A stretch of 45,584 nucleotides of DNA, from contig JAAEMR010000144.1 in the NCBI GenBank assembly GCA_024225395.1, positions 1-45,584 of the forward strand, written 5' to 3'. This stretch comes from Gammaproteobacteria bacterium (GTDB taxonomy: Bacteria; Pseudomonadota; Gammaproteobacteria; GCA-001735895). The notes beneath the pieces were generated by a model that searched no databases, was not told where the DNA came from, and was given only the letters and a program-made list of their open reading frames with translations. The position numbers and the translations under genes are program-made. Positions 1 through 45,584 of this stretch are shown here, one piece after another; position 1 is the stretch's first letter, and every line of letters starts with the position of its first letter.

Positions 1-822
1 ATCATGACCGCCACCCAGGCCGGCACCACGATGACGACCCACTGCATCTATTTCATCGATAAAGATAATACAGGGGCTATGCTTCTTGGCCTGTTCGAAC
101 ATATCCCGCACACGAGATGCACCCACACCGACAAACATTTCCACAAAATCAGAGCCTGAGATGGTAAAGAAAGGCACTTTTGCTTCGCCAGCTATCGCTT
201 TAGCCAGTAATGTTTTACCTGTACCCGGAGAACCCACCATCAATACACCACGAGGAATTTTTCCACCGAGCTTTTGAAATTTGGAGGGATCACTTAGGAA
301 TTCAACCAGTTCAGCGACTTCTTCTTTCGCTTCATCAACACCGGCCACATCACTAAAAGTCACATTAATCTGGTCTTCACCCAGTAACCGGGCTTTTGAC
401 TTTCCAAAGGACATCGCTCCACGACCGCCACCGCCGCCCTGCATCTGGCGCATAAAGAATATCCATAAACCTATTAACACAATAAACGGAAACCAGCTGA
501 TAAACATATGGGCCAGTAAAGAGGGCTGCTCCGGAGGTTTGGACATGATTTGCACACCCGCTTTATCCAGATCACCAATCAATGGCGAGTTATTTGTTTC
601 AGGACTGTAAGTAGTAAAAGTCGAACCACTGATTAGTTTACCTGTAATCGATTGCCCTTCGATTAGCACTTCACTGATCTGCCCGGCTTTGACCTGAGAG
701 AGAAATTCTGAATAAATCATATTTCTACCGGATGTTTCACGATTCCCAAAGTTCTGAAATACCGACAACAGAACTACAGCAATGACAACCCAGAGAATTA
801 AATTTTTAGCTACATCATTCAC
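1..822 (-). CDS. ftsH: FtsH, ATP-dependent zinc metalloprotease (N-terminal 274 residues only)
   Basis: Membrane-anchored AAA+ protease that degrades misfolded membrane proteins and short-lived regulators. The frame runs off the window at base 1, so the protease domain with its HEXXH zinc site is not visible. Seen: an N-terminal membrane segment (residues about 7-25), a periplasmic part, a second membrane segment (about 100-120), a Gly-rich linker after MRQM, then the AAA domain with Walker A GSPGTGKT, Walker B IIFIDEID and the Gly-rich loop GAGLGGGHD. The start is a GTG at 822 that gives MNDVAKN; the nearby ATG triplets are out of frame. rlmE lies immediately upstream in the same direction, the usual rlmE-ftsH order. 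The identification is firm; only the start codon is less certain. Confidence 0.96.
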
Positions 823-925
823 ATTAAATTACCTGGTCGAATGCGACCTTTCTTTAAACAAACTTACTGTATTCTTACACATCAGCATAAATGAATACAG
901 TATTATAGTGATATCAAACAGTGAG

Positions 926-1543
926 TTACTTCAATCCCTGACAAACGGCATAAACTTCTCTTGACCGTGCCCGGGAAGCTTTAGGCTTACGAAATTTCAC
1001 CACTTTGAAAGATTTCCTGAAACTTCTAACCATCTCGTCAAAGCCTTCTCCCTGAAACATTTTGACCGCAAAACTGCCATTTTTATCCAGAACCTGCAAA
1101 CAAAATTCAAAGGCAAGCTCAACTAAATACATTGATTTAGGCTGATCCACCGTTTCAATACCACTTATATTGGGCGCCATATCGGATAAAACAAGGTCAA
1201 CAGGAGAGTTATTTATCAGTTGAAGAATTTCATCCAGTACTTTCTGCTCGGTAAAATCACCCTGGATAATATCCACATCGGTAATAGAGTCCATTTCTAG
1301 CAGATCAACGGCAATCAGCCGTCCACCTTTACTGCAGAACTGGCTGGCATATTCAGTCCAGCCTCCCGGTGCGGCTCCCAAATCGACCACAAACTGCCCA
1401 GGCTTGAGCAGGTGATCTTTTTCCTGCAACTCTATTAACTTGTAAACAGCGCGGGAACGATAACCTTCTCGCCGGGATTGCAGCACATAAGGATCTGCGT
1501 GATGTTCCTGTAACCAGCGTTTACTACTTTTTGACTTGCCCAT
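926..1543 (-). CDS. rlmE: RlmE, 23S rRNA (uridine-2'-O)-methyltransferase
   Basis: SAM-dependent enzyme (also called RrmJ or FtsJ) that methylates the 2'-O of a uridine in the A-loop of 23S rRNA on the assembled 50S subunit. The 205-residue protein has the family's usual length. Seen: the basic start MGKSKSSKRWLQEH, the SAM-binding motif VVDLGAAPGGWTEYA, VDLLEMD, IIQGDFTE and LVLSDMAPNISG, with the late Lys in FAVKMFQG and a C-terminal SREVYAVC. These supply the K-D-K-E catalytic set known for the family. It lies upstream of ftsH with a gap of about 100 bases, probably one transcript. The yhbY gene is divergent from it. Confidence 0.97.
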   Translation of the reverse strand: MGKSKSSKRWLQEHHADPYVLQSRREGYRSRAVYKLIELQEKDHLLKPGQFVVDLGAAPGGWTEYASQFCSKGGRLIAVDLLEMDSITDVDIIQGDFTEQKVLDEILQLINNSPVDLVLSDMAPNISGIETVDQPKSMYLVELAFEFCLQVLDKNGSFAVKMFQGEGFDEMVRSFRKSFKVVKFRKPKASRARSREVYAVCQGLK

Positions 1544-1616
1544 ATATGTCTTTAGTTATCAATTTAATAGATATGATACAATCCGCGACCTTTTTATACT
1601 ATGCCAACGAAATAAC

Positions 1617-1940
1617 ATGTCTTTAAGCAGCCAGCAGATCAAAGCATTACGAGCCGAGTCTCATAGACTTAAACTGAAACCCGTTGTAATGATAGGTCAA
1701 CATGGCTTAAGTGAGAATGTACTTATCGAGCTGGAGCAAACACTGGCACATCATGAACTGATCAAAGTTCGGGTACCGGCTCAGGATAAAGCCGATAAAA
1801 AAGACCTGAATACAGAGATATGCGAAAAACTAAATGCACATTTAATTCAATCCATCGGTCATGTCATCGTGCTATTTAGAAAAAACCCGAAAAGCCAGAA
1901 GTTTGATAAAATTTTAAGAACGGCAAAATCAGCTGATTAA
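1617..1940 (+). CDS. yhbY: YhbY, CRM-domain ribosome-assembly RNA-binding protein
   Basis: Small CRM-domain protein that binds pre-50S ribosomal particles in the family. Seen: the start MSLSSQQIKALRAESHRLKLKP, the hallmark VVMIGQHGLSENV, the ELIKVRVPAQD segment and the closing VIVLFRKNPK. Length from the ATG at 1617 is 107 residues, close to E. coli YhbY. The frame is open back to 1536, but that 27-residue extension would overlap the divergent rlmE and does not match the family, so the ATG at 1617 is preferred even though no strong ribosome-binding site precedes it. It is convergent with yceH. Pairing of yhbY with a divergent rlmE is a common arrangement. Confidence 0.94.
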   Translation: MSLSSQQIKALRAESHRLKLKPVVMIGQHGLSENVLIELEQTLAHHELIKVRVPAQDKADKKDLNTEICEKLNAHLIQSIGHVIVLFRKNPKSQKFDKILRTAKSAD

Positions 1941-1990
1941 GCTAATCAGCCCAGTCCGAAAGACGCTCTCCAGGGTAAACCTGGGGAAAT

Positions 1991-2656
1991 TTATTGTTCT
2001 GATTCAGACAACAGCTTTTTCAACTCAGCAACCTCTTGCTCCAGAACACTGACTCGCTGCACCAGTTCGGACACTGTAACGCGAGCGGATGACTCAGAGC
2101 TTCTGGCCTCCTGCACTTCACTCTCATATTCTTCAATATCGATGGGGCCGGAAAAAAGGTGCATGTATTCAGAATCTTTGCGCCCCGGTGTTCGCGGAAG
2201 CTGAACTAACAAGGGGTCACCTTCCCTGTTGATTAATCCGGAAAGCGCCATTACTACATCATTATGATCCGCAAATTCATGTAACCTGGCGCAGTGTGTC
2301 TTAAGCTCGCCTGGCGTTTGAGGGCCACGCAACATCAGCGCACAGACAATAGCAAATTGAGCAGAATCAAACTGCAGTTCACTAAAGTGTGTATTGCAGA
2401 ATCGATGCTTATACTTCTCCACTCCACGTTTGAAGTTTTCCTCAAGTATCACCAGTTTTTTGCCTTCCAGTTCCCTGACCGTATGTTGTACGACGCCCTG
2501 TTTCAGAGACATGACCGGGTTGCGACTGGATTTCTGATTGCAGGCGTTGATCAACGCATTAAGCGTTAAAGGGTATTGATCCGGAGTGACTAAAGATTTC
2601 TCCATTAGACAGCCGATGACACGAGTTTCCTCAGGCGTTAAATCAAAATCAAACAT
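1991..2656 (-). CDS. yceH: YceH, DUF480 family protein
   Basis: Protein of the DUF480/YceH family, built of tandem winged-helix domains; its function is not firmly established. Seen: the hallmark start LTPEETRVIGCLMEKSLVTPDQYPL, ALINACNQKSSRNPVM, LMLRGPQTPGELKTH and the PLLVQLPRTPGRKDSEYMHLFSG segment, followed by a C-terminal heptad-like stretch (residues about 185-215) that looks like a coiled coil. The 221-residue length is typical. It is the last gene of a minus-strand run carA-carB-greA-yceH and begins 22 bases after greA, so it may be co-transcribed with greA. The family assignment is firm. Confidence 0.93.
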   Translation of the reverse strand: MFDFDLTPEETRVIGCLMEKSLVTPDQYPLTLNALINACNQKSSRNPVMSLKQGVVQHTVRELEGKKLVILEENFKRGVEKYKHRFCNTHFSELQFDSAQFAIVCALMLRGPQTPGELKTHCARLHEFADHNDVVMALSGLINREGDPLLVQLPRTPGRKDSEYMHLFSGPIDIEEYESEVQEARSSESSARVTVSELVQRVSVLEQEVAELKKLLSESEQ

Positions 2657-2678
2657 ACGAAATCTTCAATACCTCGAT

Positions 2679-3155
2679 TTACACGTAGTGGACATCAGTT
2701 ATTTCATACTCTTTGATGCCAGCCGGGGCTTCTACCGTCACGTCTTCACCAACTTCCTTGCCAATTAAAGCGCGAGCAATCGGGGAGCTGATGGCAATGC
2801 GGTTAAAACTAATGTCTGCTTCAATATCACCAACAATCTGATAAGAAACTTCACTTTCCGATTCCACATCAATCAGGTCAACCGTACACCCAAAAACCAC
2901 TCGCCCGGATTGATTAAGTTTGGTCACGTCGATTATCTGCGAGTTGGACACGGCAGATTCTAATTCCTTAATTCTGCCTTCAATAAAAGCCTGCTGCTCT
3001 TTTGCCGCATGATATTCAGCATTTTCCTTCAGATCACCATGCTCACGAGCCGTGGCTATTGCATCAATAACAGCCGGGCGTTTAACCTTTTTAAGTTCGT
3101 TTAATTCAACTTTAAGTCTTTCCGCACCAGCGGCTGTCAGTGGTAATTGATTCAT
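2679..3155 (-). CDS. greA: GreA, transcription elongation factor
   Basis: Binds the secondary channel of RNA polymerase and stimulates cleavage of backtracked RNA. Seen: [22 protein letters not shown], the coiled-coil region with the acidic tip [18 protein letters not shown] that carries the residues placed at the active site, then the C-terminal FKBP-like part ending [12 protein letters not shown]. The frame opens with a TTG one codon upstream (3158), but the ATG at 3155 gives 158 residues, the length of E. coli GreA, and is preferred. carB ends about 75 bases upstream. The greA-after-carAB order is conserved in many gammaproteobacteria. Confidence 0.97.
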
Positions 3156-3229
3156 CAAAATGCCTTTTTAATTTTTTGTTACTGTTAAATACCGAAAGAA
3201 AAATACTATTTTATTTCTGCTACTTCCAG

Positions 3230-6200
3230 TTATTCGTGCAATGATTGCAAACGGTAAACATCTTTTATTTGCAGATGCTCCATCGCCATACAGGTCGCCA
3301 GACCACCAGCCAATGTCGTTGTATAAGTAATACCATGCATCAGGGCTTCCCGTCGAATTTCATATGAATCTGCAATCGCTGAGCGGCCTTCAGTGGTATT
3401 TATGATGAGCGCTATTTCATCATTTTTAATCATATCCACAATATGAGGACGACCTTCTTTAACTTTATTCACATGCTGGCATTCAATACCCGCCTGATGC
3501 AATATTCTGGCAGTACCCGCTGTAGCGACCATGCTAAAGTTATTATTTATCAGGCTTTCAGCCAGTTTAACCACTGATTTTTTATCCGGATCCCTGACAC
3601 TGATAAACGCTTTACCACCATCAGGTAAAGTGCTTCCTGACGCTAGCAAACCTTTAGCAAATGCTTCTGCAAACGACTTGCCTATACCCATGACTTCACC
3701 GGTAGACTTCATCTCAGGCCCTAAAATAGGATCAACACCCTGGAATTTGGCAAACGGAAATACAGACTCTTTAACCGAAATAAAATCCGGTACCACTTGC
3801 TCAACACAACCCTGAGAAACGAGAGATTGACCGACCATACAACGGGCTGCCACTTTAGCTAAAGGCACGTTTGTCGCCTTGGAAACAAAGGGTACAGTTC
3901 TGGAAGCCCGTGGATTAACTTCCAGAATATAAATATCTTCACCCTTAATGGCAAACTGGGTATTCATCAAACCTACTACTTTGAGTGCTTTGGCCATGGC
4001 TTCAACCTGCCGACACATTTCCTGCTGAATACTTTCTGACAAGGTATAAGGAGGTAATGAACAGGCCGAATCACCCGAATGCACACCGGCTTGTTCGATA
4101 TGTTCCATCAAACCACCGATAAAAACGTTTTCACCATCACAGATTGCATCCACGTCGACTTCAACCGCATCATCCAGAAAACGATCCAGTAACACGGGAG
4201 AGTCTTTAGTCACCTTAACCGCTTCGGTCATGTAACGATGTAAATCTTCCTGGTCATAAACGATTTCCATCGCACGACCACCCAGTACATAAGAGGGCCT
4301 GACCACCAGTGGAAAACCAACTTCATCAGCCAGTGCTGCAGACGATTCAACATTAAAAGTAATCCGGTTAGGTGGCTGACGTAAATCCAGGTCAATTAAC
4401 ATTTGCTGAAAACGTTCACGGTCTTCGGCCAGATCGATAGAGTCCGGCGTTGTTCCGATAATCGGCACCCCGGCTGCTTCAAGTGATCGCGCCAGATTCA
4501 ACGGAGTCTGACCACCAAATTGTACGATTACGCCTTTGGGTTTTTCCAGATGGATAACTTCCATCACATCTTCAAGTGTTAAAGGCTCAAAATACAGGCG
4601 ATCCGACGTATCATAATCGGTAGAAACCGTTTCAGGATTACAATTCACCATGATGGTTTCGTATCCATCTTCACGCATTGCCATGGCTGCATGCACACAA
4701 CAATAATCAAATTCAATTCCCTGACCGATGCGGTTGGGACCACCACCTAGCACGACAATTTTATCGCGGTCAGACACATTCGCTTCACATTCCATTTCAT
4801 AACTGGAATACAGATAAGCCGTCGACGATGCAAATTCTGCAGCACAGGTATCAACACGTTTGTACACAGGACGAACATTTAAATCACGTCTGGCAGTAGA
4901 TACCTTCAGCTCATCAGTGCCCATCATTTGCGCCATGCGACGATCTGAAAAGCCTTTACGTTTTAGCTGGAAGAATTCTTCAGCGCTAAAAGAATCAGCC
5001 GTTCTGCCGATCAAAGATTGTTCTGTTTTCACAATGTCTTCAATTTGCACCAAAAACCATGGGTCAATTTTAGACAGCTCAAAAAGTTTCTCGAGTGAGT
5101 AACCGGAACGGAATGCATCAGCCACGTACCAGATACGCTGAGCACCCGGGAGTCGCAATTCTGCACGATATAAATCTTCTTTCTGATCGGCGCTTAACTC
5201 ACCCTGGTCGATAATTTCATTCAGCCCGTCTACACCGGTTTCGAGGCCGCGCAAAGCTTTCTGGAAAGATTCCTGAAAACTCCGCCCAATAGCCATGACT
5301 TCACCCACAGACTTCATCTGTGTGCCTAAACGGTCATCGGCCTGCGGAAATTTTTCAAAGGTAAAACGAGGTATTTTAGTAACGACATAATCAATCGAAG
5401 GCTCGAATGAAGCCGGAGTCGCACCACCGGTGATATCATTTTGTAATTCATCCAGCGTATAACCAACGGCCAGTTTCGCTGCAACTTTAGCTATAGGAAA
5501 ACCAGTTGCTTTAGAAGCCAATGCTGAAGATCGTGAAACACGAGGGTTCATTTCGATAATGATCATCTCGCCATTATCAGGATTGATGGAAAACTGAACA
5601 TTCGATCCACCGGTTTCAACACCAATCTTGCGTAAAACTGCCAGAGAGGCGTTACGCATGATTTGATATTCTTTATCGGTCAAGGTTTGCGCAGGTGCGA
5701 CCGTAATGGAATCACCCGTGTGCACACCCATCGGATCAAGGTTTTCTATCGAACAGATAATGATGCAGTTATCATTTTTGTCTCGCACCACTTCCATTTC
5801 ATATTCTTTCCAGCCCAGGATAGACTTTTCACACAGTACTTCGCTGGTGGGTGATAAATCCAGACCGCGTTTGATAATACTTTCAAACTCTTCCTTGTTA
5901 TAGGCAATACCTCCGCCACTTCCGCCCATGGTAAAAGATGGACGAATAATAACCGGGAAACCTATCTGAGGCTGACCCTGCCAGGCTTCTTCCAGACTGT
6001 GAGCAATATAGGATGGTGGCGTACTCAGCCCGATTTCATCCATGGCCTGACGGAATTGATCCCGATCTTCTGCCATATCGATGGCTTCGCGACTGGCACC
6101 AATCATTTCTACATTGTATTTTTCCAGTACGCCTTCACGCACCAGGTCCAGCGCACAGTTAAGTGCCGTCTGACCACCCATGGTGGGCAGCAATACATCC

Positions 6201-6448
6201 GGACGTTCTTTTTCGATGATCTTTTCAACCACTGTCCAGTGTATCGGTTCGATATAAACCGAGTCCGCCGTTGATGGATCGGTCATGATGGTCGCAGGGT
6301 TGGAGTTAATTAAAATTACTCTATAACCTTCTTCTTTTAATGCCTTACAGGCTTGTGCACCGGAATAATCAAATTCACATGCCTGACCGATAACGATAGG
6401 ACCCGCTCCGATAATCAGAACACTTTTAATATCATCTCTGCGTGGCAT
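3230..6448 (-). CDS. carB: CarB, carbamoyl-phosphate synthase large subunit
   Basis: Makes carbamoyl phosphate from bicarbonate, two ATP and ammonia delivered by CarA, feeding arginine and pyrimidine synthesis. The 1072-residue length matches the family. Seen: two homologous ATP-grasp halves, each opening with a G-G/A-GP-I-IGQ motif ([19 protein letters not shown] near the N-terminus and [19 protein letters not shown] near residue 560), the matching [10 protein letters not shown] and [12 protein letters not shown] motifs, and metal-site motifs [20 protein letters not shown] and [20 protein letters not shown]. The C-terminal MGS-like allosteric domain begins around 935. The ATG overlaps the carA stop by one base (TAATG), which suggests translational coupling. 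Confidence 0.98.
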
Positions 6449-7590
6449 TAGTTTGCTCCACCCTGTTTATGCTGCTCTATTAATTCAAAAAAATGATCAA
6501 ACAACGGGGCTACATCATGTGGTCCGGGACTGGCTTCAGGATGACCCTGGAAGCTAAACGCCGGTTTGTCGGTGCGATGAACCGCCTGTAAAGAACCATC
6601 AAACAGGGAGCGGTGAGTCGCTTTCAAATTATCCGGCAAGGTCTTTTCATCCACCGCAAAACCATGGTTTTGACTGGTGATCATGACCACACCCGAATCC
6701 AGGTCCTGCACCGGATGGTTAGCACCATGATGACCAAACTTCATCTTCTCTGTTTTTGCACCACTGGCCAGTGACAACAGTTGATGCCCCAGGCAAATAC
6801 CAAAAACAGGAATCTCTTTTTCTAAAACCTGTTGAATTGCTTCAATCGCATAATCGCAGGGTTCAGGATCACCCGGCCCGTTGGACAGGAACACGCCATC
6901 AGGATTTAGTGCCAGCACATCGGAAGCCGATGTTTGTGCAGGGACGACGGTCACTTTTGCACCACGTTCAGCCAGCATGCATAAAATATTCTTTTTCACC
7001 CCGTAATCATAAGCAACGACATGATATTTCAAGTCTTCAGCCTGCGAATAACCTTCACCCAATGCCCACACAGATTGTGTCCACTCGTAGGTTTCAGTGG
7101 TTGACACTTCTTTCGCCAGATCCATACCGGCAAGACCAGAAAATGCCTGTGCAGCGGCTATTGCCTTTGCCTCATCAAGATTTTCACCCGCCATAATAGC
7201 GCCCTTCTGCGCACCTTTTTCACGTAACTGGCGAGTCAACTGTCGAGTGTCGATATCAGAAATCGCCACAATATTATTTTTCACCAGGTAATCCTGCAAA
7301 GATATTTCGTTACGCCAGCTACTGGCCAGCATTGGCAAGTCACGAATAATCAGACCACTGGAATGAATCGTTGAGGCTTCATTATCCTCCTCGTTCATAC
7401 CGGTATTACCAATATGCGGATAAGTCAGGGTAATGATTTGACGAGCATAAGAAGGGTCAGTGAGAATTTCCTGATAACCGGTCATGGAGGTATTGAAAAC
7501 AACCTCACCAGTGGTCAGGCCTTGAGCTCCAATGGAAATCCCTTTGAATATCGTTCCGTCTTGCAGGGCGAGTATGGCTGATACAGTCAC
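6448..7590 (-). CDS. carA: CarA, carbamoyl-phosphate synthase small (glutaminase) subunit
   Basis: Class I glutamine amidotransferase that supplies ammonia to CarB. Seen: the N-terminal small-subunit domain with [18 protein letters not shown] and the [12 protein letters not shown] motif, and the C-terminal glutaminase domain with FLSNGPGDP, the nucleophile loop [10 protein letters not shown] and the catalytic pair in [11 protein letters not shown]. The frame is open 11 codons further upstream (to 7623), but the GTG at 7590 has a GGAG five bases before it and gives 380 residues, almost exactly the E. coli length (382), so I place the start there. It is the first gene of carAB and overlaps carB by one base. 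Confidence 0.97.
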
Positions 7591-7626
7591 GAGTTCTCCG
7601 CTATTAATAAAATCCGCGCGCACGAA

Positions 7627-7655
7627 AATGGGAGGGGCCTTTAGCTCTTCCCATT
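7627..7655 (-). promoter_or_regulatory. Hairpin in the carA leader
   Basis: Upstream of carA, read on the minus strand, AATGGGA and TCCCATT pair as a 7-bp stem around a 15-base loop and are followed by a short T run (TTTTC). It lies about 37 bases before the GTG start and looks like a weak terminator or attenuator in the leader. Whether it is inside the transcript depends on a promoter I could not place. A role in pyrimidine or arginine control is only inference. Confidence 0.3.
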
Positions 7656-7813
7656 AAGAATTTAGTCGTTTTGAGATAACGCTGAGAAACAGCATTTTCC
7701 TGAGAGCGCATTCTATTGTAAAACTGCCTTAGGGTCTATGCCGGAAAGAAAGAATATTCCATTTGATGATATAAATATTGTCATTTCAACCCATATTAAT
7801 CTCTAAAGTATAG

Positions 7814-8062
7814 AAAGTAATTGCGATAGCCTGTTTTGCCCCGTGGCTACCCACCCTGTTACTGGATAATATTCTGCTGGCTTACGATATGGCCATTGCA
7901 TTTATTATTGTGCCACTCCATATCACTGTTGTCGGACTTGAATCAGCCCTGGCTGCCATTGGTTTACAGCAGGTATTTAATATACCCGCTAAAAAAGCAT
8001 GGCAACCGGGATTAGGCAGAGGCTTAATTTTTATTGCTCTGGCAGGAATTGTTGTTCGATAA
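7814..8062 (+). pseudogene. C-terminal remnant of an integral membrane protein
   Basis: An open stretch of 82 codons ends in TAA at 8060-8062 and is preceded by an in-frame TAG at 7811. It begins with a non-start codon (GTA). The translation is hydrophobic with at least two membrane spans (around LPTLLLDNILLAYDMAIAF and LIFIALAGIVV) and an amphipathic link. It reads like the end of a transporter subunit; a distant likeness to the C-termini of fused TRAP permeases was considered but not established. No 5' portion is visible upstream, so I call it a relic. The 7656-7810 stretch holds nothing else that I can recognise beyond the likely carAB promoter region. Confidence 0.45.
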
Positions 8063-8138
8063 GTAGCAAAGCAGCAAAGCCTTAACATGAGTTTATTCAG
8101 GCTTACAAAATGTTACAAAGCATTCCTCTTGTTAATTG

Positions 8139-8144
8139 TATAAT
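8139..8144 (+). promoter_or_regulatory. Possible -10 box ahead of the RND efflux operon
   Basis: A perfect TATAAT lies 70 bases before the start of the membrane fusion protein gene. No convincing -35 box sits at the usual distance (a TTACAA at 8113 is 20 bases away), so the assignment is weak. Confidence 0.25.
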
Positions 8145-8213
8145 ACAGCCTTTCACGTATCAGGAGCCTAACAGGCTCGTGACTACCGATATCACCCGCT
8201 CAGGTATGCTGAC

Positions 8214-9521
8214 ATGACCACACGCCCTTTCAATAAGAAAAAAATTCTGCTGATCTTACCCCCAATTATTCTTGGCATAGTGATTATGGGTATTATGAAA
8301 AGCGGTAAACAGCCTCCTCAATTATCAGAAACTGGCGAACCGATTCGAGTTGTTCGTACCTTACAAGTTCAGAAAACTGATTTTATTCCGATTGCACGGG
8401 GTTATGGCGTCGTGCAACCGGCCCAGATATGGAAATCCATTGCACAGGTATCCGGTCGTATCATTTCGATGCACCCTCGTTTAAAAGATGGTGAAATCAT
8501 TCCGAAAGGCGATGTTCTGTTTCAGATTGATCCGGTCGATTACGAACTCAATCTGGCACAGGCTGAAACTCAGTTGGCAGAACTGGATGTACAATTATCC
8601 AACACTCAATCATCCTTGAAAATTGAACAGAGAAACCTGGCACTGGCAACTAAAGAACAACAACGCCTGCAAAAACTGGTCAAAAAAGGTAGTGTTTCCC
8701 AGAGCAGTGCCGACGCAGCTGAACGTACCATGTTAAGTTCAACGGCTCAGGTACAAAATCTGAAAAACAACTTATCCCTGATACCTTCTCAACGAAAGCT
8801 GCAACTGGCCAAAGTGACTCAGGCTCAACGTGATCTGGATAATTCCCGGGTCAAAGCGCCATTTAACCTTCGCATTGCCTCTTTAACTATTGAATCCGAT
8901 CAATACGTGACCAAAGGTCAGCTATTATTTTCCGGTGACTCGGTTGATAGGGTTGAGATTATCGCCCAGGTTTCGATGTCATCACTGAAAAATTTATTCT
9001 TTAACCATCCTGAAACACCCAGGGATATTCAAACTTTTTCCAAAAATATCTCCACTATTACCGGGTTTAATCCCACTGTGAATCTGGACATGGGTAAGGG
9101 GCAAATTGCTAACTGGAAAGCAAAGTTTTTACGCTTTAACGACAATGTTGATAGCCAGACACGCACCATGGGTGTTGTCGTTGAAGTTGATAATCCTCTA
9201 CAAAAAATTATACCGGGAAAACGTCCCCCATTATCAAAAGGCATGTTTGTCGAAGTAGAAATTGCCGGGTATCCACAATCAGACAGCATCGTGGTTCCAC
9301 GTTCTTCGATAAGAAATGCAAGTGCCTATACCGTTGACGCAGAGAACCGACTGGAAGTGCGTGCGATACAAAAACGGTACGATCAGGGCAACCAGAGCAT
9401 CATCAAAAATGGGCTGAAAGATGGCGACTTACTGGTATTAACCGATTTAATACCTGCCGTTAAGGGCATGTTGCTGAAACCGGTCAAATCGACTGAAGCC
9501 AACCTTCCCGGCGGAGAGTAA
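8214..9521 (+). CDS. RND efflux periplasmic adaptor (membrane fusion protein, HlyD/AcrA type)
   Basis: Adaptor that links an inner-membrane RND pump to an outer-membrane channel. Seen: a basic N-terminus and one membrane anchor (residues about 9-25) without a lipoprotein Cys, a lipoyl-like half (GYGVVQPAQIWKSIAQVSGRI), a long alpha-helical hairpin (about 110-205, rich in Q, L and A, with an internal KLVKKGSVSQSSAD turn), the second lipoyl half NSRVKAPFNLRIASL, and beta-barrel and membrane-proximal parts with PLSKGMFVEVEI and VVPRSSIRN. The 435-residue length is normal. The pump gene starts 3 bases after its stop. Substrate is unknown. No TolC-like gene is nearby, so an unlinked channel is expected. 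Confidence 0.92.
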   Translation: MTTRPFNKKKILLILPPIILGIVIMGIMKSGKQPPQLSETGEPIRVVRTLQVQKTDFIPIARGYGVVQPAQIWKSIAQVSGRIISMHPRLKDGEIIPKGDVLFQIDPVDYELNLAQAETQLAELDVQLSNTQSSLKIEQRNLALATKEQQRLQKLVKKGSVSQSSADAAERTMLSSTAQVQNLKNNLSLIPSQRKLQLAKVTQAQRDLDNSRVKAPFNLRIASLTIESDQYVTKGQLLFSGDSVDRVEIIAQVSMSSLKNLFFNHPETPRDIQTFSKNISTITGFNPTVNLDMGKGQIANWKAKFLRFNDNVDSQTRTMGVVVEVDNPLQKIIPGKRPPLSKGMFVEVEIAGYPQSDSIVVPRSSIRNASAYTVDAENRLEVRAIQKRYDQGNQSIIKNGLKDGDLLVLTDLIPAVKGMLLKPVKSTEANLPGGE

Positions 9522-9524
9522 ACC

Positions 9525-12500
9525 ATGATTAAGTGGTATACCCAACACCCTACCGCTGCCAATCTTACGATGCTGGCGGTCATCATTCTGGGTTTAATTA
9601 GCCTACCAAACCTGCAACGCGAAACTTTTCCACGCATTAGCAATGACAAAGTTAGCATTCAGGTGATTTACCCGGGTTCCACCGCGGAAGACGTCGAAGA
9701 TGCTATTTGTAGACGACTGGAAGATAGCCTGGAAAGCATTTCCGATCTGGACGAAATGATCTGTGAAGCTTCAGAAGGCTTTGGTAAAGCCACGGCCGTG
9801 ATGATTGAAGGCAGCAAGATGGAGCGCTTTCTGGATGATGTAAATTCGGCAGTCGATGCCATCACTGATTTTCCCGACCAGGCCGAATCACCTGTTGTTG
9901 AGGAACTTGGCCGAACCGATGCAGTGGTATCCGTGGCCATCACCGGTCCGGAAGACCCTGTCATTCTTAAAGCTTATGCTGAAGATGTAAAACTTCGGTT
10001 ACTGGCCACGGCCGAAATAGCCAATATCGTCATTGATGGTTTCTCTGATCATCAAATTCGCGTCGAGATAGCTGCAGCTCGGTTACGTCAATACAGCCTG
10101 TCCCTGGCCGATATTGCCAGCATTATGCAAAATCAAAGCGTGAGTACGCCCGCCGGACGACTGGAAAGTGATCAGGAAGATATCCTGTTACGCTTTGATG
10201 ATCAGCGAAAAACGGTCAGCCAGGTGGGTAAGCTGGTGGTCATTTCGGGTAAAACCGGCGCTGCTATACGATTACATGACATAGCCACCATCACTGATCG
10301 TTTTGACCGTGATGAAACACGCATCCTGTTCAATAATGAACGCGCTGCCATTTTGAATATCACCAAAACTCAGTCTCAGGATATTCTAAAATCTTTAAGC
10401 GATGTAAAAAACTTTATTGAACAGGAAAACAAACTCTCTCCAAAAGGCGTCAAGTTAACCCTGACTCAGGACAGAGCATCCGTCGTCCAGGATCGTCTGG
10501 ATATGATCATGCGCAATGGCGCTCAGGGATTACTGGCCGTCTTTGCAATACTCTGGTTATTCTTCAGTTTTCGCTACAGTTTCTGGGTCACCATGGGTTT
10601 ACCTATTTCTTTCCTGGGCGCAATGTTCGTCATTCCACTGGCAGGCATGACCATTAACATGATTACCCTGGTCGGTTTGCTTATCGGTGTCGGTCTGCTG
10701 ATGGATGATGCCATTGTTATTGCAGAAAATATTGCCGCCCGGCTGGAAAAAGGTGAACGAGCGATGCATGCCGCTATCGCCGGTGTGTCACAAGTTTTAC
10801 CTGGCATACTTTCTTCATTTACCACAACTCTACTGGTGTTCGGGTCGTTGGCCTTCATTACCGGTGAGATCGGGCAAATTCTACGCGTCATGCCCATCGT
10901 TTTAATCATCGTGTTAACGGTCAGTCTAATCGAGGCTTTTCTGGTTTTACCTTATCATCTCGGCCACAGCCTGAAGGGCATGGAAGATCGAAAACCATCA
11001 CGTTTTCGCGCAGGTTTCGAACATGGCTTTGATTTTTTCAGAGACAGACTGTTTCTGCCTTTATTGAGAAAAGCAGTCTCCTATCGTTACATGACACTGG
11101 GTATTGTGATCATGCTGATCATCACCGCGATCGCTTTACCGGTATCGGGTAAAATAAAATTTGTCGGTTTTCCTCCAACCGATGGGGATATTCTCGAAGC
11201 CCGTTTACTACTGCCCCAGGGTACGCCACTATCAATTACCGAATCGATCGTAAAGCGGATTCAACAGTCAGCCAGGAATATTAATAAAGAGTTTAAACCT
11301 AAACAGCCTGACCAACAAAATCTGGTGAATAATATCACCATTATTTATGGGCAGAATCCAGATGCCTATGAATCCGGCCCTCATGTAGCCCGTATCATTG
11401 TTGACCTGCTCAGTGCAGAAGTCAGAAACACCAGTATCGATGAATTTCGTGCAGCCTGGCGAGAAGAAACCGGTGAACTGGCGGATGTTATTTCACTAAA
11501 ATACACCGAACCCGCCATTGGACCGGGTGGTCGCGCTATTGAAGTCAGGTTAAAAGGCGAAGATTTACATCAGTTAAAACTGGCCTCCCATGAAATGCAG
11601 GACTGGTTTAAGAGCTATGCCGGAGTCATAGACGTAAGTGATGACTTACGCCCCGGAAAGCGTGAACTGCATGTTCGACTGAAACAATCTGCCGGTGTAC
11701 TTGGGATTAATGCCAACATGGTTTCAAGCCAGATCAGGGCCGGTTTCCAGGGCATTCAAATTGATGAATTTCCTGTCGGTGCTGAAACTTATGAAGTCGA
11801 CCTTCGCCTGGCAGCTTCTGATCGCCTGTCGGCTGATGACCTGGAACAATTAACCATTACCGGCCCCAATGGTAGCCAGATACCACTACCCAATGTCGCC
11901 ATAATTGAAGAAGTTCGTGGCTGGGCTCGCATAAACCGTGTTGACCGCAAACGCACAATTACGGTTTACGGAGATGTTCAACGGGAAATCGTCAATTCTC
12001 AGGAACTGCTGGGGCTGGCAGCTAAAGATATTTATACCAAGGTCCAGCAAAAATACCCAGGTGTCAGGATTGATACTCAGGGTGAAAGTCAGAACTCGGC
12101 AAAAACCGGAAAATCGATAGTCAGAAATGTAGCTCTCGGCATGATCGGCGTATATATTTTACTGGCACTGCAATTTCGAGGATATGCAGCGCCACTTACC
12201 GTCATGGTCGTTATTCCAACCGCCCTGATAGGCGTGATGTTTGGACATTATGCGCTGGGGCTGGACTTGACCATGCCCAGTATCATCGGCATGGCATCAT
12301 TGTTTGGCGTGGTAGTGAATGACTCAATATTACTGGTCGTATTTATCCGCGAAGCTCGAGACTCGGGAGTCGACACACTGAAAGCCGCCATCGAAGCCGG
12401 GCGGTCCCGATTCCGCCCTATTCTATTAACATCTATAACCACCATCGCCGGTTTGACCCCCTTGTTAACTGAAACCAGTTTACAGGCTCAAATTTTAATT

Positions 12501-12635
12501 CCAATGGCTGCATCTCTGGCTTTCGGATTAACCTCTGCAACCATCACCGCTTTATTCCTGGTGCCATCTTTGTATTGCATACTGGATGACTTTAACGCGC
12601 TGGGACAGTTACACGCTGAAGAGGATGAGTCGTAA
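9525..12635 (+). CDS. RND family efflux pump, inner-membrane subunit (AcrB/HAE1-like)
   Basis: Proton-driven efflux permease with 12 predicted membrane helices in the RND pattern: one N-terminal helix (about 10-28), a large periplasmic loop, a block of helices (about 330-540), a second loop and the last block (about 865-1020). The two adjacent acidic residues of the proton relay are present in TM4 (GLLMDDAIV, Asp394-Asp395). The family motif GVVVNDSILLVVF in the second half lacks the Lys of AcrB, as in many HAE1-type pumps of unknown substrate. N-terminal PNLQRETFPRISNDKVSIQV and YPGSTAEDVED are typical of this broad group. It forms one operon with the adaptor upstream. Confidence 0.94.
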   Translation: MIKWYTQHPTAANLTMLAVIILGLISLPNLQRETFPRISNDKVSIQVIYPGSTAEDVEDAICRRLEDSLESISDLDEMICEASEGFGKATAVMIEGSKMERFLDDVNSAVDAITDFPDQAESPVVEELGRTDAVVSVAITGPEDPVILKAYAEDVKLRLLATAEIANIVIDGFSDHQIRVEIAAARLRQYSLSLADIASIMQNQSVSTPAGRLESDQEDILLRFDDQRKTVSQVGKLVVISGKTGAAIRLHDIATITDRFDRDETRILFNNERAAILNITKTQSQDILKSLSDVKNFIEQENKLSPKGVKLTLTQDRASVVQDRLDMIMRNGAQGLLAVFAILWLFFSFRYSFWVTMGLPISFLGAMFVIPLAGMTINMITLVGLLIGVGLLMDDAIVIAENIAARLEKGERAMHAAIAGVSQVLPGILSSFTTTLLVFGSLAFITGEIGQILRVMPIVLIIVLTVSLIEAFLVLPYHLGHSLKGMEDRKPSRFRAGFEHGFDFFRDRLFLPLLRKAVSYRYMTLGIVIMLIITAIALPVSGKIKFVGFPPTDGDILEARLLLPQGTPLSITESIVKRIQQSARNINKEFKPKQPDQQNLVNNITIIYGQNPDAYESGPHVARIIVDLLSAEVRNTSIDEFRAAWREETGELADVISLKYTEPAIGPGGRAIEVRLKGEDLHQLKLASHEMQDWFKSYAGVIDVSDDLRPGKRELHVRLKQSAGVLGINANMVSSQIRAGFQGIQIDEFPVGAETYEVDLRLAASDRLSADDLEQLTITGPNGSQIPLPNVAIIEEVRGWARINRVDRKRTITVYGDVQREIVNSQELLGLAAKDIYTKVQQKYPGVRIDTQGESQNSAKTGKSIVRNVALGMIGVYILLALQFRGYAAPLTVMVVIPTALIGVMFGHYALGLDLTMPSIIGMASLFGVVVNDSILLVVFIREARDSGVDTLKAAIEAGRSRFRPILLTSITTIAGLTPLLTETSLQAQILIPMAASLAFGLTSATITALFLVPSLYCILDDFNALGQLHAEEDES

Positions 12636-12648
12636 AGACAGAGATACT

Positions 12649-12774
12649 CACCACGAAGGCACGGAGAACACGAAGATAAGTCATGATGTGGTTGTGGACT
12701 TTCAATATGCTAACAATGACTGAATTATCCAGTGACGTTTAATACTATTTTCTTTCTTCGTGCTGTTCGTGGTG
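12649..12774. repeat. Inverted-repeat intergenic element (CACCACGAAG type)
   Basis: Two related arms face each other in the gap after the RND gene. The left arm at 12649-12675 begins CACCACGAAGGCACGG; the right arm at 12756-12774 is CTTCGTGCTGTTCGTGGTG. Arms match as an imperfect inverted repeat separated by about 80 bases. From memory, similar CACGAAG-rich repeats occur in many copies between genes in environmental proteobacteria. No ORF is present inside, which would fit a non-autonomous or REP-like unit. Copy number in this genome cannot be judged from one window. Confidence 0.55.
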
Positions 12775-12841
12775 AAAAGCATTAAATGATCAAGTTCTAA
12801 ACTCGATTATGAGTTACAGCTAAAAAATAATTTTCAACCGC

Positions 12842-13912
12842 TCATTTCTGGTATAAGAAATGCCCGTTACCATAACTTTTTCCATCATTGGGAATGAACA
12901 TGGCCTTGCATAAACTGAAATATTTATTCCAGTTATCCACCTCATCGGTGGTTAAATATTCAGGGTAGATCTGATCAATAGATTCCCAGAAACGCTTATG
13001 CCACTCATCCAGTGTTTTCCAGTAATTCATCCCATTGACAAACCAGCTATTTTTAAACGTTAAGTGGGTATTATGTCGCGGCGGCTCACTCAATGGCCAA
13101 ATATGTGCACCAGGGTAATATGCCCCCATCAGGGTATCTTCAGAATTTAGAAAAGCAGGCAGTACATCAACTGAAACAATACAGTGATGCATACATAAAC
13201 CTCCCGGTTTCAACAGCCGGGACAACTTTTTCTGCAATAAATCAATATTACTGACGTGTTCCAGAAACCCGATAGATATGACCCTGTCAAAAGATTCGAG
13301 CTCAATACCGAGAGAATCAACATCATCAAAATAGGCCTGAATTAACCTGAACCTGAGATGATCAAAATTATTATCGGGACTCATTAACTCTTTTCTGATG
13401 TAACCAGTTTGGACTTCACTTGGATTTATTCCAGTAACCTTAATATTGGGATAAGTTTCCAGCAGATATTTTGACAATCCTCCAAAACCACAACCCAGGT
13501 CTATAATAGACTGACCATCCTGAATATCGGCACGTTCAACAAGCAATTCATATTTTTTCATTTGCGCCTGTTCCAGAGAGATATCTTTCAATTCCGGACC
13601 GTAAGAATCAACACCAAAACAACCCATTGTATAAGCCAGATAATCTTTATCCAGGAACGCACGATAAACATGGTATTCCTCATTATAATGACTCAGCGAT
13701 TCAGGCCGGGTTTCGCTTTTGGATATATCGCCTTCAAATGAATTTAGCCCGTAACTTTCGGTCAGATTTTTATTTCCCTGCCAGCGCTCATATTCACGCC
13801 CAAAATACCGGGCCAATTGTTTTTCGAATTTCAATACCTCAGCAGAACCGTAGGGATGGACACCATGATTAATCAGCTGTTGAGAAATATTCATCATTGA
13901 TTTTTTATTCAT
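12842..13912 (-). CDS. SAM-dependent methyltransferase of the cyclopropane-fatty-acid synthase class
   Basis: Class I SAM methyltransferase, 356 residues. Seen: an N-terminal alpha-helical part (1-80), then YLAYTMGCFGVD and ISLEQAQMKKYELL, which match the segment before the SAM site in CFA synthases and mycolic-acid methyltransferases, then the SAM motif SIIDLGCGFGGLSKYL (about 135-150), VTGINPSEVQTGYI, and FDRVISIGFLEHV with KLLKPGG-like RLLKPGGLCMHH. The C-terminal bicarbonate-site motif of classical CFA synthase is not obvious, so simple methylation rather than cyclopropanation is possible. The ATG overlaps the ketosynthase stop in ATGA, so it is translated with the KAS and ACP genes. The acceptor is presumably an acyl chain; this is inferred from class and neighbours. 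Confidence 0.85.
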   Translation of the reverse strand: MNKKSMMNISQQLINHGVHPYGSAEVLKFEKQLARYFGREYERWQGNKNLTESYGLNSFEGDISKSETRPESLSHYNEEYHVYRAFLDKDYLAYTMGCFGVDSYGPELKDISLEQAQMKKYELLVERADIQDGQSIIDLGCGFGGLSKYLLETYPNIKVTGINPSEVQTGYIRKELMSPDNNFDHLRFRLIQAYFDDVDSLGIELESFDRVISIGFLEHVSNIDLLQKKLSRLLKPGGLCMHHCIVSVDVLPAFLNSEDTLMGAYYPGAHIWPLSEPPRHNTHLTFKNSWFVNGMNYWKTLDEWHKRFWESIDQIYPEYLTTDEVDNWNKYFSLCKAMFIPNDGKSYGNGHFLYQK

Positions 13913-15123
13913 GTTGAATATCTTTTTAATGCGACCACAGCATTTAATCCACCAAACGCAAACGAATTTGACAAGGCATTATTTATCGTTTGATGACGAG
14001 CCTTATTCGGTACGTAATCCAGATTACATCGCTCATCTGCCCGGGTGAAATTTGCTGTGGGAGGAATAATACCGTGATGAACGGCCAGCGTGGTGGCCAC
14101 TACTTCTAAAGCACTTGATGCACCGAGTGCATGGCCATGCATTGACTTGGTCGACGACACGGCAAGCTTTTGGGCATGACCTTGGAACAACCGGTTAATG
14201 GCTTCAGTCTCAGCAATATCATTGGCCTGTGTTGCCGTGCCATGGGCGTTGATATAGTCGACTTCACCCGGGTTAAGTGCTGCATGCTCTAATGCTTTTC
14301 CCATCGCTTTTACGATACCCGAGACATTGGGTCGCGTTATATGATGCGCATCAGAGGTCATTCCACAACCCGATAATTCCGCATAAATCTTTGCTCCCCG
14401 GGCTTTAGCATGCTCTTCTGTTTCCAGCAATAACATGCCAGCACCTTCCCCTAAAATCATACCATCACGATCAAAACTAAAAGGTCGGCAGGTATCATTC
14501 GACACTACCCTGATAGCATCCCACGACTTTAATAAACCATAAGTAAAAGGTGCATCGGTTGCGCCTACAAGAGCAACGTCGACCAGACCTGATTTAATCA
14601 TACTGATACCTTGAATAATGGCATGTGCACCTGAGGCACAGGCACTGGATAGCACGAAAGCAGGCCCTGTGATACCGAGGTGCAAACTGACCATGCTGGC
14701 AGCGGCACTAGGCATTCCTTTGGGAATAGTTAGAGGGTGAACACGCGAACTATTTTGACGGTAGAGTCGCTCATAGGTAATTTCATCGGTATGTTTTCCA
14801 CCGCAGCCACTACCAATGATAACAGCCGCATCGGTAATCGCTTTATCCCCGGCACTCAAACCCGCATCTTCTATCGCTTCCTTCGAGGCCACCACGGCTA
14901 GCTGTGAAAACCGGTCGAGCAGAGAAAGTTCATCTGTGGAAAAGTAGTCTTCCGGCTGATAATCAGGCAATACAGCCCCAACGGAGATTTTCACCCCGTC
15001 AACTGCAGGAACTAAAGGTTTAATTGCAGGACGACCAGCGACTAACTCATCCCAGAAAGAAGAAACATTCAAACCCAGAGCTGAAACTGATCCCAGTCCG
15101 GTAATCATGACCCGACGATTCAT
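13909..15123 (-). CDS. Beta-ketoacyl-ACP synthase (KAS II/FabF-like)
   Basis: Condensing enzyme that extends an acyl-ACP by two carbons with malonyl-ACP. The 404 residues cover the full thiolase fold. Catalytic residues are all visible: Cys162 in VLSSACASGAH, His294 in YINAHGTATQAND, Lys326 and His331 in STKSMHGHALGA, and the closing NSFAFGGLNAVV. It therefore should be active, not a chain-length factor. It is not the housekeeping fabF context (no fabD, fabG or pabC). It sits between a dedicated ACP (21 bases upstream) and a CFA-like methyltransferase (4-base overlap), so a specialised acyl product is likely. Confidence 0.93.
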   Translation of the reverse strand: MNRRVMITGLGSVSALGLNVSSFWDELVAGRPAIKPLVPAVDGVKISVGAVLPDYQPEDYFSTDELSLLDRFSQLAVVASKEAIEDAGLSAGDKAITDAAVIIGSGCGGKHTDEITYERLYRQNSSRVHPLTIPKGMPSAAASMVSLHLGITGPAFVLSSACASGAHAIIQGISMIKSGLVDVALVGATDAPFTYGLLKSWDAIRVVSNDTCRPFSFDRDGMILGEGAGMLLLETEEHAKARGAKIYAELSGCGMTSDAHHITRPNVSGIVKAMGKALEHAALNPGEVDYINAHGTATQANDIAETEAINRLFQGHAQKLAVSSTKSMHGHALGASSALEVVATTLAVHHGIIPPTANFTRADERCNLDYVPNKARHQTINNALSNSFAFGGLNAVVALKRYST

Positions 15124-15144
15124 TATTTGTTAATACCGTATCGT

Positions 15145-15369
15145 TTAACGAGAGATATCGCCTAAGTTCTGTAAAATATCATTAACGGTAACAATGGATG
15201 GAATAAGTTCATTGGGAATTTCTATATCGAAAGCTTCTTCAAGTTCGAATAACACGGAGACTGCCTTTAATGAATCTATGCCTAAATCAATTAGTTTAGT
15301 TTCTGATTTCACATCCTCTACATTACAAGGCGCTATTTTAGCGATGGTTTCGGCTACTTTATTTAACAT
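15145..15369 (-). CDS. Acyl carrier protein (dedicated)
   Basis: A 74-residue acidic carrier protein. The phosphopantetheine attachment motif is clear: LGIDSLKAVSVL with Ser33. The rest (ETKLIDLGIDS, LEEAFDIEIPNEL) follows the ACP four-helix pattern. It differs from the usual AcpP consensus (EDSLDTVEL replaced by IDSLKAVSVLFELEE), as expected for a secondary ACP serving a specialised pathway. First gene of the ACP-KAS-methyltransferase operon. No strong ribosome-binding site precedes the ATG. Divergent from the rpfF-like gene. Confidence 0.92.
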   Translation of the reverse strand: MLNKVAETIAKIAPCNVEDVKSETKLIDLGIDSLKAVSVLFELEEAFDIEIPNELIPSIVTVNDILQNLGDISR

Positions 15370-15697
15370 TATGGTAATAACTTAAAATTATGCTTAAAAC
15401 TTAAAATTATGGTTAAACAGCAGGCCGTTTAAGCAGACTGCAAACTGTAACATATCCTCCCTAAACTTCTTATTTCCAGGGCAATTATCCACTCGATCTT
15501 ATTTATAACAAATATAATCCTTTATGCCATTCATTAATAGACATAAATATATCCTGTGAAATATTTATCAAAATTTTTAGTATACATATCAATTAGTTTG
15601 AGTATCTTTTTAATTTAAGTTATAAAGTAAATTCTATAACTTATTTATAATTAAAAAATCAACACCCTTACAGGTAAAAGTATAGTAAATCCGGCAC
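15370..15697. promoter_or_regulatory. AT-rich divergent promoter region between the ACP operon and the rpfF-like gene
   Basis: A 328-base spacer without an ORF. Next to the ACP start a 14-base unit AACTTAAAATTATG is repeated directly at 15379-15392 and 15398-15411 (19-base period). Nearer the rpfF-like gene, TAAGTTATA (15616-15624) and TATAACTTA (15635-15643) form an inverted repeat with a 10-base spacer, again 19 bases from arm to arm. The octamer ATAACTTA occurs on both sides (15377 and 15636). These could be operator sites for one regulator that controls both transcripts, although AT-rich DNA makes such matches easier by chance. Confidence 0.4.
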
Positions 15698-16741
15698 ATG
15701 AATATAAAAAATAAAGCCTCTACAGCATGGTCGAGCAATAAAAATGTTGAGAAAAATCAAAACCCGGTCCGATATACCCAGTTCAGCACCCGATATGATT
15801 CTGAAACCGGAGCCATCTGGTGCTGGATGCAACCTGATCCTCGTCCGTGCATCAATACCCCCCTTATTGATGAACTTACTCAGCTTCAGCAGCAGCTCAC
15901 CAACACTTATCAGTCACCAAGCAGTAATTCAATCTGGTCTTTTAAACACCTGATACTCGCTTCTAAAACTCCCGGGATTTACAACCTTGGGGGCGACCTG
16001 GACTTATTTATGCACTGCATTGAGAATAACCAGCAGGAGAAGCTCAGGCAATATGCTCACAAATGCATACATTTAGTGCACCAAAACATTTCCAACCTGA
16101 ATCTACCAATTTCCATGATTTCCCTGGTTCAGGGACAGGCTTTAGGCGGAGGATTTGAGACCGCACTATCCTGCGATACCATCATTGCTGAACGCAGTTC
16201 TCAAATGGGATTCCCTGAAATCATGTTTAACATGTTTCCAGGTATGGGTGCTTACCATTTACTAGCTCGTAAAGTGGGTTCAACTCTGGCTGAGCGGATT
16301 ATATTAAGCGGGGAAACTTATAGCGCTGGCCAACTCTATGATATGGGCATTATCGACATACTGGCAGAAGATGGAACAGGCCAACAGGAAACAGATGACT
16401 ACATGAAAAGCCACAACCGGTCACACAACACTATTCACAACATAAAAAAAATTCGTCGAATGATTCACCCGATTACCAGCAAAAGTTTATACGATGTTGT
16501 CGACCTATGGGTTCAGGCCGCTATGAATATGAGCCAGAAAGATTTATCAAAAATGAAACGTCTGTTACAGCTACAAAAAGACCTAAAAGACAGTAAAACC
16601 ATCGAGATAGAAGATAACGTGTTAATTCCACGCCGCGGCGAGTGGCGTAAGGTTAAAGATGTAAATTTCCCCTTAACCACTCACCTGGGTGATAATGTGC
16701 TGCACAACAGAAGAAAAAATGATACTCGAAGACACGCATAA
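15698..16741 (+). CDS. rpfF: RpfF-like crotonase, probable DSF-family signal synthase
   Basis: Enoyl-CoA hydratase/crotonase-fold enzyme, 347 residues, closest in my recognition to RpfF of Xanthomonas. RpfF converts 3-hydroxyacyl-ACP to cis-2-unsaturated acyl-ACP and releases the free fatty acid signal. Seen: YNLGGDLDLFMHCIE (oxyanion region), SLVQGQALGGGFETALSCDTII with Glu154, and MGFPEIMFNMFPGMGAY with Glu174. These two Glu residues correspond to the catalytic pair Glu141 and Glu161 of RpfF. The N-terminus is about 25 residues longer than RpfF. The C-terminus carries an extra 50 residues or so with a basic tail (RRGEW...FPLTTHLGDN...HNRRKNDTRRH). It is divergent from the ACP operon. No rpfC or rpfG homologue adjoins it. 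Confidence 0.85.
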   Translation: MNIKNKASTAWSSNKNVEKNQNPVRYTQFSTRYDSETGAIWCWMQPDPRPCINTPLIDELTQLQQQLTNTYQSPSSNSIWSFKHLILASKTPGIYNLGGDLDLFMHCIENNQQEKLRQYAHKCIHLVHQNISNLNLPISMISLVQGQALGGGFETALSCDTIIAERSSQMGFPEIMFNMFPGMGAYHLLARKVGSTLAERIILSGETYSAGQLYDMGIIDILAEDGTGQQETDDYMKSHNRSHNTIHNIKKIRRMIHPITSKSLYDVVDLWVQAAMNMSQKDLSKMKRLLQLQKDLKDSKTIEIEDNVLIPRRGEWRKVKDVNFPLTTHLGDNVLHNRRKNDTRRHA

Positions 16742-16899
16742 ACAATCGTCAAATTTTAATCTGTTTCGCCCTGTTAGCTGCGGGTTAAGGGAAACTGATA
16801 GATACCCGGTTCAGACAGATCCGAAGTGCGGGATAAAAGAGCTTCCTGCAACTACCTGATATGGGTTGATACGAATACACCAAACCGGAGAAAATATAT

Positions 16900-17094
16900 T
16901 TATACGCTACAGGTCATATCCTGACCACAGCACATAGGCGATTTGATTTTACCATGTCCATCAGGGCACTCCGATACATGAATAGTTTCACCCTCTTCGG
17001 TAGTAATCGTACTGTGTACAAGTTCTTTTCCACAGGTACCACAAGTCATGGTGCCCACACTCATACCACAAACTTCACACTTATAAGCTGACAT
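16900..17094 (-). CDS. Small zinc-ribbon-like protein of unknown function
   Basis: A 64-residue protein with cysteines arranged as metal knuckles: YKCEVCGMSVG, MTCGTCGKELVH, then SECPDGHGKIKSPMCCGQDMTC. The spacing suggests one or two zinc or iron sites, resembling rubredoxin-like or desulfoferrodoxin N-terminal knuckles. I recall similar short conserved proteins in gammaproteobacteria but no established function. It is monocistronic. The 158 bases between it and the convergent rpfF-like gene show nothing clear. Confidence 0.75.
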   Translation of the reverse strand: MSAYKCEVCGMSVGTMTCGTCGKELVHSTITTEEGETIHVSECPDGHGKIKSPMCCGQDMTCSV

Positions 17095-17362
17095 TATTTA
17101 TCTCCGGTTAATTATCAAATTTTACTTAACAGAACCTGTTAAGCTTGCGGATATCATACCTGAATATACTCGCTAATTATTCAACTGATTTAGCTGATAA
17201 ACACTAAAAAACACCCAATAACCTGGAATTCATTGATGATAATGTATAATTTTCACATCAAAAACAATGCATAAGTTATTTTGAGAAATCCGACACATTT
17301 ATTTTAATTTACCCTTTTTAAAATATACACTTACCAAGTACATTCATAAAAGAGCAGTAATA

Positions 17363-17506
17363 ATGAGTAATAAAATAAACTATATAGATCTGGATGATGA
17401 CGATGATAAGACGGTCTTTCAAACAGAAGAAGACCGCAGAAAACTGGAAATGGAAATTTCTGGGCTGGGCGATGATGATACCACCGAGGTAGATATCACC
17501 GCTTAA
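17363..17506 (+). CDS. Small acidic protein, 47 residues
   Basis: A short ORF with ATG at 17363 and TAA at 17504-17506. The product starts MSNKINYIDLDDDDDK, continues with a charged middle (EEDRRKLEMEI) and ends in GLGDDDTTEVDITA. It is strongly acidic with a helical-looking centre. The ribosome-binding site is weak (AAGAGCAG upstream). The codon pattern and sharp composition suggest a real gene, but I do not recognise the family. It stands alone between the divergent zinc-ribbon gene and the PDZ gene. Confidence 0.5.
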   Translation: MSNKINYIDLDDDDDKTVFQTEEDRRKLEMEISGLGDDDTTEVDITA

Positions 17507-17628
17507 TTGCCCCCTTTACAACCATACTGGCAACACGTTTTTTGATTAACCGATACTCTGCATTTATAAAGTGTAGAGCCCGGTTTATACTCACCGCTAT
17601 TAATTGAGAGACTCATGACAACCCGGCA

Positions 17629-18462
17629 ATGCCCAGTACCCGCTCCACACTAATCACCATAACCGCTGTCCTCAGCCTGGTTATCCTCTGGATATGGTTT
17701 TCTGCTGACACAAAACCTGAGCAGTTGTCAGAAATTTTAGCCCGACAGAACAAACTAACTCAATCAAACAGCGAATTATTGAAACACATTAACTCTCTCG
17801 AAAATAAACTGATTGAACAAAAAACAATTCAACAGGAATATGAATTTCGACTACTTGAGCTTGAACAGTTAGTGAATTATCCTCCTGTATCATCCCTGGA
17901 AGCTGATATTATTGAAGTAGATAAAGAACCGCTTAAACCCGTCAAAACCACAATCAAACCACCCACGTTACAGGAAAAGCTGGTCTCTGCCGGAATCCCG
18001 TTAGACACCATACAGCGAATCAATCAACGCATTGGAGAAAACCGCCTGGCACGACTTGAATTACGTGATCAGGCAATACGTGAGGACTGGATCGATACCC
18101 CTGAATACATCGAAAAACAGCAACAATTACCCGGCCCAACAGAGGGATTAAGAGAAGAGTTCGGGGATCAGACTTATGATCAATACCTGTATGCTTCAGG
18201 ACGACCCAACCGGGTTATTGTGCGCGAAGTGTTTAGTGGATCAGCTGCCGAAAGTGCTGGAATAGAACCAGGAGACATTCTTCTTAGCTACGCTTCAGAA
18301 TTCATCTATACGATGAGCGATCTTCAGCAGGCAACAACTGAAGGCTATTCAGGCGAGGCTGTATTATTAGAAATACTACGGGATAAATTACCTTTTTCAA
18401 CCAGTGTTCCTCGCGGTCCACTGGGCATATCAATGACGATTACCAGAAAAGAACCCGAGTAA
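17629..18462 (+). CDS. Membrane-anchored PDZ-domain protein
   Basis: A 277-residue protein with one N-terminal membrane segment (residues about 6-24, TLITITAVLSLVILWIWF), a periplasmic coiled coil (about 35-85, QNKLTQSNSELLKHINSLENKL), a linker and a helical region (115-180), then a C-terminal PDZ domain (about 195-270) with VREVFSGSAAESAGIEPGDILLSY, the carboxylate-loop and core pattern of bacterial PDZ domains. No protease domain is present, so it probably acts as a scaffold or peptide-binding adaptor in the periplasm. It is convergent with the propeller gene, with only 18 bases between stops. Confidence 0.85.
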   Translation: MPSTRSTLITITAVLSLVILWIWFSADTKPEQLSEILARQNKLTQSNSELLKHINSLENKLIEQKTIQQEYEFRLLELEQLVNYPPVSSLEADIIEVDKEPLKPVKTTIKPPTLQEKLVSAGIPLDTIQRINQRIGENRLARLELRDQAIREDWIDTPEYIEKQQQLPGPTEGLREEFGDQTYDQYLYASGRPNRVIVREVFSGSAAESAGIEPGDILLSYASEFIYTMSDLQQATTEGYSGEAVLLEILRDKLPFSTSVPRGPLGISMTITRKEPE

Positions 18463-18480
18463 TCGCGCCAAAAAAACCTA

Positions 18481-19686
18481 TTAGTTTCGAACTCCATGGC
18501 TGTACCATAATCGGGTAGGCGCATCGATTTTTTCACGCTCAACCCACAGCATATGTAAATTTCCACTTTCATCCAATGCAATAGAAACATGTGATTGTTC
18601 GCCTTCACCCGATGCTGTTTTGGGTGAAAAATCAACACCCCACTCTTCGTCTTCGGTATAAACACTCATCCAGATATCTGAATTACCCTGACGATAATCA
18701 TCCCAGGCAACCGCAAAGTCACCCACCATATTACCCGCCGTAGCCGGGTTATAATGAGGCAGGGAATCACCCTGTTTGCTGTGCACTTTTTCATTCGGTC
18801 CAAAAGAATCATCGCTTCCCTGAGCCGCAAAGATTCCATAACCAACACCACCGCGTCTTTTATCCATCCAGCTGGCAACAAATTCATCCTCTCCATATGA
18901 ATTCATGGAGACCCTGGTCACACCATTCCCCTTATCATATTCATTTCTATTGGAAAAAAACTCATTCAGGTATTGTGGCTCTGAAAATGACTGCCCTTCA
19001 TTAACCGATGCACTATATTTCAACCGGGTATGTCCATATTCCCGATCTTCCCAGGCAACCATCAAGCCCGCTTCATTCACCGCAATAGTCGGGAAAAGTA
19101 CAGGAGTACTCAACTCTTCCGGCTCCACCCTACTTTTCTTCAATACGGTTATTAACCCGCTTGAATCCAGACCCAGTTGAGCAGCCCACAAGCTCCAGCT
19201 TCTACCCTGTTGTTCACGCCACACAGCAAAAACCTTATCACCCATAGTAGCCAGGCTTACCTGACTGGCATTATTTTTAGAGAGTTTAAAAATCGTTGAT
19301 AACTGCTGATCTAACAATGAGCGTGCATACACCTCACCATCCTGCTCCCAGGCGACAACAAACTTGGAACCCGTTAATGCAGCGATGGCTGGTTCATATG
19401 CTTCAACACCGGTGCTCACCTGTAAAACCCTGGAAAACGAAGAGCCCCCGGCCTTTATAGAATTTAAATATATTTGAGGGTCTCCGCTATGATCATCTTC
19501 CCAGACCACCATTATTGAATCATCCGAAATGGCTATGTGTTTACGCCCGGCTCCCTCCAAATGGTGAAATACTTTCTCCACGGGTTCAGCTGTCACCGCA
19601 ATTTTTTTATTAAACGTCCATTGCTCGGATGCCAGTAATGGCTGTAAAAAAAAGCAGAGACACAGGCCAGTAATTAAACGTTTCAT
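18481..19686 (-). CDS. Secreted beta-propeller protein (sialidase/BNR-like fold)
   Basis: A 401-residue protein with a signal peptide (MKRLITGLCLCFFLQPLLAS, cleavage near 20). The mature part has repeated blades built around a V-W-E/D-D core: IMVVWEDDHSGDPQIY, FVVAWEQDGEVYA, VFAVWREQQGRSW, LMVAWEDREYGHTRL, FVASWMDKRRGGVG, FAVAWDDYRQGNSDIW and HMLWVEREKIDAPTRLW, giving six or seven blades. No catalytic set of a true sialidase is evident, so binding or scaffolding is as likely as hydrolysis. It overlaps the thioredoxin-like gene in ATGA, so the two are one operon and both are exported. Confidence 0.8.
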   Translation of the reverse strand: MKRLITGLCLCFFLQPLLASEQWTFNKKIAVTAEPVEKVFHHLEGAGRKHIAISDDSIMVVWEDDHSGDPQIYLNSIKAGGSSFSRVLQVSTGVEAYEPAIAALTGSKFVVAWEQDGEVYARSLLDQQLSTIFKLSKNNASQVSLATMGDKVFAVWREQQGRSWSLWAAQLGLDSSGLITVLKKSRVEPEELSTPVLFPTIAVNEAGLMVAWEDREYGHTRLKYSASVNEGQSFSEPQYLNEFFSNRNEYDKGNGVTRVSMNSYGEDEFVASWMDKRRGGVGYGIFAAQGSDDSFGPNEKVHSKQGDSLPHYNPATAGNMVGDFAVAWDDYRQGNSDIWMSVYTEDEEWGVDFSPKTASGEGEQSHVSIALDESGNLHMLWVEREKIDAPTRLWYSHGVRN

Positions 19687-20186
19687 TTTGTAGCCAGAAA
19701 TTCTTTTAATTTAGACGTTTTATAATGACCTTCAAGTACAAAGTCATTGTATAAACCCATCGTATCGATAGTCTGAAACCCGGCCTTTTTAAATAGTGCT
19801 TTTTGATCGGGTGAGAAATAAATGAATGTGGGAGTACCTAAAATTCTGTTGCGAGAGGCAAATTGCATTTCAGTGGTTCTTTCCCCATTTGGCAGCCTGA
19901 TTCTATTCCCACTTTCAGTATCAACATAAGCCAGCACAAATTTTTCTGATAACTCTTTATTTAAACCAGCATCACTGAAAACCTCTTTATGCATCTTTCG
20001 ACAGGTGGAACAACCATACCGCCCAAAATACAGGAACATCGGTTTTTGCTCAGAAGCCGATTGTTTCATCGCCTTATTTAACGATAAAAAATCATAACCC
20101 TCTGGAGGAGCAGCAACTAACTCCGAAGTAAAAAAACTTAAAAGCAGTAAAATAAAACTGACGGGGTAAAGTTTTCTCAAGTTCAT
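19683..20186 (-). CDS. Exported thioredoxin-fold protein with a CxxC motif
   Basis: A 167-residue protein with a signal peptide (YPVSFILLLLSFFTSELVAA, cleavage near 26) and a thioredoxin-like domain of the DUF255/Thioredoxin_7 kind: KPMFLYFGRYGCSTCRKMHKEVF carries CSTC, followed by FVLAYVDTESG, the cis-Pro region GTPTFIYFSPDQK and a C-terminal helix. It probably reduces or rearranges disulfides in the periplasm. It is the first gene of a pair with the propeller protein (4-base overlap). Confidence 0.85.
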   Translation of the reverse strand: MNLRKLYPVSFILLLLSFFTSELVAAPPEGYDFLSLNKAMKQSASEQKPMFLYFGRYGCSTCRKMHKEVFSDAGLNKELSEKFVLAYVDTESGNRIRLPNGERTTEMQFASRNRILGTPTFIYFSPDQKALFKKAGFQTIDTMGLYNDFVLEGHYKTSKLKEFLATK

Positions 20187-20384
20187 ACTAGTTCCAGAAA
20201 CATAAAGAGTTGAATAAAAATTTACGCCAGTTAGTAGTTAAGGTCAACCAGTCATTGCCACACCTCTCTCATCAGAACACAGCAAAAAAGTTTCGATAGC
20301 TGGATCGCCTGTTTAATGATTTCAAAATTTTCACATGCAAAATAAAACATTGACTTCATAAAATCAAACAGCGAATATCAGGTC

Positions 20385-20480
20385 ATGAATAACCAAAACT
20401 TATCAATCCGAAGCTTTAGTAAACTACGCAAGAACTACCTTGTGTGGAAACCATATTTGCGGCCGGAATCTGAACGATAA
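20385..20480 (+). CDS. Candidate 31-residue basic peptide
   Basis: A short ORF from ATG at 20385 to TAA at 20478-20480. The peptide MNNQNLSIRSFSKLRKNYL continues VWKPYLRPESER and is basic with an amphipathic centre. A strong intrinsic terminator follows 27 bases after the stop, and a TTGACT at 20350 could be a -35 box. The ribosome-binding site is poor. The unit could instead be a small RNA that ends at the terminator. I do not recognise the sequence. Confidence 0.3.
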   Translation: MNNQNLSIRSFSKLRKNYLVWKPYLRPESER

Positions 20481-20507
20481 TTTTAAATTTAAAAAACAGC
20501 ATTCTAC

Positions 20508-20537
20508 AAAAGGCCGCTCACATAGCGGCCTTTTTTT
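20508..20537 (+). terminator. Rho-independent terminator
   Basis: AAAAGGCCGCT and AGCGGCCTTTT form an 11-bp stem with a 5-base loop, followed by further T residues (T7 in total). On the plus strand it ends whatever is transcribed from about 20350. No annotated gene lies just upstream on that strand except the 31-residue ORF, so it marks a real small transcription unit. The minus-strand thioredoxin-like gene starts at 20186 and is not served by it. Confidence 0.8.
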
Positions 20538-20575
20538 GGCCAGGGATGGCCTTATGCTGCGAGGCCAGGGATGGC
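20538..20575. repeat. Short direct repeat GGCCAGGGATGGC, two copies
   Basis: The 13-base unit occurs at 20538-20550 and 20563-20575, 25 bases apart, directly after the terminator. The GGCCAGGGATGG core is partly self-complementary (GGCC/GCC). It resembles REP-like intergenic units. The rest of 20576-20745 shows no ORF or clear site. Confidence 0.45.
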
Positions 20576-20759
20576 AACGAGCAGTATTCTAACCGAAGAT
20601 ACATTAACACCTGAACGAGAAGAAACCGAGGTTAGCTGATTGATGGTCTTATGCAGCAATGACAAGCTCTTTAATCGTTATACTGGCAGTTTATTAGCGG
20701 AGATAAACAGTGACACAAGTTAAGAAACATTAGTCCAACAAAACAAAGAGGAAAACAAA

Positions 20760-21659
20760 GTGCCCATATCAGCGGCTTATTTGACCGTAATAATAATCTG
20801 GAGCACCACACCGCTCGCCATTAACTGGAGCAGTGAGGGAGTGGGATATGAATTTGGTGCAGCCCTGCGCATGGTCATAGGCCTGTCCGTATTATTATTG
20901 ATCGTTCGACTCTGGCGTCTGCCAATGCCGATGGATAAACAAAGTTTTAAAGTTTATCTGGTTGGTGGAATTCCTTTGTTTTTCGCCATGTCCTGTATTT
21001 ACTGGTCAGCACAATATATTCCATCCGGCTGGATCTCGGTCATTTTCGGGTTGACGCCACTTTTCACCAGCCTTTTCGCTGCCATCTTATTGCACGAAAA
21101 ATCTTTCACTGCAGGCAGAAGTATTGGCATGCTGCTAGGTCTTGGCGGATTGATTATTGTCTTTGCTGAAAGCCTGAGTTTTGAACAAAAAGCCTGGTGG
21201 GGTGTCGCAGGTGTGTGCTTTTCATCCATTGTTCACTCTATGAGTTCTGTACTGTTGAAGAAACTAAACCCGACCATTCCATCTGTTTCAGTGACAGCGG
21301 GTAGCCTGATGATCGCCACACCTTTATTTGTGTTAAACAGTTTGAATCATGGCCTTCCAGAAAATATACCTATGCAGTCGCTATCTGCAATTGTGTATCT
21401 GGCTATCATGGGGTCAGCACTAGGGTTTCCACTTTATTTCTATTGCCTTAAAAAATTACATGCCGAGCGTGTCGCATTAATCACTTTCATTACACCGGTA
21501 TCCGCTTTATTACTTGGTAACTGGCTAAACAACGAGTTGATTACTCAGCAGATCTGGATAGGTACAGCATGTATTTTAGCCGGTCTAAGCATTTACGAAT
21601 ATGGAAAGTATTTACCGTGGAAAAAAGGCTGGATACGCTGGAAGCAAACACCACTTTAA
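20760..21659 (+). CDS. DMT-family transporter (EamA/RhaT type)
   Basis: A 299-residue inner-membrane protein with about ten membrane helices in two EamA repeats (first about 3-125, second about 138-285). Family signatures include IIWSTTPLAINWSSEG near the start, SAQYIPSGWISVIFGLTPLFTSLFAAILL in the first repeat, and ALITFITPVSALLLGNWLNNELIT in the second. Such proteins export metabolites or amino acids; the substrate cannot be told. The start is GTG at 20760 with a good GAGG about 9 bases upstream; no better start lies before it. Monocistronic and convergent with the LysE-type gene. Confidence 0.9.
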   Translation: MPISAAYLTVIIIWSTTPLAINWSSEGVGYEFGAALRMVIGLSVLLLIVRLWRLPMPMDKQSFKVYLVGGIPLFFAMSCIYWSAQYIPSGWISVIFGLTPLFTSLFAAILLHEKSFTAGRSIGMLLGLGGLIIVFAESLSFEQKAWWGVAGVCFSSIVHSMSSVLLKKLNPTIPSVSVTAGSLMIATPLFVLNSLNHGLPENIPMQSLSAIVYLAIMGSALGFPLYFYCLKKLHAERVALITFITPVSALLLGNWLNNELITQQIWIGTACILAGLSIYEYGKYLPWKKGWIRWKQTPL

Positions 21660-21674
21660 CTATTCTATCGCGAT

Positions 21675-21720
21675 CTAAAGCTCACTCCTTTATCGAGTGG
21701 ATTACAGGAATGAGCTTTAG
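21675..21720. terminator. Bidirectional hairpin between convergent exporter genes
   Basis: CTAAAGCTCACTCCT and AGGAATGAGCTTTAG pair over 15 positions with one mismatch around a 16-base loop. It lies exactly between the stop of the DMT gene and the stop of the LysE-type gene. There is no long T run, so it may act as a weak terminator or as an mRNA 3'-end stabiliser. Confidence 0.5.
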
Positions 21721-22332
21721 CTAGCTATTAACTTTAAATAATAGACTAAAAGCTATAGACCACATCACCAAACCTATGACCATTTCAAGAATTTTCCAGG
21801 CATTCGGTTTTTTGAAAACAGGGCGTAAAAATCTTGCCCCATATCCTAGAGAAAAGAAAAAGAAGAAAGAAGCACTCACCGCACCGGCTGTAAATTCCAC
21901 GGTCTGTCGCGGATACTGACTGGAAATTGATCCCATTAAAACCAGCGTATCCAGGTAGACATGAGGGTTTAACCAGGTAAAGCCCAGACAGATCAGTGCT
22001 ATTTTTACAACCGACTGCTGTCGGATTTCATCGGACGGATTCAGGCTATGATTTTTTTTAACTGCACTGTAAAAACTGATTGCACCATACACCAGTAAAA
22101 ATAATGCACCGGTATAACGTGCAACACTATCTATCCAGGTCACTGACTGCATCAACACATGAAAACCTGATACGCCAAGGCTGATCAAAATGGCATCAGA
22201 CAAGGCACAGATCAAAACCACCGTCAGCACATACTGACCTTTTAAACCCTGTTTTAGCACAAATGCATTTTGTGCGCCTATGGCTAGAATGAGTGACAGG
22301 GAAATGAAAAATCCGGTAAGAAATATTTGCAT
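21721..22332 (-). CDS. LysE/ArgO-family amino-acid exporter
   Basis: A 203-residue membrane protein with five or six predicted helices. The start MQIFLTGFFISLSLILAIGAQNAFVLKQGL is diagnostic for LysE/ArgO, and FTWLNPHVYLDTLVLMGS is the second family signature. Homologues export arginine or lysine and are controlled by LysR-type regulators (ArgP, LysG). No such regulator gene adjoins. A near-perfect palindrome 42 bases upstream (22374-22393) overlaps a TTGACA -35 box and is a candidate operator. Confidence 0.92.
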   Translation of the reverse strand: MQIFLTGFFISLSLILAIGAQNAFVLKQGLKGQYVLTVVLICALSDAILISLGVSGFHVLMQSVTWIDSVARYTGALFLLVYGAISFYSAVKKNHSLNPSDEIRQQSVVKIALICLGFTWLNPHVYLDTLVLMGSISSQYPRQTVEFTAGAVSASFFFFFSLGYGARFLRPVFKKPNAWKILEMVIGLVMWSIAFSLLFKVNS

Positions 22333-22373
22333 ATTAATATACTACTTAAAAACCTGTTCAAGAATTACAAAGA

Positions 22374-22393
22374 GACATTATCAGCATAATGTC
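22374..22393 (-). promoter_or_regulatory. Palindrome overlapping the promoter of the LysE/ArgO-type gene
   Basis: GACATTAT-CAGC-ATAATGTC is a perfect 8-bp inverted repeat. On the minus strand it overlaps TTGACA, with a weak TTGTAA about 17 bases further on. The position fits an operator for a dimeric regulator of the exporter gene. The factor is unknown. Confidence 0.45.
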
Positions 22394-22492
22394 AATTTGC
22401 ATACTTTACCTGAGATTCAACAATAACCAATCCAGTTCTTAATAAGCTAAATTTGTATAAAGATTTTTCACTCGGGGTCTCAATCAGCAAAC

Positions 22493-22887
22493 ATGAGCAA
22501 TAAACAATACTGGAACCCGGTGTTCCTTGAATTATCAGTGAGTCATTTTAAAACATCTTTAGAATTTTTTTCTGACACTTTAGGCTTCTCTATTTTGCAT
22601 ACCCGGGAAAAACCTGACTTCGCTTATCTTGATCTGCACAAAGTTCAAATAATGATAGAACAGGTTCATCAGTATGCCTGGAGCACCGGTCTTACCGAAT
22701 ACCCTTTCGGGCGAGAGAGAAATTTTCAGATAGAACTTCACGACATCAGCCCTGTGTATCAACGGCTTTAATCTATCAACTATTTGTTCTACAACAGAGA
22801 TAAAAAGAGTCTGGCCAAAAAGAGTTTCTGGTCCAGGATACTGGCGGCTATTTACTCAGGTTTTCACAATACCTGGGAGAAAAATAG
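22493..22887 (+). pseudogene. Broken VOC-family (glyoxalase/bleomycin-resistance-like) gene
   Basis: The first 92 codons encode a good VOC domain start (WNPVFLELSVSHFKTSLEFFSDTLGF, YLDLHKVQIMIEQ, PFGRERNFQIELHDIS). They stop at TAA 22769-22771, where the family would continue. The family's C-terminus is present just after it in another frame: GQKEFLVQDTGGYLLRFSQYLG, ending at TAG 22885-22887. One missing A in the AAAAA run near 22804 would join RDK to KESGQKE. There is thus a nonsense codon plus a frameshift and perhaps a small deletion. The first reading frame could still make a truncated, probably non-functional protein. Confidence 0.8.
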
Positions 22888-22939
22888 TTTATAACTTGCA
22901 CTGGCCCTTTTTTTAATTATGAATAGTGAAAGCCTGTTT

Positions 22940-23422
22940 TTACAGAACCATACTCCATTTTTTTGTAAATTCATCACGGGTTTTTTGATCCGGAATTTCA
23001 TTTGCTAAATTTTGAATAAACTGTTCTTTATCGGTGGAGTTTTGACAAAAATAATCAACCATTCGAGGGGCAAATGGTCCAATATAACTAACATAGTCCT
23101 TACTGATTTTCTGTATAGTATTTTCATCAACGCTTATGCTGGATCCTCTTGTAGGCTGACTATTATTATTCAGCGAACCCAGGCTTCCTGTCATAGATAA
23201 ACTATTTTTACCAGTATCCTTTTCCCACTTGACAATAAAGTCTCTTCTTTGAGTTTCATCTGGAATTTCCTGTGATACAGCAGTAACCAGACCGCTTAGA
23301 GTGACATGATGAGAAGATTGTTCCCGCATGACATTTTTAGCAACCGGGCCGATATAACTCGACAAAATGCTAGTATGTTTGCTGATAATATTAACCCATA
23401 TTAACTCAATATCAATAGCCAA
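22940..23422 (-). CDS. Two-repeat protein (DUF8082-like), probably a truncated gene
   Basis: A 160-residue protein with two copies of one domain: residues about 13-66 and 106-156 share the pattern ISK-x-SYIGP-x-A followed by LA/VS-EIPD-x-R-x-F-x-KW. I recall this pattern from a domain of unknown function at the C-termini of signalling proteins such as kinases and cyclases (DUF8082, name from memory). The linker is Ser/Asn-rich. The only start is a TTG at 23422, directly preceded by an in-frame TAA and without a ribosome-binding site, and lying 7 bases from the divergent cyclase ATG. This looks like a gene that has lost its 5' end. Soluble, no signal peptide. Confidence 0.55.
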   Translation of the reverse strand: MAIDIELIWVNIISKHTSILSSYIGPVAKNVMREQSSHHVTLSGLVTAVSQEIPDETQRRDFIVKWEKDTGKNSLSMTGSLGSLNNNSQPTRGSSISVDENTIQKISKDYVSYIGPFAPRMVDYFCQNSTDKEQFIQNLANEIPDQKTRDEFTKKWSMVL

Positions 23423-23429
23423 TTACCAC

Positions 23430-24319
23430 ATGACACAAGCCACAAGCCACAAGCCACAATTCTTTTTGCAGATATTGCCGGTAGTACCGCTCTTTATGAA
23501 AATGTCGGAGACTCACAGGCAGAAAACCTGATAAACACAGTTCTCGGCGCATTATCAAACATCGTGGAAGAGCATAATGGTTTGACCATCAAAACTATTG
23601 GTGATGAAATAATGTGTCAATTTTCATCATCCAGCCAGGCAATTCAAACAGCCAATAAAATGCACGAATATACAGAGAAAGTTACTTTTCCTGAATATAA
23701 ACAGAAAATAGTCATCCGTATTGGTGCTCATATTGGATCCATTATTCGAAACCAGGGAGACACTTTTGGTGACACGGTAAATGTTTCGGCGCGTGTAGCC
23801 TCACTGGCACGCCCGGGGAAAACCATGATTAGCGAACAAACCTATGAAACTCTTCCAGAAAATTTACAACAGTTTTGTAGAAACAGGATAGAAACTCATT
23901 TGAAAGACAAGGAAGAACCCATCAATGTTTACGATGTAGTATGGGAACAAAATGACCAGTTGACCCGTATTGCTCAAATACCTATTCGCAGTAAAACAGA
24001 TAACTGCTTCAACATAACCTATAACGAACAACAGATAAAACTATCGAAAGGTTCAATTAAAATAGGCCGAGGGTCTGAGTGCAACTAAGTCGTTGAAGCA
24101 CCCCAGGCTTCGCGATTTCACTGTGAAATCAGCTTGAAAGGTAACAAATACATCCTGATAGATAACAGCACTAATGGTACTTACATACGCCAGAATGAAG
24201 TAGAAATTCTATTCCAAAATGAAACAGTACCACTACATCAATCAGGAATCATCAGCCTGGGTCAACATTCCGAAAACAATTCAGAGCACTTAATTCACTT
24301 TTCAGTCGAAAAAAGTTAA
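23430..24319 (+). pseudogene. Class III adenylate/guanylate cyclase with C-terminal FHA domain, out of frame and interrupted
   Basis: Two domains are recognisable in one frame: a class III cyclase (FADIAGSTALYENVGD, TIKTIGDEIMCQF, FGDTVNVSARVASLARPGKT) and an FHA domain (IKIGRGSECN, then ASRFHCEI, DNSTNGTYI and ISLGQ). The only ATG, at 23430, is in a different frame from the cyclase because of a (CACAAGC) tandem repeat at 23434-23459. With one or four units the ATG reads straight into MTQAT-ILFADIAGST; the present three units do not. A GTG at 23564 could start a shortened protein lacking the first metal-binding Asp. A TAA at 24086-24088 lies in the FHA domain where a Leu or Ile is expected. 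The gene is therefore off in this genome copy, by decay or by phase variation. Confidence 0.8.
23434..23459 (+). repeat. 7-bp tandem repeat CACAAGC (three units plus CACAA) inside the cyclase start
   Basis: Units are at 23434-23440, 23441-23447 and 23448-23454, with a partial CACAA at 23455-23459. The tract begins one base after the ATG at 23430. Seven is not a multiple of three, so each gain or loss of a unit changes the reading frame of the cyclase. This is the form of a slippage-prone contingency repeat, although three units is a short tract. Confidence 0.85.
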
Positions 24320-24471
24320 AAAGATTACTGTTCAGCAGTTTCAATAAAACTCAAGAGTGCTCAGTTTCTGAAACTGAATAATATTTTTTTGATCCTTATA
24401 TTTTTTAATACTTGTCATACCGCTATCAACAGAGAGAAAATAACATTTTAACTCAACAGAGATAGTCCCAG

Positions 24472-25191
24472 GTGTCAGAAAATATCCCTCTTGATACGGC
24501 TAAGTTATCCACCTCTCAGGCAATCTTCAAAGGCGCACTAATCATCCTGCCATTGAGCATAGCGGTCATACCCTGGGGAATACTGGCTGGTTCACTGGCT
24601 GTAGAAGCGGGACTGTTGGATACACAGGCACAAGCTGTCTCGGCTCTGGTATTTGCGGGCTCGGTGCAACTGGTCGGCATGGGTTTGATAAAGGCTGGTG
24701 CCAGTCTCGCTACCCTGTTGCTCACCACGCTGTTTTTAACATCAAGACACCTTCTCTACAGCGCTACCTTGAGAACACGTATTTCTCATTTACCGATTCA
24801 TCAACGGCTGATACTGGGTTTCCTGTTGACCGATGAATTATTTGCCGTTTGCTCACACCAGACACGAAAACAGTTTAGTTTCTGGTATGCCTTTGGAGCA
24901 GGTTTCAGTTTTTACATTATTTGGCAGCTGGCATCACTGAGTGGAATTTTACTCGGACAAAGCATTCCCAACCTGGATCAATACGGACTGGATTTTGCCG
25001 TTGCAGCTACTTTTATTGCGATAGTATTACCCACCATAAAAAAGCTATCAGTACTGGTCACCGTGGTGATCGCCTTATTTTTATCAGTAACATTCAGTGT
25101 GCTGGAGATAGAGGGAGGTATCATCTATTCCAGCCTGATCGCCATGAGTTTTGGTTATGCGGTTTCAATGATACGTAAGGAGCCTCTATGA
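24472..25191 (+). CDS. azlC: AzlC-family branched-chain amino-acid exporter, large subunit
   Basis: A 239-residue membrane protein of the AzlC/YgaZ family, which with AzlD/YgaH exports branched-chain amino acids or related compounds. Seen: GALIILPLSIAVIPWGILAGSLAVEAGL and ALVFAGSVQLVGMGLIKAGAS, both typical, then the LFLTSRHLLYSATLR motif and FLLTDELFAVCS. About six helices are predicted. Start is GTG at 24472. The stop overlaps the azlD ATG in ATGA. Confidence 0.92.
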   Translation: MSENIPLDTAKLSTSQAIFKGALIILPLSIAVIPWGILAGSLAVEAGLLDTQAQAVSALVFAGSVQLVGMGLIKAGASLATLLLTTLFLTSRHLLYSATLRTRISHLPIHQRLILGFLLTDELFAVCSHQTRKQFSFWYAFGAGFSFYIIWQLASLSGILLGQSIPNLDQYGLDFAVAATFIAIVLPTIKKLSVLVTVVIALFLSVTFSVLEIEGGIIYSSLIAMSFGYAVSMIRKEPL

Positions 25192-25490
25192 GCTGGCTCA
25201 CCCTGTTAGCAATGGCAGCACTGGTGTTTATCAGTCGTTATATTTTTCTGGAACCTAAATTACCAATACGTCTTGGCCCTAAAATTTTGCACTTTCTGCA
25301 CTACACCGGACCCGCCGTATTAACCGCTATCTGGGCTCCCATCGTTTTTCATCAGAATGGTGAGTTAAACCTGGAAATTAATAATCCTTATTTTATTGCG
25401 GCCATCGTTGCTACCATACTGGCTATAACGACACGTAATGTTTTAATATCAACCGTGTTCAGCATGGCACTCTTTTTTATGATTAAATAA
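25188..25490 (+). CDS. azlD: AzlD-family protein, small subunit of the exporter
   Basis: A 100-residue membrane protein with about four helices. It matches AzlD/YgaH in length and in the motifs FISRYIF, the LHYTGPAVLTAIWAPI segment and ATILAITTRNVLISTV. The ATG overlaps the azlC stop by four bases, so the two subunits are translationally coupled. The ydiJ-like gene starts 38 bases later and may share the transcript. Confidence 0.9.
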   Translation: MSWLTLLAMAALVFISRYIFLEPKLPIRLGPKILHFLHYTGPAVLTAIWAPIVFHQNGELNLEINNPYFIAAIVATILAITTRNVLISTVFSMALFFMIK

Positions 25491-25528
25491 TGTCAGATAT
25501 GTATCGCGTTGATAAGAGTAGCGTTTAA

Positions 25529-28450
25529 ATGCCTTCAATTGATGACATCACACAGTTTATAAAATCACTTAAGCAGGCTGGTTTCACCGGAGACATTGAA
25601 TCTTCCTATGCAGAACGCATCGTTGCTTCAACCGATAACAGCATTTATCAACTAACACCTAAAGCAATTCTTTACCCACATGAACTGGATGATATTAATC
25701 GCGCTGTAAGCAGTGTTTACAAACATCGTCAAAAAGGGTTTTCACTGTGTGCCCGCGGTGGTGGCACCGGTACCAATGGACAATCTCTCAGTGATAATCT
25801 GATTCTTGATTGCTCAAGACATTTGAACAAAATCATCGATTTTGATAGTGAAAAGAAAACGATCACCGTACAACCCGGCGTTGTACTCGACCAGTTAAAC
25901 GACTTTTTAAAACCTCATGGTTTATTTTTCCCGATCGATATTTCATCTTCTTCCCGGGCAACACTTGGCGGAATGGTGGCCACCGATGCTTCAGGCAAAG
26001 GTTCATTAATTTATGGAAAAACATCAAACCATATTGAAAATATCGACATTGTCTTTGCAGATGGAACTGACTTTAACTGCAGCAATATTTCACTACAGGA
26101 TTTAAATCAATCTGACGTAATTAATTCAAAAATCATGCAAGCTGTCTACCATTTAACCGATCGGCAGCGTGATGAAATAGATAAAATATTTCCCGATATG
26201 AACAGAGGATTGACTGGCTACAACCTTCAACACTGTATTTCACACGAAAATTATTTTAACCCCTGTTATTTAATTGCAGGATCGGAAGGAACACTCGCGA
26301 TAACTCGCCAAATAACTCTTAGAGTGTTACCTGAACCCAGTCATAAAATGCTCACCGTTATTTTCTATGATAATTTTATACGGGGTCTGGAACATGTCCA
26401 GCCGTTACTGGATTCTAAACCCGCAGCTATCGAAATGCTGGATGATAAAATTCTTAACCTGGCTCGAAAAGACAGTATCTGGATTGAAGTAAAATCAATT
26501 TTGGATGAATTACCCAATGACGAGATAAAAGCCGTAAACTTTGTAGAACATGTAGGTAACAGTGAACTGGAACTCAAACAGTACCAACAGGATATTCAAA
26601 AAATACTGAATAAAACGACATCAACTTACAGCATCATTTTAAGTCAGGTGGTAACTGATCAAACGACAATATTTTCGCTATGGAACCTGAGAAAAAAAGC
26701 GGTCGGTTTACTGGGTCAGTCACAGGATGGAAAACGTGGCATTGCTTTCGTTGAGGATACTGCCGTTCCTCCACAAAATTTATCCAATTATGTCACCGGG
26801 TTTAAACAACTCCTGGATGATAATAAACTCGATTACGGCATGTATGGTCATGCCGATGCAGGCGTTTTGCACGTACGCCCTGGTCTCAACCTGTTGCAGG
26901 AAAAAGACCGAAAAATGATACGAAATATATCAGACCAGGTAGCTCAACTTGCTAAACAAAATGGCGGAGTTTTGTGGGGAGAGCATGGTCGAGGATTTCG
27001 AGGAGAATATACTCCATTATTTTTTGGTGAGACACTCTACCCGGTTTTATGTGAAATCAAAAAAATCTTTGACCCCTTTAATTTGCTCAACCCTCACAAA
27101 TTAACCACTCCAGATACCACTCAAACGGTGACAGCTCTTGATGCTATTACCCTGCGTGGTGAGTTAGATACTCAAATTACTTTGCACGAGCAACAATACT
27201 ATAAAAGCTCTTTATCCTGTAATGGAAACGGAGCCTGCTATAGCTGGCAACTGGAAGAAGCCATGTGCCCTTCATATAAAGCGACCCGAAATAAATTGTA
27301 CTCCCCAAAAGGGCGTGCAGCCATGTTACGCGAATGGTTACGCTTAAAAAACACGAACATATCAACCGATCAACTGAAGGAACTTGAACACACTCTTTTC
27401 CTCAGTTTACAACATTGCCTGTCCTGTAAATCCTGCACCTCCAGCTGTCCGCTAAAAGTCGATATCCCTGAATTAAAATCTCGCTTTTTACAGCAATGGT
27501 ATCAAAACAGAACAAGACCTGTTTCCGCTCTTTTTCAGCGTTATTTTGAAATATTGATTGCAACAGGTCGACAGTTCCCCCGTTTGAGTAATAGTTTGCT
27601 ACAAAACAAGCTTACACAAAGCATTTTACAGAAACTAACCGGGCTCGGGCATTTACCCGCATTTTCGGTTAAAGATCATTTAATGCCTACTGTAATCAGT
27701 CAGAAAAATATCAAACAGCTTAAAGCTGATGAAAAAGCCATCATATTAATGCGTGATAATTACATGCAGAGTTTTGACCGTAAAACACTTCAATCCTGTT
27801 CTGATGTTTTACAGCGTTTCGGGGTTAAAGTTTACCTCAGCGAAGTCATCCACAATGGAAAGTTACTTCATGTAAAGGGCTTTAGAAATGAGTTCAAGAG
27901 GCAAAGCAAACAGGTTCTACAGCAGCTCAAACCTTTAGCCGATACAGGTTTACCACTGATCAGTGTAGAAACAGTCACTGGTCTCATGTTCGACATGGAG
28001 TACCCTGAAATTTTACAACTCGATAACACCATTAAAGTTCACAGTATTGAATCTTTTCTATTAACTTTACTGCAGCAATCAAAAAAATTACCCGCGTTAA
28101 AAAGCTCAAAGCAAATCACTCTTTTACCCCATTGCATGGAACAAACCACGGCAAAAGAATCGTCCCAACAGTGGCAGGCTATCTATGAAAAACTGGGCAT
28201 ACCACTCACCGTCATCAATGCAGGCTGTTGCGGCATGTCAGGCCTGTTTGGACATGAACTGGAAAACAGCAAGCTATCCGACGATATTTTTAACCTCGTG
28301 TGGAAACCCACACTAAAATCGACTCATGGAATCGTTTTAGCCAGCGGATTTTCCTGCCGTTGTCAGAGTGAAAACCATCAGTTAACTACTATCCACCCTG
28401 TAGTCCATCTGGCAGAAATGATGATGTGTGAAGAAAGCAATTCATTATAA
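25529..28450 (+). CDS. ydiJ: YdiJ-type FAD/Fe-S D-2-hydroxyacid dehydrogenase
   Basis: A 973-residue fusion of a GlcD-like flavin domain and a GlcF-like iron-sulfur part; E. coli YdiJ, about 1018 residues, oxidises D-2-hydroxyglutarate or a similar D-hydroxy acid. Seen: FAD-binding domain (about 25-270) with ARGGGTGTNGQSL and ATLGGMVATDASGKGS, FAD-oxidase C domain (to about 520) with YGHADAGVLHVRPGLNL and GEHGRGFRGEY, then CNGNGACYSW (Cys564) with MCPSYKATRNKLYSPKGRAAM, the 4Fe-4S ferredoxin motif CLSCKSCTSSCP (Cys630, 633, 636, 640), and a heterodisulfide-reductase-like CCG at 900-902. All cofactor residues look intact. An L-lactate-type dehydrogenase wreck lies 1 kb downstream. Confidence 0.92.
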   Translation: MPSIDDITQFIKSLKQAGFTGDIESSYAERIVASTDNSIYQLTPKAILYPHELDDINRAVSSVYKHRQKGFSLCARGGGTGTNGQSLSDNLILDCSRHLNKIIDFDSEKKTITVQPGVVLDQLNDFLKPHGLFFPIDISSSSRATLGGMVATDASGKGSLIYGKTSNHIENIDIVFADGTDFNCSNISLQDLNQSDVINSKIMQAVYHLTDRQRDEIDKIFPDMNRGLTGYNLQHCISHENYFNPCYLIAGSEGTLAITRQITLRVLPEPSHKMLTVIFYDNFIRGLEHVQPLLDSKPAAIEMLDDKILNLARKDSIWIEVKSILDELPNDEIKAVNFVEHVGNSELELKQYQQDIQKILNKTTSTYSIILSQVVTDQTTIFSLWNLRKKAVGLLGQSQDGKRGIAFVEDTAVPPQNLSNYVTGFKQLLDDNKLDYGMYGHADAGVLHVRPGLNLLQEKDRKMIRNISDQVAQLAKQNGGVLWGEHGRGFRGEYTPLFFGETLYPVLCEIKKIFDPFNLLNPHKLTTPDTTQTVTALDAITLRGELDTQITLHEQQYYKSSLSCNGNGACYSWQLEEAMCPSYKATRNKLYSPKGRAAMLREWLRLKNTNISTDQLKELEHTLFLSLQHCLSCKSCTSSCPLKVDIPELKSRFLQQWYQNRTRPVSALFQRYFEILIATGRQFPRLSNSLLQNKLTQSILQKLTGLGHLPAFSVKDHLMPTVISQKNIKQLKADEKAIILMRDNYMQSFDRKTLQSCSDVLQRFGVKVYLSEVIHNGKLLHVKGFRNEFKRQSKQVLQQLKPLADTGLPLISVETVTGLMFDMEYPEILQLDNTIKVHSIESFLLTLLQQSKKLPALKSSKQITLLPHCMEQTTAKESSQQWQAIYEKLGIPLTVINAGCCGMSGLFGHELENSKLSDDIFNLVWKPTLKSTHGIVLASGFSCRCQSENHQLTTIHPVVHLAEMMMCEESNSL

Positions 28451-28511
28451 GCCACAGGATTAATTTTGGTGTATTATTTATTGACGAGCTATAAACTTCT
28501 GGTATATAGAA

Positions 28512-29135
28512 ATGAATAAAGAAAAAGAAGAGAAAACCCGATCTTCTGACGACTCAACTCCAGATTCAAGCGAAAAAAAACCTGTAGAACTTGAAGAGGT
28601 GCTGGCCAATTTTGTAACTTCCTTCGAAACCAGCGCCCAACGTTGGGAAAATACCATATACCCATTCATCAATTCATTTCAGTCCAGTACTAAACGCTGG
28701 GAAAGAATGATTTACCCCACCATGATCATCTTTGGAGTCATGGCATTTTCCGGGTTCTGGTTAATCTACAGCCTGACCAATGATGTACATGAACTGGCTC
28801 GCAATGTCGACCCCAAGATGGAAAGGAATCTGGCGCATATGGCCGATAATATCTCTCAGTTATCTATTAGTGTTGAGTCCATGACCATGGAAGTCAAAAC
28901 GATGCGTACTCATATCGCTAATATGGATAGCTCGACCTATAGTATGCACCGGGACATGCGTGCTATCTCTTTAAAATTAGACACCTTGCCACCATTGCTG
29001 CTCTCTGTTCAGGATATGGACCAATCCATGAAAGTTATGACCGTTAATACCAGTAGAATGAGTTACGATATGCAGGATATGAATGACACCATAGGGCCAC
29101 CCATGTCATTCATGAATACATTTTCTCCGTGGTAA
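28512..29135 (+). CDS. Membrane-anchored coiled-coil protein rich in Met, unknown function
   Basis: A 207-residue protein: a charged N-terminus (1-30), a pair of similar units SAQRWENTIYPFI and STKRWERMIYPTM (about 41-70), one membrane helix (about 72-90), then a long periplasmic coiled coil with regular Met spacing (MADNISQLSISVESMTMEV, MRTHIANMDSSTYSMHRDM) and a closing MSYDMQDMNDTIGPPMSFMNTFSPW. I recall similar Met-rich proteins from sulfur-oxidising and other gammaproteobacteria, without a known function. It follows ydiJ by 61 bases on the same strand. Confidence 0.7.
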   Translation: MNKEKEEKTRSSDDSTPDSSEKKPVELEEVLANFVTSFETSAQRWENTIYPFINSFQSSTKRWERMIYPTMIIFGVMAFSGFWLIYSLTNDVHELARNVDPKMERNLAHMADNISQLSISVESMTMEVKTMRTHIANMDSSTYSMHRDMRAISLKLDTLPPLLLSVQDMDQSMKVMTVNTSRMSYDMQDMNDTIGPPMSFMNTFSPW

Positions 29136-29368
29136 TTGACTCGCATTTCTCACCAGATGGAAAAGCCCGTAGTTTGTCTTTTAATCCACAGGGAATTTCA
29201 ATATTCCGGGCATCCTGCCCTTCAGGTCAGCGGAGCTGATCAAACCTGTTCCAGACAGATTTGTCAGTCAGAAATACACACGGTTATTCCACTTCTTCAG
29301 AAAGCTCCTTGTGAATCCAGATACATACGCAATCACCTTGCTCACTGGTGAGAAATGCGGGTTAAACG

Positions 29369-29690
29369 TTATACGACCGGTCCAGTGCGGCCAAATAATT
29401 CAGAATCCGCATCGAGGTTGTGCCGACCTAAGTTCGTTAGTTGACGCTCTCCGCAAAATGCCAGGTGATATCCAGTTCATTCTGAATAATTTTTAAAGCC
29501 TGTTCTACACCCTGTTATCCGTTAACTGCCAGCCCATACACAAATGGTCGTCCAATATAAACAGCTTTAGCGCCCAGGCATACAGCTTTAAGTACACCCT
29601 GACCGGAACCTATTCCTCCATCCATGTACACTTCAATTTTATCTCCGACCGCATCAACAATTCCACCCAGTGCAAATATTGATGATTAGA
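29369..29690 (-). pseudogene. Remnant of an FMN-dependent L-2-hydroxyacid dehydrogenase (LldD-like), C-terminal part
   Basis: Read on the minus strand, [49 protein letters not shown] and QGVEQALKIIQNELDIT are the C-terminus of the lactate-oxidase/LldD family. An in-frame TAA at 29515-29517 replaces a probable GAA (NG-E-QGV). At 29463/29464 one base is missing: adding an A restores ITMAFCGERQL, whose frame runs on to TAA 29369-29371. A bare SNH at 29682-29690 may be the start of the SNHGGRQ active-site motif, with the intervening bases deleted. The N-terminal two thirds are gone. The flanking stretches 29136-29368 and 29691-29908 hold no gene I can support. Confidence 0.85.
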
Positions 29691-29908
29691 CATTAATACT
29701 AAAAAACAGCCTGTTTTATTAATATTTCCCTGTTATCAAGTAAGTTTACATAGCATTTAAAACCTAGCTAACTACGTAAACTCAGGCTTTCATCTATACT
29801 AGAAATCAGTGAGTGAGGAAATAAATTAATCACAATCTATATTTACCATAACAAAGTCAATTTAATCATTGACTTACGCAATCTTTATAATGCAATATAT
29901 AAAAAATC

Positions 29909-32023
29909 ATGTATAACTCGGCAAATGAATTAACAGATCTGGATTACACCAGACTGCCACCAGCACCTCATATTTTAATCAAACTAATAGATCTGTTCCA
30001 TAAAACAGACGTCAGTTTTGAAGAGCTGGAAGCTATTATCACTAAAGATACAGCACTGTGCAGTAAGGTCATATCTATCTCTAGCTCCGCGGCTTTATGT
30101 CAGTGGAATGATGTGCGTGAGCTTAAACAAATTCTTGTCATTCTGGGCACTAAAACCATCAAGTCGATTGCCTTGACCTCGGCAGTTCACCAGTTTTTTT
30201 CACAATTCTCCAAAGAACTGGGGGAAACACTGGGTAGTCTATGGCTCGATTCTCTGATTTGCGCTCATTTATCTAAACAACTGGCTAAACTGACCGGCTA
30301 CGAATCTCCAGATGAAGCTCATCTTGCCGGATTAATGCACATGCTTGGCCAACTGATATTTTTATCTAATGAGCCAGAGCGGTATCAATCAATGATGGCT
30401 TCAGCCTCTGATCAGAGCGCTCTTTTATATCAGGAACAGGAAAACTTTGGAATTCTCAGTGCGGACCTGGGTGCAGACATTATTTCCAGATGGGGCATAG
30501 ACTCCATTTTACACGATGCTGTTCGATACCAGCATAGACCTGCAGATTTATTACAGGATGCACATCCCCTGATCAAGTTAACTAACCTGTCATCACAGTT
30601 ATGTAACCGGTTAAACCATACGAATAAAAAATACCTGGTTGAAGATCACTATTTCGGGTTGAATCAGTCGGTTATTGAAAACCTGGTATTACAGGCTACA
30701 AAAGAGGCAATCACCGATGCCAGAAGCTTTGGTGTTGACGTCGATGAAGACCCCACTATCCCACTCGCCAATATCGATGATGAAGCCATTCGCATCGAAC
30801 TGGCTCGCCGCGTTAGACAAATAGCATTGCTGGAAGGTATTGAAAATAATGTCTCCGAGCTTGATGATATTTCTGACATGATGAAAATGGTGAGTGAAAA
30901 CCTGCAATTATTATTCGGCCTGTCTACCACCATATTCTTTTTTCCAGACAGTAATCAATCCATATTAACTGGAATAGCCAGCCATAGTAAAAATTTACCA
31001 GCCAGTGGTTCCTTCATCATAAAGTTTAAACCACAACGTAGCCTGGTGACAGAATCAGCGCTGCAGAATAGTATTCTAAATACTCGGCAGCAGAATATTT
31101 TTACTGAATTAACGGTTATAGATCATCAGATACAGGATGCATTGATGTCGCCTCAGTTTATCTGTCTACCGTTGATTTGCAGCGATCAGTTAATGGGTGT
31201 CATTGCCATCGGATGCGATGATCAACAGATAGAAAAGGTAAATAAAGATAATGAATTGCTCTGTCACTTTGCTTCTATCATTGCCAGTTCTTTAGCACAT
31301 CAACAGCAGTTAACTCATAAACACCAACAGCACTTAGATATAAAGCAGCAGGAAATTGAGGTTCACACGAGAAAAATAATTCATGAAGTGAATAATCCAC
31401 TGACGATTATTAATAATTACCTGGATATCCTGGCACTGGATATGGAGAAGGACTCCAAAAATAAAACTCACATCACAACTATAAAGTCTGAAATAGATCG
31501 AGTGGGTGAAATATTGCTGCAATTGAAAGATGATCAAGTGGTTGAGTTTAATGATCAGCCCATAGTCGACATCAATTTAATCATCAGCAAACTGGTTGAA
31601 ATTTTCAAGCCAACATTTTATAACCTGAATAATATAACAAGCCATGTTGAGCTAGACCCGGCCTTGCCTTTAATTTCTACTGATCAAAATAAATTCAAGC
31701 AAGTCATTACTAATTTACTCAGAAATGCCGCTGAAGCAGTCGCTGAAAATGGCACTATATATATAAAAACTAAAGCACGAGTCATTCAGAACAAAAAACA
31801 ATACATTGAAATAACAATTTCAGATGATGGGCCCGGTATCCCGGAGAAAGTTCTCAATCATTTATTTTCTCCTATCGAGTCAACCAAGGGTGCGAGTCAC
31901 TCCGGCCTTGGTTTAACTATTGTGAACAAGCTCGTTATGGAATTAAAAGGAAATATAAGTTACAGCACATCGGATCAGGGTGGAGCACAATTCATCATCC
32001 TTTTACAACGAAACCAGGGGTAA
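29909..32023 (+). CDS. HDOD-GAF-histidine kinase hybrid sensor
   Basis: A 704-residue cytoplasmic protein with no membrane segment. Residues about 15-220 form an HDOD domain (LPPAPHILIKLIDLF, DTALCSKVISISSSAALC, EAHLAGLMHMLGQL, and DAVRYQHRP). About 315-470 looks like a GAF domain (LQLLFGLSTTIFFFPDSNQ, FICLPLICSDQLMGVIAIG). The kinase core has the phospho-acceptor His492 in KIIHEVNNPLTIINNYL and an ATPase domain with QVITNLLRNAAEAV (N box), DDGPGIPEKVLNHLFSPIESTK (G1/F) and HSGLGLTIV (G2), all intact. It is followed 8 bases later by a REC-PAS-GGDEF-EAL gene, its likely partner. The joining of HDOD to a kinase is uncommon. Confidence 0.88.
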   Translation: MYNSANELTDLDYTRLPPAPHILIKLIDLFHKTDVSFEELEAIITKDTALCSKVISISSSAALCQWNDVRELKQILVILGTKTIKSIALTSAVHQFFSQFSKELGETLGSLWLDSLICAHLSKQLAKLTGYESPDEAHLAGLMHMLGQLIFLSNEPERYQSMMASASDQSALLYQEQENFGILSADLGADIISRWGIDSILHDAVRYQHRPADLLQDAHPLIKLTNLSSQLCNRLNHTNKKYLVEDHYFGLNQSVIENLVLQATKEAITDARSFGVDVDEDPTIPLANIDDEAIRIELARRVRQIALLEGIENNVSELDDISDMMKMVSENLQLLFGLSTTIFFFPDSNQSILTGIASHSKNLPASGSFIIKFKPQRSLVTESALQNSILNTRQQNIFTELTVIDHQIQDALMSPQFICLPLICSDQLMGVIAIGCDDQQIEKVNKDNELLCHFASIIASSLAHQQQLTHKHQQHLDIKQQEIEVHTRKIIHEVNNPLTIINNYLDILALDMEKDSKNKTHITTIKSEIDRVGEILLQLKDDQVVEFNDQPIVDINLIISKLVEIFKPTFYNLNNITSHVELDPALPLISTDQNKFKQVITNLLRNAAEAVAENGTIYIKTKARVIQNKKQYIEITISDDGPGIPEKVLNHLFSPIESTKGASHSGLGLTIVNKLVMELKGNISYSTSDQGGAQFIILLQRNQG

Positions 32024-32031
32024 AAAAAATT

Positions 32032-34230
32032 ATGTCCGGAACAAAACCATCTATTCAATATCGGACCACCGATGGTTTAGCTTCTATTATGGCAAGAGCT
32101 AACACGCATGATAAAGACATTAACAAATCCAGTTATCAAATTTTAATCATTGATGACAACATTAACCTTCTGTACAGCACCCAGGCTTTGGTTGAAGCGA
32201 ACGGCTACCGATGTATTATTGCCGATGGCGGTGAAGCCGGTTTAAATGTATTGAACCGTATGGCCATAGACATAGTGCTGCTTGATCTATCCATGCCTGA
32301 AATCGATGGATACGCCGTTCTAAAACATATCCATGACCAGAAAATTGATACTGATGTCATTGTGGTGAGTGGTGAATCAACATTTGATAATGCGGCCACT
32401 GTATTCAAATCAGGTGCTCTGGACTTTCTGAGTAAGCCTTATAAGTCATCTCAGTTACTGTCAACCATCGATAACGTAGCTTATAAGAGAGGTCTTAAAA
32501 TAAACCTCAAGGCTACACAAAACCAACTGGAAGAATCAGAACAGCGCTATCGTTTTATAGTCAGTTATTCTCCCGATATTATTTATATGATTGATCACCG
32601 GGGGTTTTTTACCTTCATCAATGACAGGGTGACAGATTTACTCGGTTACAAACCCGATGAATTAGTCGGCGAGCATTTTTCTACACTGGTTCATGAAGAT
32701 GACCTGATGATTGCTGAACATATATTTAATGAACGCCGCACGGGTGATCGTTCCAGTCATAATGTTGAATTCAGACTAAAATCCACCGATCCCGAAGTTT
32801 TATCAAAACCTTTCGAATCCAGCTCTATTGTAATCGAGCTCTGCTCTATGGGGGTGTATGAAAACAAGGCAGATGGTACTCCATATTTAGGAACCTACGG
32901 CGTAGCAAGGGATATCAGCGATCGTAAAAAAGACCAGGAAATGATTCATTTTCAGGCTTACCATGATTTACTCACCCGACTGCCCAATCGCGAATTATTT
33001 CTTGATCGATTAAACCTGTCCATCAATCAGGCTGAAAGAAAAAAGGCTATGCTGGCCGTACTTTTTCTTGATATGGATGGCTTTAAATTCATCAATGATT
33101 CTCTAGGGCATGTTATTGGAGATAGCCTGCTGCAGCGGGTTGCTTTACGCCTGCAGGAAACATTACGGGATACCGATACCATTTCACGTATTGGCGGTGA
33201 TGAGTTCAGCATTTTAATTCCTGAGCTGCAAAACCGTGAAGAAGCAGGTCTGGTTTCACAAAAAATACTGGATGCATTCAGCAAACCCATCATTCTGGAT
33301 AATCATGAAATCACCATTAGTTTTAGCATCGGAATTTCAATGTTTCCCGATGATGCATCCTGTACCGAAGAACTGATAAAAAATTCCGACATGGCGATGT
33401 ACCATATAAAAGGACGGGGTAAGAATGGATTTGAATATTTCTCCGATCATATGCAAAGTATTTATCAATACAGACATACGATTGAGCAGGATATAAGAAA
33501 GGCCCTCGACAACGATCAATTCGAAGCGTATTACCAGCCACAATACAATATTAATACTCAGGAAATTACCGGGCTGGAAGCACTTATTCGTTGGAACCAT
33601 CCTGATAAAGGGCTCATTACGCCAGATCATTTTATTCCTGTTGCAGAAGAGATTGGGCTTATCTGTGAAATTGGCCGATATATGCTTGATACCGGCTGCA
33701 AACAATTAAAATCATGGATAGATCAGGGCATAGAACCCTTAAAACTATCCATCAATGTTTCTGCTTTCCAGTTGGCCGAAAGTAATTTCGATGTGGTCAT
33801 TTGTGACCTGACAAAGAAATACAAATTACCTCCTCATTTATTAATGGTAGAAATTACAGAAACGTCATTAATGCAGGATATGGAACAGGTTATTCCTCGC
33901 TTAAAAAACCTGGTTAAATGTAACATCGGTATCTGTATCGATGATTTCGGGGTGGGTTACTCATCCCTCTCCTATCTGCAGATTCTACCCATCGACATTC
34001 TTAAAGTTGACCGGTCTTTTCTCAGTTGCATTACTGAAAATCATGAAAAAGCCTGTATTATCAAAGCTATTGTAGCGATGGCCAGAGAGCTGGAGCTTGA
34101 TGTAATTGTAGAAGGAGTTGAAACCCAACAGCAGTTAAATTATATAAAAAACATCGGCTGTTCAATCGTTCAGGGGTTTCTGCTTGGGCGTCCTTTACCG
34201 GAAAGTGAGGTTAGAAAATTACTCAAGTAA
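32032..34230 (+). CDS. Response regulator REC-PAS-GGDEF-EAL (c-di-GMP turnover)
   Basis: A 732-residue protein. Domains in order: a receiver (about 36-150) with phospho-acceptor Asp85 in VLLDLSMPEIDGY and the Lys of FLSKPYK; PAS (about 165-290) with YRFIVSYSPDIIYMIDHRGFF; GGDEF (about 305-470) with an intact GGDEF at 388-392 (SRIGGDEFSIL); and EAL (about 485-725) with intact EAL at 516-518, EITETSLMQD, IDDFGVGYSSLSYLQ and LKVDRSF. Both synthase and phosphodiesterase active sites look competent, so net c-di-GMP output is probably set by receiver phosphorylation and the PAS ligand. It is co-directional with and 8 bases from the HDOD-kinase gene, the obvious donor. Confidence 0.93.
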   Translation: MSGTKPSIQYRTTDGLASIMARANTHDKDINKSSYQILIIDDNINLLYSTQALVEANGYRCIIADGGEAGLNVLNRMAIDIVLLDLSMPEIDGYAVLKHIHDQKIDTDVIVVSGESTFDNAATVFKSGALDFLSKPYKSSQLLSTIDNVAYKRGLKINLKATQNQLEESEQRYRFIVSYSPDIIYMIDHRGFFTFINDRVTDLLGYKPDELVGEHFSTLVHEDDLMIAEHIFNERRTGDRSSHNVEFRLKSTDPEVLSKPFESSSIVIELCSMGVYENKADGTPYLGTYGVARDISDRKKDQEMIHFQAYHDLLTRLPNRELFLDRLNLSINQAERKKAMLAVLFLDMDGFKFINDSLGHVIGDSLLQRVALRLQETLRDTDTISRIGGDEFSILIPELQNREEAGLVSQKILDAFSKPIILDNHEITISFSIGISMFPDDASCTEELIKNSDMAMYHIKGRGKNGFEYFSDHMQSIYQYRHTIEQDIRKALDNDQFEAYYQPQYNINTQEITGLEALIRWNHPDKGLITPDHFIPVAEEIGLICEIGRYMLDTGCKQLKSWIDQGIEPLKLSINVSAFQLAESNFDVVICDLTKKYKLPPHLLMVEITETSLMQDMEQVIPRLKNLVKCNIGICIDDFGVGYSSLSYLQILPIDILKVDRSFLSCITENHEKACIIKAIVAMARELELDVIVEGVETQQQLNYIKNIGCSIVQGFLLGRPLPESEVRKLLK

Positions 34231-34352
34231 CTTCAGCTCATATATCCAGGAACAGTTTAAAAGTAATATAATCATTTTAGGACCAAGCCATTATTACTTG
34301 ATGTTCTCAACTAATAATACCCGAACCAGGGATCTTCTAACCTTAATGTAAC

Positions 34353-35429
34353 CTACAACCTCAGTTTACTGGCAAACCTGATGGCTGTTCTGTAACTTTC
34401 CGAGTCCAGGTATTTCTTATTATCAGATTCTGACTCCAACCGGTTTATCCATTGTTTTGATAGCAGGGCAATCAATTGTTCAGCCTTATCAAACGGCTCA
34501 GATTGAAGATTATCTATTACTGCATTGACCCAGGGAGGCCTGTCAATATCCAGCTCAACAGTATCGTCATTTTCAATAAACCCTCTCTGTTCAGACAGGT
34601 AGTCTGAAAGCTGAGAGCCTTTAGCACTTTTGTTACTGGTTATTTTTTGAGCAAAAGAGCGAATACATAAACTCGCCGGACTTTCCGGGTACTTTAATAT
34701 GAAAGGAGTTTGCTGCATAACGGATCTGCTGACATTTTTATCATCAAGCACATAACCCGGTGCGCTGATAGTCAGGTTCAGATATTTTTTTAGCGCTGCT
34801 GAAAACCGGGTTAAAACCTCTTTAGCTGATTCATAAGAGGGAGCCCTGTTTACCAGTACCTGAACAGGTTGATTAAAACCCTGCTGTTTTAACACTTTCA
34901 ACAAAGAAAATGCATCTGTTAGCGAGGTTGGTTCCGTGGTAATGGTAATAATGGTTTCGGGAGCGGCTTTGATAAAGCTAACAACAGTTTCATTAATCCC
35001 TGCGGCAGTATCGATTAAAATGTAATCGAATTTTTTTTCCAGCGACCGGACAAGATTAATTAGTTTACCCTGTTGTCGCGGGTCGTAACGCACAAAATCC
35101 ATAAAGCCGGATGCCGCAGGAATAATCTCTATCTCTCCGGGGCCCTGCAATAAAATATCCTTTAACGGTTTATTACCTGTTAAAAAATCCTGCAAGGTAA
35201 AAAGCGGGGTTAAACCCGTCATGATATTAATATTAGCCAGATTTGTATCAGCATCAAAAATACAAACCCTGTTTTTCTTGCGTGATAACTCAATGGCAAG
35301 ATTAAGCGATATCGAGGACTTACCGACACCACCTTTACCACTACTGATAGCGATGACCCTGGCAGACCTTTCTATCAATTTTATAGTCGGTTTCGCTGAA
35401 TGAAGCTGATGCACTTTTGCGGAATACAT
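34353..35429 (-). CDS. MinD/ParA-family ATPase (FlhG/FleN-like)
   Basis: A 358-residue deviant-Walker ATPase. Seen: VIAISSGKGGVGKSSISLNLA (P-loop with the signature Lys), VCIFDADTNLANINIMTGL (switch-I region with the FlhG-like DADT.LANIN pattern), DYILIDTAAGINETV (switch II) and FLTGNKPLKDILLQGPGEIEIIPAASG, all typical of FlhG/FleN/MinD relatives. Members set the number or place of flagella, pili or other polar structures. No flagellar or chemotaxis genes are in the window, so its target is open. The C-terminal 80 residues are not typical of FlhG. It is convergent with the c-di-GMP regulator gene. Confidence 0.8.
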   Translation of the reverse strand: MYSAKVHQLHSAKPTIKLIERSARVIAISSGKGGVGKSSISLNLAIELSRKKNRVCIFDADTNLANINIMTGLTPLFTLQDFLTGNKPLKDILLQGPGEIEIIPAASGFMDFVRYDPRQQGKLINLVRSLEKKFDYILIDTAAGINETVVSFIKAAPETIITITTEPTSLTDAFSLLKVLKQQGFNQPVQVLVNRAPSYESAKEVLTRFSAALKKYLNLTISAPGYVLDDKNVSRSVMQQTPFILKYPESPASLCIRSFAQKITSNKSAKGSQLSDYLSEQRGFIENDDTVELDIDRPPWVNAVIDNLQSEPFDKAEQLIALLSKQWINRLESESDNKKYLDSESYRTAIRFASKLRL

Positions 35430-35539
35430 TAAAAGCTATCCCTCAAAAAAATAATGATCATTTTCACAATATTATATAGTTAGAATGGAAAAGACCTGTC
35501 GAGTATAACAACTTAGAATCAAATAAAAAATTTTCCCTT

Positions 35540-35791
35540 TCAATTTATTTGAATTGAAATATCTCCCAACTGCTGGTTCCACTCATATAAATCATTATTA
35601 CTTTTCTGACTACAGGAGCAACTGCCACCACAAACATTATCACTGGAATAGTGTTTAATTTTTCCCTTTCTAATCCAGAAATCCAGCATGCCTCTTACCG
35701 CTTCTGGATCGGCATCAAAATGCATCGCAATATCGGTCAGACTGACCTGAGGGTGACTTTTAACGTACTCTTTTAAGTCTTTTAAAATCAT
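35540..35791 (-). CDS. feoC: FeoC, regulator/accessory of the ferrous iron transporter
   Basis: An 83-residue winged-helix protein: ILKDLKEYVKSHPQVSLTDIAMHFDADPEAVRGMLDFWIRKGK forms the helix-turn-helix, and a Cys cluster CGGSCSC (about residues 62-68) resembles the Fe-S or metal-sensing cysteines of FeoC. The ATG overlaps the feoB stop by four bases, so it is the last gene of feoABC. It probably tunes FeoB stability or expression. Confidence 0.85.
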   Translation of the reverse strand: MILKDLKEYVKSHPQVSLTDIAMHFDADPEAVRGMLDFWIRKGKIKHYSSDNVCGGSCSCSQKSNNDLYEWNQQLGDISIQIN

Positions 35792-38088
35792 GACAACTGA
35801 GCAACCCCTGTGTGTTGCTTATTAGCATAACTGCGTAAGCCGAGAAACAGCAGGATCGCATAAACAATAATCAGGGCAATTGTTATCGCAGCTGTAGCTG
35901 GGCTTTCAGAAAAACGAGCCAGCTGGTAAAACAATACAGCAGTTATATAGGCAACCGATGTTGTCCAGAACGCCACGAAAATCGCCCATGCCCTGCCCGC
36001 TTCTTTGGCTATAGCTCCAATTGTTGCTACACAGGGAAAATACAGCAAAATAAATAACAGATAGGCAAATGCACCCGCCTGACCATCGAATCGTTCATAC
36101 ATCACACCAAACAGTCCTTTTGCTACTTCCAGGCCATCTGCCGTAGATTGAGTATCATTCAAATCCCCTACATCCAGTCCCAGAGGATCGAGAAAAAACT
36201 CGGTCAATCCCGACAGGTTTTGAGGAATTGTGGCTGCAGCATCTGATAAAGACTGCCATAGATTATAACTCTGCTGAGACTCATCAGTGCCTTCAAGAGA
36301 CATCTGGGTATAAATAGAATTTAACGTACCAACGACAACTTCCTTGGCCAGTATTCCGGTAAATATTCCCACCGTTGCAGGCCAGTTATCATTTTCAATA
36401 CCCATCGGTTCAAACAGTGGCGTCAATGTTTTACCCATTGCGCTGAGAACAGAATGTTCGCTGTCTTCATTACCAATAGAACCGTCGGTACCGATTGAGT
36501 TTAAAACATTCAACGCCAGAACCATGATAATAATCACACGCCCGGCATCCCGGATAAACAGCTTCACTCTATCCCAGGTACGTAAACCGATACCTTTAAG
36601 CGTGGGTATATGATAGGTCGGCATTTCCATCAGAAAGCCACTGCTTTCGCCAGAAAGCAGGCTATGCTTCATCACCAGGCCGGTGGCTATGGCCATTAAT
36701 ATTCCAATCAGGTACAACGCAAAAACCAGGTTTTGCCCATTGCTGGGAAAAAATGCTGCTGCAAAAAGTACATACACGGGCAGACGAGCACCACAGGACA
36801 TAAATGGATTCATCAGAATAGTCAGTTTTCTTTCCCGCTCACTTTCCAGTGTGCGTGTTGCCATAACGGCAGGCACATTACAGCCAAAGCCCACTATCAT
36901 CGGAACAAAAGCTTTACCCGGCAAACCAATTGAGCGCATGAACCGGTCCATCACAAATGCAGCTCTGGCCATGTAACCGGAATCTTCCAGAAATGACAAA
37001 AACAGGTACAGACAGGTAATAATCGGAATAAAGGTAGCGACTACCTGAATACCACCACCCAGGCCCTGAGCCAATATCAACACCACCCAGTCGGGTAATC
37101 CCATCGACATCAGAATTTCGGCCAGACCATCAACGAAAATTGCTCCTGCTATACCATCAAAAAAATCAATAAATGCGCCACCAAAATTAATGGTGAACAT
37201 AAACATCAGGTACATCACCAGCATGAATATGGGAACCCCGACAAATCGATGCAGCACAACCTGGTCAATACGATCTGAAAGGTATTTATGAACCTTACCT
37301 TTGATTTTCACCACCAGTTGAGTGATGGCATGAGCATGCCCGAAACGAGAATCAGCAATATAAATATCCGTACTTTCACCGGTAATATTCTGGATATGCT
37401 GCTGCCACTTTTGAATTAGCTGAGATAATTCATCTGACGGGGACTTAGTACAGACGCTTGCATCACCTTCAAGCAGTTTTAATGCTATCCAGTACGTATT
37501 GTAAACATGGCTTTCGACAGGAAGCTGAGGCCGAATATCGGCTAAAGCGGTTTCTATTACCGCATCCATAGTGAGGCTGAAACCACCTCTGCTATTATCC
37601 TTTATAACGTCCAGCGCGGCCTGCTTCAGATCATCAATACCTTTACCGGAAACAGCAACAATGCGAACAACCGGACAACCCAGTTTTTTTGCAAGCAGAT
37701 CAACATCAATGGAAATACCTCTTTTCTGGGCTATATCCATCATATTTAAAGCTAGCACAACAGGCACACCCATCTCCAGCAATTGAACAGTCAGGTAAAG
37801 ATTTCGCTCCAGATTAGCAGCATCAAGTACATTGAGAACAACATCTGCTTCACGGCTTAACAGGTAATCCCGAGTCACCTGTTCATCCAGAGACATCGCA
37901 TCCAGCGTGTAAATACCTGGCAAATCGATGACGGTGACCTTGTTATCAGGTGCCAGGTTAAAGCTGCCCTGCTTGCGTTCGACCGTTACACCCGGCCAGT
38001 TGCCAGTGGTCTGACGAATTCCAGTGAGGTTATTAAACAGGGCTGATTTCCCGCAATTGGGATTACCGGCTATGGCTAGAGTCGTCAT
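35788..38088 (-). CDS. feoB: FeoB, ferrous iron transport protein
   Basis: A 766-residue inner-membrane ferrous iron transporter with a cytoplasmic G domain. Seen: the P-loop GNPNCGKSALFNNLTG (residues about 7-22), the switch II DLPGIYTLD, LNMMDIAQKRG (G4) and a later helical spacer, then the membrane part starting about 280 with Gate motifs VPMIVGFGCNVPAVMATRTL and MSCGARLPVYVLFA (about 390-440), and FPCVATIGAIAKEAG near the end. Length and order are typical. It starts 2 bases after feoA and overlaps feoC. Confidence 0.97.
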   Translation of the reverse strand: MTTLAIAGNPNCGKSALFNNLTGIRQTTGNWPGVTVERKQGSFNLAPDNKVTVIDLPGIYTLDAMSLDEQVTRDYLLSREADVVLNVLDAANLERNLYLTVQLLEMGVPVVLALNMMDIAQKRGISIDVDLLAKKLGCPVVRIVAVSGKGIDDLKQAALDVIKDNSRGGFSLTMDAVIETALADIRPQLPVESHVYNTYWIALKLLEGDASVCTKSPSDELSQLIQKWQQHIQNITGESTDIYIADSRFGHAHAITQLVVKIKGKVHKYLSDRIDQVVLHRFVGVPIFMLVMYLMFMFTINFGGAFIDFFDGIAGAIFVDGLAEILMSMGLPDWVVLILAQGLGGGIQVVATFIPIITCLYLFLSFLEDSGYMARAAFVMDRFMRSIGLPGKAFVPMIVGFGCNVPAVMATRTLESERERKLTILMNPFMSCGARLPVYVLFAAAFFPSNGQNLVFALYLIGILMAIATGLVMKHSLLSGESSGFLMEMPTYHIPTLKGIGLRTWDRVKLFIRDAGRVIIIMVLALNVLNSIGTDGSIGNEDSEHSVLSAMGKTLTPLFEPMGIENDNWPATVGIFTGILAKEVVVGTLNSIYTQMSLEGTDESQQSYNLWQSLSDAAATIPQNLSGLTEFFLDPLGLDVGDLNDTQSTADGLEVAKGLFGVMYERFDGQAGAFAYLLFILLYFPCVATIGAIAKEAGRAWAIFVAFWTTSVAYITAVLFYQLARFSESPATAAITIALIIVYAILLFLGLRSYANKQHTGVAQLS

Positions 38089-38090
38089 TT

Positions 38091-38366
38091 TCAGCTATCT
38101 GATAAAGAGGTATTCTGGTCTGAACTGTCATTTGTATCGAGTGCCTGCAAAAATACTTTATCGGCAATATTGGCACCCAGAGCGACACGGCTACCATTAC
38201 TTAACACCACAACACCATTATGACGCTGATGTAGAATGGATACTTCCTGACCCTTGCGCAAGCCAAGGCTCATGAGCTTTTTTTTCAACGTTTTATCACC
38301 GTCAATTCGACTGATAAAACCCTGAAATCCCGTTTCGGGCTGGTTAAGATTAATGTCCTGTAACAT
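38091..38366 (-). CDS. feoA: FeoA, small SH3-like accessory protein
   Basis: A 91-residue protein of the FeoA family: GFQGFISRIDGDKTLKKKLMSLGLRKGQEVSILHQ and GSRVALGANIADKVFLQ show the SH3-like barrel pattern. It is needed by FeoB in systems that have been studied. First gene of feoABC; a Fur-type box lies 10 bases upstream of its start. The C-terminus (about 76-91) is a Ser/Asp-rich tail not essential to the fold. Confidence 0.92.
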   Translation of the reverse strand: MLQDINLNQPETGFQGFISRIDGDKTLKKKLMSLGLRKGQEVSILHQRHNGVVVLSNGSRVALGANIADKVFLQALDTNDSSDQNTSLSDS

Positions 38367-38376
38367 AGACGACGCA

Positions 38377-38395
38377 AATGAGAAAGATTCTCATT
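38377..38395 (-). promoter_or_regulatory. Fur box ahead of feoABC
   Basis: AATGAGAAAGATTCTCATT is an almost perfect palindrome (AATGAGAA and TTCTCATT arms) of the Fur 19-base type, placed just upstream of feoA. Iron-dependent repression by Fur is therefore likely. This is a sequence match; no Fur gene is in the window. Confidence 0.75.
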
Positions 38396-38462
38396 AATAT
38401 ATTCGTATTTACTAATGTTGTCAATAGAACTGAACTAAAATGTGGGAATCAGATGATACAGG

Positions 38463-38864
38463 TCAATCATTAATATTATCTGTAGAATCCAGATACTCGA
38501 CTAATTCGGGCAGCCTGTTTTCATCAACCAGCATCAAGTGTGGAGTCTGTGAAAACCGGGGGTGAAACCGGCGTAACCAGTGCCGCATAGTAACGCCATT
38601 AGCTTTTTGATGCTGATACAGTAACTGATAGAAAAACACAAATTCACATGCCCTGTTCCAGGGTTCGGAAGCGGGTATTAATAATGTTTGAGCATTTGCC
38701 AACCGGCCTATATCGGAACATTGAAGGTGCAGGATTCGTGCGAGTTCAGCATGGTAAAGATCCAGCATATCGACCACCTGAATGACCGCCTGAGTCAGTT
38801 TACGTGGCTGAGTTGGAATATCGGGTATCTGCAGGACTTCCAGGGTTTGAGATAGTTTTGCCAA
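38463..38864 (-). CDS. Xre/MbcA/ParS-type antitoxin-like protein, no toxin gene adjacent
   Basis: A 133-residue protein. The middle KLTQAVIQVVDMLDLYHAELARILHLQCSDIGRLANAQTLLIP resembles the degenerate Xre helix-turn-helix of the MbcA/ParS antitoxins, and the rest (SEPWNRACEFVFFYQLLYQHQKANG, MRHWLRRFHPRFSQTPHLMLVD, RLPELVEYLD) resembles their toxin-binding domain. The usual partner would be a RES-domain toxin next door; there is none, the neighbours being feoA and a TIGR02647-type gene. It could be a solitary regulator. Confidence 0.65.
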   Translation of the reverse strand: MAKLSQTLEVLQIPDIPTQPRKLTQAVIQVVDMLDLYHAELARILHLQCSDIGRLANAQTLLIPASEPWNRACEFVFFYQLLYQHQKANGVTMRHWLRRFHPRFSQTPHLMLVDENRLPELVEYLDSTDNIND

Positions 38865-38891
38865 GCTTTAAGGTTGCCGGAGGGTATTGAG

Positions 38892-38921
38892 CCTGGAAAA
38901 AGCAGTACTGATTTTTCCAGG
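38892..38921. terminator. Inverted repeat after the TIGR02647-type gene
   Basis: CCTGGAAAAA and TTTTTCCAGG form a 10-bp stem around a 10-base loop. It lies 8 bases past the stop of the TIGR02647-type gene (minus strand). The A/T tract is inside the stem and no separate T run follows, so terminator function is only moderately supported. Confidence 0.5.
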
Positions 38922-38928
38922 TTTAAAG

Positions 38929-39162
38929 CTATTGCGGAGAAATTAAACCGAAAAGAAGAGTCCCGGTTTCTAAAGCTTCCTGCCCCAGATCAGTCAAATA
39001 GCCACCATCATGTTGGGAAGTTAAACCTTTTTCATGTAAACGGGTCGCTGCATCAATCATCCATTGATCGGCCGTATGATGAACTTTTAACCCTTCCATC
39101 GAAGTGTCTGGAAATTTCATCAGTAAATTAATCTCTTCAGTCAAAGCATTATTAAATTGCAT
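38929..39162 (-). CDS. TIGR02647-family small protein
   Basis: A 77-residue protein of the short TIGR02647 family, described as putative DNA-binding. Seen: MQFNNALTEEINLLMKFPDTSMEGLKVHHTAD and AATRLHEKGLTSQHDGGYLTDLGQEALE, which follow the family closely. The frame stays open to a TTG at 39183, but the ATG at 39162 has AGGTGA four bases upstream and gives exactly the family's length, so it is the start. Function is not established. Confidence 0.88.
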   Translation of the reverse strand: MQFNNALTEEINLLMKFPDTSMEGLKVHHTADQWMIDAATRLHEKGLTSQHDGGYLTDLGQEALETGTLLFGLISPQ

Positions 39163-39210
39163 AGTTTCACCTGGTTTTTTCAATATATTATTAATTTTCT
39201 GGTAGATACA

Positions 39211-39819
39211 TTACATACCATTGCCAAACTTGTCATGAAATATTTCTGTCGTTTCACGCATAGTTTTAAGTGCCTTGCTGTAACCCTGCAAGATACCCAA
39301 AGCCCAATCGATTCGTTGACGAAAATACCCATCCGCTAACTCATCATTATCAGCTGGATTTTCATTCAATATATTTTCTACGTTACGTAAAATTATGTGC
39401 TCGGGTATATAACAAATCCGGTTATTTTTATAACTACTCATGCGAAGTTCAGCAACCGGATAAGCGCCACCATCCCCGGAGGATACAGCAACAATCATGG
39501 CGGGTTTATGACCAAGCTCAAAACGACTGAACATAAGAAAGAAATTTTTTAATCCGGCAGGTACCTGGCCATGCCATTCAGGCGCTATCACAATAAATCC
39601 ATCACATTCCGATAGCTCCTTTTTTAGTGGATCCAGCAGTCTGTTCCATTCAGCATCATTGTTCCAGATGCTTTGATCCCATAAAGGCAAAGGGTTATCA
39701 GCCAGAGTAAATAACCAGGTATCCAGACCACTGCTGATTAATTGCTGCTGCATATAACATGCAACCTTTTCACTTTCAGAAAGGTTACGGTGACTGCCAC
39801 TAATAATGCCTATTTTCAT
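39211..39819 (-). CDS. NADPH-dependent FMN reductase-family flavoprotein
   Basis: A 202-residue flavodoxin-like fold protein: MKIGIISGSHRNLSESEKVA has the phosphate-binding loop, FIVIAPEWHGQVPAGLKNFFLMFSR is the family's second signature (normally PEYNGSIPGALKN; here PEWHGQVPAGLKN), and AVSSGDGGAYPV is the third. Substrate may be FMN, quinone, azo compounds or metal ions. Monocistronic. The C-terminal 50 residues form a helical tail. Confidence 0.85.
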   Translation of the reverse strand: MKIGIISGSHRNLSESEKVACYMQQQLISSGLDTWLFTLADNPLPLWDQSIWNNDAEWNRLLDPLKKELSECDGFIVIAPEWHGQVPAGLKNFFLMFSRFELGHKPAMIVAVSSGDGGAYPVAELRMSSYKNNRICYIPEHIILRNVENILNENPADNDELADGYFRQRIDWALGILQGYSKALKTMRETTEIFHDKFGNGM

Positions 39820-39867
39820 GATTCTGCCCTTGTTTACGCTTACTTAAGCATAAGCATTATTCAACCC

Positions 39868-39897
39868 AAAAAAAACCCCGCATAAGCGAGGTTTTTT
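39868..39897. terminator. Terminator downstream of EF-G 2 (possibly bidirectional)
   Basis: AACCCCGC and GCGAGGTT pair as an 8-bp stem (one mismatch) with loop ATAA, flanked by an A run on the plus strand and a T run, so it can work in both directions. On the minus strand it lies about 20 bases past the EF-G stop and ends with a long T tract. Confidence 0.8.
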
Positions 39898-39917
39898 GAT
39901 CCGCAAAATAAGAAACT

Positions 39918-42005
39918 TTATTTCTTAGCGGCTTCACGTTCCTTAACTTCTTTGATAACTTCTTCAGATACATTCTTGGGACAAGGCATGTAGTGCGAAA
40001 ATTCCATAGAGAATTGACCGCGACCTGAAGTCATCGTACGCAGATCACCGATGTATCCAAACATATCTGATAAAGGACATTCCGCTTTAATACGCACACC
40101 CGTTGGGCCTGCATCCTGAGCTTTAATCATTCCACGACGACGGTTAAGGTCACCGATAACATCACCAACATGATCTTCAGGCGTAAATACGTCAACCTTC
40201 ATGATAGGCTCGATCAACTGAGGACCCGCCATAGGAATAGTCTGACGATAAGCACCTTTAGCGGCAATTTCAAAAGCAACTGCTGAGGAGTCAACAGCGT
40301 GGAATCCACCATCTATCAGAGTTACTTTAACATCCAGTAATGGGAAACCGGCCAGAACACCTTCATCCATCATGGAAGCAAAGCCTTTTTGAACCGCAGG
40401 CCAGAATTCACGAGGAACGTTACCACCGGTAACCTTCGATTCAAATTCAAAACCACTGCCTGGCTCACCCGGTTCAACGATGTAGTCAATTTTACCAAAC
40501 TGGCCAGAACCACCAGATTGTTTCTTATGCGTGTAACTGTCTTCAGTACGTTTAGTAATCGTTTCACGGTAAGCAACCTGAGGTTTACCCACTTCAACGT
40601 CAACACCGTGAGTACGTCTTAAAATATCAACTTTGATATCCAGGTGTAACTCACCCATACCCTTAATAATCGTCTCACCAGAGTCTTCATCAGTCTCTAC
40701 GCGGAAAGAAGGATCTTCTGCAATCATCTTGGAAAGAGCAATACCCATCTTTTCAGAGGCCGCTTTATCTTTTGGTTTGATCGCAATAGAGATAACCGGA
40801 TCAGGGAATACCATAGGTTCCAGAGTTGCCGGGTTCTTTACATCACAAAGCGTGTGTCCAGTCTGAACATTCTTCATACCGACGATAGCGATAATATCAC
40901 CAGCCTGGGCATAGTTAAGTTCTTCACGATCATCAGCATGCATTTCTACCATGCGCCCGATACGTTCTGTTTTACCCGTGAAAGTATTCAGAATGGTGTC
41001 ACCTTTATTAATCTTACCCGAGTAGATACGGGTAAAGGTTAATGCACCAAAGCGGTCATCCATAATTTTGAATGCCAGTGCACGTAAAGGTCTATCAACA
41101 TCAACTATTGCAAATTCACCTGTTTCATTACCTTCCAGATCTATTTCTGGCTGAGGTGGAACTTCAAGCGGATTAGGCAGGTAATCAACAACAGCATCAA
41201 GTACTGGCTGGATACCTTTATTCTTGAATGCTGAACCACAGTAAGTCGGGAAGAAATCAAGAGCGATCGTACCTTTACGGATACAACGTTTGATTTCATC
41301 AATAGCAGGTTCTTCACCTTCAAGATAAGCTTCCAGTAAATCATCATCCTGCTCTAGAGCAGTTTCGATTAACTTCTCACGATATTCTTCAACTTTGTCG
41401 ACCATATCGGCAGGAACATCTTCAATTGTGTAATTCTCTGGCAGGCCGGTATCATCCCAAACCCAGGCTTTTCGAGTTAGCAGGTCAACTACACCGACGA
41501 AGTCATCTTCTGTACCGATAGGCAGCACCATAACCAGTGCATTCGCAGCCAGTACGTTTTCAATCTGATCAACCACCCGATAAAAGTCTGCACCCAGACG
41601 ATCCAGTTTATTCACCAGAATAATACGAGAAACCGCAGATTCGTTAGCATAACGCCAGTTAGTTTCAGATTGCGGCTCAACACCACCAGAACCACAAAAT
41701 ACTCCAACGCCACCATCAAGTACTTTCAGAGAACGATAAACTTCGATAGTAAAGTCAACGTGACCCGGTGTATCAATAATGTTTAAACGGTGTCCATCCC
41801 ACTCACAGCTAGTCGCTGCTGACTGAATAGTAATTCCACGCTCACGTTCCTGGTCCATGAAGTCAGTTGTTGCTTCACCATCATGCACTTCACCGGTCTT
41901 GTGAACTTTACCAGTCAGTTTCAAAATACGTTCTGTAGTAGTGGTTTTACCAGCATCTACGTGCGCGAAGATACCTATATTCCGGTATTTATCCAGGTCA
42001 GCCAT
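39918..42005 (-). CDS. fusA: Elongation factor G, EF-G 2 subgroup
   Basis: Translocation GTPase, 695 residues from the ATG at 42005. G1 is [15 protein letters not shown]2 region [15 protein letters not shown]3 DTPGHVDF, G4 NKLD, then domains II-V with [16 protein letters not shown] and [14 protein letters not shown] at the end. It is not in a str operon (no rpsL, rpsG or tuf), and its [18 protein letters not shown] start matches the EF-G 2 paralogues of Vibrio and Pseudomonas. These typically act as alternative or backup factors. The frame is open to a TTG at 42023, but the ATG at 42005 with a GAGA upstream fits the family. The 268 bases before it hold no clear feature. Confidence 0.93.
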
Positions 42006-42273
42006 AGTCGTTCTCAAAAACAAAAAAAGTTAAAAAATTAGTTGCCATCACCGTTTTTTTGTTACGGAAACAGCTAAATACAGTAAATACTACACTAAAC
42101 CTGATCATTTAAGAGCAGATCAAAAATCATAAGTCATTGATTTTAAATGAAATACATGATTAGCAGAATTCATGTCGGCGCATATTCTATCACGATTTTC
42201 CCACAGTGAAAGACCTGACTCGATATTAGTTTCATTACCGGGCCTGCTGAAGCGAATAAATTCAGTTTTAAAA

Positions 42274-42783
42274 TTAGCGGAAGTAAGCCATAAGCATTTT
42301 CCAGTCTTCAAGTTTTTGCTGAAAATTTTTACTCGCATGAGCAGGGCTTGTAGAAGGTAGACGTTTTAAATCAACTTTATGCTCATCCGTTAATTGCCTG
42401 CCCACGGTCTTTTTAAAGTATTTCTCTGAAGCCGCCCCGTTAAAAGCAATTAAATTAATTCCGGGATGTGAGTTGAGTAAACCCGGTATATCGTTAGCTT
42501 CCAGTTCGTCCTTTAAAATAGCAGAATCGAGGCTGCCTTCACGATGACAGGCTTTAAGAGTATCCCACAACACAACCGGTAATTTTTTTACCTGTTGAAT
42601 GCGCAATTCATATTCATTATCCCACTCGACATCAAACAGCTTAGCCATAATCGGCCAGAAAGCATTTCGTGGGTGAGCGTAATACTGTTGAGCCTCTAAT
42701 GACGCAATGCCTGGAATAGAGCCCAGAATCAAAACTTTGGGGTTTCGACCAATAACCGGTTCAAAAGATTCAATGAATGGCAT
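42274..42783 (-). CDS. DNA-deoxyinosine (hypoxanthine) glycosylase, UDG superfamily
   Basis: A 169-residue UDG-fold glycosylase of the group described as hypoxanthine-DNA glycosylase (TIGR04274 type). Seen: the catalytic-pocket motif VLILGSIPGIASLEAQQYYAHPRNAFWPIM (about 16-45), VVLWDTLKACHREGSLD (about 70-86), LIAFNGAASEKYF (about 110-120) and the C-terminal LPSTSPAHA. It removes deaminated purines from DNA for base-excision repair. Monocistronic. Confidence 0.88.
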   Translation of the reverse strand: MPFIESFEPVIGRNPKVLILGSIPGIASLEAQQYYAHPRNAFWPIMAKLFDVEWDNEYELRIQQVKKLPVVLWDTLKACHREGSLDSAILKDELEANDIPGLLNSHPGINLIAFNGAASEKYFKKTVGRQLTDEHKVDLKRLPSTSPAHASKNFQQKLEDWKMLMAYFR

Positions 42784-42931
42784 GATCTAAAAGGAAATAA
42801 AATAGCTTTTAGCGAGTGATATTTTATTCTCAGGCAAGGTAAAAATGCGCGGAGATGAGGCGCATATAGATAATATGCAACTCATTACAAAATACATCCT
42901 GTAATTCCCCTTTCAGGCCAGCAGAGCTGTT

Positions 42932-42953
42932 CTAATTTGTTGCTACAAATTAG
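42932..42953. other. Perfect inverted repeat between the glycosylase and rho genes
   Basis: CTAATTTGT and ACAAATTAG flank a 4-base loop, a 9-bp stem about 50 bases past the rho stop. No T run follows, so it could stabilise the rho mRNA 3' end or terminate weakly. A second, shorter pair ATGCGC/GCGCAT is at 42844-42869. The rest of the 219-base gap is plain. Confidence 0.4.
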
Positions 42954-43002
42954 TGAGCGCATTTTTAACGCCGAATGAGGATAAAAGATTGCTCGATTAA
43001 AG

Positions 43003-44259
43003 CTATTTTTTCATTTGTTCGAAGAATTCTGCATTCGTCTTACTCGACTGCATGCGTGCCAGCACAAATTCCATCGCTTCCAGCTCATCCATAGAGTGTA
43101 GAAATTTACGCAATATCCAGATTTTCTGTAATTCTTCAGGATTCATTAACAATTCTTCTCGACGCGTACCTGAACGATTAATGTTAATCGCAGGGAAAAC
43201 ACGCTTTTCAGAAATACGTCTATCCAGGTGAAGCTCCATGTTACCCGTACCTTTAAACTCTTCGTAGATAACTTCATCCATCTTGGAACCGGTTTCGATC
43301 AGTGATGTAGCTATAATAGTCAGACTGCCTCCTTCTTCGATATTTCGAGCCGCACCAAAAAAACGCTTTGGACGGTGAAGTGCATGAGCATCAACACCAC
43401 CGGTCAGTACCTTGCCGGATGAAGGAATGGTTGTATTGTAAGCACGAGCAAGACGGGTAATAGAATCCAGCAAAATCACCACATCTCGTTTGTGTTCAAC
43501 CAGGCGTTTGGCTTTTTCTATTACCATTTCTGCAACCTGTACATGGCGACTGGCTGGCTCATCAAAAGTAGAAGCAACCACTTCACCTTTAACCATACGC
43601 GACATTTCGGTCACTTCTTCCGGGCGTTCATCAATCAGTAGCACGATCAGATAACATTCGGGATGATTGGTCGCAATACTTTGCGCAACATTCTGCAGAA
43701 TTAATGTTTTTCCCGCTTTTGGCGGAGAAACGATCAATCCACGCTGCCCTTTACCGATTGGAGAAACCATATCGATAATACGTGCTGTAATATCTTCGGT
43801 ACTACCATTACCACGCTCCAGCGATAAACGTTGTTCGGCATGTAACGGTGTTAAATTTTCAAATAAAACCTTGTGTTTAACGGCATCAGGAGAATCAAAG
43901 TTTATCTGGTCAACTTTTAATAATGCGAAATAACGTTCGTTATCCTTTGGAGGCCTGATTTTTCCACTGATGGTATCACCGGTACGTAGATTAAAACGTC
44001 TGATCTGGCTGGGTGAGACATAAATATCATCCGGCCCGGCAAGATAGGAACTATCGGCTGAACGTAAAAAGCCAAAACCATCCTGCAATATTTCCAGCAC
44101 CCCATCACCAAAAATATCCTCGCCTTTTTTTGCCTGAGCCTTAAGTATGCTAAAAATAATATCCTGACGACGCATGCGGGAGCTGTGGTCACCACCCTTT
44201 TCCTTAAGTAGGTCAATAAGTTCAGGAACGGTTTTTTGCTTTAATTCACTAAGGTTCAT
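43003..44259 (-). CDS. rho: Rho transcription termination factor
   Basis: Hexameric RNA-dependent ATPase that ends transcription at Rho-dependent sites. 418 residues, one shorter than E. coli Rho. Seen: the N-terminal helical domain [22 protein letters not shown], the RNA-binding cold-shock-like part [34 protein letters not shown], the Walker A region [11 protein letters not shown] (about 178-188), Walker [17 protein letters not shown], the Q-loop [23 protein letters not shown] and the R-loop. Monocistronic; trxA lies upstream on the same strand, separated by a terminator, the usual trxA-rho order. Confidence 0.98.
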
Positions 44260-44442
44260 AATGGTTTAATTGAAGGGGTATGATGAAGGTCAGGAATGAC
44301 TGTTCAGAAAATAGTCTATTTAAAAATGCTTATTAGAAAAATAGCTTAATTGTAATAATGGATACTAAAATATAAATGGGATTTATTATTTTGTGATATC
44401 GCCTAAAGAGAGTGGCGACCAGTTAGAAGCGAGACTAGCATA

Positions 44443-44479
44443 GAAAAAACAGGTCGTCCAATGTTATTGAACGACCTGT
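44443..44479 (-). terminator. Rho-independent terminator of trxA
   Basis: On the minus strand ACAGGTCGT and ACGACCTGT form a 9-bp stem around a 13-base loop, immediately followed by TTTTTTC. It begins 9 bases after the trxA stop. Confidence 0.85.
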
Positions 44480-44487
44480 CAGAATTA

Positions 44488-44814
44488 TTACAGGTTACTA
44501 TCAATAAATGCCGTTAGCTGAGATTTAGATAAAGCACCAACCTTGGTCGCTTCAACATTTCCATCTTTAAACAGCATCAATGTAGGAATTCCGCGAATTC
44601 CATATTTAGGAGGCGTACCGGAATTTTCATCTATATTGAGTTTGGCAATTTTAATTTTGCCATCATACTCATCAGCAATTTCTTCAAGTATAGGGGCAAT
44701 CATTTTGCAGGGACCGCACCAGTCCGCCCAGTAATCTACCAGAACAGGCTGTTCAGACTGAAGAACTTCTGCTTCAAAGCTGTCATCGGTCAGGTATACG
44801 ATATTTTCACTCAC
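44488..44814 (-). CDS. trxA: Thioredoxin 1
   Basis: Cytoplasmic disulfide reductase. 108 residues, normal length, with the active site [10 protein letters not shown] (Cys33 and Cys36), the buried Asp in [10 protein letters not shown], and cis-Pro in [14 protein letters not shown]. The rhlB gene is divergent 200 bases away and rho follows downstream, the conserved rhlB-trxA-rho cluster of gammaproteobacteria. Confidence 0.98.
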
Positions 44815-45014
44815 TTAGGTTTCTCCAGCTCAATTAGGTTGAGATCATTTGATAAAGACGGACAATTTATTCATATCATCCTCGACTGTCAACAAAAAAG
44901 CTTTATTGAATACAACCTGATATTACAAAATCAGCTAATAACCACAGAGTCTGACAGATTTCAGCAGAAGCATGTTACAATCCCGAGGTTAACGTTCAAA
45001 CCTATTAGACATAC

Positions 45015-45584
45015 ATGAGTAAACATCATTTAACAGAGATCAGTTTTGATTCTCTGCCGCTTGAAGATAGCCTGCAGCAAGCCCTGAAAGACAATAATTT
45101 TAAATTCTGCACACCAATACAGGCTGAATCCCTGCCTGTCTTACTGGACAATAGAGATTGTGCCGGACAGGCACAAACAGGTACCGGAAAAACACTGGCT
45201 TTTTTACTGGCCTGTATGCAAAGGCTATTATCAAACCCTGATATTAAAACCCAGCCCGGCAAGCCGAAAGTCCTTATTCTGGCCCCCACACGTGAACTGG
45301 CAATACAAATTCATAAAGATGCCGAACTGCTAGTTAAACATTCCGACCTGAAACTGGCAATCTGTTATGGTGGCAAAGCCTATGAGCAACAGAAAAGTCA
45401 GTTTGAAAAACCGGTCGATATTCTGATCGGAACACCGGGACGCCTGATCGACTTTCTGAAACAAAGACTCTACACGCTGAAGTTTGCTCAATGCCTGGTA
45501 CTGGATGAAGCCGACCGGATGTTTGACATGGGATTCATAAATGATGTCCGCTTTATGTTGCGACGCCTGCCCCCACCAGAAAAG
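45015..45584 (+). CDS. rhlB: RhlB-type DEAD-box RNA helicase (N-terminal 190 residues only)
   Basis: ATP-dependent RNA helicase; in E. coli RhlB is part of the RNA degradosome. The frame runs off the window at its last base. Seen: the Q motif FKFCTPIQAESLP, motif I AQTGTGKTLAF, Ia APTRELAIQIH, GG in CYGGKAYEQQK, TPGRLIDFL, and motif II VLDEADRMFDMGF with DEAD. The start MSKHHLTEISFDSLPL matches RhlB-like proteins, and the divergent trxA with rho downstream supports rhlB. No C-terminal helicase domain is visible in the window. Confidence 0.92.
   Translation, partial: MSKHHLTEISFDSLPLEDSLQQALKDNNFKFCTPIQAESLPVLLDNRDCAGQAQTGTGKTLAFLLACMQRLLSNPDIKTQPGKPKVLILAPTRELAIQIHKDAELLVKHSDLKLAICYGGKAYEQQKSQFEKPVDILIGTPGRLIDFLKQRLYTLKFAQCLVLDEADRMFDMGFINDVRFMLRRLPPPEK

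Follow-up and report, generated by a model that had tools for sequence, protein, structure and literature searches.

An ACP-ketosynthase-methyltransferase cassette facing rpfF in gammaproteobacteria: a putative route to a modified DSF-like fatty acid

In the current view, bacteria draw off DSF signals from their primary fatty-acid synthesis, and the structural variety of these signals comes from the primers and from RpfF. This enzyme dehydrates and hydrolyses 3-hydroxyacyl-ACP, which known DSF loci take from primary fatty-acid synthesis (PMC4542539). The locus considered here resembles the rpfF-rpfC-rpfG locus of Xanthomonas campestris in having an RpfF-type crotonase with both catalytic Glu residues and in the position of its cassette inside rpf islands of 13 relatives, but differs from it by the addition of an ACP, a ketosynthase (KS) and a CFA-class methyltransferase (MT) and, in the lineage of the window, by the absence of RpfC and RpfG. 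A partial parallel is FabG2 (XCC0416) of X. campestris, a non-housekeeping enzyme of fatty-acid synthesis that supplies DSF precursors (PMC5941067). It is likewise an accessory enzyme feeding DSF, but its gene, for a reductase, stands alone at a distance from the other genes involved, and it is not required for DSF, whereas in our case an accessory ACP and KS are physically tied to rpfF and joined by a methyltransferase. With E. coli Cfa and the mycolic-acid enzymes CmaA1 and MmaA2 the MT has in common the CMAS domain, the SAM motif and, of the five residues of the bicarbonate site, four; unlike them (~20–30% identity) it has Met in place of C139 family-wide and an rpfF gene context, and its N-terminal region is unlike that of Cfa. 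The substrates of mycolic-acid cyclopropane synthases are believed to be chains carried by ACP. No description of RpfF clustered with ketosynthase, cyclopropane or ACP genes was found in the open-licence literature.

The window, i.e. the whole analysed stretch of 45,584 nucleotides, contains all four open reading frames where an earlier sequence-only reading had placed them (Table 1), with the crotonase (15698–16741, plus strand) divergent from the ACP-KS-MT set (15369–12842, minus strand). Its lineage is sampled by two genomes only, that of the window (G000) and G001. Alignment with G001 revealed a highly conserved block around 15590–15636 in the intergenic region. An inverted repeat occupies 15616–15643, and its right arm is conserved only partly. 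Scanning of 15370–15697 for sigma-70 promoters gave 6 candidates versus 2.6 expected, which is no clear excess. Judging from the sequence, this region is probably a control region shared by both directions. The same reading had assumed translational coupling of KS and MT. The ATGA overlap does exist in the window if the first ATG is used, but it is not conserved, because in G001 the MT orthologue begins at the position matching M10 and leaves a 14-bp gap to the KS, so that coupling is doubtful. G000 and G001 alike have an RND pump (adjacent to the operon in the window, at 8214–12635) and an adaptor in convergent orientation to the operon.

Table 1. Position of the four genes and of the intergenic region in the window
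Feature	Position	Strand	Length	Basis
Crotonase of RpfF type, putative synthase of a cis-2-enoic fatty-acid signal	15698..16741	+	347 aa	PRK08788, PDB matches, tree
Dedicated acyl carrier protein (ACP)	15145..15369	-	74 aa	Pfam PP-binding E=2e-11
FabF-like beta-ketoacyl-ACP synthase (KS404)	13909..15123	-	404 aa	triad C162/H294/H331, KS tree
CFA/CMA-synthase-class SAM methyltransferase (MT)	12842..13912	-	356 aa	Pfam CMAS
Divergent intergenic region, AT-rich (26% GC)	15370..15697	none		G001 alignment

The crotonase scored 355.9 bits with NCBIfam PRK08788 (cut-off 177), and its top PDB matches are RpfF (7zq7 and 3m6m) and Bcam0581 (5fus). The pair of catalytic residues ascribed to it, Glu154 and Glu174, aligns with positions 157 and 177 of the RpfF 3m6m chain; the Glu of the GGGFE and FPE motifs is kept in all rows of the RpfF-type alignment bar one row at 154. 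Past the aligned RpfF core the protein carries a C-terminal extension of ~50 aa. With the NCBIfam RpfF equivalog model it reached 212 bits, under the strict cut-off of 550. RpfFs from canonical rpfFCG islands (211–240 bits) likewise remain under this value, which fits only close relatives of Xanthomonas RpfF. As anticipated, the tree places the crotonase inside the RpfF clade, which also contains Xcc RpfF, Bcam0581 and RpfFs of the islands, and not with the ordinary enoyl-CoA hydratases of the same genome; support uniting all RpfF rows versus these hydratases was 100/98, and 99/95 in a second tree, with long outgroup branches. Tree and profile scores rule out an ordinary enoyl-CoA hydratase as its identity. 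Two genealogies were rejected by the AU test: one clade with the cassette RpfFs of other families (p=9e-6), and vertical co-inheritance with the RpfFs of congeners G006 and G007 (p=0.0015). In the phylogeny, the RpfFs accompanying the cassette in other families belong to another lineage than that of the window.

The small protein taken for a secondary ACP has its phosphopantetheine Ser33 within a G-I-D-S-L motif, and its orthologues (31–74% identity) adjoin the KS in all relatives with a contig that extends that far. The full catalytic triad reported for the KS proved to be invariant in an alignment of seven orthologues (C162, H294, H331). With the FabF equivalog this enzyme scored 436.6 bits, below the cut-off of 493.75, and a separate genomic FabF, 37% identical to KS404, lies beside fabD/fabG-like genes at C62; on these two grounds KS404 was rejected as the housekeeping FabF of the genome. 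It is 58–86% identical to the cassette KSs of relatives, and all cassette KSs, that of the window included, make up one clade in the KS tree (support 100/99).

Assignment of the third enzyme to the CFA-synthase class is sustained by its match to Pfam CMAS (E=3.5e-30, 105.7 bits) and by the SAM motif DLGCGFGGL. Its E218, H243, I245 and Y331 align with E239, H266, I268 and Y317 of the bicarbonate site of E. coli CFAS, the roles of these residues in cyclopropane synthases having been described earlier (PMC3132707, PMC9821293). At the position of C139 the MT has M96, and this Met as well as the four aligned residues is invariant across 15 family members. CFAS contacts bicarbonate at Cys139, and two of the five bicarbonate contacts run via backbone amides. 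The substitution may be tolerated or may have changed the reaction.

Homologues of the MT were sought in 143 relatives, 369 genomes of the class, 398 genomes of the phylum and two whole families. Strong ones outside the window genome number 14, being present in G001 and in 13 genomes of the gammaproteobacterial families f81 and f154, and the MT family is rare. The co-occurrence expected for a functional set was registered in all of them: ACP, KS and MT stand together with RpfF in G001 and inside rpfF-rpfC(-rpfG) islands in the 13 others, where the island comprises rpfF, rpfC, ACP, KS, MT and usually rpfG. Within these 13 genomes the MT always adjoins rpfC and/or rpfG, the KS is adjacent to it in 12 (the remaining one is split by a contig end), and the ACP comes next wherever the contig continues. 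RpfF was found in each of the 13 (once as a contig-end fragment) versus 11 of the 30 f81/f154 genomes without MT (p=1e-4). Recurrence of the set in at least 14 other genomes rules out chance neighbours. Plasmid spread of the MT was rejected, with only distant CMAS-family matches of ~31% identity or less among the matches listed. Since the KSs form one clade but the window RpfF is a separate lineage, association of the cassette with RpfF has arisen or been transferred at least twice. The rpfF islands of the gammaproteobacterial MAGs L005, L007, L009–L012 and L052 are similar in having ACP and KS genes beside rpfF, several of them also with an rpfC-type kinase, but their 455-aa KS belongs to a separate lineage (~30% identity) and the methyltransferase is missing. 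The cassette RpfFs have those of L005, L007 and L009–L012 as their sister group (98/92); the placement of the L052 RpfF is unresolved.

Neither rpfC nor rpfG lies near the window cassette, just as had been noted at first sight, and a genome-wide search for their orthologues in G000 and G001 found none. Island RpfC of the relatives has the architecture HisKA-HATPase-REC-Hpt, and island RpfG is REC-HD. The best RpfC-like matches in G000 are generic kinase cores only, aligned from residue 183–187 on (32–48%), and the RpfG-like ones are other HD-type regulators, although RpfG is 79% identical between congeners. Relocation of the two genes to some other place of the window genome was rejected in the absence of any orthologue genome-wide. 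The tie between the cassette and RpfC/RpfG, which this lineage has lost, is not visible in the window itself. Despite this loss RpfF still faces ACP-KS-MT in both genomes. Thus, the presence of the cassette with two RpfF lineages and the dispensability of the sensors favour a biosynthetic link.

We consider it rather probable that the four genes act together in the biosynthesis of a modified fatty acid of DSF-like kind, the product and function being inferred. The suggestion that a dedicated ACP and KAS serve to build the substrate and that a carbon is added to the chain has become the best-supported reading, though its chemistry is inferred as well. In such a pathway the FabF-like KS would elongate acyl chains on the dedicated ACP with FabD/FabG/FabA-type enzymes borrowed from primary metabolism, and the MT would put a SAM-derived carbon on an isolated cis double bond in the chain that the ACP carries, giving most likely a cyclopropane, otherwise a methyl branch. 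RpfF itself introduces a conjugated cis-2 bond, which is a poor nucleophile and hence an unlikely target of the MT. Dehydration of the modified 3-hydroxyacyl-ACP by RpfF would then yield the cis-2-enoyl form, and hydrolysis by the same enzyme would release a free carbon-modified cis-2-enoic acid. In relatives this acid may be sensed by the neighbouring RpfC/RpfG pair; in the window lineage, where the pair is gone, the product may have a different receptor or serve some other purpose. What has been observed is the set of genes, the return of the cassette in rpf islands and the conservation of active-site residues; there are no product, substrate or expression data for any of the genes.

The location of the cassette between the sensor gene rpfC and the response regulator gene rpfG in relatives is also expected of a target operon, and any specialised lipid could use a FabF-like KS and an ACP. 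It can be supposed, then, that the product of ACP, KS and MT is a specialised lipid of its own under DSF control, while RpfF produces ordinary DSF from primary 3-hydroxyacyl-ACP. This is unlikely, in our opinion: G000 and G001 have lost sensor and regulator but kept RpfF facing the cassette, which is the reverse of the prediction, and a distinct ACP-KS pair with another type of KS adjoins rpfF in the other MAGs. The lack of RpfC and RpfG agrees with a specialised lipid and no signal at all, RpfF of the window lineage being recruited as a dehydratase/thioesterase in a lipid or antibiotic-like pathway, with export perhaps through the RND pump convergent to the operon in both genomes. However, the catalytic residues of RpfF are intact, other families have the sensor circuit, and in f81 and f154 the pump is not adjacent to the cassette, leaving this explanation quite unlikely.

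Uncertainty also concerns the atom that is methylated. By sequence and by fold the top PDB matches of the MT are plant coclaurine and tetrahydroprotoberberine N-methyltransferases; such benzylisoquinoline enzymes score level with CFAS (phmmer and fold search), and the fold model, of moderate confidence (pLDDT 67.6), does not separate the two types. If the MT acted on N or O, forming for instance a methyl ester or an N-methylated amine, and not on a double bond, the product would be a capped DSF-like molecule. We find this very unlikely. The N-methyltransferase motif Glu-x-x-Glu-His (E204, E207 and H208 of THPB-NMT) is not met: its first Glu, three residues before the shared one, is replaced by Gly both in the window MT and in CFAS, and the His that follows the shared one is variable across the MT family (Gln in some members), whereas equivalents of His266 and Tyr317 of CFAS are invariant there and CNMT has Phe at the Tyr position. 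The structure of the E204A mutant of THPB-NMT has been solved.

Returning to a biosynthetic unit, the recurring cassette in rpf islands suggests a modified signal molecule that has not yet been described. With confidence somewhat short of even, we propose that gammaproteobacteria known chiefly through metagenomic data have a new class of DSF-family signals: a cis-2-enoic acid bearing a cyclopropane or methyl modification, made with its own ACP, KS and MT, released by RpfF and sensed in most lineages by a co-inherited RpfC, with at least one lineage that may have kept the synthesis and lost the sensor. If this is true, there are bacteria with an assembly line reserved for a private signal that bears a chemical mark, and the locus offers a concrete four-gene set for expression and a product class to look for. 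In some f154 genomes that lack the cassette, an ordinary rpfF-rpfC-rpfG island occupies the same valS-side locus. Signal specificity can thus be compared in nature between loci that have the cassette and loci that do not, with differing RpfF and RpfC lineages, and the comparison also includes the lineage with synthesis genes kept and receptor lost. In one genome (G289) a related KS without the other cassette genes stands beside a GGDEF-EAL gene, and therefore the use of such KSs is not confined to partnership with RpfF.

The four open reading frames deduced from the sequence alone proved to be real and lie where that reading had placed them. The crotonase exceeds the PRK08788 cut-off (NCBIfam) and matches the RpfF model with 212 bits; its closest PDB relatives are RpfF (7zq7/3m6m) and Bcam0581 (5fus). 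Both predicted catalytic glutamates have counterparts in 3m6m: Glu154 aligns with chain position 157 and Glu174 with 177, which can be inferred to be E141 and E161 if the 305-residue chain carries a 16-residue tag. The ketosynthase (KS) is distinct from the housekeeping FabF of the genome. Proposed translational coupling of KS and the methyltransferase (MT) is doubtful: the ATGA overlap exists only if MT starts at its first ATG, and in congener G001 the start codon of the orthologue corresponds to M10 and lies 14 bp past the KS stop.

Coordinates of the crotonase gene and the divergent ACP-KS-MT cassette
Feature	Position	Strand	Domain or model
ACP	15145-15369	-	Pfam PP-binding
KS	13909-15123	-	Pfam ketoacyl-synthase
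Methyltransferase (MT)	12842-13912	-	Pfam CMAS
Crotonase (RpfF-type)	15698-16741	+	Pfam ECH_1; PRK08788; RpfF model

Homologues of MT were searched for in 143 relatives, in 369 genomes across the class and 398 across the phylum, and in all available genomes of the two families (f81 and f154) that gave hits. Outside the window genome (G000) strong homologues were registered in G001, in four genomes of f81 and in nine of f154. The family is well separated, since in the class sample bit scores fall from 518 to 138 at the next-best match. The co-occurrence in related genomes, the lack of which would have refuted the sequence-only reading, was found in G001 and in 13 genomes of f81 and f154, where rpfC and/or rpfG lie near MT on the same contig in all 13 cases. 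KS adjoins MT in 12 of them, G408 being a special case with rpfC and ACP between KS and MT; in G426 KS is on a different contig end from MT, and ACP is present wherever the contig extends beyond KS. The common order is rpfF>, <rpfC, ACP>, KS>, <MT and then rpfG, with variable orientation, while G408 retains the complete set in shuffled order (KS and ACP, rpfC, MT, rpfF). Domain analysis of these islands revealed HisKA-HATPase-REC-Hpt in RpfC and REC-HD in RpfG. Among 43 genomes of both families RpfF is present in 13/13 MT-bearing versus 11/30 MT-less ones (Fisher p=1.0e-4, or 8.5e-4 without the one RpfF fragment at a contig end), though p-values serve only as a guide, because the genomes are related.

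Islands without the cassette also exist. In G434, G438 and G441 of f154 rpfF, rpfC and rpfG are directly together without ACP, KS or MT, and their RpfFs belong to lineages other than those of the cassette; the same valS gene adjoins islands both lacking it (G434, G438) and having it (G398, G424, G431). Cassette RpfFs form a single clade (100/97) with two apparent losses of the cassette: G430 (locus L171), where rpfC is broken, and G411 (L172), where rpfC is absent, so that both islands are apparently decaying.

In the window lineage the RpfC/RpfG pair is missing. The congeners G006 and G007 lack the cassette and have rpfF-rpfC islands of the ordinary kind, adjoined by rpfG in G006 and spread over two contigs in G007, with rpfC and rpfG on the second. 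The absence of adjoining rpfC and rpfG noticed earlier extends further, as no orthologue was found anywhere in G000 or G001: RpfC matches start only at residue 184-187 (generic kinase core; 33-48%), and the best RpfG matches reach 33-44% versus 79% between G006 and G007. A single clade of the window RpfF with cassette RpfFs was rejected by the AU test (p=9e-6; p=1e-4 with locus L131 added), as was its grouping with RpfFs of G006/G007 (p=0.0015), but these values are flattering, because the tested groups were partly picked after a first tree. In the tree the window RpfF groups with one RpfF of genome G141 (98/99). This gene (L047:7895-9137; 54% identity) and a single ACP gene are divergently arranged, KS and MT being absent from their vicinity, and the contig ends within rpfF; two more RpfF-like matches are present in G141.

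Cassette KSs, by contrast, form one clade (100/99) with the window KS inside. Since the window RpfF is separate, the cassette occurs with two RpfF lineages. In G000 and G001 sensors were lost, yet RpfF and the cassette stay together. As judged from sequence comparison, the link between them appears biosynthetic rather than regulatory, the best evidence being these two lineages and the pairing that outlasts sensors. The window set is an RpfF-plus-cassette unit, with relatives in complete DSF islands; its product, substrate and regulation are not known, and a quorum-sensing label is unjustified because the sensor pair is absent. RpfC/RpfG were reported in a vent sulfur oxidiser (PMC4136832) and an accessory reductase is known for DSF (PMC5941067). 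No description of ACP-KS-methyltransferase attached to rpfF was found in the open-licence literature, and within this scope the combination is rated as a previously undescribed variation on the DSF system.

Bicarbonate of E. coli CFAS is held by C139, E239, H266, I268 and Y317, two of five contacts being made by backbone amides, and C139S retains 31% of catalytic efficiency (PMC3132707); cyclopropane formation is stated to require both bicarbonate and the residues that bind it (PMC9821293). In an alignment of 15 MT family members to E. coli Cfa (DNA from NC_000913.3) the equivalents of E239, H266, I268 and Y317 are invariant, with Met in place of C139 in 15/15. Plant N-methyltransferases are as near to MT as CFAS in both sequence and fold. 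However, MT has Gly in place of the first of their catalytic Glu residues, the following His varies within the family, and CNMT has Phe where CFAS has Tyr317. Based on these residues carbon transfer to a double bond is the favoured, though only inferred, reaction. Because alpha,beta-unsaturated thioesters are weak nucleophiles toward SAM, MT is inferred to act ahead of the RpfF step, most likely on an isolated cis double bond in the acyl chain. RpfF and Bcam0581 act as dehydratase and thioesterase on 3-hydroxyacyl-ACP (PMC4542539).

Divergent genes are separated by a 328-bp region with 26% GC. Its nearly invariant AT-rich block (15590-15643) is a candidate operator or promoter and contains an inverted repeat (15616-15643), the right arm of which shows only partial conservation in G001. 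In both G000 and G001 the genes for a membrane-fusion protein and an RND pump (8214-12635) are convergent to MT; this pair may or may not export the cassette product. Downstream of rpfF there is a small acidic Asp-rich frame (17364-17507, ~47 aa), preceded by a gene for a zinc-ribbon-like small protein.

Another type of association between rpfF and an ACP-KS pair, independent of the cassette, with a different 455-aa KS and no methyltransferase, was found in other gammaproteobacterial MAGs (L005, L007, L009-L012, L052; partially in L013 and L083), several of these loci also having an rpfC-type kinase. In G289 a cassette-clade KS (L169:8713-10014, 59% identical to the window KS) stands alone, with neither ACP nor MT; it is convergent with a GGDEF-EAL gene and adjoined by dinB- and lexA-like genes. 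A more distant KS of cassette type (495 bits) in G404 (L170, ~8860-11390) may be part of another specialised fatty-acid cluster, as it apparently lies together with an alpha/beta-hydrolase and a stretch resembling ACP.
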